From Sphingobacterium allocomposti (GTDB lineage: Bacteria; Bacteroidota; Bacteroidia; Sphingobacteriales; Sphingobacteriaceae), in NCBI RefSeq assembly GCF_008124885.1, contig NZ_VNHX01000009.1, forward strand, positions 1-64,000: a DNA stretch of 64,000 nucleotides, written 5' to 3'. Shown in pieces: positions 1-64,000 of the stretch. The notes below the pieces were generated by a model. That model ran no database searches and was not told where the DNA came from. It saw only the letters and a list, made by a program, of their open reading frames with translations. The translations under genes and the position numbers were made by a program. How positions within the stretch are numbered: position 1 is the stretch's first letter; every line of letters begins with the position of its first letter.

Positions 1-577
1 TTCACACTAAGGATAGTGCCGGTGATATCGATAGGTTCCGTCGAACAGATGCCAGGCTGGGCTTCGACAGGCTCAGCCTGACTTTATCGAAGCACACTGT
101 CCGTAGAGTGAGCGAAGCGCTCACTACGGACGGACTCTTAAACAGGAGTCTCAGACTCCCTTTTATCATCATATCCTTAGTGACGCTACGCTTCACACTA
201 AGGATAGTGCCGGTGATATCGATAGGTTCCGTCGAACAGTTGCCAGGCTGGGCTTCGACAGGCTCAGCCTGACTTTATCGAAGCAACTGTCCGTAGAGTG
301 AGCGAAGCGGTCTCTACGACGGACTCTTAAACAGGAGTCTCAGACTCCCTTTTATCATCATATCCTTAGTGACGCTGCGCTTCACACTAAGGATAGTGCC
401 GGTGATATCGATAGGTTCCGTCGAACAGATGCCAGGCTGGGCTTCGACAGGCTCAGCCTGACTTTATCGAAGCACACTGTCCGTAGAGTGAGCGAAGCGG
501 TCTCTACGGACGGGCTCATAAACAGGAGTCTCAGACTCCCTTTTATCCTAAGATCCTTAGTGACGCTGCGCTTCACT
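1..577. repeat. Three tandem copies of a ~190-bp hairpin-rich repeat
   Basis: Three near-identical units start at about 1, 192 and 381 (periods 191 and 189) and end near 577; the array may continue left of the window. Each unit carries several inverted repeats: CACTA/TAGTG, AGGCTGGGC/GCTCAGCCT, GTCCGTAGAG/CTCTACGGAC, GGAGTCT/AGACTCC, and ATCCTTAGTG/CACTAAGGAT across each unit junction. Copies differ mostly in the loop of the GTCCGTAGAG hairpin and by single-base indels. The GCTTCGACAGGCTCAGCCTG core resembles the CCCTGAGC..TCGAAGGG motifs at 4.55-4.80 kb and 10.02 kb. Reading frames inside it are by-products of the repeat and are not called as genes. Confidence 0.9.
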
Positions 578-587
578 ACTTCACAAA

Positions 588-658
588 TTTGCTGTGTCCA
601 GCGGAGGACCGGACACAGCAAAAAACGAAAGAGCTATCCATCGCTGAATAGCTCTTTC
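588..658 (-). terminator. Double hairpin with T-run downstream of the OmpA-like gene
   Basis: A perfect 12-bp stem (TTTGCTGTGTCC at 588-599 with its complement at 611-622) adjoins a perfect 11-bp stem (GAAAGAGCTAT at 627-637 with ATAGCTCTTTC at 648-658). Read on the minus strand, the second stem is followed directly by CGTTTTTTG, the form of a Rho-independent terminator. It lies about 120 bp past the stop of the minus-strand OmpA-like gene, so it probably ends that transcript. The first stem may be part of the same terminator. Confidence 0.65.
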
Positions 659-779
659 TGAAAACAGTTATATCCGAATACGCCTTCAAGGACAGCAGGA
701 GCAAGTAAACGACGTGTTGCTCAGACCGCCTGTTGGAAGCATACGAATATGCGTAACATGATTTTACTCAGGCTCTATA

Positions 780-1469
780 CTAACGTCCAGCTTCCGACTG
801 CGCCTCCTGAATCATTTGGTCTCCTGCGACAATAACGATTTCCACACGACGATTCTCGGCGCGCCCCGCGTCTGTATCATTAGAAGCAATAGGCTCCGAG
901 TAGTTTTTACCTTCCGTCTTGATCCGGCCGCTGCTCAGTCCCTGCGAAACGGCATATGCTTTTACAGCATTGGCCCTGGATTCCGACACCTTCTGGTTGG
1001 CCGCCAGCGTTCCAATATTATCTGTATGCCCAATAACCAATATTTCTGTACCGGGCTCCTTATTCAACGTTTCCACCAGCTTGGCGATATTAGTTTTTGC
1101 GGCCGACTTCAACGTAGAACTATTGAAGTCAAATAATATTCCTTCATCGAACTTGACAATAATACCTTCGTCCGCCTTGATCACTTCAGCTCCCGCAACG
1201 GTATTTTCGATCTCCTTAGCCTGTCTGTCCATCTTCTTACCGATCAGTCCACCTGCGACGCCGCCAATAGCTGCTCCAGCAATAGCACCTACCGCTGTGT
1301 TTCCGGCTTTACCTCCTATAAGTGCTCCTAGCCCGGCACCCGCAGCTGTCCCGATGACAGCACCCTTTGTAGTACTATTCGTGTTCTGAATAGTCGAACA
1401 ACTCGCAAGCAGCATCGCCGATGTTGCAACCGATAAGCCATAAACAGCTATTTTTTTATTCATTTTCAT
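780..1469 (-). CDS. OmpA-family outer-membrane lipoprotein with glycine zipper
   Basis: A 229-residue protein that probably anchors the outer membrane to peptidoglycan. A lipoprotein signal peptide ends in the lipobox LLAS-C24. Residues about 36-80 are a Gly/Ala-rich glycine-zipper segment (GAVIGTAAGAGLGALIGG, then a second copy), typical of YiaD-like proteins. Residues about 105-218 form the OmpA C-terminal peptidoglycan-binding domain, with GHTDNIG, the SxxRAxxV stretch and the terminal NRRVEI motif. ATG codons at 1469 and 1463 are both possible starts. The gene appears monocistronic with a double-hairpin terminator downstream. Family assignment is secure; the exact ligand is inferred from the family. 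Confidence 0.9.
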   Translation of the reverse strand: MKMNKKIAVYGLSVATSAMLLASCSTIQNTNSTTKGAVIGTAAGAGLGALIGGKAGNTAVGAIAGAAIGGVAGGLIGKKMDRQAKEIENTVAGAEVIKADEGIIVKFDEGILFDFNSSTLKSAAKTNIAKLVETLNKEPGTEILVIGHTDNIGTLAANQKVSESRANAVKAYAVSQGLSSGRIKTEGKNYSEPIASNDTDAGRAENRRVEIVIVAGDQMIQEAQSEAGR

Positions 1470-1758
1470 ATGTGTATAATTATTCGTTTGTGTTTATATC
1501 CAATGGCATGCATGAATGTCCTACATCGGTTATTCATTCGTATTTACATCCATCTGCATTCAAGCGTGCTAAACATGCGCATTTCATATGCAACTATTAT
1601 TTTATCGATGTGTATTCTTAGTGAATAAACATTCCGGTCCCAGTGTATCAAAACACCGAACCATGCTTCCGGCTCCTGATACCACCTGATCAACGTTCTA
1701 ATACAATAAACAAAGTAAATGCCAAAATGTGTCGCTCCTAATAAATCGGCGATACATA

Positions 1759-2523
1759 TTATCTTTCTTGTGGAGGAATCTCTAATTTAGGTAAGCGGGA
1801 CGAGCGGGGGCGACCGTTTTTATTCCAGGCTTCAAGAGAAGTCTTCACATAGTTCATGAAGTCATATTGCCCCCAATGTTCTACCATGCTGTACGATGGG
1901 CGGTACAGATCCATGAACGATTGCAATTCGTCCCCCTCTAAGTCGGTAAGTGCACCTACCGACGACTTATTAAATATGCGGTCAACTTTAGACTCTTCTA
2001 ATTCCCGATCCATCAACTTAGCAAAGCGCTTGGCGTTCTTTGCGTCTCTCCCAAATAGGTTGTACAGTGCCGTGGCGGGGCTTCCCAGATAGGTGCCCAC
2101 CGTATTCTTTCCGCCATTGTATACACCCTTCTTACGATAGTCGTCCAGCATGTCACGCATCTCAGCCTCTTTACTCATACGGCTGACTACCACCGTCTCT
2201 AGCGTCAAACCCTCCTGCATCTCGATAAGAATATCTTCCTGCGTCTGTAAAACCGTCTTCACCGGACCGTATCCCGTCTTGGTAAACGATAGGCTGTCCC
2301 CAACCGACGCCTCAATAATAAACACGCCGAATGTATTTGTCTGTGTACGCCTGTTTGTCCTAAGGTTGGTTACGTTCACCTCGCCAAGTCGGGTACTGCC
2401 CCCTTTTGTAACGACAATGCCAGAGACGCCACTGTTCGATTGCGCTACCGCCTGTCGTTCCGCGCCCAGCAACAGAAACATGCAGGATATAAAAAGATAG
2501 ATATGTTTTATTTTTAAATGCAT
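1759..2523 (-). CDS. Secreted carboxypeptidase-regulatory-like (CarboxypepD_reg) domain protein
   Basis: A 254-residue exported protein. Residues 1-27 form a Sec signal peptide ending near AVAQS. Residues about 33-100 match the beta-sandwich carboxypeptidase-regulatory-like fold seen at the N-terminus of SusC proteins (SGIVVTKGG..LGEVNV...TNTFGVFIIEASVGDSLSF). The rest is alpha-helical and of no recognised domain; the C-terminus is basic with a proline. No beta-barrel follows, so this is not a truncated receptor but a stand-alone protein of a type common in Sphingobacteriales. It likely acts at the cell envelope; no specific function can be given. The start is the only ATG before the signal peptide. 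Confidence 0.75.
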   Translation of the reverse strand: MHLKIKHIYLFISCMFLLLGAERQAVAQSNSGVSGIVVTKGGSTRLGEVNVTNLRTNRRTQTNTFGVFIIEASVGDSLSFTKTGYGPVKTVLQTQEDILIEMQEGLTLETVVVSRMSKEAEMRDMLDDYRKKGVYNGGKNTVGTYLGSPATALYNLFGRDAKNAKRFAKLMDRELEESKVDRIFNKSSVGALTDLEGDELQSFMDLYRPSYSMVEHWGQYDFMNYVKTSLEAWNKNGRPRSSRLPKLEIPPQER

Positions 2524-2585
2524 TCAGCTAAAATTAACAATTGTTTAGACTAAGCAATGTTAAAAAGTTTTAAATCTAAACGTAA

Positions 2586-2978
2586 TTAGCCGTAAGGATA
2601 AAAAACGAAGTTCGCTCCCTCAGGAACAACGACAAATAAGCACATATACTCGTCCGCGGGTTTGTAGGTCTTTATAAAATAGTTTTTCCGTTCTTCCTTA
2701 ATGAGCCCCCGCTCGACAAACTCTTCCAGCGAGCTCGCGTGGATAGACCAGCGCGTATTCAATTCTTCGTGCCTCAAAATAGGTTCACCAATGCTTACTT
2801 CATGTTGATGCGCGATAAATATCGGATACAACGTATAGCCCTCGGCCACCATATCGATCGATACTTCCTTTATCGACTCTTTATAAAAGTCAAGGTCTAC
2901 CTTCAAACTCTGCAGCGGACTGGGCTGCTCAGCCGAGTCTCCCTGCCTGTCTTTACCCATTAAATCTTCTATATCCAC
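2586..2978 (-). CDS. Hypothetical protein, 130 aa
   Basis: I do not recognise a family. The protein is soluble, acidic, without signal peptide or membrane segment. The first 25 residues are polar and probably disordered; the rest (LKVDLDFYKESIKEVSIDMV onward) alternates helices and strands and ends in hydrophobic FVFYPYG. It lies about 50 bp downstream of rlmD on the same strand and may be cotranscribed with it. Codon use and composition match neighbouring genes, so it is likely a real gene. Confidence 0.6.
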   Translation of the reverse strand: MDIEDLMGKDRQGDSAEQPSPLQSLKVDLDFYKESIKEVSIDMVAEGYTLYPIFIAHQHEVSIGEPILRHEELNTRWSIHASSLEEFVERGLIKEERKNYFIKTYKPADEYMCLFVVVPEGANFVFYPYG

Positions 2979-3027
2979 GATAAAAAGTTAAAAGTCAAAA
3001 AAAACAACCATCATAGGAATACAAACA

Positions 3028-4437
3028 CTATGCCCGCAATGTCAGGAGTACAACATTTTCGACATGCTGCGTATGCGGAAACATGTCTACCGGCTTAATA
3101 CGGCTGACAGCATACTTCTCCTGTAAAATAGCAAGATCTCTTGCCTGCGTCGCTGCGTTACAGCTTACATAGACAACCTTTGATGCCTCCATCTCTAAAA
3201 TCCTATGGACGACATCAACGTGCATACCCGCCCGTGGCGGATCCGTGATGACAACATCCGGCCGACCATGACGCTCGACGAAGTCGGCCGTCAGAACATC
3301 CTTCATATCTCCAGCGTAGAACGTGGTATTCGATATACCGTTAATGCTTGAATTTATCTTCGCATCTTCAATTGCCGACGGAACATACTCCACCCCTACC
3401 ACGGCACGGGCTGATTTCGCGACAAAGTTGGCGATGGTTCCTGCACCGGTATATAGGTCGTAGACAAGTTCACGCCCCGTTAAGCCGGCAAATTCGCGGG
3501 TAATTTTGTACAGTTCATAGGCCTGGGCAGAATTCGTCTGATAAAAAGATTTCGGCCCTACTTTAAAGCGCAAACCCTCCATCTCCTCATATATAAAATC
3601 GCGTCCGGCATACAGGTGAATATCCTGATCAAAAATTGTGTCATTCCGTTTTTGATTGACGATATATAGGAGCGACGTTAAAGCCGGGAAACGCTCATGG
3701 ATAAACGCCATCAAAAGCGCAATCTGTTCTTCGGTCGGATAAGCAAAAACAACAATCAACATGACCTCGCCCGTAGAAGAAGTACGGATAATGAGGTTTC
3801 GCAAAGCTCCTTCATGTGTTCGAAGATCATAAAAAGATATGTGCTGCGTTACCGCAAAGTCACGTACAGCATTCCTGATCGCGTTGGACGGATCCTGCTG
3901 CAGAAAACAATGATCTATATCCAAGATCTTATCAAACCGTCCCGGCACGTGAAAGCCAAGCGCATGCATATCCGCCGGCGGGACGTCTTGGTCCACCGTC
4001 GTCAACCATCGCTTGTTCGAAAAAGTGAATTCCAGTTTATTCCGATAATATTCGGTTTGATCGGACCCTAAGATATCCTCCATACACGACGTATCAACCT
4101 TTCCCAAACGCTTCAACGCGTTGTCCACATATTGCTGTTTGAAATGCAGCTGCGCAGCGTAATTCATATGCTGCCATTTGCAACCTCCACATGTTCCAAA
4201 ATGCGGACAAAAAGGATCTACCCGATGCTCCGAAGCCGATTTCAGCGTCACCAATCGTCCCTCGGCAAAGCTCTTCTTCTTTCGAAGCAACTCCACATCG
4301 GCGATGTCGCCCGGAACAGCATGCTCTATAAACATGACGAGCTCGTCCTGCTTTGCTACTCCTTTCCCCTCCTCGGCTATATCAACAATATTTACGTCTG
4401 CTATAAATCGCTTGTCCTGTGGAATTCTTCTACCCAT
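3028..4437 (-). CDS. rlmD: 23S rRNA (uracil-C5)-methyltransferase, RlmD/RumA type
   Basis: A 469-residue S-adenosylmethionine-dependent enzyme that makes 5-methyluridine in 23S rRNA in the cytoplasm. An N-terminal TRAM RNA-binding domain covers residues about 8-65. Iron-sulfur ligands are Cys77, Cys83 and Cys86 in CPHFGTCGGC, with Cys177 as the likely fourth. The SAM-binding Rossmann domain contains VYDLYTGAGTIANF and ITDPPRAGM, and the nucleophile cysteine lies in VYVSCNAATQARD near residue 424. Bacteroidota often carry several TrmA-family paralogues, so the target uridine (U1939 or another) is inferred. A TATTTTTG -7 box sits only 8 bp before the ATG, suggesting a nearly leaderless mRNA. 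Confidence 0.9.
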   Translation of the reverse strand: MGRRIPQDKRFIADVNIVDIAEEGKGVAKQDELVMFIEHAVPGDIADVELLRKKKSFAEGRLVTLKSASEHRVDPFCPHFGTCGGCKWQHMNYAAQLHFKQQYVDNALKRLGKVDTSCMEDILGSDQTEYYRNKLEFTFSNKRWLTTVDQDVPPADMHALGFHVPGRFDKILDIDHCFLQQDPSNAIRNAVRDFAVTQHISFYDLRTHEGALRNLIIRTSSTGEVMLIVVFAYPTEEQIALLMAFIHERFPALTSLLYIVNQKRNDTIFDQDIHLYAGRDFIYEEMEGLRFKVGPKSFYQTNSAQAYELYKITREFAGLTGRELVYDLYTGAGTIANFVAKSARAVVGVEYVPSAIEDAKINSSINGISNTTFYAGDMKDVLTADFVERHGRPDVVITDPPRAGMHVDVVHRILEMEASKVVYVSCNAATQARDLAILQEKYAVSRIKPVDMFPHTQHVENVVLLTLRA

Positions 4438-4445
4438 AATGGGTG

Positions 4446-4453
4446 CAAAAATA
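4446..4453 (-). promoter_or_regulatory. Putative -7 box (TATTTTTG) of rlmD
   Basis: TATTTTTG on the minus strand matches the Bacteroidota -7 consensus TAnnTTTG. It ends 8 bp before the rlmD ATG, so the transcript would have almost no leader. At the expected -33 position there is CTG rather than TTG, which weakens the call. Confidence 0.4.
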
Positions 4454-4490
4454 CGTTTTTTTCTCGACAGTAATCAGCAGTTGGTAATTA

Positions 4491-4810
4491 GTGGTTAGCA
4501 GGCAGTAGACGCGACAAGCTTCGTCTCAGAAAAAAGCAGACTTTCAGGCATCGCTAAACATACTGTCACCCTGAGCCTGTCGAAGGGAACAAAGCCTGAC
4601 ATAGAAGTTGTCACCCTGAGCGTAGTCGAAGGGCGCCCCGTTAACTGTTAGTCGTTAGCAGGCAGTAGACGCGACAAGCTTCGTCTCAGAAAAAAGCAGA
4701 CTTTCAGGCATCGCTAAACATACTGTCACCCTGAGCCTGTCGAAGGGAACAAAGCCTGACATAGAAGTTGTCACCCTGAGCGTAGTCGAAGGGCGCCCCG
4801 TTAACTGTTA
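4491..4810. repeat. Perfectly tandem 160-bp duplication with CCCTGAGC/TCGAAGGG motifs
   Basis: Two 160-bp units, 4491-4650 and 4651-4810, differ only at the third base (GTG versus GTC). Each contains one CACCCTGAGCCTGTCGAAGG and one CACCCTGAGCGTAGTCGAAG motif. A third partial start (GTGGTTAG) follows at 4811. The second unit's last three bases are the stop codon of the TetR gene at 4808-5398. The arrangement indicates a recent local duplication of an intergenic repeat. It fills the rlmD-tetR gap, and nothing else is seen in it. Confidence 0.95.
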
Positions 4811-5398
4811 GTGGTTAGTACCAAGCAGCGTTGCCTGGACCAGATAGGGAAGCATGTCTTTTTGAAAGGATATAAAATTTTTGCGGACGTCGGCATCGGT
4901 GACTGCCGTAAAGGCAAAGGAAAAAACGATGCTCTTACTACTTTTAATCAGGAAGGTCAACCTTTCTTCCGGAACGGTCTGTCCAATAGTTTCATTCTGT
5001 ATAAACGAACTCAACAACAAAAATTCCAGATCATCCGAGAGAATTTTTAAATATTCTTGGGCATTCGCCGACTCGCGGATAAACTCCCAGCCGACAAATT
5101 CGTTACACACCGTATATGTTACGCGGCTTACCCGAAGGATAGTATTGGCTAAAAAAGTCGAAAGATCTTTCTCTCTGACATTTTTATCGAGAATATCCTG
5201 AACGTTCTCCCGAATATAATCCATTAACACTTCGTGCAGGATGAGCTCCTTACTGGCGAAATGTTTATAAAAGGTCGCTTTTGCAATTTTAGCCTGTTTG
5301 GCTAACTGATTCACACTGGTCTTATTGTACCCGTAACGACGGAAAAGCTCTCGCGCCGATTTCTTTATAGACAATATGACGTTATCAGATTCCATCAT
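4808..5398 (-). CDS. TetR/AcrR-family transcriptional regulator
   Basis: A 196-residue one-component repressor type. Residues about 8-55 form the TetR DNA-binding domain, with the helix-turn-helix in TSVNQLAKQAKIAKATFYKH. Residues 60-196 are the all-helical ligand-binding and dimerisation domain, whose ligand cannot be predicted. Either of two adjacent ATG codons (5398, 5395) could start it. The stop codon and the last codons (TNH) lie at the edge of the 160-bp tandem repeat, so the C-terminus appears to have been set by repeat insertion. No efflux or enzyme gene is adjacent, so its target is unknown. Confidence 0.85.
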   Translation of the reverse strand: MMESDNVILSIKKSARELFRRYGYNKTSVNQLAKQAKIAKATFYKHFASKELILHEVLMDYIRENVQDILDKNVREKDLSTFLANTILRVSRVTYTVCNEFVGWEFIRESANAQEYLKILSDDLEFLLLSSFIQNETIGQTVPEERLTFLIKSSKSIVFSFAFTAVTDADVRKNFISFQKDMLPYLVQATLLGTNH

Positions 5399-5537
5399 TT
5401 AATGTTTCGTCGTCCTCCTTCCGATCGGTCTACCTTCCGGTGGCGAAGTTTGTGTAGCCTGCACGGACGCAACGCATCCATCGAAAGGCTGAGGCTATTT
5501 GCACGACGTCTATGTTTCCGGACCTCCATCGAAAAGA

Positions 5538-6575
5538 TTAAATAATTTCCGTTTCGAACTGCGAGAGAAAACGGACATCGTTTTCGGAGAATAAACGCAA
5601 ATCCCGAATCTCGTATTTTAAGTTCGTAATCCGCTCTATTCCCATACCAAAGGCGAATCCGGAATATTTTTTACTATCTATCCCACAGTTTTCCAATACA
5701 TTGGGATCAACCATGCCACACCCGAGGATCTCCACCCACCCGGAGTGTTTACACAACTGACAGCCCGCACCCTTACAGATTGTACAAGAGATATCCATCT
5801 CTGCTGAGGGCTCCGTAAACGGGAAATATGAAGGACGGAAGCGGACTTTGGTACCTTCACCATATAGTTCCTGCACAAAATGATACAACGTTTGCTTTAA
5901 ATCCGCAAACGACACATTCTCGTCCACATACAGGCCTTCTACCTGATGAAAGAAGCAGTGAGCCCGAGCTGAAATGGCTTCGTTGCGATAGACCCTTCCC
6001 GGCATAATCGCCCTAAAAGGGGGTTGGCCCATTTCCATTAACCGCACCTGTACAGATGACGTATGCGTACGCAAGGCGATATCATTTCCGTCTTTTTTCT
6101 CGACAAAAAAGGTATCTTGCATATCCCTGGCGGGATGCTCCGGCGGGAAATTAAGCGCGGAGAAATTATGCCAGTCGTCCTCGATCTCAGGACCTTCCGA
6201 AACGACAAAACCGAGCTTTTTAAATATCTCAACAATCTCTTTTCGCACCAGCGACAGCGGATGTCTGGAACCTAGCTGGAATCCCTCCCCCGGAAGCGTC
6301 AAATCGCCCTCTTCCCGACGGACCGCCTGTACCGGACCTGAAAACCGGGCCTGAGCTTCGCTAAATTTCCCTTCTACCAGTTGCTTGAATTCGTTCAACA
6401 CCTTCCCCAACGTACGTTTCTCTTCTGAAGAAACCGATTTAAATTCTTCAAACAACGTTTTCACAATGCCTTTGGACACCAAATATTTCAGGCGAAAGTT
6501 CTCCACGTCTCCAGCCGATTCCGGGGTGAACCCGTTAACCTCCTCTGTATACTGCTTAATCTTGTCGTGCAACAT
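5538..6575 (-). CDS. pheS: Phenylalanine--tRNA ligase alpha subunit
   Basis: A 345-residue class II aminoacyl-tRNA synthetase subunit that charges tRNA-Phe in complex with PheT. An N-terminal coiled-coil domain covers residues about 1-85. The catalytic domain follows, with motif 2 in FRAIMPGRVYRNE and motif 3 in GMGIERI. The stretch CTICKGAGCQLC is the usual cysteine cluster of this subunit. The start is taken at MLHDKIKQY because family members begin there; an upstream in-frame ATG at 6677 would add 34 residues that run through a palindrome and do not look like protein. TATCTTTG lies 5 bp before this ATG. pheT is not in the window, as is common in Bacteroidota. Confidence 0.95.
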   Translation of the reverse strand: MLHDKIKQYTEEVNGFTPESAGDVENFRLKYLVSKGIVKTLFEEFKSVSSEEKRTLGKVLNEFKQLVEGKFSEAQARFSGPVQAVRREEGDLTLPGEGFQLGSRHPLSLVRKEIVEIFKKLGFVVSEGPEIEDDWHNFSALNFPPEHPARDMQDTFFVEKKDGNDIALRTHTSSVQVRLMEMGQPPFRAIMPGRVYRNEAISARAHCFFHQVEGLYVDENVSFADLKQTLYHFVQELYGEGTKVRFRPSYFPFTEPSAEMDISCTICKGAGCQLCKHSGWVEILGCGMVDPNVLENCGIDSKKYSGFAFGMGIERITNLKYEIRDLRLFSENDVRFLSQFETEII

Positions 6576-6580
6576 ACCGC

Positions 6581-6588
6581 CAAAGATA
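6581..6588 (-). promoter_or_regulatory. Putative -7 box (TATCTTTG) of pheS
   Basis: TATCTTTG on the minus strand fits TAnnTTTG and ends 5 bp before the pheS ATG. The transcript would start at or next to the start codon. No TTG is found at -33. It also argues against the longer pheS reading frame that starts upstream of this box. Confidence 0.45.
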
Positions 6589-6646
6589 CGGCAAAATATT
6601 AAAAATTTCTTCCCCTTGGTTTTTAAAATTTCTTCAGTGGCTATTG

Positions 6647-6680
6647 GCTGTGGAGACACAAGATCTTGTGTCTCCACAGC
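6647..6680. repeat. Perfect 34-bp palindrome
   Basis: A gap-free inverted repeat: GCTGTGGAGACACAAGA is followed by its exact complement, centred on AGATCT at 6663/6664. There is no loop and no T-run, so it is not a standard terminator. It sits between pheS and a heptamer array. It could be a dimeric-protein binding site or a replication-derived inverted duplication. Confidence 0.85.
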
Positions 6681-6806
6681 TATCTGCTATCCGCCATCTG
6701 CCATCAGCCATCAGCCATCTGCCATCAGCCATCAGCCATCAGCCATCTGCCATCAGCCATCAGCCATCAGCCATCTGCCATCAGCCATCAGCCATCTGCC
6801 ATTACC
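6681..6806. repeat. Heptanucleotide array of GCCATCA/GCCATCT
   Basis: About 16-17 uninterrupted 7-bp units of the form GCCATCW occur here, in a pattern mixing A and T at the last position. Seven is not a multiple of three, so every frame reads as low-complexity peptide; no gene is called. The same GCCATCAGCC word appears in reverse complement (GGCTGATGGC) at 9.56-9.63 and 9.89-9.95 kb. Confidence 0.9.
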
Positions 6807-7047
6807 CTCTCTCTTCCCGACTTTACAAATCAACGACTTTACATTTTAGAAGTTAGAAGTTAGAAGTCAGAAATTAGGAGTTAAGGGTTAGGTGTTAGAT
6901 CTTAACTTTACGAATCAGCAACTCAACGACTTTACATCTTCGACTTTTCATTCACTAACCATATCAACCTTATTAACCCTATCAACCTTATCTCACTTCC
7001 CGACTTTACAAATCAACACCTTTACAGCTTATAGCCATCTGCTAATA
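6807..7047. repeat. Mosaic intergenic repeat (CGACTTTACA / GAAGTTAGAA words)
   Basis: The pheS-ssb gap holds short degenerate repeats. GAAGTTAGAAGTTAGAAG-type nonamers lie at 6848-6900. Several copies of ACTTTACAAATCAACGAC and related words run to AGCTTATAGCCATCTG next to the ssb stop. The reverse complements of these words recur at 9.56-10.01 kb. No coding signal is seen. Confidence 0.75.
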
Positions 7048-7491
7048 CTAAAACGGCAAACCGTCCCTATCGTTGTCGTTCTCTAAGAAATCGACTTCCT
7101 GCTCTTTCTCCCCATCGTCGGCGGTGCCTTCCGGGGCTGCTTTCCCCCCCTGCCCAAAGTCCGAAGGACGTCCAAGCAGCTTGAAACTTTCGCCCACAAT
7201 CTCGGTTACAAAACGGCGGTTCCCCTCCCGATCTTCATAATTCCTCGTACGTAAACGCCCTTCAATATAAACCAGCTTACCTTTTTTTAGGTATTTGACG
7301 GCCATCTCAGCCAAGTTTCGCCACATAACAATGTTGTGCCACTCCGTGTGCTGCATGCGGATACCATCCTTCGTATAGGTCTCTGAGGTTGCTAAGGGAA
7401 AACTGCAAACGGTAATATTGCCTTCTAAATAACGCACTTCGGGATCTTTTCCCAGATGCCCAACTAAAATTACTTTGTTAACACTAGCCAT
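7048..7491 (-). CDS. ssb: Single-stranded DNA-binding protein
   Basis: A 147-residue SSB that coats single-stranded DNA during replication and repair. Residues 1-110 form the OB-fold domain beginning MASVNKVILVGHLGKDPEVR, with WHNIVMW and LVYIEGRLRTR. A short Gly/Lys linker leads to an acidic tail ending DGLPF, the tip that recruits partner proteins. Its length suits the short Bacteroidota form. It lies 9 bp after the mutY stop on the same strand, and a mutY-ssb operon for DNA maintenance is plausible. Confidence 0.93.
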   Translation of the reverse strand: MASVNKVILVGHLGKDPEVRYLEGNITVCSFPLATSETYTKDGIRMQHTEWHNIVMWRNLAEMAVKYLKKGKLVYIEGRLRTRNYEDREGNRRFVTEIVGESFKLLGRPSDFGQGGKAAPEGTADDGEKEQEVDFLENDNDRDGLPF

Positions 7492-7500
7492 AATTACAAT

Positions 7501-8562
7501 TTAGGGGATGATTAGCTGTTTGTTCCTTTCCAGGAATGAAAAAATAAGTTTATGTTTAGCTAATCTATCGATTTTTTCCCAGAAAAAATAATTCCATTCT
7601 GACTTTTTCACCTTCAATGCGGACGCGTTATGTATCATATAAAAGCGCGCGTGGATGTTTTGATGACTGAGGACGTGCTTCGTCGGCGGGCCGATGGTTT
7701 CCACTACGGCAAAAGGATGAAAAAAAGCGCCGAATTGCTCCGTACCGATCAGATCGTCCACCTCAACCGCTGTCGGCGTTTCCAGCATCGGAAATTCATA
7801 TAAATTAGCCCACACATCACCCCCGCCTCTTTTTGCCATCAACAGCTGTTCCTCTTCGCGTATGATAAAATAATGGAAGTAACGGTTTCTGCTCTCCTTC
7901 CCCTTCATCTTAACAGGTAGGTGCTCCGTCAGCCCTTCACGGAACGCAGCACATTCGAATCGGAAGATACATTGATCACACAGAGGATTTTTTGGCTTGC
8001 ACTGCACCGCGCCAAAATCCATGATGGCCTGATTATATAGCCCCGGGTGCTGCTTGTCCAACAAGTCATTGGCAAGCTCCGAAAAAAGCTTCTTTCCCTG
8101 TGTCGAGTTGATCGGCCGGGAAATACCGAACATCCGCGACAGTACGCGGTACACATTTCCATCGACAACAGCTCTTGCCTCATTGGATGAAAACGAAGCA
8201 ATAGCAGCGGCGGTATACTCACCAACACCCGGCAGACGGATGACATCAGCAAAGGCTGTAGGAAATCTTCCTCCAAATGCGGCCACAACCATCTTGGCAG
8301 CCTTATGCATATTCCGTGCACGCGAATAATACCCCAGCCCCTGCCATAGCCGCAGGATCTTTTCCTCATCCGCTTCCGCAAATTTTGTTACAATAGGAAA
8401 CTCTTCGACAAAACGGTAAAAATAGGGCATCCCCTGCTCCACCCGCGTCTGCTGTAAAATAACCTCCGAAAGCCAGATAATATAAGGGTCCTGCGTGTTT
8501 CTCCAAGGTAGATCCCGTCCGTTCTCACCGTACCATTTCAACAGTTTCGCAGCAAAAGACAT
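7501..8562 (-). CDS. mutY: A/G-specific adenine glycosylase
   Basis: A 353-residue base-excision repair enzyme that removes adenine mispaired with 8-oxoguanine. The helix-hairpin-helix is LPGVGEYTAA (residues 110-119), the catalytic Asp is D134 in VVDGN, and Glu33 lies in SEVILQQT. The [4Fe-4S] ligands are Cys188, Cys195, Cys198 and Cys204 (C-x6-C-x2-C-x5-C). The C-terminal third is the NUDIX-like 8-oxoG recognition domain. The start is the ATG at 8562; a TTG two codons upstream is less likely. It is divergent from the M23 peptidase gene. Confidence 0.93.
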   Translation of the reverse strand: MSFAAKLLKWYGENGRDLPWRNTQDPYIIWLSEVILQQTRVEQGMPYFYRFVEEFPIVTKFAEADEEKILRLWQGLGYYSRARNMHKAAKMVVAAFGGRFPTAFADVIRLPGVGEYTAAAIASFSSNEARAVVDGNVYRVLSRMFGISRPINSTQGKKLFSELANDLLDKQHPGLYNQAIMDFGAVQCKPKNPLCDQCIFRFECAAFREGLTEHLPVKMKGKESRNRYFHYFIIREEEQLLMAKRGGGDVWANLYEFPMLETPTAVEVDDLIGTEQFGAFFHPFAVVETIGPPTKHVLSHQNIHARFYMIHNASALKVKKSEWNYFFWEKIDRLAKHKLIFSFLERNKQLIIP

Positions 8563-8626
8563 ACGCAAAGTTGCTTATTTTTTTTCAATAAAAACAGGTG
8601 CCCAAAATGTTAAAAAACGTAAAATA

Positions 8627-8658
8627 TTGAAGTTAAACATCTTGAAGGGGTACCTTTG
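8627..8658 (+). promoter_or_regulatory. Bacteroidota-type promoter of the M23 peptidase gene
   Basis: TTG at 8627-8629 and TACCTTTG at 8651-8658, separated by 21 bp, match the TTG-N19-21-TAnnTTTG consensus. The ATG lies 39 bp downstream of the -7 box, giving a normal short leader. Confidence 0.65.
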
Positions 8659-8697
8659 TATTCCGTATCATAAAAGTAAGATTTCGTTATTGACGCT

Positions 8698-9552
8698 ATG
8701 CTAAAGAAAAAGACAGCCGTGCTTTTTGTGGAACCGGATGGCACATCCACTACGAGAATGCAGGTACCAACATTTATAATTTCACACTGGAAAAAATTGC
8801 TCCTTTCGTTGATTTGCCTTATAGCCGCGACTATTGTCACAGTTGTATATGTGGTAAAACAGCGCACTTCAGCACAATATATCCAGGTTTACGACAAAAA
8901 AATTAATGAATTAAAACAACAGAATCGCCTGCTGGAGCTGGAGGAGTTCAATAGCCAGCTGACCACGGAGGAAATGAAAAAATCTTTCAATTCCATAGAC
9001 AGCACACTCGAAAGGATCAACCAAAAAATGAGAAAGCGTGGCCTGAAAGAGATAAAGATGAAGAACATGGGAGGCCCGGTAGAAAAAGGTGAAGATGACC
9101 TTGTCGAACTCTCCTCTTTCTATAAGAAACAATTGAAGAGTCTAGAAGCAAAACTGGATGGTATGCCATTAGGTGTCCCACATCCAGGAAGAATAACATC
9201 CCGCTTCGGATACCGCAGAAACCCTTTTACCAATAGAGGGCGTGAGATGCATTCTGGAGTCGACTTAAAAGGTCGGATAGGAGACCCTGTGAAGGCCACC
9301 GCAAAAGGCCGGGTTACATTCGCCGGATATAAGGGCGATTATGGGTATGTGGTCATGGTGAAGCATAACAACGGATATGAAACCCGATATGCACACCTGA
9401 CAAGAACCCGTGTTCGAAAGGGGCAGACAGTCGACGCCGGAGAAATTGTCGGACTGTTGGGAAGCACCGGACGTAGTACGGGCCCACACCTGCATTATGA
9501 GGTCGTTATCAACGACCGCAAGGTAAATCCCGAGAAGTACTTCTATTTTTAG
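8698..9552 (+). CDS. Membrane-anchored M23-family metalloendopeptidase
   Basis: A 284-residue cell-wall hydrolase type. A single transmembrane helix at residues about 33-53 puts the bulk outside the inner membrane. A coiled coil at about 60-115 (KINELKQQNRLLELEEF) resembles activators of division or elongation. The LytM/peptidase M23 domain at about 165-280 keeps the zinc ligands H185 and D189 (HSGVD) and H266, with H233 and H264 (YAHL, HLHYE), so it should be active on peptidoglycan cross-links. A clear promoter precedes it. Start ATG at 8698. Which cell-wall process it serves is not shown by the context. Confidence 0.9.
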   Translation: MLKKKTAVLFVEPDGTSTTRMQVPTFIISHWKKLLLSLICLIAATIVTVVYVVKQRTSAQYIQVYDKKINELKQQNRLLELEEFNSQLTTEEMKKSFNSIDSTLERINQKMRKRGLKEIKMKNMGGPVEKGEDDLVELSSFYKKQLKSLEAKLDGMPLGVPHPGRITSRFGYRRNPFTNRGREMHSGVDLKGRIGDPVKATAKGRVTFAGYKGDYGYVVMVKHNNGYETRYAHLTRTRVRKGQTVDAGEIVGLLGSTGRSTGPHLHYEVVINDRKVNPEKYFYF

Positions 9553-10016
9553 CGGGCTATTGGCTGATGGCTATAAGCTGTAAAGACGTTGATTCGTGAA
9601 GTTGTAAAGTGAAAGGCTGATGGCTGTAAGCTATTGACTGTTTACTTCACGGTTCCACGGCCTCGTGCGTCGGAAAGGACCGGCATTGGTTCGACTGCGT
9701 CAGCATTTCTAGTGATTGGTAGTTGGGAGTTAGGGGATAGATCGTGATTAGAGACTTCACAATTAATTTCCAACTACCTTTTTAATTTTTACTTTTTCCG
9801 ACCTTCCAAGTAAAACCCCGTCCCGGGTTGAGGGGCTATGAAGAAGTGAGAAGTCAGATATTAGATGTGAGATCTGCGTAGTATAAGCTAATGGCTGATG
9901 GCTATAAGCTGTAAAGGCGTTGATTCGGGAAGTTGTAAAGTGAAAGGCAGATGGCAGATAGCTATAAGCCGTAAAGTCGTTGAGTCGTGAAGTTGTAAAG
10001 TGAATGGCTGACATAG
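9553..10016. repeat. Mosaic intergenic repeat, minus orientation copy
   Basis: This gap holds repeated words such as GGCTGATGGCTATAAGCTGT, GTAAAGACGTTGATTCGTGA and GAAGTTGTAAAGTGAAAGGC, occurring two to four times with small changes. They are the reverse complements of words in the pheS-ssb gap. Other parts (GATTGGTAGTTGGGAGTTAG) resemble the edges of the 160-bp duplication at 4.5 kb. No coding signal is seen; reading frames here only reflect the repeats. Confidence 0.75.
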
Positions 10017-10090
10017 AGGCTGTCACCCTGAGCGTAGTCGAAGGGTGGCTTCGACAGAGCCTGTACAAAGCTCGCCGAAGTGCTCAGCCT
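10017..10090. repeat. CCCTGAGCGTAGTCGAAGGG-type motif cluster
   Basis: CACCCTGAGCGTAGTCGAAG at 10023 is followed by GGCTTCGACAGAGCCTGTAC and a TCAGCCTGACA end. The same words occur in the arrays at 1-577 and 4491-4810. This is a single degenerate copy of that family. Confidence 0.7.
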
Positions 10091-10188
10091 GACACAATGG
10101 AAGGGGTTATGGCTATCGGCTATTTGCTGTTTACAGGCGCGCAGGCTTCGCAAAAAACAATCAGTAAAGAACTCGTGATATTTCAGGA

Positions 10189-10214
10189 AAAGAGCAGCTA
10201 TATGGCTGCTCTTT
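10189..10214 (+). terminator. Hairpin with T-rich tail
   Basis: A perfect 10-bp stem AAAGAGCAGC (10189-10198) / GCTGCTCTTT (10205-10214) with a six-base loop is followed by CTTATTTTTG. It is close in form to the terminator at 627-658. It would stop transcripts arriving from the M23 gene 640 bp upstream. Its T-rich tail overlaps the TATTTTTG box before the next gene. Confidence 0.6.
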
Positions 10215-10216
10215 CT

Positions 10217-10224
10217 TATTTTTG
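10217..10224 (+). promoter_or_regulatory. Putative -7 box (TATTTTTG) 4 bp before the next ATG
   Basis: TATTTTTG matches TAnnTTTG and ends 4 bp before the ATG at 10229, implying a nearly leaderless transcript. The -33 region falls inside the terminator hairpin and has no TTG. It may equally be just the terminator's T-tail. Confidence 0.3.
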
Positions 10225-10228
10225 ACCT

Positions 10229-10666
10229 ATGAGCACCCCCACTTTTCACATCGCCACTTTACATCGCGGCAGATTTATGCTACTGCTTCTCGCTGGGGTG
10301 TGTTTAATCACTGCATTCGTTTCCCGTATGCCGATACAGGAAATTGCAAAGATTCTTGCCGTATTAATCAGCTTGCCTTTCCTGATCTTTTTGAGCACCA
10401 AATGGAGCAAAGCACCGTCCGTATGGACGATCAACCAAGAAAAGGTGACCGTAGAGTCGGGCACTGGAACAGACACATTCATGCTCGGCGATATCAAGTA
10501 TATCCGGAACTTACCACGGTCCGGAGGCAACCTCCTTATGATCTTCTTCCATAAGGAGAAAGCGCCGAGACGATATTGGCGGAACAAGCTTTTTCAGCAA
10601 GCTGACGACCTCGACGCTTTGATACACGCTTTCAGGCAACGAGGTATCGAATATTATTACATGTAA
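10229..10666 (+). CDS. Small inner-membrane protein, 145 aa, function unknown
   Basis: No family is recognised with certainty. Two hydrophobic helices at residues about 15-31 and 37-55 precede a soluble domain (about 60-145) that alternates strands and ends in an amphipathic helix. This layout resembles small PH-like membrane proteins, but that is only a guess. It is 15 bp upstream of the M1 peptidase gene on the same strand, so the two are probably cotranscribed. Confidence 0.65.
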   Translation: MSTPTFHIATLHRGRFMLLLLAGVCLITAFVSRMPIQEIAKILAVLISLPFLIFLSTKWSKAPSVWTINQEKVTVESGTGTDTFMLGDIKYIRNLPRSGGNLLMIFFHKEKAPRRYWRNKLFQQADDLDALIHAFRQRGIEYYYM

Positions 10667-10681
10667 AAACAACCGATAGAT

Positions 10682-12544
10682 ATGAGAAAACTACTGTTAC
10701 TTTCTTTTTATGTACTGACGGCAGCATTGGTCTCCGCCCAACGGGCAGGATATTGGCAGCAGAAAGTCGACTACAAAATGGATATCGATGTAGACGATGA
10801 AACCTACCAGTATCAGGGGAAGATGACATTGGCGTATACCAACAATTCCAATCAAGCGCTCGCCAAGGTATACTTCCATCTCTACTTCAATGCGTTCCAA
10901 CCCGGCAGCATGATGGACCATCGTCTGACTAACATCGCCGATCCTGATTCCCGGATGACTGTCAACGTTGGTACCAAGGAAAAACCGGTATACCAAAGCC
11001 GCATAGCCACCTTGACACCCGAACAAATAGGCTATCAGGACATACAATCGCTGACCTATAATGGGCAACCAGCCTCGTTTAAAGTCGATGGAACAATCCT
11101 AGAGGTTACCCTTCCTGAGGCTATGCAGCCTTCCCAAACGGCAACATTCGTCATGCAATGGAAGGCACAGGTACCAGAACAGATCCGCCGCAGCGGACGG
11201 AACTCCAAAGAAGGAGTCGCCCTCTCCATGGCACAATGGTACCCGAAAATGGCACATTTCGACGAGTTCGGATGGCACCTTGATGAATACGTAGCCCGCG
11301 AATTTATCGCCCCATTCGGTAACTTCGATGTCACTATCCATATCAACAAGGACTATGTGATTGGCGCATCGGGTAAGCTGCAAAATCCTACGGCAGTCAA
11401 AGGGTATGACAGGAAAGCTAAAATATCGTCGAACGGCGGCAAGGCAACATGGCGGTTCAAGGCTGAAAACATACACGATTTTGTCTGGGCCGCTGATCCT
11501 AAATTTGTGGTTGACTCCGCCAAAAGCCGTGGGGGCGTTTCGGTATACACCGTTTTTCTCCCAACCAACAATGAAGTTAAAAGCAATTGGAAGACGGCGC
11601 TGGGCCTGGCAACGGAATTTTTCGACTATTGCGCCGATCATTTCGGCGCATACCCATGGCCAACATATAGCATCGTACAAGGAGGCGACGGCGGGATGGA
11701 ATACGGCACAGCGACCCTCGTCACGGGCGGTCGTAACATAAAAAGCCTGGTCGGCGTTATTTTCCACGAAGCAGCACACTCCTGGTATCAGCACCTTTTT
11801 GGCATCAACGAGACGGTCGACGAGTGGTTTGACGAAGGGTTTACCAGCTACATTGAGGAACTTGCGTTTCAAAGCTTGTTCGAGAAAAAAGGAGCATTGG
11901 AAACCAACCCGGTTATTAACGCGTACCGCGCGTATTACAAGTTGGCGCTATCCGGAAAAGAGGAGCCGATGAGCCTCCTTGCCGATTACTACAATACCAA
12001 CTATGCGTATAGCAACGAAGCATACAACAAGGGACAGGTATTGGCCGAACAGCTCGGGTACATTATCGGTAAGCAGAATTTAGAAAAGACCTTTCTAAAG
12101 TTTTACGAGATATGGAAGTTCAAACACCCTACGCCAAACGATTTCAAGCGTGTAGCTGAAGAGGTTTCTGGAATAAACCTAAAATGGTACTTCAACCTGT
12201 TTATAAACACCACGCGCACGATCGACTATGCTGTTGAACAGGTTTCCGACACAGAAATCACCTTGACCAACAAATCTAACTTCGCGATGCCTATCGACCT
12301 GTTGGTGGAATACGAAGATGGCTCAAAAGAGTTGTTTTACATCCCACTGCGGGAAATGCGCGGGGAGAAACCTGCAGAAAACTTCAGTCTGTACAACGGC
12401 GTAAAACGTACTGTACTCGAGGATTGGTTCTGGACAAAGCCTTCCTATACGGTAAAGGTCACTAAAAAACCGAAAAAGGTACAAATCGACCCGTCGTTGC
12501 GGCTAGCCGATATTGAGTCGGGTAACAATACGGTAATTCGGTAA
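10682..12544 (+). CDS. Secreted M1-family metallopeptidase
   Basis: A 620-residue zinc aminopeptidase-type enzyme, exported by an N-terminal signal peptide (residues 1-19, cleavage after VSA). A beta-rich N-terminal domain precedes the thermolysin-like catalytic domain. The zinc site is HEAAH at 362-366 plus Glu385 in DEGF, 18 residues on, and GGMEYG at 337-342 is the counterpart of the GxMEN exopeptidase loop. A final region (about 530-620) is a beta-rich C-terminal domain. The family cleaves N-terminal residues; the substrate is unknown. All key residues are present. A hairpin terminator follows. Confidence 0.92.
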   Translation: MRKLLLLSFYVLTAALVSAQRAGYWQQKVDYKMDIDVDDETYQYQGKMTLAYTNNSNQALAKVYFHLYFNAFQPGSMMDHRLTNIADPDSRMTVNVGTKEKPVYQSRIATLTPEQIGYQDIQSLTYNGQPASFKVDGTILEVTLPEAMQPSQTATFVMQWKAQVPEQIRRSGRNSKEGVALSMAQWYPKMAHFDEFGWHLDEYVAREFIAPFGNFDVTIHINKDYVIGASGKLQNPTAVKGYDRKAKISSNGGKATWRFKAENIHDFVWAADPKFVVDSAKSRGGVSVYTVFLPTNNEVKSNWKTALGLATEFFDYCADHFGAYPWPTYSIVQGGDGGMEYGTATLVTGGRNIKSLVGVIFHEAAHSWYQHLFGINETVDEWFDEGFTSYIEELAFQSLFEKKGALETNPVINAYRAYYKLALSGKEEPMSLLADYYNTNYAYSNEAYNKGQVLAEQLGYIIGKQNLEKTFLKFYEIWKFKHPTPNDFKRVAEEVSGINLKWYFNLFINTTRTIDYAVEQVSDTEITLTNKSNFAMPIDLLVEYEDGSKELFYIPLREMRGEKPAENFSLYNGVKRTVLEDWFWTKPSYTVKVTKKPKKVQIDPSLRLADIESGNNTVIR

Positions 12545-12573
12545 CTATTAGCCCGCAGAAAACCTGAATACAC

Positions 12574-12621
12574 AACAACCCTTTCCGGATTTCTAAATTT
12601 CGAAATCCAGAAAGGGTTGTT
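12574..12621. terminator. Bidirectional hairpin between convergent genes
   Basis: AACAACCCTTTC...GGATTTC at 12574-12592 pairs with GAAATCC.GAAAGGGTTGTT at 12602-12621, interrupted by one mismatch. It sits between the stop of the plus-strand M1 peptidase and that of the minus-strand DUF5689 gene, where a shared terminator is expected. Confidence 0.7.
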
Positions 12622-12710
12622 CACCAAGGAGCCTCCTTTTTTGTCCCTCCCCTTTATAGATACTTGCCTGCTCTCGTTGGATCAACAAACAAAGGCAAGT
12701 ATAAAGTTTA

Positions 12711-14231
12711 TCACTCAATCAGCTTGGTTGTCAATTCAGGATCTTCGATTTCCTCCAGCGTGGATTCTTTGGTGAGCAACGGTGCATATTTTACCCGTGC
12801 TTTTGTCCATCGTCCAAGCTTAAGGTTAAACTCTCCTCCCATAAAGTTAAAATACCCAGCATCCGACGGCGTATTGTAAGTCATCGCATTGGTATTCGAT
12901 CCAGACCGGTAAAAAGGCTGTTCCTCCAATGTCAGTGGGTTGATGATATCATAAAAATCGTTGTTGGTAATCCGATAGCCGTAGCCATTCCCGACCAGAC
13001 TCCCTCCGGTGCCGACGAACATCACATCTTCAGGTATGGAGGTAGCATCCACATTTGTCCCTTGAAAGATCGCAATGCCGTAGGCATTACCGCTATTGGC
13101 CAAAAGGTTCGTGGTCCGCGTCCCGAAATCGAATCCGTCGTTGGTATTGTATGCATATGCTGTAATCCAGTTGGCGTGAGCTATACTCGTTGAGTTGGTA
13201 CTCATTATTAGCTTGTTCGATCCTCCAACGTAGAAAAACGTCCCCTTAGCTGCAAACCCGCTCGTCAGATTGAATTTATAGGTGCGCATGCCCCCCGTGG
13301 CCCAACCTTTTTGTGGGAATCCTGTTGGCGTAGAAGCATTTGCATTATTTGTGGTCACGACAGCGAACGGCGTCTTCGAAAAATCGATATCTTCCGTAGC
13401 CATAAACTGTATATACTCATTATTCGCGTCTGTCCCTCTCGGATCGTTAGACCACCCCGTAATGATGGCCTTAGGCGTTTTATATTCCGATTTTAATTCG
13501 ACAAGATCCGACGGGATACGCATACGCTCGTACGGCACAAGGCTGTCACCGATCACTTCATTGAAAATAATGCCGTAGTAATTAGCCATTCGATACTGCG
13601 GGAGCCCTGCTAACTCAGAGCGGGCATCAGTCCGGACCGTCAGCGATCCGAAACCGTCGTTGATCTCCTGATCGCCGGCCATGACCTGCCCCTCAGTGGG
13701 TGTATACGTAAATCCTCCTTTGACGATAGCGACCAAGGTACTTTCATAATCGTTAGGATTAGCAATAATTTTTGCAACATTGGCTTGTGTGACGTATACG
13801 GGCACTTTCGCTACTTTCGTGATTTTGTCTGTCGTGATGTTTTTTATTTGAAGTATGCCGTCCACCCGATCCAGTATTCCTCCGTTGATATCAACGATCA
13901 CAGAATCTCCCGGCACAAAACTTGCCGCAGCCTCACCCAGAGGAAGGGCGATTCCGCGTTGAAAATCCAATCTCCTTTTATCCTGAACAATCAATAGCCC
14001 AGCGGGCAGATTGCCCCCGCTATGATCCGATATTACGGTAGCGGCCAGCTTTTGGGAGCCATCCAAAATTTCCGGGTTTAATGTAACCGCTGTTCCTTTA
14101 AACAGATTCCGCACATCGTAAATGCTAATATAGGGACTGATCTCTCCGCCAGGGTAGTTAGTATCAGCGCAACCGGCCGTTATGGCCGAGAGTACCAATA
14201 GAAATAGTACTTGATGAATTATTCTTTTCAT
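12711..14231 (-). CDS. DUF5689-domain lipoprotein of the SusCD locus
   Basis: A 506-residue surface lipoprotein with signal peptide and lipobox ITAG-C21. Residues about 30-270 look like the DUF5689 region (YISIYDVRNLFKG, ILDRVDGILQIKN, and DYESTLVAIVKGG), a putative OB-like domain often found beside SusC/SusD pairs. The rest is beta-rich and of unknown fold. The start is set at MKRIIHQVLF since the longer frame adds 53 basic residues ahead of an obvious lipoprotein signal. It follows SusD1 by 25 bp and is probably the last gene of that operon. It may help bind the imported ligand at the surface; this is inferred. Confidence 0.75.
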   Translation of the reverse strand: MKRIIHQVLFLLVLSAITAGCADTNYPGGEISPYISIYDVRNLFKGTAVTLNPEILDGSQKLAATVISDHSGGNLPAGLLIVQDKRRLDFQRGIALPLGEAAASFVPGDSVIVDINGGILDRVDGILQIKNITTDKITKVAKVPVYVTQANVAKIIANPNDYESTLVAIVKGGFTYTPTEGQVMAGDQEINDGFGSLTVRTDARSELAGLPQYRMANYYGIIFNEVIGDSLVPYERMRIPSDLVELKSEYKTPKAIITGWSNDPRGTDANNEYIQFMATEDIDFSKTPFAVVTTNNANASTPTGFPQKGWATGGMRTYKFNLTSGFAAKGTFFYVGGSNKLIMSTNSTSIAHANWITAYAYNTNDGFDFGTRTTNLLANSGNAYGIAIFQGTNVDATSIPEDVMFVGTGGSLVGNGYGYRITNNDFYDIINPLTLEEQPFYRSGSNTNAMTYNTPSDAGYFNFMGGEFNLKLGRWTKARVKYAPLLTKESTLEEIEDPELTTKLIE

Positions 14232-14256
14232 GTTAAACTTCTTTCTTGAAAATACG

Positions 14257-15777
14257 TTACGGCTTCTGCCACCAAACCTTCGTGTTAATAGCGTCTGCAC
14301 CTTGCCTTGCCACAGCTTCTTTATAATTCGTTGGGTTAGAAGATTGCACGTAAACGGGATAAAACATTCGTGCCGGCATCTCTCCTCCATTTTGTAGTCC
14401 AGCCCCCTTTGGCAATACAGGGTAACCTGTCCTTCTATGCTCGAACCATTGCTGCATATCCACTAAAAACAAAGCCATATATTTCTGCATGTGTATGCGT
14501 TCCATTTTTTCTTCAAACGTATCCTGATCGCTCCAGTCAATATCTGAGGCCGCGAGGTGCGCTTGAATGGTGCCCGACCAGTTTGGCAGCCACAACTTGA
14601 TACAGGACTCTGCCCCGCTATAAAATGCCACTTTGGGATCGCCACTGATCCACCCTTTGAGTGCGGCCTCCGCTTTAATAAACTCGACCTCGGAAAAGTT
14701 CATGATCATTCCTGCCAGCGGCTCACGTTGTAGGCTATTCACTCCGCTATTCTGATCGGCAGAATAGAAATAGGACATCCTCGAATAGTCTTCGCTGCCC
14801 TGCGCATATCCACTTGGAACACCAACATAATTGCCCGAAACAGGTGCAATTCCCCATCTGTTAATGCTGGAGGTTCCGTATTCAGGGATATTGATCCTGG
14901 GATCATTGCTATCTCGTAAGAAATCAATGAAAAACTCGGCGATCGCCACCGCCCGAAAATCCTGAACCCTGATAGCCATATAGGGTGATACATAGGCGCC
15001 TTCGCCTGTCCAGCGCAGAATGGCCGATTCGTCGTTGTTTGCAATAATAGGATAGTTTGATCGATTACTTTCCAGTATCTCCTTAATTTTAGCGATGGCG
15101 TACTCCTTCACTTCCGGCTTATGTGCTACTCGCAGGAGCAATCTTAAAAACAATGAGTTGCCGAACTTACGCCAGTTGGCTACGCTACCGCTATATACCG
15201 GATCGTGCACAGCGTCGATAGCGTCTCCTGCCCGAAGAAGGTTGTTCGCCGAATCGAGTTTGCTAAACATGTCTACGTATATGTCGTGCTGGGCGTCAAA
15301 CCTAGGCTCGAGTATTAACGAATCTCTACCTAAATTTGACTCAGAATAAGGGATATCTCCATAGGTATCCGTTAAAATCGAATATGTCCAGGTTTGCAAT
15401 ATTAGGGAGATACCTTGATAGGACCGATTATAATTTATTGGCTCCAGTGCCTTACTATACATGTCCTTATAATTGGAGAGTTCTATAAAGTGACCATTCC
15501 AAAGATAGTCCGCCCAGTTTCTTCTAAAGTCATACCGAAATACACGGCCATCACCATCGCCGATAGCTACCGTAACCTGCATCAACTCGTTTGTAAAGTT
15601 CCGGTTCCTATTCATATTATATGTCACCGAGTTGATAAGCGCATTTGCCATGAATTGATAGGGATACGCCTCTGTAGAGGTCGTCGGATCGGTATTCAGG
15701 TTCTCAAACCCTTTATCGCATGATTGTAGCAGCGTCAAAAACACTAGTCCTACAATTACTAACTTTCTTAATATCAT
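14257..15777 (-). CDS. SusD/RagB-like nutrient-binding lipoprotein (pair 1)
   Basis: A 506-residue surface lipoprotein that caps the SusC1 barrel and captures ligand. The lipobox is LLQS-C20 followed by the typical FENLNTDPTTS. TPR-like helices fill the N-terminal half (WTYSILTDTYGDIPYSE), and the C-terminus ends in the usual WWQKP. It belongs to the SusD-like_2 type. The ATG at 15777 is chosen; a TTG eight codons upstream gives a poorer signal peptide. It is 13 bp downstream of SusC1. Confidence 0.9.
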   Translation of the reverse strand: MILRKLVIVGLVFLTLLQSCDKGFENLNTDPTTSTEAYPYQFMANALINSVTYNMNRNRNFTNELMQVTVAIGDGDGRVFRYDFRRNWADYLWNGHFIELSNYKDMYSKALEPINYNRSYQGISLILQTWTYSILTDTYGDIPYSESNLGRDSLILEPRFDAQHDIYVDMFSKLDSANNLLRAGDAIDAVHDPVYSGSVANWRKFGNSLFLRLLLRVAHKPEVKEYAIAKIKEILESNRSNYPIIANNDESAILRWTGEGAYVSPYMAIRVQDFRAVAIAEFFIDFLRDSNDPRINIPEYGTSSINRWGIAPVSGNYVGVPSGYAQGSEDYSRMSYFYSADQNSGVNSLQREPLAGMIMNFSEVEFIKAEAALKGWISGDPKVAFYSGAESCIKLWLPNWSGTIQAHLAASDIDWSDQDTFEEKMERIHMQKYMALFLVDMQQWFEHRRTGYPVLPKGAGLQNGGEMPARMFYPVYVQSSNPTNYKEAVARQGADAINTKVWWQKP

Positions 15778-15790
15778 CTTCTTTTTATTG

Positions 15791-18700
15791 TTAGAAACCA
15801 ACAGTCAAGTTAACACCAAACGTACGGGTAGACGGAAACTGGGCTATCTCGAATCCTTTGACGATATCCGACCCGTCCAGCGTGCCAAACTCGGGATCGA
15901 AAGCCGGCCACTTTGTCCAGATGAACAGATCCCTTCCGTATACGCCTATCGTTGCTTTTTGTAAGCCTAAACGCGAAGCAAGTCGCCTATTAAACGTGTA
16001 GTCTAACCGTGCTTCCCGAAACTTAAGAAAATCTGTCGGATATGTGCTCCCTTCGGCGTTATCGGCGCCATAGTGCGAACGGTAGTATTGATCAATATCC
16101 TTCGCTATCACATCGTTTTTACGGAACGTTCCATCTGCATTTTCGATCACTCCATTTCCGATTATCCCATTATATCGGCCGGGCAAGGTATTCCTTGTTT
16201 TCCCCTGTTCGGCCATTTTGTAATGCGTAAGGGAATGTCCCACCGCACCCCACTGTGTATCGAACAAAACATTCATCCGCCAGCCTTTGTAGGTGATTGT
16301 ATTACCAAAACTCGCCTTTCCTTTAGGAATAGTGTTGCCCAGATACACCACGCTCTCCGTTATTTTCGCGTAGCCGGTACTTTCGTGATAGATAACCTGT
16401 CCGTCCGGAGCGCGCTGATAGCCGAGACCGTACAGGTCGCCCATACTGCCGCCTACGAACGCGACAATCTGTCCTGATCCCACCGAACGCTGCTGCAAAA
16501 CCAAAGAGCTGTCCGCCAACTCGACGATTTTGTTACGATTTGTTGTGAAGGTGATCATAGACGACCAGTTGAAACCATCCTTATTTACAATCTGCTTCGT
16601 ATTTAGTGCTACCTCTAAACCCCTATTTTTTACTTCGCCGATATTCATAAGGCGCGTCCTCGCGCCAGAAGCTGCGTCAACAATACGGTAAAGATGCTGG
16701 TTAAAGGTATTTCCTTGATAAGCAGCAACATCAATATGCACACGGTCTTTAAGAAGCCGGATATCTGTACCAAATTCGATAGAACGCGTGCGTAGCGGCT
16801 CGATCAAGGGGTTAACCAACGATGTAGGATTCGCTAAAGAGCCTCCGATCAAACTGTTGGGCGAAGTATAGGCGAACAAGGTTTGATAGGGGCGTTGGAC
16901 GCCGGAACCCACCTCGGCAAAAGAAGCGCGCAACTTCACTAGATTAATGAGACTGGGAAGATCGACAACCTCAGACAGTATAAAGCTGCCGTTAACCGAC
17001 GGGTAGAAGAAGCCTTTCTTCTTATCCGGGAATTCGGGGGCGGCCAACGTACTCGTCCAGTCCATACGTCCGGTGACGTCTAAAAACAGGTAGTCTTTAT
17101 AGGAACCTGTAAACAATCCATATACACTGTTTACCTCAAAACGCTCGATCGCTTGGTCGGTCTTCACGCCATATTTGGAGTTGTTGTGGTTGTAGACTCC
17201 CGGAAAGGAAAGCCCATCCGAGGTTAGCGACTCCCGACGATACTCGTTCTGCTGCGTGCTTCCACCCACGGATGCAGAGATTTCAAAGTCTTGATCCAAT
17301 TTTTTGCCATAACGTAATAGGAAGTCGGCGTTCGATTCCTTAGAAAAGATCTGTTGCGTACGGTGGCTTCCTTCACGTAACCTCGATCCGGCATCATATG
17401 GCCTGTTCTGTGTCCGGTTTTCCGAGGAAAAGTCCATCGAAGCCCTCACCTGTGCACTGAACGCTTTCGTAAACTGGTAGCTCGCCTGTGCGTTTCCGGT
17501 AAACGTATGCCGGTTGTTGCTGTTGATAAACTCATAGGATATAGCGTACGGGTTTTCCGGATAAGTGCTATATGGATATCTGATTTCGAGGTTCTCTTTA
17601 CCTTTCACCCAGTAATTCTTCAGCCAGTTGACATCGGCACTTGGCTGCCAGAATATAAACCAATACATCAAAGATTGATTGCCATACCCGGCCCCTGGAA
17701 GGTTATCGCTCCAACGGTTGTTGTAATTTACTTTCGAACTGATCGTAAGTTTATCTGTCACCTTGGAATTGACAGATAGCGCTACCGTGTTCCTTTTATA
17801 TCCTGTGTTAGGTACGATCCATTTATTCTGTACGTTAGTTGCCGAAAAACGGGCTGTCGTTTTGTCGGTACCCCCGTCGATGGTGACGGAGTTAGTAAAT
17901 GTCTTTCCAACATCAAAGAAGCTCGTGATATTATCATAGGCTCTCCACGGTGTTCGTTCGCTTCCGACCATCTGCGTCTCGGGATCATATTGAAAAAAAT
18001 GCTGTCCGTCAAACTTTGGACCGTACGCTGAACTAGTACCGCTTGTGCTGGGACCATCGACAGAAGCTCCATATGAGTAATGCGCCGCACCGCCGAGTCC
18101 TTGCCCATACTCGTACTGTAAATCCGGCCAACGATTGACGCTCTGAAAAGCAGTATTGCTATTCACGGTAATACCGATGCCTTTCTTTTTAGAGCCCGAT
18201 TTTGTTGTAATAATCACAGCTCCATTCGCAGCACGCTGTCCATATAAGGCAGCAGCTCCGGGGCCTTTCAGGACCGTGACACTTTCTATATCTTCTGGAT
18301 TGATATCGTCCATTCCCGAGCCGTAATCAACAGGCATATTATCCGACCCCGTTCCGTATATAGCATCCGACGCGTTGGCTGAGCGTCTTCCTGACCCGTT
18401 GTTGATAACGATGCCATCCACGACAATCAATGCTTCATTCTCTCCTGTCAAATTATTCTCGCCACGTAAAATGATTTTGGTCGAACCTACCGGGCCGGCG
18501 TTCGACCGCATTAAATTTAAGCCCGCAACTTTCCCGGATAAGGCGTCCATCCAATTACTGGAAAGTGCCTCCGTCAGTTGCTCTCCTTTTACGACTGTTG
18601 CAGCGTACCCCAATGCCTTTTCTTCCCGCTTAATACCCAATGCCGTGACCACGACCTCATCGATATCTCCAACGGCTGATTTTAACGTGAAATTGACCTC

Positions 18701-19279
18701 CCTTGTTTCGTTCTCGACAACTGTAATGTTATTTCGCCTGACCTCTTCAAACGAAATATACTTCACAACCAAGGTATACGTGCCGGGCCTGGCCGTGATG
18801 CTGTAGTTACCACGGACGTCCGTTACAACGGTGCGATTTAATTCGACAATTTGCACAGAAGCGCCAACAAGTGGCTCTCCCTGTTCGTCTTTGATCGATC
18901 CACCGATACGTGCAGGACGCTGTTCCTTTTTTAAGACGACGGTCCCGTCCGGCTTTTCCTCAAAGGTAATCTCCGTATTTTGAAAAATACTCTTTAATAC
19001 ACTGGCTATAGTCGAGCTACGGAAGGTTCTCTTTGCAACGTACCGGCGGTTTAAATCGAGTGCTTTATCGTCAAATGCAAACTCGAGTCCCTGCTCTCGT
19101 TGCAATTTTTTTATAGCCGCATGGAGGGTTATGCGCTCCATGGCAAAATCAATTTTACGGCTGTGAATCTGCCCCTTTAAGGAGCTGGCAAACAACAATT
19201 GTGATGTTGCTATAGCCATACAGTATATAATAATTGTCGTACGCATAATCATTCGTATGAACAATAGGTTTCTATTCAT
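15791..19279 (-). CDS. SusC/RagA TonB-dependent outer-membrane transporter with STN domain (pair 1)
   Basis: A 1162-residue outer-membrane importer energised by TonB. After the signal peptide comes an STN (secretin/TonB short N-terminal) domain at about 42-118 (ITLHAAIKKLQREQGLEFAF), then a carboxypeptidase-regulatory-like domain at about 123-200. The TonB-box-like DEVVVTALGIKREEKALGYA, the plug with VLKGPGAAALYG, and the beta-barrel ending in TFGVNLTVGF follow. STN domains signal to FecR-type anti-sigma factors, and fecR and a sigma gene lie just upstream, so its own expression is probably ligand-induced. The ligand is not evident. Confidence 0.92.
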   Translation of the reverse strand: MNRNLLFIRMIMRTTIIIYCMAIATSQLLFASSLKGQIHSRKIDFAMERITLHAAIKKLQREQGLEFAFDDKALDLNRRYVAKRTFRSSTIASVLKSIFQNTEITFEEKPDGTVVLKKEQRPARIGGSIKDEQGEPLVGASVQIVELNRTVVTDVRGNYSITARPGTYTLVVKYISFEEVRRNNITVVENETREVNFTLKSAVGDIDEVVVTALGIKREEKALGYAATVVKGEQLTEALSSNWMDALSGKVAGLNLMRSNAGPVGSTKIILRGENNLTGENEALIVVDGIVINNGSGRRSANASDAIYGTGSDNMPVDYGSGMDDINPEDIESVTVLKGPGAAALYGQRAANGAVIITTKSGSKKKGIGITVNSNTAFQSVNRWPDLQYEYGQGLGGAAHYSYGASVDGPSTSGTSSAYGPKFDGQHFFQYDPETQMVGSERTPWRAYDNITSFFDVGKTFTNSVTIDGGTDKTTARFSATNVQNKWIVPNTGYKRNTVALSVNSKVTDKLTISSKVNYNNRWSDNLPGAGYGNQSLMYWFIFWQPSADVNWLKNYWVKGKENLEIRYPYSTYPENPYAISYEFINSNNRHTFTGNAQASYQFTKAFSAQVRASMDFSSENRTQNRPYDAGSRLREGSHRTQQIFSKESNADFLLRYGKKLDQDFEISASVGGSTQQNEYRRESLTSDGLSFPGVYNHNNSKYGVKTDQAIERFEVNSVYGLFTGSYKDYLFLDVTGRMDWTSTLAAPEFPDKKKGFFYPSVNGSFILSEVVDLPSLINLVKLRASFAEVGSGVQRPYQTLFAYTSPNSLIGGSLANPTSLVNPLIEPLRTRSIEFGTDIRLLKDRVHIDVAAYQGNTFNQHLYRIVDAASGARTRLMNIGEVKNRGLEVALNTKQIVNKDGFNWSSMITFTTNRNKIVELADSSLVLQQRSVGSGQIVAFVGGSMGDLYGLGYQRAPDGQVIYHESTGYAKITESVVYLGNTIPKGKASFGNTITYKGWRMNVLFDTQWGAVGHSLTHYKMAEQGKTRNTLPGRYNGIIGNGVIENADGTFRKNDVIAKDIDQYYRSHYGADNAEGSTYPTDFLKFREARLDYTFNRRLASRLGLQKATIGVYGRDLFIWTKWPAFDPEFGTLDGSDIVKGFEIAQFPSTRTFGVNLTVGF

Positions 19280-19510
19280 ATGTTTTTAATTTGTCTTTAA
19301 GGACGAATAGATACCCGCATTTACCATCAAGTTTGCCCACAAGAGCATGGATTACGGGTTCCGCTATTCGATCCTTAAAAGGCTATATGGAATATCATGC
19401 ATGTTTTTTTCATTTAAAGCATGTGTATTTCATATCTTTATTGTCTTAGTAACTCATAATGCTAAGTGGCCGAATCAAGGGTCTCAAGCTAGGTTCAGCC
19501 AACTCATTCG

Positions 19511-19537
19511 AACAGGTGCCTATCCGGGCGCCTGTTT
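19511..19537 (-). terminator. Hairpin between fecR-like and susC-like genes
   Basis: AACAGGTGCC at 19511-19520 pairs with GGCGCCTGTT at 19527-19536 through nine Watson-Crick pairs and one G-T pair, loop TATCCG. It lies 11 bp after the fecR-like stop on the minus strand. No T-run follows, so it may attenuate readthrough or stabilise the mRNA end rather than terminate fully. Confidence 0.45.
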
Positions 19538-19547
19538 GATCAGGTTT

Positions 19548-20522
19548 CTAGTAAAGTACTATCTCATCTTGTTTCCTCCTATATTTTAATCGGTGTATGC
19601 TACAGATAATTTCCATGGTTTGTTCCAACGTGCGGTGTGCATGCAGATGTAGATTATATGAATATCTTTTTGGTTCTTGTCGGGCGCTGCGGATGCGGAT
19701 GCCATACATGTTATATACAGCCTGACTTACTTCCTGAAAACTAGCTTGTTCCAATACGACATGACCCTCCCGCCAGGAGGCACCCGATGATGAACGGCGG
19801 ACCTCCGCTTCCCCCCTTGTTATTGCATATACGAGTGACTGCCCTTCTGTCAATTGATGCAACGTCCGGTCAAGGCTGTCCATAACCGCAACTTTGCCAT
19901 GGTCAACAACAACCCGGATGTCCGGCGTCTGTGCATAGGACATCACGTTAAACGCTGTTCCTAAAACACGAATCTTCAAATGAGACGTCTTGACAACAAA
20001 GGAACTTGACCGATTTGGTCGCACATCGAAAAATGCTTCGCCCTCCAAGCTCACCAAACGTTCGGTCCCAGCGTAGCCAGAATCTACCTGCAGGGTGGAA
20101 TTCGCATTTAGCCAGACCCGTGAACTGTCGGGCAGGATCAATAGCTTCCGTTCTCGGATGCCTGTGTTAGTAATATAGGTCGAAGCTCCCTGTTTCCCGA
20201 CGGCTGATTCATCGACCACGGAACGGTTGACCGAGGCCACGTATCCCCATATCCCGACGAGTGCTACCACAGCTGCAACACTCAGTCTGAGCACAATATG
20301 CCGGTTTCTTCTTAACCACGAATGCTGAATCGTGTGGGTGGGCAGCCGCTCCCATATCTGCTTGCGCAGCATTTCCTTCTGAACAGGGTCGTCCAGTTCG
20401 GGTATTTTGTTTTGCTTAGTAGAAAACGACTCGTACCAAAGGTCGACAACCCGACGTTGGGCATTGGTTGAGTCATTCGCCAAATAATTCCGTAATAACT
20501 TTTTTAATTGTGTAAAGTTCAC
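19548..20522 (-). CDS. FecR-family anti-sigma factor
   Basis: A 324-residue inner-membrane regulator that holds the partner sigma factor until SusC1 signals. An N-terminal cytoplasmic domain (1-70) is followed by one transmembrane helix at about 76-95. The periplasmic FecR domain (about 115-210: ILPDSSRVWLNANSTLQVD, VSLEGEAFFDV, IRVLGTAFNV) and the C-terminal DUF4974 domain (about 255-324) come next. The start is GTG at 20522, fitting the family N-terminus. It lies about 70 bp after the sigma gene and 268 bp before susC1, a standard cis arrangement. Confidence 0.92.
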   Translation of the reverse strand: MNFTQLKKLLRNYLANDSTNAQRRVVDLWYESFSTKQNKIPELDDPVQKEMLRKQIWERLPTHTIQHSWLRRNRHIVLRLSVAAVVALVGIWGYVASVNRSVVDESAVGKQGASTYITNTGIRERKLLILPDSSRVWLNANSTLQVDSGYAGTERLVSLEGEAFFDVRPNRSSSFVVKTSHLKIRVLGTAFNVMSYAQTPDIRVVVDHGKVAVMDSLDRTLHQLTEGQSLVYAITRGEAEVRRSSSGASWREGHVVLEQASFQEVSQAVYNMYGIRIRSARQEPKRYSYNLHLHAHRTLEQTMEIICSIHRLKYRRKQDEIVLY

Positions 20523-20593
20523 TTCCTATCGCTTTTCATATCTATAGTGACATGAAGAGGGCTGAAGTACTTCAACAAATTGTTACCTGTCCA

Positions 20594-21196
20594 TTAACTT
20601 TTTATAAACAGCAATAGAAAGATATAAAGGGAGGAAGAGATGTCTGGGTGTTTTTCCGCCAGCACGGTTTTCAAGCGCTTTAACGCTTCAGAAGTATTGT
20701 TCTTTACCGTCTGGGAAGACAGGCCGAGGGCCTCGGCGATTTCGGCAACCGTAAAATCCTGGTTCCGCAAAAGAAAAATGTCCCGCATGTTTTCAGGGAA
20801 CGACGCAACAGCATCTTCCAATGTCTTCTGCACTTCGCCCGCTGCGATGGCATCCACAATGCTGTCTTCGAAAACAGTCATCTGGAAAACAAGATGATCA
20901 ATAACGTCCTGATGCAGCCGCGCCCGTGTTATATGACGGATGACACGATATTTCATTGCACTATATAGGTAAGCCGCAAGCGTTGTATGAATCTCCAGAC
21001 TATGTCTACGTTGCCAAAAATCGGTAAACACATCCTGCACGAGATCCTGCGCCTCATTATAATTTTTAAGCCGATAGTATGCTTCCCTAAAAAGGCCTTC
21101 CCAATGTGCGTTGAAAATAGAGGAAAAAACGTCCTCTCGACCAGCCTTCAGTTGGTCAAGCAGTTCCGGGACGTCCATATATTTCATTTCAGGCAT
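20594..21196 (-). CDS. ECF RNA polymerase sigma factor, Bacteroidetes family
   Basis: A 200-residue sigma-70 family protein of the Bacteroidetes expansion type. Region 2 covers about residues 20-85 (YNEAQDLVQDVFTDFWQRR) and region 4 about 125-175, with helix-turn-helix VAEIAEALGLSSQTVKNNTS. It should direct transcription of susC1/susD1 when released by the FecR protein. The ATG at 21196 is taken, but ATGs at 21187 and 21178 are equally possible; MDVPELLDQL at 21178 fits the family best. A TATCTTTG box lies 7 bp before 21196. Confidence 0.88.
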   Translation of the reverse strand: MPEMKYMDVPELLDQLKAGREDVFSSIFNAHWEGLFREAYYRLKNYNEAQDLVQDVFTDFWQRRHSLEIHTTLAAYLYSAMKYRVIRHITRARLHQDVIDHLVFQMTVFEDSIVDAIAAGEVQKTLEDAVASFPENMRDIFLLRNQDFTVAEIAEALGLSSQTVKNNTSEALKRLKTVLAEKHPDISSSLYIFLLLFIKS

Positions 21197-21203
21197 GTTT
21201 CGC

Positions 21204-21211
21204 CAAAGATA
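21204..21211 (-). promoter_or_regulatory. Putative -7 box (TATCTTTG) of the sigma gene
   Basis: TATCTTTG on the minus strand matches TAnnTTTG and ends 7 bp before the ATG at 21196. If real, transcription starts about at that ATG, which would favour a start at 21187 or 21178, or a leaderless mRNA. No TTG at the -33 position. Confidence 0.4.
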
Positions 21212-21281
21212 GTCTTCCAAGATTAAGGGAATGTTAAGAGCACATAGCGCTTTATTTATATCCTTCGCTGTATATAAACAC

Positions 21282-21309
21282 GACGTCCTGGCAAAAATGC
21301 CAGGACGTC
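21282..21309 (-). terminator. Hairpin downstream of susD-like pair 2
   Basis: A perfect 12-bp stem GACGTCCTGGCA (21282-21293) with its complement at 21298-21309 and an AAAA loop. It lies 20 bp after the SusD2 stop on the minus strand and ahead of the sigma gene, so it separates the two transcription units. There is no strong T-run. Confidence 0.6.
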
Positions 21310-21329
21310 AACACATTGTTTGGAGAATC

Positions 21330-22778
21330 TTACTTCTCCCACCAAACTTTCGTATGAAAATCGTCGCCCCCCATCTGTTCTACCGCCTTCTGGTAATTTT
21401 CAGGATTAAAGCGGCGAACCTCATTCTTATACATGAAGCGTGTAGGCATCACTCCATTATGTAGCATATGTGGTGTTTTTGGCAACTTCGGATACCCCGT
21501 ACGGCGGTACTCGAACCATTGCTGGTAGTCTACCATGAATAGGCCAAGATACTTCTGCAACATAATGCGCTCTAGCGTACCATTAAACTTAGCCGCTTCG
21601 TTCTCGAAGTAGTCGGCTGGAACAGTTCCTCCATATTGTTCAATAGATGCTTTCACCCCTTTTTCGTAAGCTTCTTCCGCCTCTTCCATCATTCCTAAAT
21701 CGAGGTATACCTCTGCTTTGATAAACTCCACTTCGGAGTACGGCATCAGAATTTCCTTGATTGGTGTCCCTACGTTGTTCGGATACATCAAATCGCCGTT
21801 GGGCGTACTTGGGTTAAAGCCAAAGACTTCCTGGCCAGAGTGCCCCGCAGGGATTCCTTTGTAGCCGATAGGAGTACTGTTGTTATCCTCGTCGGTTATC
21901 GAAGCCTGCGTCATAATGAATGGACGACGCGGGTCGTTCAACTCATTTAGGCGATCTACAAAAAACTCAGCCATGGCCGTGAAGTTCACATAATCCTGAC
22001 GCCGGCCCCAAGCGTAATCGTAGGGCGCCAGCCCGGTAATTTCCACCATAGCAGCCTCAGCGTTCGACGTAAAAATAGGATACTGTGCAGGGTTGTCTAA
22101 GATTGCCTTAATCTTTGCTGTGGCATCGATACGTTTCGATTGGCGCAGGTAATAGCGTAACAACAAAGAGTTGTTGAACTTCCGCCACAGTGCCTTATTG
22201 TTGTTATACAGCAGATCATTTCCGTCCATCACAGCGTCGGCAGTATACATGGTGTTCGCCTCTTCCAACGCCGCGACCATGTCGGTATAGATTTTTTCCT
22301 GGGTATCAAATACCGGCTGTGTGATCCCTTCTTCAGCCAGCAGACCTTCAGACAATGGCACATCGCCGAAGCTATCCGTCAATATACCTGCAATGTATGC
22401 CTTTAACGTGGTGGCCACCGCCTGGTACACCGGATTGCCCATCGCAATCGCCGAACTTTCCATTTCACGCACATTCCGCAAATAACGGTAACACGTATTC
22501 CAGGTACCGTCTCCGGACGTTTCTGTCAGATAATAACGGTGAGCACCGTTTGCTGCACTTGGGTTCGACAACCCGGTTTGCATAATTTCCCAGGTGAAGT
22601 CATTGCTCCGTACCGTGAAATAAGTAGACATACCGTACACCGTTGGTGTGACGAAGGATCCCGGCCTAGCCGATTCAATATTATTTGGATCAGTATTTAA
22701 TTCGTCGAAATGACCCGTACAGGCGCCCAACCCGGCCGTACCTAACAAAAGGGCAAAGCTAATATGTTTAAGTTTCAT
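21330..22778 (-). CDS. SusD/RagB-like nutrient-binding lipoprotein (pair 2)
   Basis: A 482-residue surface lipoprotein with lipobox GLGA-C20 followed by GHFDELNTDPNN. It shares the SusD-like layout with pair 1: AYIAGILTDSFGDVPLSE in the TPR half, LMPYSEVEFIKAEVYL in the middle and a final VWWEK. It should form the lid of the SusC2 transporter, whose stop is 13 bp upstream. The similarity of the two pairs (same order, same 13-bp spacing, same endings) suggests an old duplication. Confidence 0.92.
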   Translation of the reverse strand: MKLKHISFALLLGTAGLGACTGHFDELNTDPNNIESARPGSFVTPTVYGMSTYFTVRSNDFTWEIMQTGLSNPSAANGAHRYYLTETSGDGTWNTCYRYLRNVREMESSAIAMGNPVYQAVATTLKAYIAGILTDSFGDVPLSEGLLAEEGITQPVFDTQEKIYTDMVAALEEANTMYTADAVMDGNDLLYNNNKALWRKFNNSLLLRYYLRQSKRIDATAKIKAILDNPAQYPIFTSNAEAAMVEITGLAPYDYAWGRRQDYVNFTAMAEFFVDRLNELNDPRRPFIMTQASITDEDNNSTPIGYKGIPAGHSGQEVFGFNPSTPNGDLMYPNNVGTPIKEILMPYSEVEFIKAEVYLDLGMMEEAEEAYEKGVKASIEQYGGTVPADYFENEAAKFNGTLERIMLQKYLGLFMVDYQQWFEYRRTGYPKLPKTPHMLHNGVMPTRFMYKNEVRRFNPENYQKAVEQMGGDDFHTKVWWEK

Positions 22779-22791
22779 GACTGTTCTTTTT

Positions 22792-25700
22792 TTAAAAATT
22801 CGCTCTCAAATTAATACCGAAAGTTTTCGTACTCGGCATTTGTCCCATCTCTACCCCCGGCATAATGCTAGAACCATTTAATGCCGCGGTTTCCGGATCA
22901 TACATCGGGAAGTTTGTCCACATAAATAGGTCACGCCCGAAAAATGCAATGGAAGCATTGTTCATCTTCAAACGGGATACGACCGACTTTGGTAGTCCGA
23001 ACTCAAACCGCACTTCACGCAACTTTAGATAAGATGCATCGAAGCTGTTGGTTTCCAAGTTCGCCCGGCGGTAGTAGTCGCCGTACCACGTATTGATAGC
23101 CGCAGCCGTTGTATTTGGGCTGTAAGTACCGTCACCATTGTCGATAACCCCCTCACCTACAATCGTTCCAGTCTCACGGCCTTTTAAGGTATGCTTCAGC
23201 TTCCCTTGCTCCGTCATTTTGTGGTGTGTCTGGGAATATACAATACCGCCGTACTGCCCATCTAGCAACACACTCAAGGACATATTCTTGTAACGGAACT
23301 CATTGTGGAAGCCCCCACGCCAGTCGGCGTATGCATTACCGATCAGGGTTTTATCATTCGGGCGCACCGCTAAACCCGTATTCGGGTCGTAGAGCACATC
23401 GCCATTTTCATTACGGACCAAGCCATATCCCCAGAGGTCTCCTAGCGAGCCTCCGATAGTAGCCCGCGACTCTACAGCACCACTGCCCGAGGTTGCGATA
23501 ATCTGATAGGGCGTCTCTACACCCTCCGTCAGCTCCAACACTTTATTATCGTTTTTAGCCCAGTTAATGCTTGTTGTCCAACGGAAGTGCTCGTTCATGA
23601 CCGGTGTTCCGGACAAACTAATCTCCCAGCCTTTATTCTCAATCAATCCGGCGTTGATAAACGCGGAACTAAATCCCGTGGTTACATCCAATGGCACACT
23701 CAAAACTTGGTTAAACGAACGGATATAGTAGTAATTCACATCCGTTGTCAAGCGGTTATTTAAGAAAGCTACGTTCAAACCAAACTCCGAAGAGGCAGAC
23801 ATTTCGGGTTTCAAATCTGCGTTATGCAGAACGGACGGAGCCTCGGCTGATCCCGGAAACACGGATGTAGCGAAATATTTCGAAGTCCGATAAGGTTCGG
23901 TATCACTACCCACACGTGCCCAAGACGCCCGCAATTTTGCGAAAGAAATTGCCTCTGGCAACGTCATCAGTTCACTCAATATAAAGCTACTGCTTATTGA
24001 GGGGTAGAAGTACGAGCGGTTATGTGCCGGCAATGTTGATGACCAATCGTTCCGTGCTGTCAGATCCAAATAGATCTTATCCTGCCACGACAGGTTTACC
24101 ATCCCGTAAACACTCTGGACCTCCTTCGCCGCACGATCGTTTTCAGCAAGTGCATTCGTCAAGGCATTGCTCAGCTTATAGATGCCCGGCAATGTTAAGC
24201 CCCGCGCCACACTATTATTCACACGTGCATCGCGCTTCATGACGTTTCCTCCTAGTGAAGCGCGAAGTTTAAAATCTTCATGTAGCTGCGTATTATAGGT
24301 CAATAGGGCGTCGGTATTAGATTCCAGAAAAAACATATCCTGCTCCTTATAATACCCGTTCGGGAAATTGGCCGTATCCCAAGGTCTTCTCTGCTGGCGC
24401 GCGTCCGACCGCATACTTAATCCCGATCGAACCATCAATTCCCACTGGGGATTAAACGTATACAAACCCTGTAACATCCCATCTACCCCATGGCTAGCCA
24501 GGCTATTGGTCATTTCATGCGCAATAATAAAAGGGTTTTCGATATAGGAACTAAATGGGTGAATCTGCGCTATCTGCTCTTGTCCACGTTGCCATCTCGG
24601 GCGGTACCAATCTAAGTCAATGCTCGGATTCTGGAAAATCATAAAGTACGCAATCGACTGGTTATTATAGCCCGTTCCGGGGAGATTGTCGCTATTTTTA
24701 TTTGTATAATTGGCCTTGAAATTGACCTTCAGCTTATCGCTCAAATTTGCTGTACCATTCAGCGAAGCCACCAGACGGTCAAAACCGGTATTCGGCATGA
24801 TCCATTCATTCTTGGTGTGGGTCAATGACGCCCGGGCAGAAAACTTATCCGTCCCGCCGTCGAACGCTACGTTGTTCATAAACGTAGATCCGGTGCGGAA
24901 GAAACCCGTCACTCCATCTTTGTACGGTCTCCAAGGTTGACGGGTCAAGCTTTGTCCTTCTACCGTCGGATCATACTGAAAGTACTCCTGGCCTTCGAAC
25001 TTCGGTCCCCAAGCGCTGGAAGTTGATCCTGTATTTGCTCCATCCGCACTAGCGCCGTATGAATAATACAGCTCTCCGGCTGCATTTCGGTTTAAATTAC
25101 CCTGTCCATATTCATATTGGAATTCCGGCCAGCGCAGCACATTCTGGAAACTGCTGTTAGAATTAACAGTCACCCCAATTCCTTTGCTGTTCCGCTTTCC
25201 GGATTTAGTCGTGATAATCAAAGCACCATTACCGGCACGGCTACCATATAACGCCGTTGCTGCCGCTCCTTTTAGTACGGAAATCGATTCAATATCATCC
25301 GGGTTAATATCGCTAAAACCGTTTCCAAAATCCACCGGAATATCCTTATCTAATCCACTCGATCCGGCGCCATACGCATCCGTTACGCCCGAACTCGCAC
25401 CTCCCTTGATCAAGGGAATACCATCCACCACGATTAACGCCTCATTATTCCCCCCAACGAGAGACCTATCTCCCCGTAGGGTGATACGCGCCGTGTTCAG
25501 CGGCCCTGAACTGGCCTGTGTGATATTCAAGCCGGCAACTTTACCTTTCATGGCGTCCACCCAGTTGCTGGGGGTAGCATCCGTCATCTGTTCCCCACTG
25601 ATCTGCGTCACAGCATAGCCCAAAGATTTTGCTTCCCGCTTAATCCCCAGGGCTGTTACTACAACCTCGGTAATCTCCTGATCATCGGAAAAAAGACTAA

Positions 25701-26064
25701 TAGTTACATTACCTGCCGATTCCGACCAAGTCCGCGTTAACGTCTGGTAGCCTATGCTTTGGAATGTCACTTCTTGGTTTCGCTCAATTTCGATAGAAAA
25801 ACGTCCTTGGTTGTCCGTCGTTCCTAACGGCTTCCCTGCCGCAAAAATCGTAACACCGCCTAACGGAGACCGCGTGTTATCGTCTAACACTGCGCCGGAG
25901 ACCGACACTTTTTGCTGCGCTAACAATACGCGTTCTTTTGCTGGATTTGCAAAAGAATGCGACAATCCGGGAACAAACCCGAGCCCCACCATGAGCAAAA
26001 ACGCCCGGCCTGTACGGCCAGAACACCGGTAGAGCGAAGAAGTAATTTTTTTCATTTCTTTCAT
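22792..26064 (-). CDS. SusC/RagA TonB-dependent outer-membrane transporter (pair 2)
   Basis: A 1090-residue outer-membrane importer. The signal peptide is followed by a carboxypeptidase-regulatory-like domain at about 53-130 (VSGAVLDDNTRSPLGGVTIF), the EVVVTALGIKREAKSLGYA segment, the plug domain (SISVLKGAAATALYG) and a beta-barrel ending in TKTFGINLRANF. It lacks the STN domain of SusC1, so it should not signal to FecR directly and may be regulated separately. A TAGCTTTG box lies 45 bp before the ATG. Its substrate is unknown. Confidence 0.92.
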   Translation of the reverse strand: MKEMKKITSSLYRCSGRTGRAFLLMVGLGFVPGLSHSFANPAKERVLLAQQKVSVSGAVLDDNTRSPLGGVTIFAAGKPLGTTDNQGRFSIEIERNQEVTFQSIGYQTLTRTWSESAGNVTISLFSDDQEITEVVVTALGIKREAKSLGYAVTQISGEQMTDATPSNWVDAMKGKVAGLNITQASSGPLNTARITLRGDRSLVGGNNEALIVVDGIPLIKGGASSGVTDAYGAGSSGLDKDIPVDFGNGFSDINPDDIESISVLKGAAATALYGSRAGNGALIITTKSGKRNSKGIGVTVNSNSSFQNVLRWPEFQYEYGQGNLNRNAAGELYYSYGASADGANTGSTSSAWGPKFEGQEYFQYDPTVEGQSLTRQPWRPYKDGVTGFFRTGSTFMNNVAFDGGTDKFSARASLTHTKNEWIMPNTGFDRLVASLNGTANLSDKLKVNFKANYTNKNSDNLPGTGYNNQSIAYFMIFQNPSIDLDWYRPRWQRGQEQIAQIHPFSSYIENPFIIAHEMTNSLASHGVDGMLQGLYTFNPQWELMVRSGLSMRSDARQQRRPWDTANFPNGYYKEQDMFFLESNTDALLTYNTQLHEDFKLRASLGGNVMKRDARVNNSVARGLTLPGIYKLSNALTNALAENDRAAKEVQSVYGMVNLSWQDKIYLDLTARNDWSSTLPAHNRSYFYPSISSSFILSELMTLPEAISFAKLRASWARVGSDTEPYRTSKYFATSVFPGSAEAPSVLHNADLKPEMSASSEFGLNVAFLNNRLTTDVNYYYIRSFNQVLSVPLDVTTGFSSAFINAGLIENKGWEISLSGTPVMNEHFRWTTSINWAKNDNKVLELTEGVETPYQIIATSGSGAVESRATIGGSLGDLWGYGLVRNENGDVLYDPNTGLAVRPNDKTLIGNAYADWRGGFHNEFRYKNMSLSVLLDGQYGGIVYSQTHHKMTEQGKLKHTLKGRETGTIVGEGVIDNGDGTYSPNTTAAAINTWYGDYYRRANLETNSFDASYLKLREVRFEFGLPKSVVSRLKMNNASIAFFGRDLFMWTNFPMYDPETAALNGSSIMPGVEMGQMPSTKTFGINLRANF

Positions 26065-26108
26065 AATAGACGCTTGTGTGGCAGAAAATAGCCATCATCC
26101 AACGGCGG

Positions 26109-26116
26109 CAAAGCTA
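26109..26116 (-). promoter_or_regulatory. Putative -7 box (TAGCTTTG) of susC-like pair 2
   Basis: TAGCTTTG on the minus strand fits TAnnTTTG and would give a leader of about 40 nt before the ATG at 26064. No exact TTG at -33, though the region is AT-rich. Confidence 0.4.
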
Positions 26117-26278
26117 GCTAGGTCATGTTAAGTTTATGTTAACATTGCATTAATAAAAAAATAAACATGCAAAGTGATGCACAAAAACGCAATGTAAATC
26201 TGCCCGTAGAGAAATATACCGCTCACGGATACGCGTCCCCGTTGTCGACGTTAAATATGAAACGAAAAAAAAACGGAC

Positions 26279-27055
26279 CTAGAACTCCCAATCGGTGCCA
26301 TCCCGTTCCGGAGGGGTGGGAGGCACATATTTCCCCTGTTCCTTATTCTTCAATACGATCCCCTCTTTCACATGGAACACCTGCATAATATCGGTAGCCA
26401 CATGTTGGTTATGGAGAGAGGAAAAATCCAACGTGCCACCATTTTCAGACAGGTAGAACTGAACAGTGCCGAGTACGATAATCAGGCTATTCGGAAACAG
26501 GGAGATAGGTATCGACGTCCGTTCGCTTTTTTGCTCACTGTTCGGAATAATAAATAACGTTTTCGTTTTCATACGATGCAAAGGCTCTTCTCCCTTTCCA
26601 AATTCTACAGTCAAAACGTCAAACGTTACGGCTATTCGCGTAACACGGTACGGAATCCTCGCAAGAGACCACCTTTTGTCTGATGGAAGTTCAACAATTA
26701 TCTCGGTTTGCTTAAAAGCGATATCGGGAGTCCATGGCAATAAAGTTGTCCAAGATGCACGTTCATTAAGGGACAGGCCTAATAACATATTGGCATACGA
26801 AAACCCATCCGCTCCTTCAGCAAGGAGCTTTTTGTTATTGTCGCGGATACGCCGTAACAAGGAAACCAGTTTCTGATAATGTGATGCTTCCACGGGCTTG
26901 GGCAATATCTCTTTCCAAGCACGGTAGATCTGGGCTGCCATCTTGCTGGACAAACTGAATTCCTGTGCCGCGACTTTACTCCCCTCGCTCAGTTTGTAGT
27001 TGTCACCGCGTTTCCGGTATTTCTTCCGAATGTACTTCTCAATTATTCTGTCCAT
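26279..27055 (-). CDS. Hypothetical protein, 258 aa
   Basis: No family is recognised. The N-terminal 60 residues are basic and helical (MDRIIEKYIRKKYRKRGDNY), then a helical part (about 70-120) and a beta-rich region to about 230; the C-terminus is polar and proline-rich (KYVPPTPPERD). No signal peptide or membrane segment is seen, so it should be cytoplasmic. The ATG at 27055 is preferred over a TTG 12 codons upstream. It lies 214 bp upstream of susC pair 2 on the same strand but with a promoter box between. The basic N-terminus could bind nucleic acid; this is only a suggestion. Confidence 0.55.
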   Translation of the reverse strand: MDRIIEKYIRKKYRKRGDNYKLSEGSKVAAQEFSLSSKMAAQIYRAWKEILPKPVEASHYQKLVSLLRRIRDNNKKLLAEGADGFSYANMLLGLSLNERASWTTLLPWTPDIAFKQTEIIVELPSDKRWSLARIPYRVTRIAVTFDVLTVEFGKGEEPLHRMKTKTLFIIPNSEQKSERTSIPISLFPNSLIIVLGTVQFYLSENGGTLDFSSLHNQHVATDIMQVFHVKEGIVLKNKEQGKYVPPTPPERDGTDWEF

Positions 27056-27096
27056 GCGAAACCAAAAGTTAAATTCAACATGAATAAACAAACTAC

Positions 27097-27127
27097 TTGC
27101 TTCTAATATAAGAAATTTTTACCTTTG
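27097..27127 (+). promoter_or_regulatory. Strong-consensus promoter with no gene directly after it
   Basis: TTG at 27097-27099 and TACCTTTG at 27120-27127, spaced by 20 bp, match the Bacteroidota promoter consensus fully. The next recognised plus-strand gene is hemW at 27657, which has its own promoter. The region between holds 10-bp repeats and no convincing reading frame, so a non-coding transcript is possible. Confidence 0.45.
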
Positions 27128-27181
27128 AGAAACAGAATAAACCATAACAACCTGCATCTTCTATCTCCTTAATTCTCCATG

Positions 27182-27232
27182 GAAGTCCGCCAAAGTCCGT
27201 TTAAGTCCGTCAAAGTCCGTCAAAGTCCGTAC
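27182..27232. repeat. Decamer repeat AAGTCCGTCA
   Basis: Five to six imperfect copies of AAGTCCGTCA (variants AAGTCCGCCA and AAGTCCGTTT) run in tandem. They lie in the 560-bp gap between the hypothetical gene and hemW. The rest of that gap, 27233-27620, shows no gene I can support. Confidence 0.8.
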
Positions 27233-27622
27233 TTCCTACCATACAACCTCGCCCCTACTCCGCATCTGGTTCGACACATCTTCGATTGGTCTTCGGCTTT
27301 CGTTCGACAAGGCTTCGCCCTGGATTTGAGATGCGGCCAAAGGTTTGTCGAAGACCGGCCAATGAACATCCGGCCGTGTCCCGAAGCAGCTTAAACAACT
27401 TCTCAAAGAAGAGCCGCAAATTCCGAAACCACCCCTCGTCCGGCCATACAATGCGCAAAAGTAAATGATCGCTTCAGACGTACATAAACATGCTGATTCC
27501 GGCGAGGACGTATGACTACCCATTCACCTACATACTTGAGCAATCTGTATATTTCATCTACCAAGAAGTTGCTGACGGCAGAGGAGAGATCGATAAATTG
27601 CTTTTATATAAACGCGGTTATT

Positions 27623-27652
27623 TTGCTCCTAATGGCAATTTATCTAAGTTTG
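27623..27652 (+). promoter_or_regulatory. hemW promoter directly abutting the start codon
   Basis: TTG at 27623-27625 and TAAGTTTG at 27645-27652 are spaced by 19 bp, a full match to the Bacteroidota consensus. The -7 box ends 4 bp before the hemW ATG at 27657, so transcription should begin at or very near the start codon. Confidence 0.6.
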
Positions 27653-27656
27653 TAGC

Positions 27657-28787
27657 ATGATTTATTTCCACATTCCATTTTGCAAACAGGCTTGTCATTA
27701 TTGTGATTTCCATTTTAGCACATCCCTAAAGTACAAAGACGACATGATACAGGCTTTGCTGTCAGAGATGGAACAGCGTCAGAACGAGTTAACGGACAGA
27801 ACGGTAGAGTCGATTTATTTTGGCGGAGGAACCCCTTCTGTTTTGGACCCGGACGATATCGAACAGCTGATTGATAAAGTGGGCACTTACTTCGACATTA
27901 GGCCGCATGCTGAAATCACACTCGAAGCGAACCCCGACGACCTTGACAAACACAAAGTGCAAGCGTTACGCCGCACCCCTGTCAACCGATTCAGCATCGG
28001 CGTGCAATCTTTTTTTGAAGAGGACCTGCGCTGGATGAACCGTGCCCACCATGCGTCTGACGCGGAAGCAGCCATCAAACGGGTGCAGGATGCCGGCTTT
28101 GAAAATATTACGGCCGACCTGATCTATGGTTATCCGTTATTGACCGATGCGAAATGGAGAGACAATATCCAGCGGTTGCTGGACTTTAATATCCCACACA
28201 TCTCCTCTTACGCGATGACCGTCGAACAAAGGACGGCACTAGCCCACTTTGTGCAACAGGGCAAAACACCCCCTATGGATGAGGAACAAAGTGCTTCACA
28301 AATGATACAGTTGATTGAGACACTAACAGCAGGAGGCTTTGAACATTACGAAATTTCTAACTTCGCCAAGAGCGGCCGTTATGCCAAACATAACACCAAT
28401 TATTGGCGTGGCAAGCACTACCTGGGTATAGGGCCTTCGGCCCACTCATTTGATGGGGTGTCCCGAAGCTGGAATATCGCTAACAACGCGCAATACATCG
28501 AGGGCATCTTGTCGGGCAGCCGGAAGTATGAAACAGAAACACTTTCCTTTGAAGACCGTGTTAACGAGTATATAATGACGTCGCTGCGCACCATGTGGGG
28601 TATCGACCTGCAAAAAATTGAGGAACAATTCGGTCCGGAAGCGGTAAGACATATTCGACAAAATGCCGAGCCCTTTTTTGCACAACAACATGTGGAAGCC
28701 GTCGAGGAGCGATACCTCCGTTTGACCAAGACCGGAAAGCTCCTAGCTGATCATATTGCGTCCGAATTGTTTCTGCTGCCGACGTAG
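27657..28787 (+). CDS. hemW: Radical SAM heme chaperone HemW (coproporphyrinogen oxidase-like)
   Basis: A 376-residue radical SAM protein. The iron-sulfur motif is Cys9-x3-Cys13-x2-Cys16 (CKQACHYC) right after the start, followed by SIYFGGGTPS and the typical HemW stretches SIGVQSF, GFENITADLIYG and HYEISNFAKSG. The C-terminal HemW domain ends the protein. The family binds and delivers heme; many members were named hemN by mistake, and this one lacks the extra N-terminal segment of true HemN. Since the Cys motif begins at residue 9, no later start is possible. Confidence 0.9.
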   Translation: MIYFHIPFCKQACHYCDFHFSTSLKYKDDMIQALLSEMEQRQNELTDRTVESIYFGGGTPSVLDPDDIEQLIDKVGTYFDIRPHAEITLEANPDDLDKHKVQALRRTPVNRFSIGVQSFFEEDLRWMNRAHHASDAEAAIKRVQDAGFENITADLIYGYPLLTDAKWRDNIQRLLDFNIPHISSYAMTVEQRTALAHFVQQGKTPPMDEEQSASQMIQLIETLTAGGFEHYEISNFAKSGRYAKHNTNYWRGKHYLGIGPSAHSFDGVSRSWNIANNAQYIEGILSGSRKYETETLSFEDRVNEYIMTSLRTMWGIDLQKIEEQFGPEAVRHIRQNAEPFFAQQHVEAVEERYLRLTKTGKLLADHIASELFLLPT

Positions 28788-28824
28788 CATAGCGGTCGAA
28801 TAAACCGATCAAAACAATATGCGA

Positions 28825-29275
28825 ACCCGACGGGGTTGTATAAAAAACACCGTCTATAGATATGCGACCCCTTCAGGGTCGTATAGAAAAACGCTTTGTG
28901 CTATAGGTATGTGACCCTGAAGGGGTCAGGGAATTTGTTAAACAATAATCCCGAAGGGATTACATGTCTATAGATAAATCGACCGAAATAATATTCGACC
29001 CTGAAGGGGTCGTATAGAAAAACGCTTTGTGCTATAGGTATGTGACCCTGAAGGGGTCAGGGAATTTGTTAAACAATAATCCCGAAGGGATTACATGTCT
29101 ATAGATAAATCGACCGAAATAATATTCGACCCTGAAGGGGTCGTATAAAAAACGCCTTGTGTTATAGATATATGACCCTGAAGGGGTCAGGGAATTTATT
29201 AAAGAATAATCCCAGAGGGATTACATGTCTATAGATAAATCGATCTAAATAATATTCGACCCTGAAGGGGTCGTA
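28825..29275. repeat. Array of GACCC/GGGTC and ATCCC/GGGAT palindromes, ~130-bp period
   Basis: Short perfect palindromes alternate with conserved AT-rich spacers: GAACCCGACGGGGTT at 28829, CGACCCCTTCAGGGTCG at 28864, TGACCCTGAAGGGGTCA at 28912 and AATCCCGAAGGGATT at 28949. CGACCCTGAAGGGGTCG occurs at 28996, 29127 and 29257. The full module repeats at 28997, 29128 and 29258 (periods 131 and 130). Spacers share CTATAGATA and GAAAAACGCTTTGTG words. It fills the convergent gap between hemW and the DUF5703 gene and may also stop transcription. Related palindromes recur at 35241-35295. Confidence 0.9.
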
Positions 29276-29350
29276 TAGAAAATGCTTCCCGAAAGCGAAA
29301 TAATCCTCAACGGATTACTTCCGCATTGATACCAAAGGATGCCGCTTGAT

Positions 29351-31666
29351 TTACTTATCAAGCAGATTGACCACATCTTCGCGACGCGCAGCGGGTACCA
29401 CGTGCAGGTCAACTAATTTCCCCCCGCGCAATTTCCCCTGCACTGTCGTCTGTTGAGGCGCATGCAGCTTGAAGTCCACATCCCACTCCCGAGGCCATGC
29501 GGGAAAGAGATAAATTTTATCATCCGCGGTTTGAAGAAGCATCTCCTGCAAACCGATCATTCCAGATCCGCCCCAATTGTGATCTGGTACCCAATCGAAT
29601 CCCGGCCCCCAGAATGTTGGAAACCGCCGCGGCGCGTCGCCCAGCTTCAGCAGGGTGAGCCGCTTTGCTTCATCTGTCAGCCCTAAACGGGCCGCAAAGA
29701 TGTTGTCTTGTTTCCATCCTACATGACTTCGGAATTTCAGCAGATCCGGGTCCAGCCAATAGGTATTTCGAGCGACCTCCAGCTCCGCCTTTCCGACGCC
29801 GTATATACCCCAGGGAAATACGGGATAGAGTTGAGGCGCTTCCGTATTGTTGAGGCGGGCCCATAGTTGGGCGGGTGCTAACACCTTCTTGCCGTCGATT
29901 TCCCGCGTGGGCAGAGGAGGGATACGTTTTTGAAAACCGGTGAGATAGGCAGATAGTGATGTATCCCGCTTCACCTCCGTTAGCGACAGCATACGTTTGG
30001 TCACCTCCTGGAGCGCTGCTACCGTCGTTGATGCATTATAAGCCATTTTATAGGTCTCCGCAGAAGAGCCGGGATAAAATATTAAATGTCCCTGCTGATC
30101 CAACACTTTGCTTCCCGATTGCCGTGCCCGATACTGATAATGTTCATCAAAAAAACGCAGGCAACTTTCTATAAATGGGATATACGTCTGCACCTCTTTC
30201 CCGCCGTAATTCTGCGTTTCCAGCATCATCATACAAAACTCCAGCACCGTATCCCACTGGTATTCGAGCCACGCATTATATTCCAGCCCCGCATCATAGT
30301 CCTTGGGGCGCTTCCAATTGTACTCGGCCGGATTAGGCAGGCCAAAATTTTCGAGCTGTTCCGTAAAACTAGCGCCATCGTGCCCCCAATACACCTTAGA
30401 TCGCCATTCGGCGTTCCGCTGCAGCCGCTGATAAAATTTGAATTGCGCAGGCATCATGTCAAAGTCCCCGCTCTTCAGCATTGGCCAATATACCAACCGC
30501 TGATTTTGCGCGGTATGTGTGCCTCCTCCCCAATTCCGAAAATCCGGCGTGAAGGTGAATGTACTATCTACTCCGGACGGATCATAGGTGAACAGCCCTC
30601 CATTAAACTTCGTCGGGTACTCCCCATAGGCATTACACGCCAGCATGTAGCGAAAGAGCTGATAATTCCGCCCGATACGCCACGCTTCCTCTTCCTTATC
30701 TTGATTTTGCGGAAGGATAGCGATGTAGCTCCGTTCCCAAAATGCGCGCCACCAGGCCTCCGTTCGTTTTTTCCGCACAGCTAAGGGCCGCTCCGCGCCC
30801 GCTAATCGATTGATCCGCTCCACCCACTCCGCCAGGCCGTCCGTTTGTTGAGCAAGCAGCGTCACTTGTACATGATGCGTTTTACGCGGGTGCCGGCTTC
30901 TTAATACCCACGCCCGAAAATCCGTATCCGCATAACGGCCCTCGCGCTGTTCCACAAACGCTAGCGCATCTCCCTGCATAAGCCCTCCGGAGATCAACCC
31001 CGCCAGAGGATTATATAAAGAGTCTTTCACCCCTGTCAGCTGCTGCTGGCGGACGACGATATCAAAAGCCGTGGTATCGCGGTTTTTATGGTAAAAAACA
31101 ATCGCATTATCTGCCGCTCGAATGCTATCCTTATGCGTCACGACCCGATGCGGAGGCGCCCACTTCCAGGAATTGGCGTTATTTTCTTTCTTTTGTGGGT
31201 ATAAGTCCTTGTAGCGCCAGCTTTCGTAGCTAGCCTCCATGCTTATTTTCTTATTTGCTTCGACTTCCACATGCACATTGGGCGTATGTACATCCACCCA
31301 CACCAATACCTTCGCCTTAACATCGCGATGCTGTCCTTCAAGCACAATATGTCCTTTATCCAACTGTAGCTCCTGCCGGAAATCCCTGCCTTCAAATGGA
31401 TTGGGCGACAGCGTAAGCCGCACACGACCGAGTTTTAACAAGGTATTGTTTTCGTCGAATGCACCACTCTTCCCCAGATAAAAAAGAATATCCCCATTTT
31501 CTACCCACACGTTCAGCCCAATATCTCCGCCGCCAACCGGCATTGATTCCGCAGAGCTTTTACTGGGTGCTGTCCATAACACGTTATAATCTTTCCAGGA
31601 AAAGTCCTGTGCGAAAACAACGCACACGTTGAGACAAAAAGCCAACACAAGTATATATCGTTTCAT
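29351..31666 (-). CDS. Secreted DUF5703-domain protein, GH95-like glycoside hydrolase candidate
   Basis: A 771-residue exported protein (signal peptide 1-19, cleavage after VFA). The N-terminal beta-sandwich (about 20-260) is the DUF5703 region with SAESMPVGGGDIGLNVWV and NGDILFYLGKSGAFDE, related in layout to the GH95 fucosidase N-domain. Residues about 300-700 look like an (alpha/alpha)6 barrel, and a short beta domain ends the protein. GH95 members release L-fucose or L-galactose; activity for this one is inferred only. It is the last gene of the glycan cluster, 52 bp after the esterase gene. Confidence 0.75.
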   Translation of the reverse strand: MKRYILVLAFCLNVCVVFAQDFSWKDYNVLWTAPSKSSAESMPVGGGDIGLNVWVENGDILFYLGKSGAFDENNTLLKLGRVRLTLSPNPFEGRDFRQELQLDKGHIVLEGQHRDVKAKVLVWVDVHTPNVHVEVEANKKISMEASYESWRYKDLYPQKKENNANSWKWAPPHRVVTHKDSIRAADNAIVFYHKNRDTTAFDIVVRQQQLTGVKDSLYNPLAGLISGGLMQGDALAFVEQREGRYADTDFRAWVLRSRHPRKTHHVQVTLLAQQTDGLAEWVERINRLAGAERPLAVRKKRTEAWWRAFWERSYIAILPQNQDKEEEAWRIGRNYQLFRYMLACNAYGEYPTKFNGGLFTYDPSGVDSTFTFTPDFRNWGGGTHTAQNQRLVYWPMLKSGDFDMMPAQFKFYQRLQRNAEWRSKVYWGHDGASFTEQLENFGLPNPAEYNWKRPKDYDAGLEYNAWLEYQWDTVLEFCMMMLETQNYGGKEVQTYIPFIESCLRFFDEHYQYRARQSGSKVLDQQGHLIFYPGSSAETYKMAYNASTTVAALQEVTKRMLSLTEVKRDTSLSAYLTGFQKRIPPLPTREIDGKKVLAPAQLWARLNNTEAPQLYPVFPWGIYGVGKAELEVARNTYWLDPDLLKFRSHVGWKQDNIFAARLGLTDEAKRLTLLKLGDAPRRFPTFWGPGFDWVPDHNWGGSGMIGLQEMLLQTADDKIYLFPAWPREWDVDFKLHAPQQTTVQGKLRGGKLVDLHVVPAARREDVVNLLDK

Positions 31667-31718
31667 TCTTTCTTACGCTTCCGAGTACTGTTACATGTTT
31701 TTAGATAGTCTGCGCCGG

Positions 31719-33137
31719 TTACCAACTGTCCGTACGGAATGAGCCCACGGGCAACCCGTTGACGCCAAACAGATCGCCTACCACGAAATCTTTAAAAGCA
31801 TAGCGCACAGCAACCGGAGCGGCCACACGGGGGGAGGACACCACGACGGTCTTACCCTGCACGACAGCCGTTGCTGGATAAAAAATCTTATCCCCGCCGG
31901 CGATTTCAAAAGCCTGCAGGCTCTTACCGAAAGAGGTTAAGCCCAACGGCGCATCGGTAAACCGAACGATTGCCGTACTGCCTTTGATTTCCAAACTGTC
32001 GTATAACGGACTTCTATAGTTTAACGCTTGCATGCCGTAAGCATCCCCTAAAGCCAAAAGTGCTAACCGCTCGGCTCCTTCCCGCTTGCGGGAAGGGTGT
32101 ATGCAGTCTTTCTCACCAAGATCTAACGTAACAGCCATACCGCTGTTGTTTAGTTTGGCCAGCGACTTCCGTTGCGCGTCCCGAAGGAAAGCCGAATTGT
32201 ATTTCCCGCCGACATGATAGGGAGGTAAAGCAGCATAGTCGAATGGGGCAATCTGTGTGAAGTAAAAAGGCAGCTGCTCCTCTCCCCACTGCTTACGAAG
32301 GTTGGTCACCATCCGTGGAAATAGGATTTCGTACGCGTCGGGGCGTTCGTAATTCGATTCTCCCTGATACCAGATGATCCCCTTGATGCCATACCCAATG
32401 ATCGGATGGAGCATCCCATTGTAGAGCATCGTGGGTATTCTATTTTTATCTTTTAAGCCCTCCTCCTGTTGGGGAATTTCTGTATCTTTTTGGTCGGCCA
32501 ACCACGCAGCATCCATCCACGTCTCCACGTTGGAGCCACCATAGCTACTATGGATAAGCCCCACGGGCACGTTCAGCACCTTGCGCAATCTCCGTCCAAA
32601 AAAATAGGCCGTCGCACTAAAATTGGCCACCGTCTCGGGCGTTGCAGTTTTCCATATCGAAGGCTTACTATCTTGAGCAGGCTTAACGGAAGGGTTACGT
32701 GGAACGGTATACAGCCGCAGCTGGGCGTCCGTACTCTCTAGAATCGCCTCCGTACTACCCGCAATAGGCTGCCCGGGGTATCCCTTCATTGGCATCTCCA
32801 TATTAGACTGCCCTGAACAAAGCCATACCTCTCCGATCAACACATCTTGCAGCTGTATGGTATTGCCCTCCGATACAAGAATTACATAAGGCCCCCCGGC
32901 GGCCGGCGTTTCCACGTATACACGCCAGTTGCCCGCTTTGTCGGCTTTTCCTTCATACATCCTGTTATCCCAGGACGTTCTCAGCTGTACCACCGCGTTC
33001 GGGTCTGCCCACCCCCATAAGGGAACAGACTTTTGTTGCTGTAAGACCATCCCATCCGTAAAAATAGCCGACAGCTTCACCTCGCCACGTAAACCAGCGG
33101 CGAACAGGAGCAACAGAAACGTCATTAACTGTTTCAT
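31719..33137 (-). CDS. Sialate O-acetylesterase-like SGNH carbohydrate esterase
   Basis: A 472-residue exported esterase (signal peptide 1-18). The SGNH nucleophile Ser111 lies in GQSNM, the oxyanion block in GIIWYQGESN, and the catalytic His in DCIHPSRK near residue 348. Beta-sandwich segments flank the catalytic domain. The family removes O-acetyl groups from sugars; in a plant-glycan cluster it likely de-acetylates pectin or hemicellulose side chains rather than sialic acid. Spacing to the GH127 gene is 9 bp, so the two are cotranscribed. Confidence 0.85.
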   Translation of the reverse strand: MKQLMTFLLLLFAAGLRGEVKLSAIFTDGMVLQQQKSVPLWGWADPNAVVQLRTSWDNRMYEGKADKAGNWRVYVETPAAGGPYVILVSEGNTIQLQDVLIGEVWLCSGQSNMEMPMKGYPGQPIAGSTEAILESTDAQLRLYTVPRNPSVKPAQDSKPSIWKTATPETVANFSATAYFFGRRLRKVLNVPVGLIHSSYGGSNVETWMDAAWLADQKDTEIPQQEEGLKDKNRIPTMLYNGMLHPIIGYGIKGIIWYQGESNYERPDAYEILFPRMVTNLRKQWGEEQLPFYFTQIAPFDYAALPPYHVGGKYNSAFLRDAQRKSLAKLNNSGMAVTLDLGEKDCIHPSRKREGAERLALLALGDAYGMQALNYRSPLYDSLEIKGSTAIVRFTDAPLGLTSFGKSLQAFEIAGGDKIFYPATAVVQGKTVVVSSPRVAAPVAVRYAFKDFVVGDLFGVNGLPVGSFRTDSW

Positions 33138-33146
33138 CTTTTTCTT

Positions 33147-35168
33147 CTAATTTTTTCCTAACCAAACGGCCATATCGCCAAACGTGCGGTTACCCCACGC
33201 GAAATACGGAACGAGTCGAACAGGAACCGTCTGTTTTTTCGTTTCACCCATCGGGCGGTACAGGGTGCTCCAACTTTGCTTCCCGTCCGTATAAGCCTGT
33301 CCTTTCAAAAATACGATATCTTGCCCCAATACGGACTCATGTGTTGGCACGAAGGTATCCTGATGACTGATCTGTAAGTCGAAAATATCTACGGTTTGCT
33401 TGACGTCGGCTTGCTCCAGACAATATACAACAGGACCACGCATGACGGCAACCTGATTGCGTGTTTCTTCCACTAATGGGTTGGCTTCCATAAAACGCAC
33501 CGCCATGGGCAGGCGTAAATGAATACGATCTCCCTTTTTAAAATCCCCCTTCAAGATAGCATAGCCTTTCTCCTTTGAAAAAGCCACTTTTTCGTTGTTC
33601 TTCCTAATCTCAGCCGTTTCTGCCCATGCAGGTATACGCAGCTTAAGCGCATACCCTTTCGGCAACTCTTCGATCAGGAAGGTGGCGTCGCCGTCCCATG
33701 GATAGTTCGATTCCTGCTTTATGCTGATCGGATTTCCTTTGTATGTTGTTTGCAGCACATTCCCTCCGTAGAGGTTAACCCACACGGCATCGTCGGAAAG
33801 GCCGTAGGCATATGCCGCCACCTCCGCAATTGTCCGTACCACGTTCGGAGGACAGCAGTTGGACAAAGAGATATAAGGCACCCGCTTTTTTGACCAGCGT
33901 TGCTGGAACGGAAGCTTTGAAGAATAGCTGAGCGGATTTGTATATAGGAATTTGTCGCCGTCAAGACTAATGCCGGATAACACGCTGTTGTAAAGGGCGA
34001 GCTCCAACACATCCATGTACTTTGCATCTCCCGTAAAATTTGTCATTCTCCAGTTCCACAGCATATTGCCGATGTTCGCGCAAGTCTCGTTATGCGCAGT
34101 TAGGTTAGGCAGCTGGTAGTCGCGACCAAAAGCCTGATGAACCTTCTGCACCTCCGCTGGATCGTAGGATGTTCCGTCGGGAGACGTGCCATCGTATAGT
34201 GCACCTAACCCGCCGGTGATGTACATTTTATGCCGCACGACATCCTCCCAGATAGCGAACAGCCTATTGCTCAGCGTTGTATCTTGCAGCTCCGCACATA
34301 AGTCGGCGACGCCGGCATACAGGTAGCTCGCGCGCACCGCATGTCCCATAGCCTTATTTTGTTTGCGGAAGGGCACCCTATCTTGGTTGTCGTCGGTACC
34401 GTCTTCAATCTCGCCTTTGATATCGATCAGATGCTTGGCGAGCTCCAGGTACTTCGGATTCCTTGTTGTGCGGTAAAGTTCGATGGTACCCATATAATGA
34501 GACGGGCAGATTGCATTGCGGGCAAGCGTGGGATTGGACTTTTTGTAAAACCCGTAAAGGTAATCGGCTGCTTTGGTAGCAATGCGCAACAAGTCTGACT
34601 TTCCGGTTACGCGATGATGAATACACGCGGCCGTCATCAAGTGCCCGATATTATATGACTCAAAGCTCAGCCGGTCCTGAAATTCGATATTTTGCCCCGA
34701 GTTGCGTTGGTCAATGGTTGCTTTCGTATAGATGTACCCGTCGGCACGCTGTGCTTTAGCAATAACGGGGATGACCTCATCGATCATTTGTAGCAACTGA
34801 GCGTCTTTCGTCTGGGCGTAGAGCGCACAGACTGCTTCTAATGTTTTATAAAAGTCGCCGTCATGGAACGAAGGTCCTTTATGTTCGCCTTGCTGTAAAC
34901 CGGCAGCAATCTCAAAGTTACGGTACGCATGGCTGATTTCGGCATCCGTATAGATATCCCACAGGTTGGGTACCATGCGCTCGTAGCACGTGGATGTCCG
35001 TTCTGCCCAAAAGCCTTTGGTCCAGGACACGTCGCCCATGTTCACTGCCTTTTGCACGGCAAACGGGCTTTCACCGGTATTGGTAATTGCTTTTTGCTGT
35101 GCCCATGCACCGGCCGCCAAAGCAATGAAGCCCAACGATAAGGTCATTATTTTTCTATAGTTGTTCAT
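33147..35168 (-). CDS. GH127 beta-L-arabinofuranosidase
   Basis: A 673-residue exported enzyme (signal peptide 1-23). The catalytic (alpha/alpha)6 barrel covers about residues 50-460. The zinc/catalytic set typical of GH127 is present: Glu361 and Cys363 in HNETCANIGN, and Cys438-Cys439 in NCCPPN; in the family the first cysteine of the pair is the nucleophile. Beta-sandwich domains follow. It should release terminal L-arabinofuranose. A 180-bp gap with palindromes separates it from the GH106 gene upstream. Confidence 0.9.
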   Translation of the reverse strand: MNNYRKIMTLSLGFIALAAGAWAQQKAITNTGESPFAVQKAVNMGDVSWTKGFWAERTSTCYERMVPNLWDIYTDAEISHAYRNFEIAAGLQQGEHKGPSFHDGDFYKTLEAVCALYAQTKDAQLLQMIDEVIPVIAKAQRADGYIYTKATIDQRNSGQNIEFQDRLSFESYNIGHLMTAACIHHRVTGKSDLLRIATKAADYLYGFYKKSNPTLARNAICPSHYMGTIELYRTTRNPKYLELAKHLIDIKGEIEDGTDDNQDRVPFRKQNKAMGHAVRASYLYAGVADLCAELQDTTLSNRLFAIWEDVVRHKMYITGGLGALYDGTSPDGTSYDPAEVQKVHQAFGRDYQLPNLTAHNETCANIGNMLWNWRMTNFTGDAKYMDVLELALYNSVLSGISLDGDKFLYTNPLSYSSKLPFQQRWSKKRVPYISLSNCCPPNVVRTIAEVAAYAYGLSDDAVWVNLYGGNVLQTTYKGNPISIKQESNYPWDGDATFLIEELPKGYALKLRIPAWAETAEIRKNNEKVAFSKEKGYAILKGDFKKGDRIHLRLPMAVRFMEANPLVEETRNQVAVMRGPVVYCLEQADVKQTVDIFDLQISHQDTFVPTHESVLGQDIVFLKGQAYTDGKQSWSTLYRPMGETKKQTVPVRLVPYFAWGNRTFGDMAVWLGKN

Positions 35169-35240
35169 TGTTCAATTTTTTTTCCGATGCAACCAGAAAA
35201 TTGGATCCGGAATCTTCTTTATTTGTTGTCTTTTTGTATT

Positions 35241-35295
35241 CGACCCCGTTGGGGTCGCGTATAACGGTTATAGATATGTCATCCCTTCGGGATGA
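35241..35295. repeat. Two isolated palindromes of the 28.8-kb array family
   Basis: CGACCCCGTTGGGGTCG at 35241-35257 and TCATCCCTTCGGGATGA at 35279-35295 flank a TATAACGGTTATAGATATG spacer like those in the array at 28.8-29.3 kb. They lie between the GH106 stop and the GH127 start, inside the cluster, and may form mRNA hairpins that lower readthrough. Confidence 0.8.
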
Positions 35296-35352
35296 GTTGC
35301 TTGCACGTACTAAGTTCCATGCGGTTCCCCGTGCTATTCCTACAGAAATACG

Positions 35353-38300
35353 TCATTCCGACGTGCTATACCACACCCATTGTACATCACCCTTCAATCC
35401 CGCTGGCTGCAAATCCTTCAGAAACTTTGGTGTTGCAGTGGTCTGCACATATTTTTGCACGGGATTCTGCCGTACTTCATAGCCAAACCGGTTTCCCCAT
35501 GTGTTATATACTTTTATTTTCACCGTGTTCGTTCCTTGTTTTACATAGTCCGTCACATCAAGCTCGTACGGCTTGGTCCATATGACACCGGCTGTCTGCC
35601 CGTTGACGATGACCTCTGCAAGGCTTTCTACTTCCGCTAAGCGAAGAGCTAGCCGTCTCCCCGCCACAGGTTCCTGCAGCTGCACCGTCGTGGTGTAGTC
35701 TCCCGTACCGGAATGGTAACGTAACGCATCGTCCGTCATATTGGTCCAAAAGTCGGGCCGAGACTGTGTGATAGAGCTGTGCGCGATTCCTTCCAGCTGC
35801 ACGGTCCACGGTCCTGTCGACAGGGACGCCGTCGACTCCTTCCATGCCGGCAGCTCCAGATTTTTCTCGCTGAATAGTACGAAGCATGAAGCGTAAGCAT
35901 CCAGGTCCAGGCGTACTTCAGTGCGGTTATTCCTTTCTTCCGAAGCCAACGGTGCGAGTTTATCGGTCACGGCATCGTACACATATACAAAAGGTGCCGT
36001 ATCGCGGAATGAAATTCGGGGGCTATGGGCTACGCTGTCCTGATTCGCGATGAAATAGCTCTCCCCGCCCTTAAACCGCCGGTGATTCCATGCCAGATAG
36101 GTGTTGCGTCCCCCGTCTACGACCACATCTTTGTCTACACCCCATGTACGGAAGTCGCCCCTTTTATAAGCTCCCACGTAAACCTTGCCCCTTCCTAGAG
36201 CCTTATATTGCAGTCCCTCCCGCGTTTGCAGGTTGCCGAACATCCTGGTCAGTATCGACTGGAATGCCGATGAATCTGCTGCAGAAACGATGCCCAACTG
36301 CTTTTTCGGTACATCTTGAAAAAGAACAGTTGCACCGTCCTCAATCAAGGAGGCAAAACGTCGTAAAACAGGCAACGAAAACGCGTCCGCATTCGGATTA
36401 AGCAGGTGGCGTCCCGGCACCACTAACACGCTGTATGCAATATGATCGGAAAACACGACCTTTCCATCAACTACCTTAGCGTGTGATAGCAACGCCTGCG
36501 GATTGAAGGAATCGTATGCATAACCTTGTAGGGGATCTATCCATTCTGCAGGATCGTACATATTGGCCGACGTTGTCACCGACGCTATTTTTTGCAGCGG
36601 CTGCCCCACATTACGTAGCAGGGAATCCGTCCTATAGACACGCTCCTCCCCGATAATTCCCGGTAAGGTCTGCACTAAGCGGTCTGGCAGCACGGATCTT
36701 CGCGGAACCTCTTCGCCAATAAATACGGCTATATCACGGACCGGTTTTCCGTGTTGCAGCAACTGCTGCGTGCGAATAGCATAATCTATCCATGCTTTAC
36801 CTGGTTTCCACCAGATCTGATCCCGCTGAAAATAAAGACCGATACCGTCTAAGGTCATCCCCGGCTTACGATCCATCCACGGATTGTGTACATACACGTG
36901 GTAGGCTAGGTTGTTTACGCCTAAAGCATAGTTGCGATCCTGTACAGGTTTTAACAAACGGGGATGTTCGTCCCACTGCATGCGGATCTGTGTAAATGCT
37001 TCCGACATAACGATATTCTTACCATATATATGTCCGCCGGAAATTGCGTCGAGGATGTCGTTTGGCTTGTCGTGCGATGGGCTTCTAAACCAAAACTCAC
37101 CCATGGTACGATCCGTAAAGCGGAAATGCGACAGCCCATCGCCGGTCATCACAGGAGCCGTAGCTTCTGCAGTAAACTTCACCCTGTATTTGTCTGCCAT
37201 GTTGCGCAGCGTTTGGAAGCCCTTTTCTTCCAAAAGCTCTGCGATGGTCTGCCTATAGTCGTGCAGAAAAGCCTCCGACGTCGATGCATTATCGACGACA
37301 TACCCTGCCAATACCGGTAAGAACCGATCGAGCGCGTATCCACGCCGCGCCCGGAACTCGGTCGGCATATGCTTCGTCCAATTTTGACTTCCCGACTCCC
37401 AGGAATCGATGTGGTACACCGTGAGGACGTCGTCAGAGACAGCGGGATCCACCATCTGCTTTGCTCTTCCGTACCACTGTTCAAATTGGAAGGCCATGGC
37501 ATCGGCGTCCAGCTTATCACACTCCAACCCCTTTGCCGCACCAGCCGTTTCATTTTTATGTCCCGTACTTGTATGCCCAATGCGTATGATCTTCCATATC
37601 CCCTTCGGAAGGTCAACTTCGACACGGCCTTCTGGCGATGGTTTAGGCAAACTGCGGAGCTGCTCCCTTCTGATGATATTCGACGTATATATCCAAGACT
37701 CGTCGGTCGGCAAGGACACCCGCCATATTTCGCCGGTCTTCCCCTCATATTGGTTGATGCGTGGCTCTTCGAACAAGGTGATACCCAACAACTTCAGGGA
37801 GGGCTTCCATTTAGCAAAATCCAGATCCTCCGCCCCCGGCTCGGATCCGTCAGGGTCGTAGACAAATCGAAAAACCTTTGCGGTGGTATATGGAATGGTA
37901 TGTGTTACGCCGTTATCCCAGTCGAGCCAGCCCATGCGCGGCGACTTCAGTTGCGTGAGCTCCCTGAAGTTCGTTCCGTCCTCGCTGACCAACACCTTCA
38001 GGCGGTTCGCCTGATAGTTGGATGCGTTCCACTCGATCTTCAATGCGTTGGCAGAGAATGGCTCCGAAAAGGTGTACTGAATCCATCCGGGCTGCGAGGT
38101 GGCAAAGGCCTGCTTATTATGCTTTTCGGCCAAACGCTGCAGATCTTCTCCGTAGCTGCTGCTCACCACGGGCCTGCTGGTATGGCTGGTCTGAAATTCT
38201 TTTTGCACCGGTACGGCGAATAGCTGAATATCTTCGTAATATCCGGCATTCCGTTCAGGTTGTGGCAACTGGACCCTGCGCTTTCCTTTCTTTCGGATGA

Positions 38301-38745
38301 TCACTGTCGTGTCTGCCGCTACGACTTTCTTCATGGACTGCTCCGGTTTAATCCACGGACCGCCCGCCGTCGCAAACCCATCGTTAGGAAATAGCGCGAT
38401 CTGAATATTGTACTTTTTAGCTTCTCCAACCAGGTAGCGGAACATCTCCCACCACGCCGGCGTCATGGTTTCCACAGCTGGCTCAAACAACGGGGGATCT
38501 TTCTTAGCCTTAATGGGCGTGAAATAGGCACCTGCGATATTATTCGCAGCCATGGCTTCCAGATCAGCTTTAATACCCTCTTTCGAATAGCTCGCATGCA
38601 TAAAATACCAGACAACCCACGGTTTGGCTTCCACGTAGGACCGTTGATCCAAGGCGACCAGCGAGGTCGGTATCCCTTTTATCTGGCCAAGGGATGTCAT
38701 CCATCCCAAAGCCAGTATCAATATGATATAGAGTCTGTTTTGCAT
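35353..38745 (-). CDS. GH106-type alpha-L-rhamnosidase
   Basis: An 1130-residue exported enzyme (signal peptide 1-20). The N-terminal part reads VVWYFMHASYSKEGIKADLE and IAGAYFTPI, the GH106 signature, followed by an (alpha/beta)8 barrel with VKFTAEATAPVMTGDGLSHF and NIVMSEAFTQ. Discoidin-like and beta-sandwich domains are included, and the C-terminal galactose-binding-like domain has GVIWTKPYELDVTDYV. GH106 members cut alpha-L-rhamnose linkages in pectin. Family assignment is strong; the exact linkage is not predictable. Confidence 0.88.
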   Translation of the reverse strand: MQNRLYIILILALGWMTSLGQIKGIPTSLVALDQRSYVEAKPWVVWYFMHASYSKEGIKADLEAMAANNIAGAYFTPIKAKKDPPLFEPAVETMTPAWWEMFRYLVGEAKKYNIQIALFPNDGFATAGGPWIKPEQSMKKVVAADTTVIIRKKGKRRVQLPQPERNAGYYEDIQLFAVPVQKEFQTSHTSRPVVSSSYGEDLQRLAEKHNKQAFATSQPGWIQYTFSEPFSANALKIEWNASNYQANRLKVLVSEDGTNFRELTQLKSPRMGWLDWDNGVTHTIPYTTAKVFRFVYDPDGSEPGAEDLDFAKWKPSLKLLGITLFEEPRINQYEGKTGEIWRVSLPTDESWIYTSNIIRREQLRSLPKPSPEGRVEVDLPKGIWKIIRIGHTSTGHKNETAGAAKGLECDKLDADAMAFQFEQWYGRAKQMVDPAVSDDVLTVYHIDSWESGSQNWTKHMPTEFRARRGYALDRFLPVLAGYVVDNASTSEAFLHDYRQTIAELLEEKGFQTLRNMADKYRVKFTAEATAPVMTGDGLSHFRFTDRTMGEFWFRSPSHDKPNDILDAISGGHIYGKNIVMSEAFTQIRMQWDEHPRLLKPVQDRNYALGVNNLAYHVYVHNPWMDRKPGMTLDGIGLYFQRDQIWWKPGKAWIDYAIRTQQLLQHGKPVRDIAVFIGEEVPRRSVLPDRLVQTLPGIIGEERVYRTDSLLRNVGQPLQKIASVTTSANMYDPAEWIDPLQGYAYDSFNPQALLSHAKVVDGKVVFSDHIAYSVLVVPGRHLLNPNADAFSLPVLRRFASLIEDGATVLFQDVPKKQLGIVSAADSSAFQSILTRMFGNLQTREGLQYKALGRGKVYVGAYKRGDFRTWGVDKDVVVDGGRNTYLAWNHRRFKGGESYFIANQDSVAHSPRISFRDTAPFVYVYDAVTDKLAPLASEERNNRTEVRLDLDAYASCFVLFSEKNLELPAWKESTASLSTGPWTVQLEGIAHSSITQSRPDFWTNMTDDALRYHSGTGDYTTTVQLQEPVAGRRLALRLAEVESLAEVIVNGQTAGVIWTKPYELDVTDYVKQGTNTVKIKVYNTWGNRFGYEVRQNPVQKYVQTTATPKFLKDLQPAGLKGDVQWVWYSTSE

Positions 38746-38797
38746 CGTACATATTTTGCTGGTAAACGTATCTTTACAACGTTCACGGCTGTCTAAT

Positions 38798-44225
<5,428 letters not shown>

Positions 44226-44542
44226 GACTTTGTGTTGCTATCGGCAAGTAAGATGATGACAAGATTGTACAGCCAAATTCCCCAAGTGATTCGTAAAATA
44301 GGTCGGCGGAATGGTTTCCTTAACACGGGTCGTACCATCTAGTTAGCCTTGAAATTCACCTCTTACTTTCCGCATGATGCCAACTACAAACTTAGTGGAA
44401 AACGTAGGGTAATATTTATGATATTTTCTCCAGCTACTCTAAGATATTGGCATTAGAAAATTGATTACGGAATAGGGAGTCTGCATGAGGTAATGGATGG
44501 GCATGTCATAGGAGCGAACCAACACCGTCCGCTCCAGCGTTG
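44226..44542. other. Intergenic gap separating two halves of the glycan cluster
   Basis: This 317-bp stretch between the FucP-type gene and the GH78-like gene contains no gene. A TAAGTTTG box on the minus strand at 44387-44394 could be the -7 element of the GH78-GH2 transcript, but no TTG lies at the -33 position. Nothing else is evident. Confidence 0.6.
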
Positions 44543-45844
44543 TCAATGGCTCGCGTCCGTACGGACTTTATACCCTTTAATGGCGTACCAGAAGATAACG
44601 AGGTAGCATACCAAAGGTACAATATAACCTATCTGTGCATTGTCTCCGGCGCGATCAATCATGTCTCCCGTAAGGAAGGGAAAAACCGCCCCGCCTACAA
44701 TAGACATAATCAGCCAGGAAGATGCTTGTTTCGTATCATTTCCCAGTCCGATAATACCCAAGGAGAAGATCGTGGGAAACATAATAGACATAAAAAAGCC
44801 TAAACCGCCCAAAGCATACAGCACCATCATCCCTGAACCAAACACCGCCGTCGCCGCCAATAAAACACAGGCGAACGCATACATCGACAACAGACGCGGA
44901 GCGCTGGTATACCGTAATAGAACAGTGCCCACAAATCGGCCGGCCATAAACAACAAGCCGTATACGCCAAGGTAATAGCCTGCCGTCTTTTCGTCGACGC
45001 CGGCTCCCTGCTGCGCCATCCGGATGAAAAAACTAGTGACGCAGACCTGTGCACCCACATAAAAAAATTGCGCTAACACAGCAAAGGCCAAATGCTTATG
45101 CCGAAGGACGGCAAAGAAGCTCCTTTTTCGGCCCGGATCTTCTGTCATCTCCGAAGACTTGATCTCAGGAAGCTTCACGAAGATAAACAGAATGGCTACG
45201 ATCAGTAAGACCAGGCCGAGCGTGAGATAGGGCAGCTTCACAGAAGAGGCTTCATGCGTCAGATAAGCCTGGCGAGCAGTTTCTGTCATGGCCTCCAGCT
45301 CGGATTCCGAATAGCTCGTCCCCGAGAGGATAAATATCGTTCCAACAACTGGGGCCACCATCGCGGCCAATCCATTGAATGAAGCGGCCAGATTCAGCCG
45401 GTGCGTAGCCGATTCGGGAGGGCCGAGAACCGCTGCATACGGATTTGCGGCCGTCTCCAAAACGGCTAAGCCGCAGCCGATAATAAATAGCGCTAGCAGA
45501 AAAAGCTCGTACATCCGAAGGTCGGCAGCAGGAATAAACAAAAAGGCGCCCAACGAAAAGGTGATCAAGCCGATGATTATCGACAGCTTATAGCCCCATC
45601 TACGGAGCAGGTAACCGGCCGGTATGGCCATCACGAAATAGGCAAAAAATACGGAAGTATCGACCAGTGCCGACTGGCTATTATCCAGCTGGCAGGCCTT
45701 CTTTAAGTGGGGAATAAGCACCCCGTTCAGGTTATGTGCCATGCCCCACAGGAAGAACAGGCTAACGATCAAAATAAATGGAAAAAGATAGTTCCTGTTG
45801 CCGGCACCTATTGCCGCGGGCTGCGCGTTTGTATTGGCTTGCAT
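44543..45844 (-). CDS. FucP-family MFS sugar transporter
   Basis: A 433-residue inner-membrane protein with 12 predicted helices. It shows the FucP signatures LETAANPYAAVLG (with Glu130, matching E. coli FucP Glu135) and RLNLAASFNGLAA. The residue matching FucP Asp46, needed for proton coupling there, is Gly41 (NLNGVLIPHL). It probably takes up L-fucose or another monosaccharide released by the cluster; substrate and coupling are uncertain. It follows the MaoC gene by 30 bp as the last gene of the upstream operon. Confidence 0.88.
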   Translation of the reverse strand: MQANTNAQPAAIGAGNRNYLFPFILIVSLFFLWGMAHNLNGVLIPHLKKACQLDNSQSALVDTSVFFAYFVMAIPAGYLLRRWGYKLSIIIGLITFSLGAFLFIPAADLRMYELFLLALFIIGCGLAVLETAANPYAAVLGPPESATHRLNLAASFNGLAAMVAPVVGTIFILSGTSYSESELEAMTETARQAYLTHEASSVKLPYLTLGLVLLIVAILFIFVKLPEIKSSEMTEDPGRKRSFFAVLRHKHLAFAVLAQFFYVGAQVCVTSFFIRMAQQGAGVDEKTAGYYLGVYGLLFMAGRFVGTVLLRYTSAPRLLSMYAFACVLLAATAVFGSGMMVLYALGGLGFFMSIMFPTIFSLGIIGLGNDTKQASSWLIMSIVGGAVFPFLTGDMIDRAGDNAQIGYIVPLVCYLVIFWYAIKGYKVRTDASH

Positions 45845-45874
45845 ATTAGGTTTATAAAATATTTAAAAAATCAG

Positions 45875-46330
45875 TTATGCTGGGGTGCTGTCCTTGCGCT
45901 TTGCCAACAGGATATGGTCAGCCACCAACACCACCTCCCCATGTTGATTGAGAATCTCCACGTGTTCAACGACAGTGCCAAACTCAGGGTTTTTAGCCGC
46001 TGACTTCTCGGAGATTGTCACTTCTGCATGAATTGTGTCCCCAATAAATACGGGCTTAACAAATCGCAGTCGATCATATCCTTTCGAAAAAGCTTCTGGA
46101 TTGATGACCGACGCCGTAAGACCTATGCCAATAGCAAAGATCATGGTACCATGGGCGATACGTTGCCCAAATGGCTGGGTCCTGCACCACTCCGCATCCA
46201 TATGGTGTGGAAAGAAGTCGCCCGTATGTCCTGCATGCACCACGAAATCCGTCTCCGTTATCGTACGCCCTAATGTTACCCGTTTATCGTTTAACAGATA
46301 ATCTTCAAAGAAAATAGATTCAAAATGCAT
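45875..46330 (-). CDS. MaoC-like (R)-specific enoyl-CoA hydratase
   Basis: A 151-residue single hot-dog-fold protein. The hydratase motif is at 37-43 (GDFFPHH): Asp38 and His43 are the catalytic pair, while the Asn usual in the GDxNPxH form is Phe40, a variant seen in hydratases of branched or dicarboxylic acyl-CoAs. [11 protein letters not shown] follows. It should add water to an enoyl-CoA in the cytoplasm. Its place beside two CoA-transferases suggests it acts on the acyl-CoA they make. No hydratase partner or dehydrogenase of beta-oxidation is near. Confidence 0.88.
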
Positions 46331-46378
46331 TATAATAAAATTAAAAGTTAAAAATCACCTTCTATCCTTCGTCGGATG

Positions 46379-47458
46379 TCATTCTTCATTTCTATAGTGT
46401 ATGGGCTGTCCACCCCGGCTGCTGCTTTGATACGCTGCTTCGACCACGGCCATGGTATGGATAACATCCTCCACGGCTGCGGGCAGCACGTGGATTTCGC
46501 CCAATTTAAAACGCATGAGGCTGCCCATACTGCCGATGAAAGCATCTGGAAACCACGAGCCTTCGATCGGAACCGGCACCCAGTCGGCAATCCCATCCGC
46601 ACCCTTTATACAGTATTCGAACGCATCGGGCACGCCGTGCGGATAGTCCATCAGCAGTCCCATCTTTGCTTTGATCGCCCCTTTGGTTCCTTCCCATTTG
46701 ATGAAACTCTCCTGATGTCGCGCCCCGAAGTCATGGTCATGATTGGTATTCACGACAGCATGCATCGTGTCTCCATAGTCAAACAGTAGCGTCGTCCGGC
46801 TGGAGCTTAGTTCTTTTGCCGGATGTTTTAACGTTTTCGCATACACGGATGCCGGATTGCCGAGAAAAGAACGGATCAGGTCGATGTAATGTACGCTGTG
46901 GTATAGGATCTCCAGCCGGGGATGGATCATGACATGCGGAAAAAGCTCCCACGGTGTGTTGACGGTGACGCGGACTTCCATATCGTAGAGCGGACCGATA
47001 TAGCCGTTTTCGATCAGCCACCGTGCCGCGTTTACAAACGGAGCCTGCCGTAGCTGGCAGTTGATGGCGGCCACCAGACCCTTACGTTGACAGACTTCGA
47101 GAATTGCCTCGCTCTGGGGAAAATAATCGCCCATCGGCTTCTGAATCAGCACGGCCGCTCCGTCCGGTAGCATCTCTAATGTTTCGATAAACTGGCTTGG
47201 CATAATGGTGATGTCATACACCGCATCAGACGGTGCTTGAGCTACCGCATCGGCCACCGTGTCGTAGACATAAGGAATGCCAAATTCTTCTGCCAACGAT
47301 TCCGCTTTGGCGCGCGTTCGGTTGACAATGCCATGCACGGTGAATCCGGCCTTTTTATAGGCCGGTAAGTGTGCATCCTTCACTATCCCGCCGGCGCCAA
47401 TGATGACGATGGGCAAGTTCTTCTGCGGTAATACCGCATGGTATGGAATTTCTATCAT
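46379..47458 (-). CDS. Gfo/Idh/MocA-family oxidoreductase (copy 1)
   Basis: A 359-residue NAD(P)-dependent cytoplasmic oxidoreductase. The Rossmann fold begins near residue 16 with IVIIGAGGIVKDAH, and the family lysine-proline motif is IQKPMGD. The C-terminal alpha/beta substrate domain follows. Such enzymes oxidise, reduce or epimerise sugars and cyclitols. Its ATG overlaps the stop of the upstream solute-binding-protein gene in an ATGA (47455-47458), so it is translationally coupled to that cluster. No clear substrate. Confidence 0.88.
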   Translation of the reverse strand: MIEIPYHAVLPQKNLPIVIIGAGGIVKDAHLPAYKKAGFTVHGIVNRTRAKAESLAEEFGIPYVYDTVADAVAQAPSDAVYDITIMPSQFIETLEMLPDGAAVLIQKPMGDYFPQSEAILEVCQRKGLVAAINCQLRQAPFVNAARWLIENGYIGPLYDMEVRVTVNTPWELFPHVMIHPRLEILYHSVHYIDLIRSFLGNPASVYAKTLKHPAKELSSSRTTLLFDYGDTMHAVVNTNHDHDFGARHQESFIKWEGTKGAIKAKMGLLMDYPHGVPDAFEYCIKGADGIADWVPVPIEGSWFPDAFIGSMGSLMRFKLGEIHVLPAAVEDVIHTMAVVEAAYQSSSRGGQPIHYRNEE

Positions 47459-48678
47459 GTTAACTCCTCTATCTTTTGTTGCGCTTCATAAAGTAGCACA
47501 TTGCTCTCCGTGTTGGTTTGTATTGCCTGGTTCACCATCTGGTCGATAATATGGGCAATGGCAGCCCAATTGCGTAGACGTGGTAATGTACGTGCTGTCT
47601 CATGTAGCTGTTCAAGCTTCGCGTAGAAAGGTATCCGTCCGTTTATTTCTGCGTCTGTCCAGGTTGTCCGTCGACACCCTACCCCTCCTGTCAGCGTAAG
47701 TTGTTTATCCTGTTCGGGCTGCACCGCAAACCGCAGGAAGTCGTATGCCCGCTCCTTATGTGCACTTCCATTGCCAACTGTATACAACCAATAGACATTC
47801 AGCGAAGGTGCGGCATACCCGTCGCATGCTGGAATTGGCGCGATATCTACTTGTCCCCGTACAGCTGACGCCTCATCAATATGCGCCCAGGAAGCGAATC
47901 CGAACCAGTTAACCATCATAGCGGCTTCACCACGCGCAAAAGCCTGCCCCGCTTGTACCGATTCGTAGTCCAGCGACTTGGGATGCAGTCCGCACGGTTC
48001 TCGAAACAGCCTGCGGTAGAAGTCTAAGGCGTCGACCGCAGCGGCCGACACCAGTGAGACCGCTCCGGAAGTTGTGGTCAGCTCACCGCCCCGAGCCCAT
48101 AATTGTATGCAGAAGTCAAAAACCGCATTATGTCCATCGGGATAGCCGCCGAAGACGGTCCCGTATAAACCTTGTTCTGGACGATAAAAAAAAGAGGCTA
48201 CGTCAAGAAACTCGTCCCACGTCTGCGGAGCACGAAGCTCACGGCTGTGCTGTTCAAAAAAACGCTCCTTTTCCGTCGTCGCATTGAATAGATCCTTTCG
48301 CAACACCAAACACTCCGGGCCGTCGTGAAACGGCAATCCATAGAAATGTCCCTCAAACTGCTGTAACTTTGTCAAGCTGGGCGCCCAGGCGTCTATCCCC
48401 CCCTCGGGAGGCTGCTTTTTTATATACTCGTCGAGTGGTTGTATGCAGCCTCTCTCATAGGCTTCTGTTATCCAGTCGGTATTCACGTGTGCGATATCCC
48501 AAGTGCCGTTTTGCAGACCATCCTTTTGAAATAGCGCTGCATACAGCTCTTCCAGGTCCATGGGTACAAATTCCATTTGGATATCCGACGGATACATCGC
48601 TTGATAGCGGGACCAAGTATCTGCCAGTGCCTGTTCGAATGGGGCAAACTTTCGTACTGCAAACCGTAGTTTAGCCAT
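47455..48678 (-). CDS. Sugar-type ABC solute-binding protein without signal peptide (SBP-B)
   Basis: A 407-residue protein of the bacterial extracellular solute-binding family 1 fold ([42 protein letters not shown]). The first residues, [18 protein letters not shown], already form the first strand and helix, so no signal peptide or lipobox is present and the protein should stay in the cytoplasm. No ABC permease or ATPase is in the window. It overlaps the upstream CoA-transferase by 8 bp and the downstream Gfo/Idh gene by 4 bp. It may bind the substrate or product of the CoA-transferase; that is inference. Confidence 0.8.
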
Positions 48679-49813
48679 ATAACTCCTTTTTTATTTGCTC
48701 GGTATGCTCTCCTAATCTGGGTGACCCGCGTTCCGCCTTGAGGCGTTCGCCATCAATCCGTATAGGGCAGCGGGTCGTATCGTAACCAAAGCCGTCCTCC
48801 ATATATACACGTTGAACCATATCCAAAACGTTGAAGCCGTCGTGTGCGGTCAGCCTGTTCCAATCCAGCACATCGGCACACCAGATATCAGCAGCTTCTA
48901 AAATTGATAACCAATGTGCCGTTGTCGACGTGGCCAGGTGTTCCGATAAGATAGCCTTTATGTCGCTACGCTGTCGAAAAGCCTGCTCACCGTCGGAAAA
49001 GTTCTCCAGCGGCGCGCATGACAGTAGCCGTCCCAACAAGGGGATAGAACCCATGGCGAGCGCCAGAAATCCGTCTTGCGTCTTATAAATACCATAGGGA
49101 GCAGCCAGATATGCGTGGGCATTGCTCACACGGGTACGTTCAGGTAGCTGCCTGCCATCCCGAAAATAGGTCGTTACCGCTTCAAACTGTATATCTACAG
49201 CGGAATCCAGCATACTTATCTGTACCAGCGCGCCCACATGCTGTATTGCCCGGCGGTATAAGCAGGCGAGCAAAGCGCTGCAAAGGTTCATGCCGGCGAA
49301 CATGTCGACGATGGACAATCCCATCGGTACGGGGCCATGGTCGGCATCGCCGCTCAACCATGTCATCCCGGTAAGCGACTGCAGCAGCAGATCCTGACCG
49401 GGGTTCTTAGACCAGGGGCCCTTATCCCCGTAGCCCGATATCTCTCCGTAAACGACGTCAGGGTTGATCGCCCGCACTGCGGCATAGTCGAAGCCCAGGC
49501 GCTCCATCACGCCCGGCCGGAAGTTATGCATGACCACGTCCGCTTTTTTTATTAAATCCCATATCACCTGACGGTCTGCCTCGTCCTTGACATCGAGCGC
49601 CACACTTTCCTTATTGCGGTTGATGGCATGAAAGACGGTGGACATCCCATTCAGCACCGTGTCGGATGTATACATGTGTCGACAGATGTCGCCGGTGACA
49701 GGTCTCTCGATCTTGATGACACGTGCACCCAAATCGGCGAGCCTCAGGCCCGCAAGGGGGCCGGACAGAAATTGGCTGAAATCTACCACCGTAAAATCTG
49801 CTAATGGCAACAT
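48671..49813 (-). CDS. Family III CoA-transferase, CaiB/BaiF type (CoAT-B)
   Basis: A 380-residue cytoplasmic enzyme that moves CoA between carboxylic acids. Family motifs are [20 protein letters not shown] at the N-terminus, [24 protein letters not shown] and [11 protein letters not shown]. The catalytic Asp, which forms the acyl-aspartyl anhydride in formyl-CoA transferase, matches Asp170 in SIVDMFAGM. It starts 1 bp after its paralogue CoAT-A and overlaps SBP-B by 8 bp. At 380 residues it is shorter than FRC or CaiB, near the racemase-like branch. Its acid substrate is unknown. Confidence 0.9.
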
Positions 49814-49814
49814 A

Positions 49815-50966
49815 CTAATCGTTTAAAAAGTCTTTTACAATTCGTTCATTATCCTGACCGACCTTGGGAGCAGGCCGGGCCGAAAATAGAAAGCGTCCAT
49901 CGATCCGGTAAACACTTCTCGGTGTATGCAGTATGGACCCGTCGTGTAGATCCACTTCCTGCAACATCCTGGACTCAGCAAAACCTTCTCCCTCCAGAAA
50001 CTCGCGGTAGTTGTTGACGGGTGCACACCAGATCCCTTCGGCTTCCAAAGTTTCGATCCATGTATCTGTATCTTTACCCACGAATACGTTCCCCAGTTCC
50101 CGCATGATGCGATCGCGTTCCGAGAACCATGTCGTCCGGTCGGCATAACGCCATCCCTCCAGACCGATGCATGAGGCAATCTTCTCCAAATCGCCCATTG
50201 CTAAGGCTAAGAAACCATCGCTTGTCCTGTATAGGCCGTAAGGTGCACTAAGGTATGCATGTCCTCCACCGCGTATCTTTGCCCGCTTTGGAAGCTGTCC
50301 GCCATCGTTAAAATATGTCGTCAGCACTTCAAATTGCATGTCGAGCGCCGACTCCAGCAAGCTAACCTCCACCTTCACCGCCCGTTGCGTACGCGATCGC
50401 TTTAGCAGTGCCGCCAGAATTCCCTGCGTGAGGTGAGTAGCGCAGTACATATCGATGACCGCTAAACCGAAGGGTGTTGGGTTATCCCCATCGCTGCCGG
50501 AGAGCCATGTCAACCCCGACATCGATTGAACCAGCAGATCCTGTCCCGGCTTCTTAGCCCAAGGTCCCTCCTCTCCATATCCCGTCACCGTGGCATAGAT
50601 GATCTTCGGGTTCAGGGCAGTAACGCTGTCGTAATCCAAGCCGATTTTTTCCATTACACCCGGACGAAAATTATGCGTAATAATATCGGCTTTTGCAATA
50701 AGCTTCCGGATAGCAGCCAGGTCCTCGGCGTTTTTCAGATCTGCGGCGTACGACTCTTTGTTTCTGTTGATCGTATGAAACACCAAACTGCTATCATCAA
50801 CAAATATATTCTTAATAGCAATCTGGCGTCCTGCCTCTCCGCTTCCCGGCCGCTCGATCTTAATGACACGTGCACCCATATCCGCGAGACGTAGCCCAGC
50901 TGTCGGTCCGGCCATGAACTGAGAAAACTCCAGCACTACCAAGCCCGCTAATGGTCGGTTATCCAT
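49815..50966 (-). CDS. Family III CoA-transferase, CaiB/BaiF type (CoAT-A)
   Basis: A 383-residue paralogue of CoAT-B with the same motifs: [44 protein letters not shown] and [11 protein letters not shown]. The catalytic Asp equivalent is Asp172 in [10 protein letters not shown]. The pair could form a heteromeric enzyme or act on two acids. The ATG at 50966 is chosen over that at 50972 because it gives an 8-bp overlap with the upstream SBP-A, the same as the CoAT-B/SBP-B overlap. Confidence 0.9.
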
Positions 50967-52125
50967 GCACATTTTCTATTAGTTGTGATTCTCTATACAG
51001 CTTGTTGATGTTGTCAAGCACCGCCTGTTCGTCACCTCCGTTTCGTAGATAACGGACGATGATATCCCCTGCGTGGTCCTGAAAATGCATATGCCCGAAG
51101 TACCGGGGACGCAGGAAAGCCCGTTGCAGCGCGGGTAAGGTATCGCGGAAAAAGTTTGACGTGTACGCGTTAACATAATCGTTTTCCCACGCTTTCAAAT
51201 GCCCGGGCTGCCCCCCGTTTTCCACGTATATAGACGATTGTATCGACGGCGATCCGACAAAACGGGCATAGTCCACGGCGGTCGCTATGTTTGCGCTACG
51301 CGCGGAAACTGCAAGTCCTGCTCCACCAAGTGTACTTATCATAGGACCCCGATCGTCCAGCGATACGAGGTCGTGAAAATGTAAAACCTTACGCGCGTAC
51401 CCCTCCCGCGCATAGTTGGAATAACCATAGGCAAACGGACAATAAACGATCTCATCATTGTTTGCCATGTCCTCAAAGACCATAAACGGATTTTTAGCAT
51501 AAAACCGTTTGTCAGTTAGGTCTGCCAACGACTTGAACAGCTGCAGCGCCTTTACCCCTGTCGCTTCGCTGACCACTTCCTCTGCACGTGCACAGGGCTT
51601 CTCGCCAAGCGAGCAGCAGAACATGTAGAAGCTCATCAAAACATCGACGGGAATCAGTGAGAACGCCACTCTTCCGCGCTCCGCCAAGGCCAGTACGTCG
51701 GCAAAGGTGTTCGGCAGGGACAGCCCCAGTTCCGCCAGCAGATCCGGTCTGCTAGCCGCTACCGGTGTGGCCGCATCAATCGGTAGCGCCCATTGTTTGC
51801 CTTCAAAATTATAACTGGTGTACGACTGCCCCACACTATTTATGCGCTGGTCTTCCAAATATTCTCTTTCCAGGTAATCGTCAAACGGAACAACCATTTT
51901 CTTTGCCGCCGCGTGCCCCGTCCACGGATGGTCGATAACCAGCAAATCGTACTCGCCGGCAAGCTCCTCAATAGACTTGTCGGCAAACTCCTGCAACGTG
52001 CGTTTTTTCCAGACGATCTCCACCTCCGGATGGAGCTCTTCATAACGTTGTGCGGTGGCAACCATCGGCACAAAACCACGGGAGTGCCCCCATGTTATAC
52101 CTTTCAACTGAATTTTTTTTGTCAT
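50959..52125 (-). CDS. Sugar-type ABC solute-binding protein without signal peptide (SBP-A)
   Basis: A 388-residue relative of solute-binding family 1 (ITWGHSRGFVPMVATAQRYE, YDLLVIDHPWTGHAA, FVGSPSIQSSIYVENGGQPG). It begins MTKKIQLKGITWGHSR, directly in the first beta strand, with no signal peptide, no lipobox and no membrane helix, so it is predicted cytoplasmic. No ABC transporter genes are near. It overlaps CoAT-A by 8 bp. SBP-A and SBP-B differ a good deal in sequence, so they are not a recent duplication. Confidence 0.8.
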   Translation of the reverse strand: MTKKIQLKGITWGHSRGFVPMVATAQRYEELHPEVEIVWKKRTLQEFADKSIEELAGEYDLLVIDHPWTGHAAAKKMVVPFDDYLEREYLEDQRINSVGQSYTSYNFEGKQWALPIDAATPVAASRPDLLAELGLSLPNTFADVLALAERGRVAFSLIPVDVLMSFYMFCCSLGEKPCARAEEVVSEATGVKALQLFKSLADLTDKRFYAKNPFMVFEDMANNDEIVYCPFAYGYSNYAREGYARKVLHFHDLVSLDDRGPMISTLGGAGLAVSARSANIATAVDYARFVGSPSIQSSIYVENGGQPGHLKAWENDYVNAYTSNFFRDTLPALQRAFLRPRYFGHMHFQDHAGDIIVRYLRNGGDEQAVLDNINKLYRESQLIENVHG

Positions 52126-52173
52126 CCGTAACTCTATTTTCGTATTTCTAACTAACTTTTTAAACTACTTTTC

Positions 52174-53754
52174 CTATTTAAATAGCAGGTACAAACCCGC
52201 CATCACGATAAATAAGACGCCCCACGCGCATTTTACTTTTGCTGTCGGGCGTTCTGTCTTAAGGTCATATACAAACTCGCTTTCTTTTTCAAATGCCGAC
52301 TTTCCTACCACTAGAGAGATGCCTATACCTAAGATCAGGAGCAACACGAACAGATAGAAAGAAAGCAACAAATAGTGCGGCCAGAAATCATAAACATCTT
52401 TCGGGAACACCCATAGATAGAGTATGCCTGTACCGAGGCTCAAAACAGCACCGCCTGTCAGCAAAGCGTTCACCGCCGCTCTGTTTGTCCGTTTCCAAAG
52501 CACAGCCAGAAGGAACACGACGGCTAGCGGCGGCGCAATGAAGCCGAGGATAGACTGGAAGACGTCGAACAGGTTAAGCCCCTTAATCTGATCGATGGCT
52601 ATCGCCATGAAGACAGCCATAAGGCAGCCGACAACAATCGTGTAGCGTCCTATCCGCGTAACCTCTTTGCTGTCTGCACCGGGTTTTATGTGTTTAAGAT
52701 AGATATCCATCGTGAAGACCGTACTAAGCGAGTTCAGTGAAGAACCGATCGTGCCCACCAGCACGGCGATTAATACCACAATCACAAGGCCGTTCAATCC
52801 CGTAGGGAAAAGGTTCGTCACCATCGTCATGTAGGCCAACGATGGATCTTCCAGCCCCGGAAACAAGATGTAACAGATGATACCTGTCAAAATGAATAGC
52901 GGCAGGGAAAGAATCTTCAGCCAGGCAATGAAGTTTACCCCGAGCTGTCCTTGCTCCAGGCTCTTCGCTCCCAACACCGACTGCACCATGGCCTGGTCCG
53001 TGCAGAAAAACGCGATAGCAGCTACCGGATAGCCCAACGCAATGGCATACCAGGGATAGTCGGGGTCGCTGGCGGGACGAATAAGCGACCAGTAGTCTGT
53101 TGGCGTGCTTTCGACCAATACGTGCCATCCTCCGATTTTGGACAAACCTAAGAACGTCAACAAGGCAGATACCAAAATAAGCAATATCATCTGGAAGATA
53201 TTGATTTTTGCCACGGTTTTAAGTCCACCAGTGTACGCGAAGAGCCCTGCCAACGCGACCAGCACCGTAACCGATTGCCACATGGGTATGCCTAGGATCT
53301 GCCGAACCAAAAAGCCGCCCGCGAACAAACCTAACGATAACCAGGAGATCAACATTTTTACCAACGAGTACCAAGCTAAAATCGTCTGGGTGCCGGGGCC
53401 GAACCGCTGCCCCATGAATTCGGGGAGCGTACGCACGCCAGACATCAGGTAGCGGGGCGCGAAGACGACGGCAAGTAGGAACAGGAACACAAACGCATAC
53501 CAATCGAAGTTAACGGCGACAATTCCCGTGGTATAGCCCACGGTAGCGAAAGCCAGTAACATGGAGGGACCTACGTTGGTTGCCCACATATTGAAACCGA
53601 TACTGTACCAACTTAAGGATTTTCCGGCCAGAAAATGTGCTTCGCCATCCGCACGTTTGCGGGAAGAGAACAAACCGATAGCCAACAACACCAAGAGGTA
53701 GACCACCACGATGGCGTAATCGACAATAGTCAGTTTATCGACAATATTGTTCAT
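52174..53754 (-). CDS. Sodium:solute symporter (SSS family)
   Basis: A 526-residue inner-membrane protein with about 13-14 predicted helices, belonging to the sodium/solute symporter family (LAGKSLSWYSIGFNMWATNV, then GFIAPPLAVVFLLAVLWKR). In glycan clusters these carry sugars or sugar acids across the inner membrane with sodium. Its position, 1 bp after the Gfo/Idh gene and 48 bp before SBP-A, suggests it imports the compound handled by the CoA-transferase group. The specific substrate cannot be read from sequence. Confidence 0.9.
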   Translation of the reverse strand: MNNIVDKLTIVDYAIVVVYLLVLLAIGLFSSRKRADGEAHFLAGKSLSWYSIGFNMWATNVGPSMLLAFATVGYTTGIVAVNFDWYAFVFLFLLAVVFAPRYLMSGVRTLPEFMGQRFGPGTQTILAWYSLVKMLISWLSLGLFAGGFLVRQILGIPMWQSVTVLVALAGLFAYTGGLKTVAKINIFQMILLILVSALLTFLGLSKIGGWHVLVESTPTDYWSLIRPASDPDYPWYAIALGYPVAAIAFFCTDQAMVQSVLGAKSLEQGQLGVNFIAWLKILSLPLFILTGIICYILFPGLEDPSLAYMTMVTNLFPTGLNGLVIVVLIAVLVGTIGSSLNSLSTVFTMDIYLKHIKPGADSKEVTRIGRYTIVVGCLMAVFMAIAIDQIKGLNLFDVFQSILGFIAPPLAVVFLLAVLWKRTNRAAVNALLTGGAVLSLGTGILYLWVFPKDVYDFWPHYLLLSFYLFVLLLILGIGISLVVGKSAFEKESEFVYDLKTERPTAKVKCAWGVLFIVMAGLYLLFK

Positions 53755-53755
53755 G

Positions 53756-54844
53756 CTATTCCGATAAGTTTACATTATATCTGGCTAGTAAATCCTTGGG
53801 CCGAACGGGCTTTCCTGTGGACAAGGATTCGTCCATGGCCTGCAATAGGGCGATCGTGCCAATACCTTCTTTCATGTCCGGAAATGCCGGTTCTCCGGTC
53901 CTTATCGCCTGCCCAAAGTATTCCAGATAGTTTTGGTATTCGCCCGCATGGTGGCTTTTTCCTTCGAAACGGAAGTAATGTTTCAATTTATGTTCCCATG
54001 TCAAGATGCGCTCCTCCCCGGTCTTATCCGTGATCGCATAGCGCAGATCCATGTAATCTGCCTGGCTTGCTCCTTCCGTGCCGCGCAGGATACAGCTCAT
54101 CTCGCTGTCGCGGGTCACTGGTTGTATAGGTCCGGTGTAAGCTCCACTCACCCGTGCGACGCGTCCGTCTTCGGCTTTGAAGATGAAGTGCATGGTGTCG
54201 GCATTCTGTAATCCTCCTTTTCTACCATTGGCACTTAGCATACCGTACCCCATCACCTCCTCAATATTCGGCAGATACCAGCGTATAAAGTCGACCGGAT
54301 GGCTTAAGCCGCCATATAGCCATTTGAATGAGGACTGCAGTGCCCATGGCTTTTCTAAAAACCAACGATGATCAGCATGATAGTAGCCTTCAATCGTAAT
54401 CAGATCGCCGATAAGGCCTGCTTCGAAATCCTGCCGTTGCTTTTTCAAAGGTTCGAAAAAACGGGAGCTTTGTCCTACGAACACGCGTTTATTTTTTTTC
54501 CTTGCCAGCTCTAACAGCTCGTTGGCATCGGCTAAGTTATCAATGAACGGCTTGGTACAGATCACATGCTTATCGTGTTCCAACGCTTGGCGGATATGTG
54601 CTGCATGCAGATGGTCGGGTGTATAAATAGCTATCGCTTCGATATCGGGATCCTGCAGAAGATCTTCGTAACGACGCGTGTAATTCCGGAAATCAAACTC
54701 CTTGACGCGCTTTCGCCCGAGCTCTTCGTTCAGGTCGCATATCTGTACTAGCTCTATGTGTGGGCTTTGCAGTGCCGCTGACATGGTGCTGCGGCCTTCA
54801 CCTAACCCTAAAATCCCTAATCTTAATTTGCCTGTAAATTGCAT
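53756..54844 (-). CDS. Gfo/Idh/MocA-family oxidoreductase (copy 2)
   Basis: A 362-residue NAD(P)-dependent oxidoreductase. The Rossmann motif is LGILGLGEGRSTM, and the catalytic lysine region is VICTKPFIDN; the C-terminal domain contains YHADHRWFLEKPWALQ. The start at MQFTGKLRLG is 1 bp after the stop of the upstream beta-helix gene; a frame 16 codons longer would overlap that gene. It is clearly different from copy 1, so it likely has a different sugar substrate. Confidence 0.88.
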   Translation of the reverse strand: MQFTGKLRLGILGLGEGRSTMSAALQSPHIELVQICDLNEELGRKRVKEFDFRNYTRRYEDLLQDPDIEAIAIYTPDHLHAAHIRQALEHDKHVICTKPFIDNLADANELLELARKKNKRVFVGQSSRFFEPLKKQRQDFEAGLIGDLITIEGYYHADHRWFLEKPWALQSSFKWLYGGLSHPVDFIRWYLPNIEEVMGYGMLSANGRKGGLQNADTMHFIFKAEDGRVARVSGAYTGPIQPVTRDSEMSCILRGTEGASQADYMDLRYAITDKTGEERILTWEHKLKHYFRFEGKSHHAGEYQNYLEYFGQAIRTGEPAFPDMKEGIGTIALLQAMDESLSTGKPVRPKDLLARYNVNLSE

Positions 54845-54845
54845 G

Positions 54846-57356
54846 TTATTTCTTATAAAAAATCCAAGTTTCATTTGCTGCCGCCCCTTCAATACCTTCT
54901 TGGTAGCTCCCCATCAACTTATTCCACTCGAGTACGCGGGGATTATCCTCGGTTGTTAAGCGGTCTATTTCTTCAAAGTTCTTTCCTTTCGGAAATGAGA
55001 TATAGAGCATCAGCTGCCGGTCGTTCCGATATAATAACACCTCTTCAAAGCCGGCCCGGCAGAAGCCCCTGGCTACCTCAGGCCACTCTTTTTGCTGATT
55101 TTTGTGGGCGTCAAGGTATTCTTGCTGTTTAACCTTGTCATCAACAAGCTGTGCAGTGAGCAGTACGAAATCGGTCTCCCCCGGTTCCGGATCCGGCGCA
55201 CACTGCGAACGGTCAAAGCTGTAAAAAAGGTTATTAAACACCTTGTATGCTATCGCTGGATATGTCGCGAGCCAGGCGCCAGCCATCTTCTTACCGAGTT
55301 CGTCTGTGGTTTGCCAAATGGTATACGTTTTCCAGCGGTATACGTGCGTAGGGTCGCCACCTTGCTTCGCGATAAAAGCCTTAACTTCCTGCTCCGAGAC
55401 CGAACCCTTCGGATCATAGATCTGAAAAAACACCGGCTTTGTAAATGGGATATACGCATTGAATCGGGCCACCGTATCTAAGGGAAGCAGCCTGTTGCGC
55501 ATAGCAGAAAAGCGGTGCTGTAGCCCGGCGTTCTTCACCAGGTTCCGATCTACCTGCGGACCATTGTTTTTCCACTCAACGCCCGGACCGTTAGCATTTT
55601 GTAAAATCTTGTTGGCGAGGAACCAATTGTCGGAGACATTCATATACGCAGACCCTTCATCAGTATAGAGATAAAACCAATGGTCTGGAAGATGTGCATA
55701 AGGCGACAAATAGATACTATCGATATGGTTACGTTGGATTCTCGTACCAGGCTGTGCCGACAATGTATATATACCCGCCACGTCATACATAAATTTACCG
55801 TACCGGGTAATTTTGTTTTCCACCACCCTATTGTTTTTCATGCTGTTTACCGTTGGCGTCCATCCCCATCCCAAACTGATACCTGTATAGGGTAGGTCCA
55901 GTAGCTCGTTGTGCATAATCTGGACATTTCGGACGAATCCGGCACCGATACCGACAGCGCCCCAGTCTTCCCGACCGATATGCTGGAGTAGATTGTTGGT
56001 GATGACGACGCCATCTGTCAACGTACGTTCATCCTTCGGCTGATAGGGAAGGTGTGCTTCAAATTCCTCTTCGGAGAATGTCCCCAGCAGGACGCCGGAG
56101 CCTCCGATATCCTGAAAGAAATTACCTTCCAACGTATCGCACCTATTCCCTGACCGGTAGTCTATTCCCGTTGATGCCAAATGGGTAAACGTACAGTTAC
56201 GAAATGCGGTGTAAGCGGTATGCCTCATTTCGACGGCTGCTTTCGGCCGCCCCACCCACGCTTGGTTTTCAAGCCCTGCTTTGTCTGGCGTCCCCGGTTT
56301 AATCAGTTTGTACGCCTCGACAAAATACATACCCGCCTGCAATGCTACATGTCCATGTGTATGAGGTCGAAGCCACGCACTATGCTGAAATGTTAGCCCT
56401 TCGATAGACAAGTGTTCCACCGGATGTTCGGCTGTGCCGACGACCTGCAAGATAGTTTCGAGGTAGGGTACAACGGCCGTGGCCACCTCCATATCTTCGT
56501 CTTCCCGCGGGTAATAGTAGAGCTTATGTGTATATTCATCAAGAAACCATTCGCCCGGCTGATCTAAAAACTGCAGCGCGTTCAAAAGACGGAACGCCGA
56601 GTTCCCGTGCTCCTTGGACAGCCAGGGCTTCGGCCAGGGGTGCTCATTCTGTATGCGCGATTCCGGCTCATGAAATGCGAGCACAATGCTGTCTTTGGAA
56701 ATGTTAGCATCGCGCACACGAAGCTGGGCTACCGCCCACCATTGGTGAATGAAGAATTCCATTCCGGCTGTCGGCTTAAAGCCTGGAAAAATATTAGGGA
56801 TAGTCGCCGTACCGTCCTGAAAGTTCCAGTTTAATATACGGGGCAGCTGCTGATCGCTGTGGCTTTCTGCGCGTACAGCTTTGCGTCCGTTTACCCAGAG
56901 CTGCCGGAACGGGAAAAACTTTCCTCCCGCCATGGGTGCGTCGGCGACAAACAGACGCTTGGCTACATGGGACGGTACACCTTCCACCTTACCTGCCGGC
57001 CTCCATGTCTTGACCGGAATACCCCCCGACAAGACCGCAGCGTCGGCCATCGCCCGTATACGCGTTGGACTGTCCGCCGTTCCGCTGTCTTCAGGCCGGA
57101 TCAAAATGGTTTGGGATGGGGAATATACTCCGTCTCCCACCCAGATATCAATTCCTCCCTGCACACGGCTGTCGCCCAGCCTGCGCCATTCACGGGCCTC
57201 CCGAAGGGCGTCTTCCAAGCTGGAGAAAGGTGATCCTTTACTGCCATCGCCCCGTCCCGACATATTTTTCCCCACATAGATTTCGCCTGCATAGCTGATG
57301 CTTCCGCCAATGGAGGCAAGGAAAAGCATCATTATCATCAACGTTTTTTTATTCAT
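54846..57356 (-). CDS. Secreted beta-helix glycosidase-like protein fused to an L-rhamnose-mutarotase-like domain
   Basis: An 836-residue exported protein (signal peptide about 1-23). The N-terminal two thirds form a right-handed parallel beta-helix with PFRQLWVNGRKAVRAE and FRNCTFTHLASTGIDYRSG, similar in layout to GH141-type pectin enzymes. Residues about 728-836 resemble L-rhamnose mutarotase (RhaM): EYLDAH aligns with the RhaM EYxxxH motif, keeping Tyr747 and the catalytic His751, then EWPEVARGF and VLEWNKLMGS. A glycosidase and an anomer-converting domain on one chain would couple release and mutarotation of a 6-deoxy sugar outside the cell. The fusion is seen directly; the activities are inferred. 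Confidence 0.78.
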   Translation of the reverse strand: MNKKTLMIMMLFLASIGGSISYAGEIYVGKNMSGRGDGSKGSPFSSLEDALREAREWRRLGDSRVQGGIDIWVGDGVYSPSQTILIRPEDSGTADSPTRIRAMADAAVLSGGIPVKTWRPAGKVEGVPSHVAKRLFVADAPMAGGKFFPFRQLWVNGRKAVRAESHSDQQLPRILNWNFQDGTATIPNIFPGFKPTAGMEFFIHQWWAVAQLRVRDANISKDSIVLAFHEPESRIQNEHPWPKPWLSKEHGNSAFRLLNALQFLDQPGEWFLDEYTHKLYYYPREDEDMEVATAVVPYLETILQVVGTAEHPVEHLSIEGLTFQHSAWLRPHTHGHVALQAGMYFVEAYKLIKPGTPDKAGLENQAWVGRPKAAVEMRHTAYTAFRNCTFTHLASTGIDYRSGNRCDTLEGNFFQDIGGSGVLLGTFSEEEFEAHLPYQPKDERTLTDGVVITNNLLQHIGREDWGAVGIGAGFVRNVQIMHNELLDLPYTGISLGWGWTPTVNSMKNNRVVENKITRYGKFMYDVAGIYTLSAQPGTRIQRNHIDSIYLSPYAHLPDHWFYLYTDEGSAYMNVSDNWFLANKILQNANGPGVEWKNNGPQVDRNLVKNAGLQHRFSAMRNRLLPLDTVARFNAYIPFTKPVFFQIYDPKGSVSEQEVKAFIAKQGGDPTHVYRWKTYTIWQTTDELGKKMAGAWLATYPAIAYKVFNNLFYSFDRSQCAPDPEPGETDFVLLTAQLVDDKVKQQEYLDAHKNQQKEWPEVARGFCRAGFEEVLLYRNDRQLMLYISFPKGKNFEEIDRLTTEDNPRVLEWNKLMGSYQEGIEGAAANETWIFYKK

Positions 57357-57362
57357 CGCTGG

Positions 57363-59831
57363 CTATAGTTGTGGTAATTCTATCTTTGTTTCTCCGAGTG
57401 TAGACTTGACCCGTAGTACGCCCTTTCCGGCATTTTCCTTTTTTCGCACGACGGCGAGCGCCTTTCCTTTATAGGTTTTCCTATTTGAGGAGGTTAATCC
57501 CGTCAGATCAGCCTGGTAGCCGTTGTCTGTCCCCACGACTTCACAGGGTCCCTCTGTCGTGAACGTCAGCTCCATATCCTGCCCCACCACGGGGATGCCC
57601 GCCTCGTCGACGAGTTCAACTGTTATAAAGTAGAGGTCACGGGGATCGCCGGTCCGGAAGCGCTCGTAGGCTACTTTGGCCTGAAGTTTTGCCGCCTGTC
57701 CCGCTGTCCGTCTTACAGTCTCCTGTACGGGGCGTCCGTTTCGATATTTCACAACTTTTAATTCACCGGCCTCGAAAGGGACCTTCCACTCCGCATGCAG
57801 ACGTTCGTCGGTTTTACGAGCCTTGCCTAAGCTCTTCCCGTTAAGAAATAGTTCGACGTCTTCCGCTTTGTTGTAATAGGCCCATACGTCGACCGTATCG
57901 CCCGTACTCCAGTTCCAATGTGGTAAAACATGTAATACATCCTTGTCCGTCCATTCTGACTGATACATGTAATAGACGTCTTTCGGAAATCCGGCCAGGT
58001 CTACAATACCATAGTACGAACTCCGCGCAGGAAAGGGATAAGGAACCGGCTCCCCCAAATAATCAAAACCTGTCCATACGAATATCCCACCGAGGAAATC
58101 TCTTTTTTTGACCTCTAACCAGGCCCGTTCGTGACTTGTACCCCAGTAAGCAGCCACATTGTCGTAGGCCGAAACGGTAAAATCGGGATTACCGTTTGTC
58201 ACAAACTTATCCTTGCTTGATGCAGGCCAGAACTGTATAGTGTCGTGTAAAGGATCGTAAACATCCCGCGTCTGCAAACCGGATGTTGTTTCTGAAGCGA
58301 TCAGCGGCACTCCTGCGAACTCCTTCGGCAGCTTATCGTAGTCTTCATATTTGTAGTTAAAACCCAGCACGTCCAACGCCTTGGCCTGCGCAATAAAATT
58401 CTTATCGTAGTTGGTCTCTGTCAACGCCGCGGTTACCGGACGGGTGTCGTCCAGCTGTTTAACAACCGCTGCCATTTCCCGCGTCAGGGCTATCCCTGTG
58501 CTGTCAAACTGCTCGCGTATCTCGTTGCCGATGCTCCAAAGGATGACAGACGGATGGTTCCGGTCTCTTTTTATAAAAGCTTGCAGGTCGGCAATATGGT
58601 GTTCTTTAAAATCGAGGTGATAATCGAATTTGGTCTTCCGTTTCTGCCACATGTCGTAAGCCTCGTTGTACACCAACAGGCCGAGTTCGTCACATAGATC
58701 CAACAGTTCGGTTGCAGGAGGGTTGTGTGCAGTACGGATAGCATTAGCCCCCATATCCTTCATTATCAACAGCTGACGCTTCGCTGCCGACTTGTTGAAT
58801 GCGGCTCCTAGCGCGCCTAAATCATGATGTAGACAGACGCCCAAGATCTTGAGGTGTTTCCCGTTTAAAGAGAAACCACCGTTTACATCAAAATGTATCG
58901 TTCGGAAGCCGATTTTATAGGCTAACCGGTCGATCTCCGCTCCTTTGGCACTTTGAACAAGTAGCTCTAACCGGTATAGATTGGGTGAAGCAACGTCCCA
59001 CAATGCCGGACGCAGCACATCTATGGTTTCGTCGATATGGATGCCTTTGACGCTCGCAGTCTTTTCTGCGACCACCCTTCCATCACGGTCGAACACACGC
59101 AGTTGTAGCGACACACGCTCTTCGCGCGGATTGCGGAGTGTGGTTCGCACGCGGATGGTTCCTTTTTCCTCTGTCGCGACAGGCGTAGTAACGAATGTTT
59201 CGTCCTTCTCCATATGTACATGGTCCGTAAACGTCAGCTGGACGTCCCGGTATATTCCTGATCCCGAATACCATCTGGAATTGGGCTGCTGACTATTGTC
59301 GACACGAACGGCAATGGCATTCTCGCGCTCACCGTAACGTAGGTAAGGGGTCAGGTCGTACCCAAAGGAAAGATAGCCATTGCTATGCTTACCTAGATAG
59401 TGTCCGTTTATCCACACTTCAGTGTACCTATATGCTCCACCGAAATCGATACGAACGTTCCGTCCCTTATCTGTCTCCGCGATGTGGAATGTTTTACGAT
59501 ACCAACCGGTGCCTCCCGGCAGGGCACCTCCAGCATTCCCCGCGGGAAAGTCGGCCCCGAAATCAGACAATATGCTCCAGTCGTGGGGTAATACAACCGG
59601 CTGCCACGTTTGATCGCTGAAATCCGGACGGCGGAACTGCAGTTCATCTGCCAGCTTAAAACGCCAGCCGTCATTAAAATCTATAGTCTTTCGGCTCTGT
59701 CCATAAACGCATCCTATATGGGCGATGAGGAATAACCCACAAAAAACCTTGACGGCCCTTACTATAGTAGCCGTTCTCTGGGCTCCTAACGTCCTTAAAA
59801 AACAAACACATCTAAAAAAAATCATACTCAT
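57363..59831 (-). CDS. GH2 glycoside hydrolase with DUF4982-like C-terminus
   Basis: An 822-residue exported GH2 enzyme. The sugar-binding domain (about 50-205), Ig-like domain, TIM barrel (about 315-600) and a DUF4982-type Ig domain (about 640-725) follow in order, then a further beta domain. The acid/base Glu437 lies in SIGNEIRE and the nucleophile Glu514 in IASETTSG. It is likely a beta-galactosidase or beta-glucuronidase. The N-terminus carries about 25 residues ahead of the hydrophobic signal core; no later ATG exists, so this is kept. Confidence 0.87.
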   Translation of the reverse strand: MSMIFFRCVCFLRTLGAQRTATIVRAVKVFCGLFLIAHIGCVYGQSRKTIDFNDGWRFKLADELQFRRPDFSDQTWQPVVLPHDWSILSDFGADFPAGNAGGALPGGTGWYRKTFHIAETDKGRNVRIDFGGAYRYTEVWINGHYLGKHSNGYLSFGYDLTPYLRYGERENAIAVRVDNSQQPNSRWYSGSGIYRDVQLTFTDHVHMEKDETFVTTPVATEEKGTIRVRTTLRNPREERVSLQLRVFDRDGRVVAEKTASVKGIHIDETIDVLRPALWDVASPNLYRLELLVQSAKGAEIDRLAYKIGFRTIHFDVNGGFSLNGKHLKILGVCLHHDLGALGAAFNKSAAKRQLLIMKDMGANAIRTAHNPPATELLDLCDELGLLVYNEAYDMWQKRKTKFDYHLDFKEHHIADLQAFIKRDRNHPSVILWSIGNEIREQFDSTGIALTREMAAVVKQLDDTRPVTAALTETNYDKNFIAQAKALDVLGFNYKYEDYDKLPKEFAGVPLIASETTSGLQTRDVYDPLHDTIQFWPASSKDKFVTNGNPDFTVSAYDNVAAYWGTSHERAWLEVKKRDFLGGIFVWTGFDYLGEPVPYPFPARSSYYGIVDLAGFPKDVYYMYQSEWTDKDVLHVLPHWNWSTGDTVDVWAYYNKAEDVELFLNGKSLGKARKTDERLHAEWKVPFEAGELKVVKYRNGRPVQETVRRTAGQAAKLQAKVAYERFRTGDPRDLYFITVELVDEAGIPVVGQDMELTFTTEGPCEVVGTDNGYQADLTGLTSSNRKTYKGKALAVVRKKENAGKGVLRVKSTLGETKIELPQL

Positions 59832-59847
59832 ACCTCGCTGTTCGAAA

Positions 59848-60960
59848 CTATTTTGTTGTAAAACGTAACTTACTTGTCCCTAAATTTTTTGAAGTAGCCA
59901 CGGCTATACCCCGATTGCCATCCTTGTCGACTGCGCAATAAAAATGATAAACGATGCCCTTATGCTTCAACACGAATGGCTTATGCGCATATTGGTTATC
60001 GAAATCCGCTGATGATTCGATTAAGTTGTCGCCCGACCAGTCGGTCCAATGTATTAGATCTTTTGATGCAGCAAATCTGTTAAAAGCTCCCTTTCGATCT
60101 TTCCAGAAGGCGCCGAAATAGAACATAACCCACGTGTCGTTTATCCGTTGTATCATCGGGTCGCCGGTTATTCCTACCGGATGATGGACCACGGGATCCT
60201 GCCCATATCGCTTCCAGGTGGTTAAATCGTCAGATACGGCCATACCGATACGTTCATACCATCGGGTCGGTTTGTTGTCAGGCAAGGAGTCTCCGACAGC
60301 ATTATAGTACATAATAAAGCGGTGTCCGGTATGGCGTCGCGAATCCTCCACCACATAGCTCTTGAACAGTTTGTGCCGATTTTCCCACCACCGTACATCG
60401 GCGTCCTCGCTACGTAAGACCGGTTGTTCCAGACGCGTCCATTCCATGGGTTGAACCGGCTTTTGTGTAGTGTAGGCCATGCCAATAGCCAGCGGCTCGG
60501 GTTCGTATCCTGCCGTGGAGCCTCCGAAATACGACATCCAATATTTTCCGTTAAACGTATGCAGCTTATAACTGCCACCCCATTTGGTGTCGACCAGCGC
60601 ATTATAGCCGGCACGTTGCTTCGAATCCCAGCGTCCATCGTCGAGCTTGGACATCTGTTTGCCGAGCGTTTTCCAGTGCAGCAGGTCCGTACTTTCGGCG
60701 AGCCATGTTTCGTAGCCAACACCGTCGAATACGATATAGGTCATGAACCACTTTTTACCTTGCCGATAGATGGTCGGACAGTCCATGAGGTCTCCTTTTT
60801 TATCTGGAGTTAAAACCAAGCCATATTTGTACGGCGTCTTTACCTCTTGGTACAGCCTTTCCATCTCGGCCGAAGAAACGGTATCCGATTGTGCGTACAA
60901 GACCAATACACCTAGCAATTGACAGCAAAACAGGGTAATTTTCTTCATTTTTCTTTTCAT
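59848..60960 (-). CDS. Secreted five-bladed beta-propeller glycosidase (GH43/GH130-like)
   Basis: A 370-residue exported protein (signal peptide about 1-23). Repeating blade motifs KWFMTYIVFDGVGYETWLAE, KYWMSYFGG, RFIMYYNAV and TWVMFYFGAF show the five-bladed propeller of the GH43/GH32/GH130/GH117 group. Acidic residues in MDCPTIYRQ and GDPMIQRIN fit the catalytic positions. Families of this fold release L-arabinose, xylose or galactose, or phosphorylate mannosides; the exact family is not clear from sequence alone. It shares an ATGA overlap with the upstream GH78 gene. Confidence 0.75.
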   Translation of the reverse strand: MKRKMKKITLFCCQLLGVLVLYAQSDTVSSAEMERLYQEVKTPYKYGLVLTPDKKGDLMDCPTIYRQGKKWFMTYIVFDGVGYETWLAESTDLLHWKTLGKQMSKLDDGRWDSKQRAGYNALVDTKWGGSYKLHTFNGKYWMSYFGGSTAGYEPEPLAIGMAYTTQKPVQPMEWTRLEQPVLRSEDADVRWWENRHKLFKSYVVEDSRRHTGHRFIMYYNAVGDSLPDNKPTRWYERIGMAVSDDLTTWKRYGQDPVVHHPVGITGDPMIQRINDTWVMFYFGAFWKDRKGAFNRFAASKDLIHWTDWSGDNLIESSADFDNQYAHKPFVLKHKGIVYHFYCAVDKDGNRGIAVATSKNLGTSKLRFTTK

Positions 60961-63722
60961 TTTTTGATTGTGTATCTACCGGACCCCAATGTGATTTCCA
61001 ATCCATCGTCCGTTGTCCGATGTGTGTAGCTATCCAGCCTCTTACCGTTGATGATGTAGTCCGCCGATGCAGGAAGCACGACTGTACAGCGGCTATTGAC
61101 AGGGATGTGCACCTCATATTTCCCTTTTTCGCTTTTCCAGTCAAGCATGCCGTAGGGGGTCTCAAAGCTTACGTGACGTCCCTCCAGCCACGACAATAGG
61201 CGTGGCGCCAAGCGGCTATGTTCATAGGCGATGGAGCCGGCCTCCTGCCCAAGTCCTCCCAAACCGGCATGAAACCACTCCATTAAGTGGCCCAGCATAA
61301 AGTGGTTATTGGAGACGTTCGGCAACGCCGCCCAGGATTCGGTTAAGGCAGTTGCCCCTTTCCGGATCTGATACCCGTAGCCCGGCCGCGTGTCATCGCG
61401 GTGCATCGCGACAATGAGATCGTCTCGCTTATATTTGTGTAAAACCTGTAATAGATAGCGGTGTCCGATGTCGCCGGCAGTAAAGGAAGTATCCCGCGAA
61501 ACGATATCCTGCACCAGATTTTCAAACACGTTCTGTCGGACCGACGGATCGACCAGCCCCATATATAAGGGCATAGCCAACGAGGTCTGGCTCCCCGATC
61601 CGTAAACCGCTTTATCGGCTTGATAAAACACCGTGTTAAACGAGCGATATACCTCCTTTCGAAGGGAGTCTGCCGATCGCTTCGTCGCGGTATCCCCGAG
61701 GATTTCTGCTATGCGCGACAATATTTCGAGATCATAGTGATAGATGGCCGTAGCCGTGATGCCCGCCGGCGTGAGCTGTGATACGCCGGGGCGTTCCGGT
61801 CCCAGGTCGTACCAGTCGCCCAGTCCTTGATACAGGATATTGTTTTTCGCCTTCCCCCTTAAATAGTCAATATAGCGCTTCATCATCGCGTAGTTGTCGC
61901 GCAGGAATGCTGGATCGCCATACCACTGATAGGCGTACCATGCCAGTAGAATTGCGCTGGATCCCCACTCCGGTGAGTCCCTGAACATGTCGCCTCCCCA
62001 GTCGAACTGTACATACTCGGGAGCAATCTCCGGCACCAATCCATCCCTGGTCTGTGACAGACGCATATCCCGCAACGACTTCGCAAATAAGCGTTGGACG
62101 TCGAAGTTGAAATGTACCGACGGCCCCATAAGATGAAGCTGCTCCAGCCATCCAAGCTTCTCGCGATGGGGGCAGTCGGTAAATACGCTGACCATGTTGC
62201 TTTTGATTGCCCAATTGATTAGCGTATGTATCTGGTTAAATAGCGTGTCTGAACTGTGAAAGGATCCTATTTGCCTTGCACTGTTACGGATGTGTGCCGC
62301 GCGGATATCGTTTATGTGGATCTTCTTTACCGCCGCTGGCCGCAGTTGTACTTCAGCATATCGAAAACCGTAGTATGTAAAACGCGGCCGCCACGTTACC
62401 TTTCCTTTCTTATCAAAGATGTACTGAAAATAATAAGGACTCCCCGAATGTTTCTGGTTGGGACGTCCGTCGTCCGTCAGCAGTTCTGCCGGATATACAC
62501 GTACAGTGTCCCCCTTGTTACCTGTCATCGTCAGCGTTATTATTCCCGACGCATTTTGTCCGAAGTCGTAAACCATCCGGCCATTGTTGCCGCTGGACTG
62601 TAGTTTTTTCGGCTTAAAGTACTCCATGATGCGGACCGGGTCAATCTCCTGCGCACGTAATGCAGGGCCGTCGGTCAGTAACGCCTGTTGCCAATGGGTA
62701 TCGTCATAGTCTGGCAGCGTCCAATTGGCGGGAAGCACGCCTGCGTCGTAGTCCTCTCCACCATACATACTCGAAAATGTGATAGGCGAGCGATGTGTTT
62801 TCCAGCTGGTATCCGTGATGATAACCTCCTCGGTACCGTCCACAAACGTGTTGACAACCTTCATTTTCAGTTTCGGCAACCCAAAAGCCACTTTGTGTTT
62901 TTGAAAGCGCCCTTTGATCGGGGGTATGTAGTAAAAGCCGTTTCCCAATAATACCGCAAAGGTGTTCTTCCCTCTTCGCCATTGCTTCGTCAGGTCATAG
63001 ACAACATAATACGCTTCTTTATCGTATTTGGTCCAGCCCGGCTGCAACACAGCATCGTCTACATGCCGTCCGTTGAGCAGCAGCTCATAGTGGCCTAATC
63101 CCGAGATATAAGCAATCGACGACTTTAAACGCTTTTGGAGGTGTACAGACTTCCTAAAAACGGGGAGATCGTAGCTCTTGTCTATGCGCAGTTTACTGGA
63201 ACTCAGCGGCAAGGGATTAACCAAGGAGTCTGGCAACACATCCTTGGTAATCCAGGCAGCACCGCCCCAATCGGCAGTGTCCAAAAGGCCTACATGAAAA
63301 TACTGCACCTTACTGGTTGCCTTGTTCCCTCGATTATCTTCTACGGAGATCCTTACAAAATACGTCTTAGCCGCTCCCAGGGACGGTCCATGATAAGCCT
63401 GGTGGAGCGACTGCCCGCTATGCTGCCAGTGAGAGTCCCATACCAATGCATCTTTGGGAAAAGCAACATCACTGGCCACTTCAATACGGTAGGCTTTCTG
63501 GCGTACATCATGACCGTCGCTTGCCAACTGCCAGCTGAACGTTGGCGTACCGGTATTGATGCCAAGGGGGTTTTCGCGGCCGGAAATCAATACGCGTTTT
63601 ATCTCCAGGGAGGCAAAGGCTATGGTCTGATATCCGAGGAGAAGCAGGAGGATGATCAAGCGAATCATCCCCTGCGTCCATGCACTTCCCTTGTTTTTAT
63701 ATGTTTTTCCAGGATCTTTCAT
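60957..63722 (-). CDS. GH78 alpha-L-rhamnosidase
   Basis: A 921-residue exported GH78 enzyme. It shows the full family layout: Bac_rhamnosid_N-type domains, jelly roll, (alpha/alpha)6 barrel and C-terminal beta domain. Catalytic-site motif DCPHREKLGWLEQ spans 516-528, with the conserved acid Glu521. The signal peptide follows a short basic extension (MKDPGKTYKNKG) and has its core at about 20-36. It should release alpha-L-rhamnose from pectin or glycosides. It is 2 bp after the stop of the GH28-like gene and overlaps the next gene by 4 bp. Confidence 0.92.
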   Translation of the reverse strand: MKDPGKTYKNKGSAWTQGMIRLIILLLLLGYQTIAFASLEIKRVLISGRENPLGINTGTPTFSWQLASDGHDVRQKAYRIEVASDVAFPKDALVWDSHWQHSGQSLHQAYHGPSLGAAKTYFVRISVEDNRGNKATSKVQYFHVGLLDTADWGGAAWITKDVLPDSLVNPLPLSSSKLRIDKSYDLPVFRKSVHLQKRLKSSIAYISGLGHYELLLNGRHVDDAVLQPGWTKYDKEAYYVVYDLTKQWRRGKNTFAVLLGNGFYYIPPIKGRFQKHKVAFGLPKLKMKVVNTFVDGTEEVIITDTSWKTHRSPITFSSMYGGEDYDAGVLPANWTLPDYDDTHWQQALLTDGPALRAQEIDPVRIMEYFKPKKLQSSGNNGRMVYDFGQNASGIITLTMTGNKGDTVRVYPAELLTDDGRPNQKHSGSPYYFQYIFDKKGKVTWRPRFTYYGFRYAEVQLRPAAVKKIHINDIRAAHIRNSARQIGSFHSSDTLFNQIHTLINWAIKSNMVSVFTDCPHREKLGWLEQLHLMGPSVHFNFDVQRLFAKSLRDMRLSQTRDGLVPEIAPEYVQFDWGGDMFRDSPEWGSSAILLAWYAYQWYGDPAFLRDNYAMMKRYIDYLRGKAKNNILYQGLGDWYDLGPERPGVSQLTPAGITATAIYHYDLEILSRIAEILGDTATKRSADSLRKEVYRSFNTVFYQADKAVYGSGSQTSLAMPLYMGLVDPSVRQNVFENLVQDIVSRDTSFTAGDIGHRYLLQVLHKYKRDDLIVAMHRDDTRPGYGYQIRKGATALTESWAALPNVSNNHFMLGHLMEWFHAGLGGLGQEAGSIAYEHSRLAPRLLSWLEGRHVSFETPYGMLDWKSEKGKYEVHIPVNSRCTVVLPASADYIINGKRLDSYTHRTTDDGLEITLGSGRYTIKK

Positions 63723-63724
63723 GA

Positions 63725-64000
63725 TTAGTATGCTGCTTTAAAATCAACGTTTCTCTGGATCAAGTCCGACACGTTTGTTGTGTCCACTGTGTAATCCTGA
63801 CAGTCGAATAAGCTATTCATTATCCGGATGTCTTTGGCGTCTTTGATGGATAGGTAGCGTTTACCCCTGGCGAAGACGCGGCTGAATGTAACGTCTTCCA
63901 GCACCGACTCGGGAATCCCTTCGATCTTAATACAGTCGGAGGCTGATCCGATGTAGATGTTGTGCAGCTGAATTGCAGAGAACCGCGGGGTCAGTGCGTT
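63725..64000 (-). CDS. GH28-like polygalacturonase, C-terminal 91 residues (partial)
   Basis: An open frame enters from the right edge and ends with TAA at 63725-63727. The visible 91 residues show right-handed beta-helix repeats (RFSAIQLHNIYIGSASDCIK, ESVLEDVTFSRVFARG, KDIRIMNSLFDC) of the type seen at the C-terminus of GH28 polygalacturonases and rhamnogalacturonases. The catalytic Asp residues lie outside the window, so the family is likely but not proven. It is the first seen gene of the operon in this window. Confidence 0.65.
   Translation of the reverse strand, partial: NALTPRFSAIQLHNIYIGSASDCIKIEGIPESVLEDVTFSRVFARGKRYLSIKDAKDIRIMNSLFDCQDYTVDTTNVSDLIQRNVDFKAAY

Follow-up and report, generated by a model that had tools for sequence, protein, structure and literature searches.

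A predicted secreted GH141 glycosidase fused to a double module of the rhamnose/fucose mutarotase family in Sphingobacterium allocomposti

The fusion gene and its locus

The window analysed here, a 64,000-nucleotide stretch of Sphingobacterium allocomposti DNA, contains a single reading frame without internal stops (54846-57356, minus strand) that encodes an 836-residue protein in which a GH141 beta-helix is followed by a C-terminal tail of the rhamnose/fucose mutarotase family. The domains, fold, conserved residues, clade, co-occurrence and gene order reported below were computed in this study, and the features of the protein and of the two genes that follow it are these:

54846..57356, minus strand: GH141-mutarotase fusion gene, 836 aa (open frame; Pfam GH141_M and rhaM)
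57288..57356, minus strand: signal peptide, residues 1 to ~23, without a lipobox (read from the sequence: a hydrophobic stretch, then SISYA/GEIYV)
55506..57293, minus strand: GH141 beta-helix catalytic domain, residues 22-617 (5mqp BT_1002, E 2e-177, TM 0.94)
55659..55784, minus strand: stretch with predicted catalytic Asp525 (55782-55784) and Asp566 (55659-55661), aligned to BT_1002 D523/D564
55209..55439, minus strand: tail, first ferredoxin-like half, residues ~640-716 (predicted model)
54849..55175, minus strand: tail, mutarotase-type half (PF05336), residues ~728-836 (Pfam; structural matches 7byu, 1x8d, 2qlw, 6hhn)
55104..55118, minus strand: Tyr747 and His751, counterparts of RhaM Tyr18 and His22 (invariant, 62 sequences)
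55200..55202, minus strand: conserved Cys719 (52/53 fused or double stand-alone modules)
55059..55061, minus strand: conserved Cys766, candidate disulfide partner of Cys719 (53/53 fused or double stand-alone modules)
53756..54892, minus strand: Gfo/Idh/MocA oxidoreductase, the next gene downstream of the fusion, its true start probably nearer 54850 (Pfam)
52174..53754, minus strand: sodium:solute symporter, SSS (NCBIfam sss superfamily, above cut-off)

Pfam places GH141_M at residues 134-284 (E 1.7e-57) and rhaM (PF05336) at residues 742-831, the latter scoring 35.7 bits (E 1.1e-8) when the whole protein was scanned and 40.0 bits when only the C-terminal 134 residues were, against a curated cut-off of 23.4 bits; a genome-wide search with PF05336 also recovers the fusion protein. 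The EYxxxH motif takes the form EYLDAH (residues 746-751). An alignment of full-length proteins shows the same fusion in 32 sequences that are 44-71% identical to the one studied here, and because it recurs in this way it cannot be put down to chance. An assembly or frameshift artefact was considered and rejected, as many genomes carry the fusion and the free copies begin with hydrophobic N-termini of an export type; some of the unfused module genes overlap the end of the GH141 gene by a few bases, L078 being an example.

In an AlphaFold model of the full-length protein (pLDDT 87.8), the beta-helix superimposes closely on BT_1002, with which it shares 46% identity. Two aspartates that are essential in BT_1002, D523 and D564 (PMC10154630), align with Asp525 and Asp566, both of which are unchanged across the 32 fused proteins; the numbering of the PDB chain is offset by five from that published for BT_1002, which is consistent with Q336 (PMC12786026). 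GH141 also includes a xylanase and endo-fucanases (PMC12786026), and it is the closeness to BT_1002, which releases 2-O-Me-Xyl-alpha1,3-Fuc from chain A of rhamnogalacturonan-II (RG-II; PMC10154630), that favours alpha-L-fucosidase among these activities. The protein is thus probably a secreted, pectin-degrading GH141 enzyme that releases fucose, in keeping with a preliminary description of the sequence as encoding a secreted GH141-like beta-helix glycosidase.

Surrounding genes in the window encode GH78, GH78-like, GH106, GH127, two GH2 and GH130/43-like enzymes, an esterase and two SusC/D pairs. The locus resembles an RG-II locus in this respect, on what we take to be the general RG-II assignments of such genes. 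The same cluster holds a DUF5703_N protein (29351-31666, minus strand; E 6.7e-115), a homologue of which also lies near L111, one of the loci for exported mutarotase-family proteins described below. Another block (44543-52125, minus strand) interleaves two homologues of extracellular solute-binding proteins (47455-48678 and 50959-52125) with two family III CoA-transferases, continues with a Gfo/Idh/MocA enzyme, a MaoC dehydratase and an MFS transporter, and is kept beside the fusion in several Sphingobacterium relatives; no signal peptide is visible in either solute-binding homologue, and no ABC permease is found nearby.

The two halves of the tail

The part added to the glycosidase had been described as one domain of ~109 residues starting at about residue 725. 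It proves to be a module of ~200 residues that begins near residue 640, and a model of it built with 62 relatives (pLDDT 91.8) contains two beta-alpha-beta-beta-alpha-beta units, at residues ~640-716 and ~728-836. The first half, for which pLDDT is mostly above 90, occurs in every fused and double stand-alone form. The second half has its best structural match in the L-fucose mutarotase 7byu (Z 9.7 over 101 residues, 2.3 A), and it also matches the rhamnose mutarotases E. coli RhaM (1x8d, Z 7.8), RhaU (2qlw, 7.4) and Formosa RhaM (6hhn, 7.1), so that a RhaM-type fold is found together with both the Tyr and the catalytic His on which the preliminary description had based its call of a RhaM-family domain.

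When the whole module is compared with single chains that contain two such units, Z reaches at most 9.5, but with an rmsd of 4-6 A. The tail may resemble a dimeric alpha+beta barrel, with the first half probably standing in for the dimer's second subunit, a pseudo-dimer arrangement that we infer. The idea that the first half is a duplicated RhaM was not upheld: profile comparison gave a probability of only 0.4-6%, and as the first unit has no significant profile similarity to RhaM, common descent of the two halves is unsupported. Each half contributes one of the two conserved cysteines, and single-domain and cytoplasmic forms have Lys or Arg at the position of Cys766; a Cys719-Cys766 disulfide is a candidate feature that would suit an exported protein.

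A sequence search with the last 134 residues alone returned no matches among solved structures, and a profile of the tail found there only an L-fucose mutarotase, weakly (E 0.34). As matches of this kind are absent or weak, the assignment rests on Pfam, structure and the tree. That the tail is a domain of the PF05336 rhamnose/fucose mutarotase family is nearly certain.

Ancestry and occurrence of the module

No variation at Tyr747 or His751 occurs among the 62 aligned relatives, two cytoplasmic ones included, and Trp758, Trp811, Met815, Gln819 and Trp831 are likewise invariant. Among Tyr41 and Trp76-Trp77, which from UniProt annotation we take to be the substrate residues of RhaM, Trp76 alone is retained, as Trp811, with Tyr41 replaced by Val773 and Trp77 by Asn812, and these same changes are present in cytoplasmic fucose-type proteins. 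The tail has no match to the RhaM equivalog model TIGR02625 up to E 1, whereas the true RhaM of the same genome reaches 118, above the cut-off of 99.6; profile similarity of the module is 99.5% to the fucose-type set as opposed to 11% to classical RhaM. Profile searches of the kind proposed in the preliminary description thus place the domain in the PF05336 family as a whole and not in the RhaM equivalog within it.

A tree of 61 PF05336 proteins puts the classical RhaMs and 7byu on one side and a Bacteroidota clade with the tail on the other (support 99/97); 7byu, the closest fucose mutarotase to have been characterised, groups with RhaM, apart from the tail's clade, on a long branch. All exported forms, whether fused, double stand-alone or single and lipoprotein-like, make up one subclade of the Bacteroidota clade (100/98), and L053, labelled as cytoplasmic in the tree, has an exported-looking N-terminus as well. 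Twelve cytoplasmic members of the clade have a FucP gene (8 loci) or a GH29 gene (4 loci) beside them, and this holds even when the distance is limited to 1.5 kb. Phylogeny and gene neighbourhood therefore point to descent of the tail from a fucose-type clade and not from a classical rhamnose mutarotase, and we know of no characterised member of this clade.

Two features would fit an exported L-rhamnose mutarotase that acts on rhamnose set free by the GH78 and GH106 enzymes encoded nearby, namely the Pfam name of the family and the rhamnosidase genes of the locus. The rhamnose assignment made in the preliminary description is, however, at odds with the clade, the equivalog model, the profile values and the replaced Tyr41 and Trp77, and furthermore the module is tied to GH141, and a true RhaM that scores above the equivalog cut-off is encoded separately in the genome, beside a GH106 rhamnosidase gene; an exported rhamnose mutarotase is therefore very improbable.

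Other members of the family show a range of settings. What looks like a non-phosphorylating operon for L-fucose lies at L117:6857-13234 of the same genome and encodes FucP, a cytoplasmic fucose-type mutarotase, a UxaA-like dehydratase, a GH29 alpha-L-fucosidase, an SDR and an FAA hydrolase. The genome also has a third cytoplasmic PF05336 protein, a divergent one (L119:1580-1984) that is encoded just upstream of a SusC/D-like pair and shares a long branch of the 61-protein tree with L128. Single-domain, exported, lipoprotein-like proteins of ~143 residues are encoded at L108-L116 (e.g. L111:8555-8986); an SSS symporter is adjacent in 9/9 cases, and aldo-keto reductase and enolase-family dehydratase genes also adjoin the single-domain loci inspected. 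Neighbouring genes thus indicate that exported forms go with SSS symporters and cytoplasmic forms mostly with FucP.

In a survey of 301 genomes of the same family, with the module counted from listed open frames, GH141 of the BT_1002 type is present in 102 genomes from ten genera and the module in 100, fused at 77 loci and unfused at 24 (both kinds occur in one genome). All but two of the 102 GH141 genomes have the module, the two having GH141 alone, and no genome has the module alone; these are counts over related genomes of one family, and owing to this kinship the Fisher p-value computed from them cannot be read as a real probability. Outside the family, 12 more fusions occur in two further families of its class. 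The combination, at first thought exceptional, is accordingly a regular feature of the family, in which free, exported versions are common as well. GH141 lies in the same locus as the module at each of the 20 unfused loci examined, with the module directly downstream in 17. A single fusion event was considered and rejected, as the module tree requires ~8 changes between fused and free forms (bootstrap 5-8), at least two of them forced by well-supported branches. The Gfo/Idh/MocA oxidoreductase and the SSS symporter are downstream in 53/53 fused or double stand-alone loci examined. The previously suggested link of the domain to sugar uptake is plausible. The presence of GH141 and the exported module as one protein or in one cluster, beside an importer, suggests that outside the cytoplasm the release of the sugar, the conversion of its anomer and its import form a coupled process.

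Free copies also bear on whether the tail could be a mutarotase derivative that binds sugar without catalysis and holds the fucosylated chain or product for the GH141 domain, an alternative already raised in the preliminary description. Binding domains are common on glycosidases, and the two altered RhaM substrate residues would be in line with such a role. Yet the same residues are altered in cytoplasmic fucose-type proteins too, Tyr747 and His751 never vary, and unfused copies in the same locus have an export signal of their own, which a tethered binder would not need; we consider a binding role unlikely.

Proposed function and relation to known systems

The best reading of the sequence and its context is that the tail acts outside the cytoplasm as a mutarotase for the sugar released by GH141, either fucose or 2-O-Me-Xyl-Fuc, and serves the symporter. 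Mutarotase activity of the tail appears likely, and on balance a substrate that is fucose or a fucosyl product is favoured. As for the protein as a whole, it seems reasonably probable that an exported GH141 alpha-L-fucosidase is combined here with a secreted fucose-type mutarotase in a double module, within an RG-II-like locus. In such a scheme, GH141 would free a reducing-end fucose, by itself or as 2-O-Me-Xyl-alpha1,3-Fuc, as one anomer, and the tethered domain would use His751 and Tyr747 to open and reclose the ring, thereby speeding equilibration and supplying the other anomer. The adjacent SSS symporter would import whichever anomer it prefers, a preference that we infer, and the Gfo/Idh/MocA enzyme would act on the imported sugar inside the cell. 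In vitro, the related product 2-O-methylfucose needed up to about 3 h for spontaneous mutarotation (PMC12282258).

It has been reported that 2-O-Me-Xyl-Fuc accumulates in B. thetaiotaomicron (PMC7939467), and bacteria that use the disaccharide would therefore need extra enzymes. It is tempting to speculate that, during use of RG-II chain A by Sphingobacteriaceae and related Bacteroidota, GH141 and the exported mutarotase pass the right anomer of 2-O-Me-Xyl-Fuc or fucose to the SSS symporter and that the Gfo/Idh/MocA enzyme then opens a route for 2-O-Me-Xyl-Fuc, although we offer this route only tentatively. The same accumulation could be taken to mean that the module is an enzyme that is no longer a mutarotase and carries out some other reaction on the GH141 product, such as 2-O-Me-Xyl-Fuc, with the first half as part of the active site. 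The strict tie to GH141 would agree with this, as would the first half and the cysteine pair, which distinguish fused and double forms from all other members. However, the set of Tyr, His, Trp, Trp, Met, Gln and Trp is common to the cytoplasmic fucose-type proteins, which favours the ancestral reaction, and the chance of a different one seems to us slight.

Should the mutarotase reading hold and the tail be active, this would be a glycosidase with a built-in mutarotase, a numerous group of exported mutarotases would lie behind the bare Pfam label 'rhaM', and the uptake of a released sugar would be limited in nature by its ring-opening, a situation for which the precedent known to us is NanM with sialic acid. 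It would also provide a way in to the fate of RG-II-derived 2-O-Me-Xyl-Fuc. For annotation, PF05336 in Bacteroidota divides into a rhamnose branch and a fucose branch. The parts of the fusion protein are of known kinds, and the fusion, the double module and exported fucose-type mutarotases are apparently new: a partial literature search, outside which most subscription journals lie, returned no report of a glycosidase-mutarotase fusion, of GH141 with a mutarotase, of the double module or of an exported RhaM/FucM.

Four known systems invite comparison. BT_1002, the RG-II alpha-L-fucosidase of B. thetaiotaomicron, shares the fold of the catalytic part and the Asp pair but has no tail, stopping at about residue 617 of the fusion protein. 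The Acidovorax avenae L-fucose mutarotase 7byu, also of PF05336, has the Tyr, His, first Trp, Gln and last Trp in common with the tail; it differs in being a stand-alone, single-domain protein of 16% identity and in retaining the second Trp and the Tyr that the tail lacks. RhaM/YiiL (1x8d), RhaU (2qlw) and Formosa RhaM (6hhn) share the fold and Tyr18/His22, whereas the tail has Tyr41 and Trp77 replaced, fails the equivalog model, and is exported and joined to a glycosidase, the characterised RhaMs being cytoplasmic. NanM acts on a different sugar, is an unrelated protein and is not fused to the hydrolase that releases its substrate. What it shares with the system proposed here is the logic, as this periplasmic sialic acid anomerase of E. 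coli provides the precedent for an exported anomerase that helps the uptake of a released sugar (PMC8141875).
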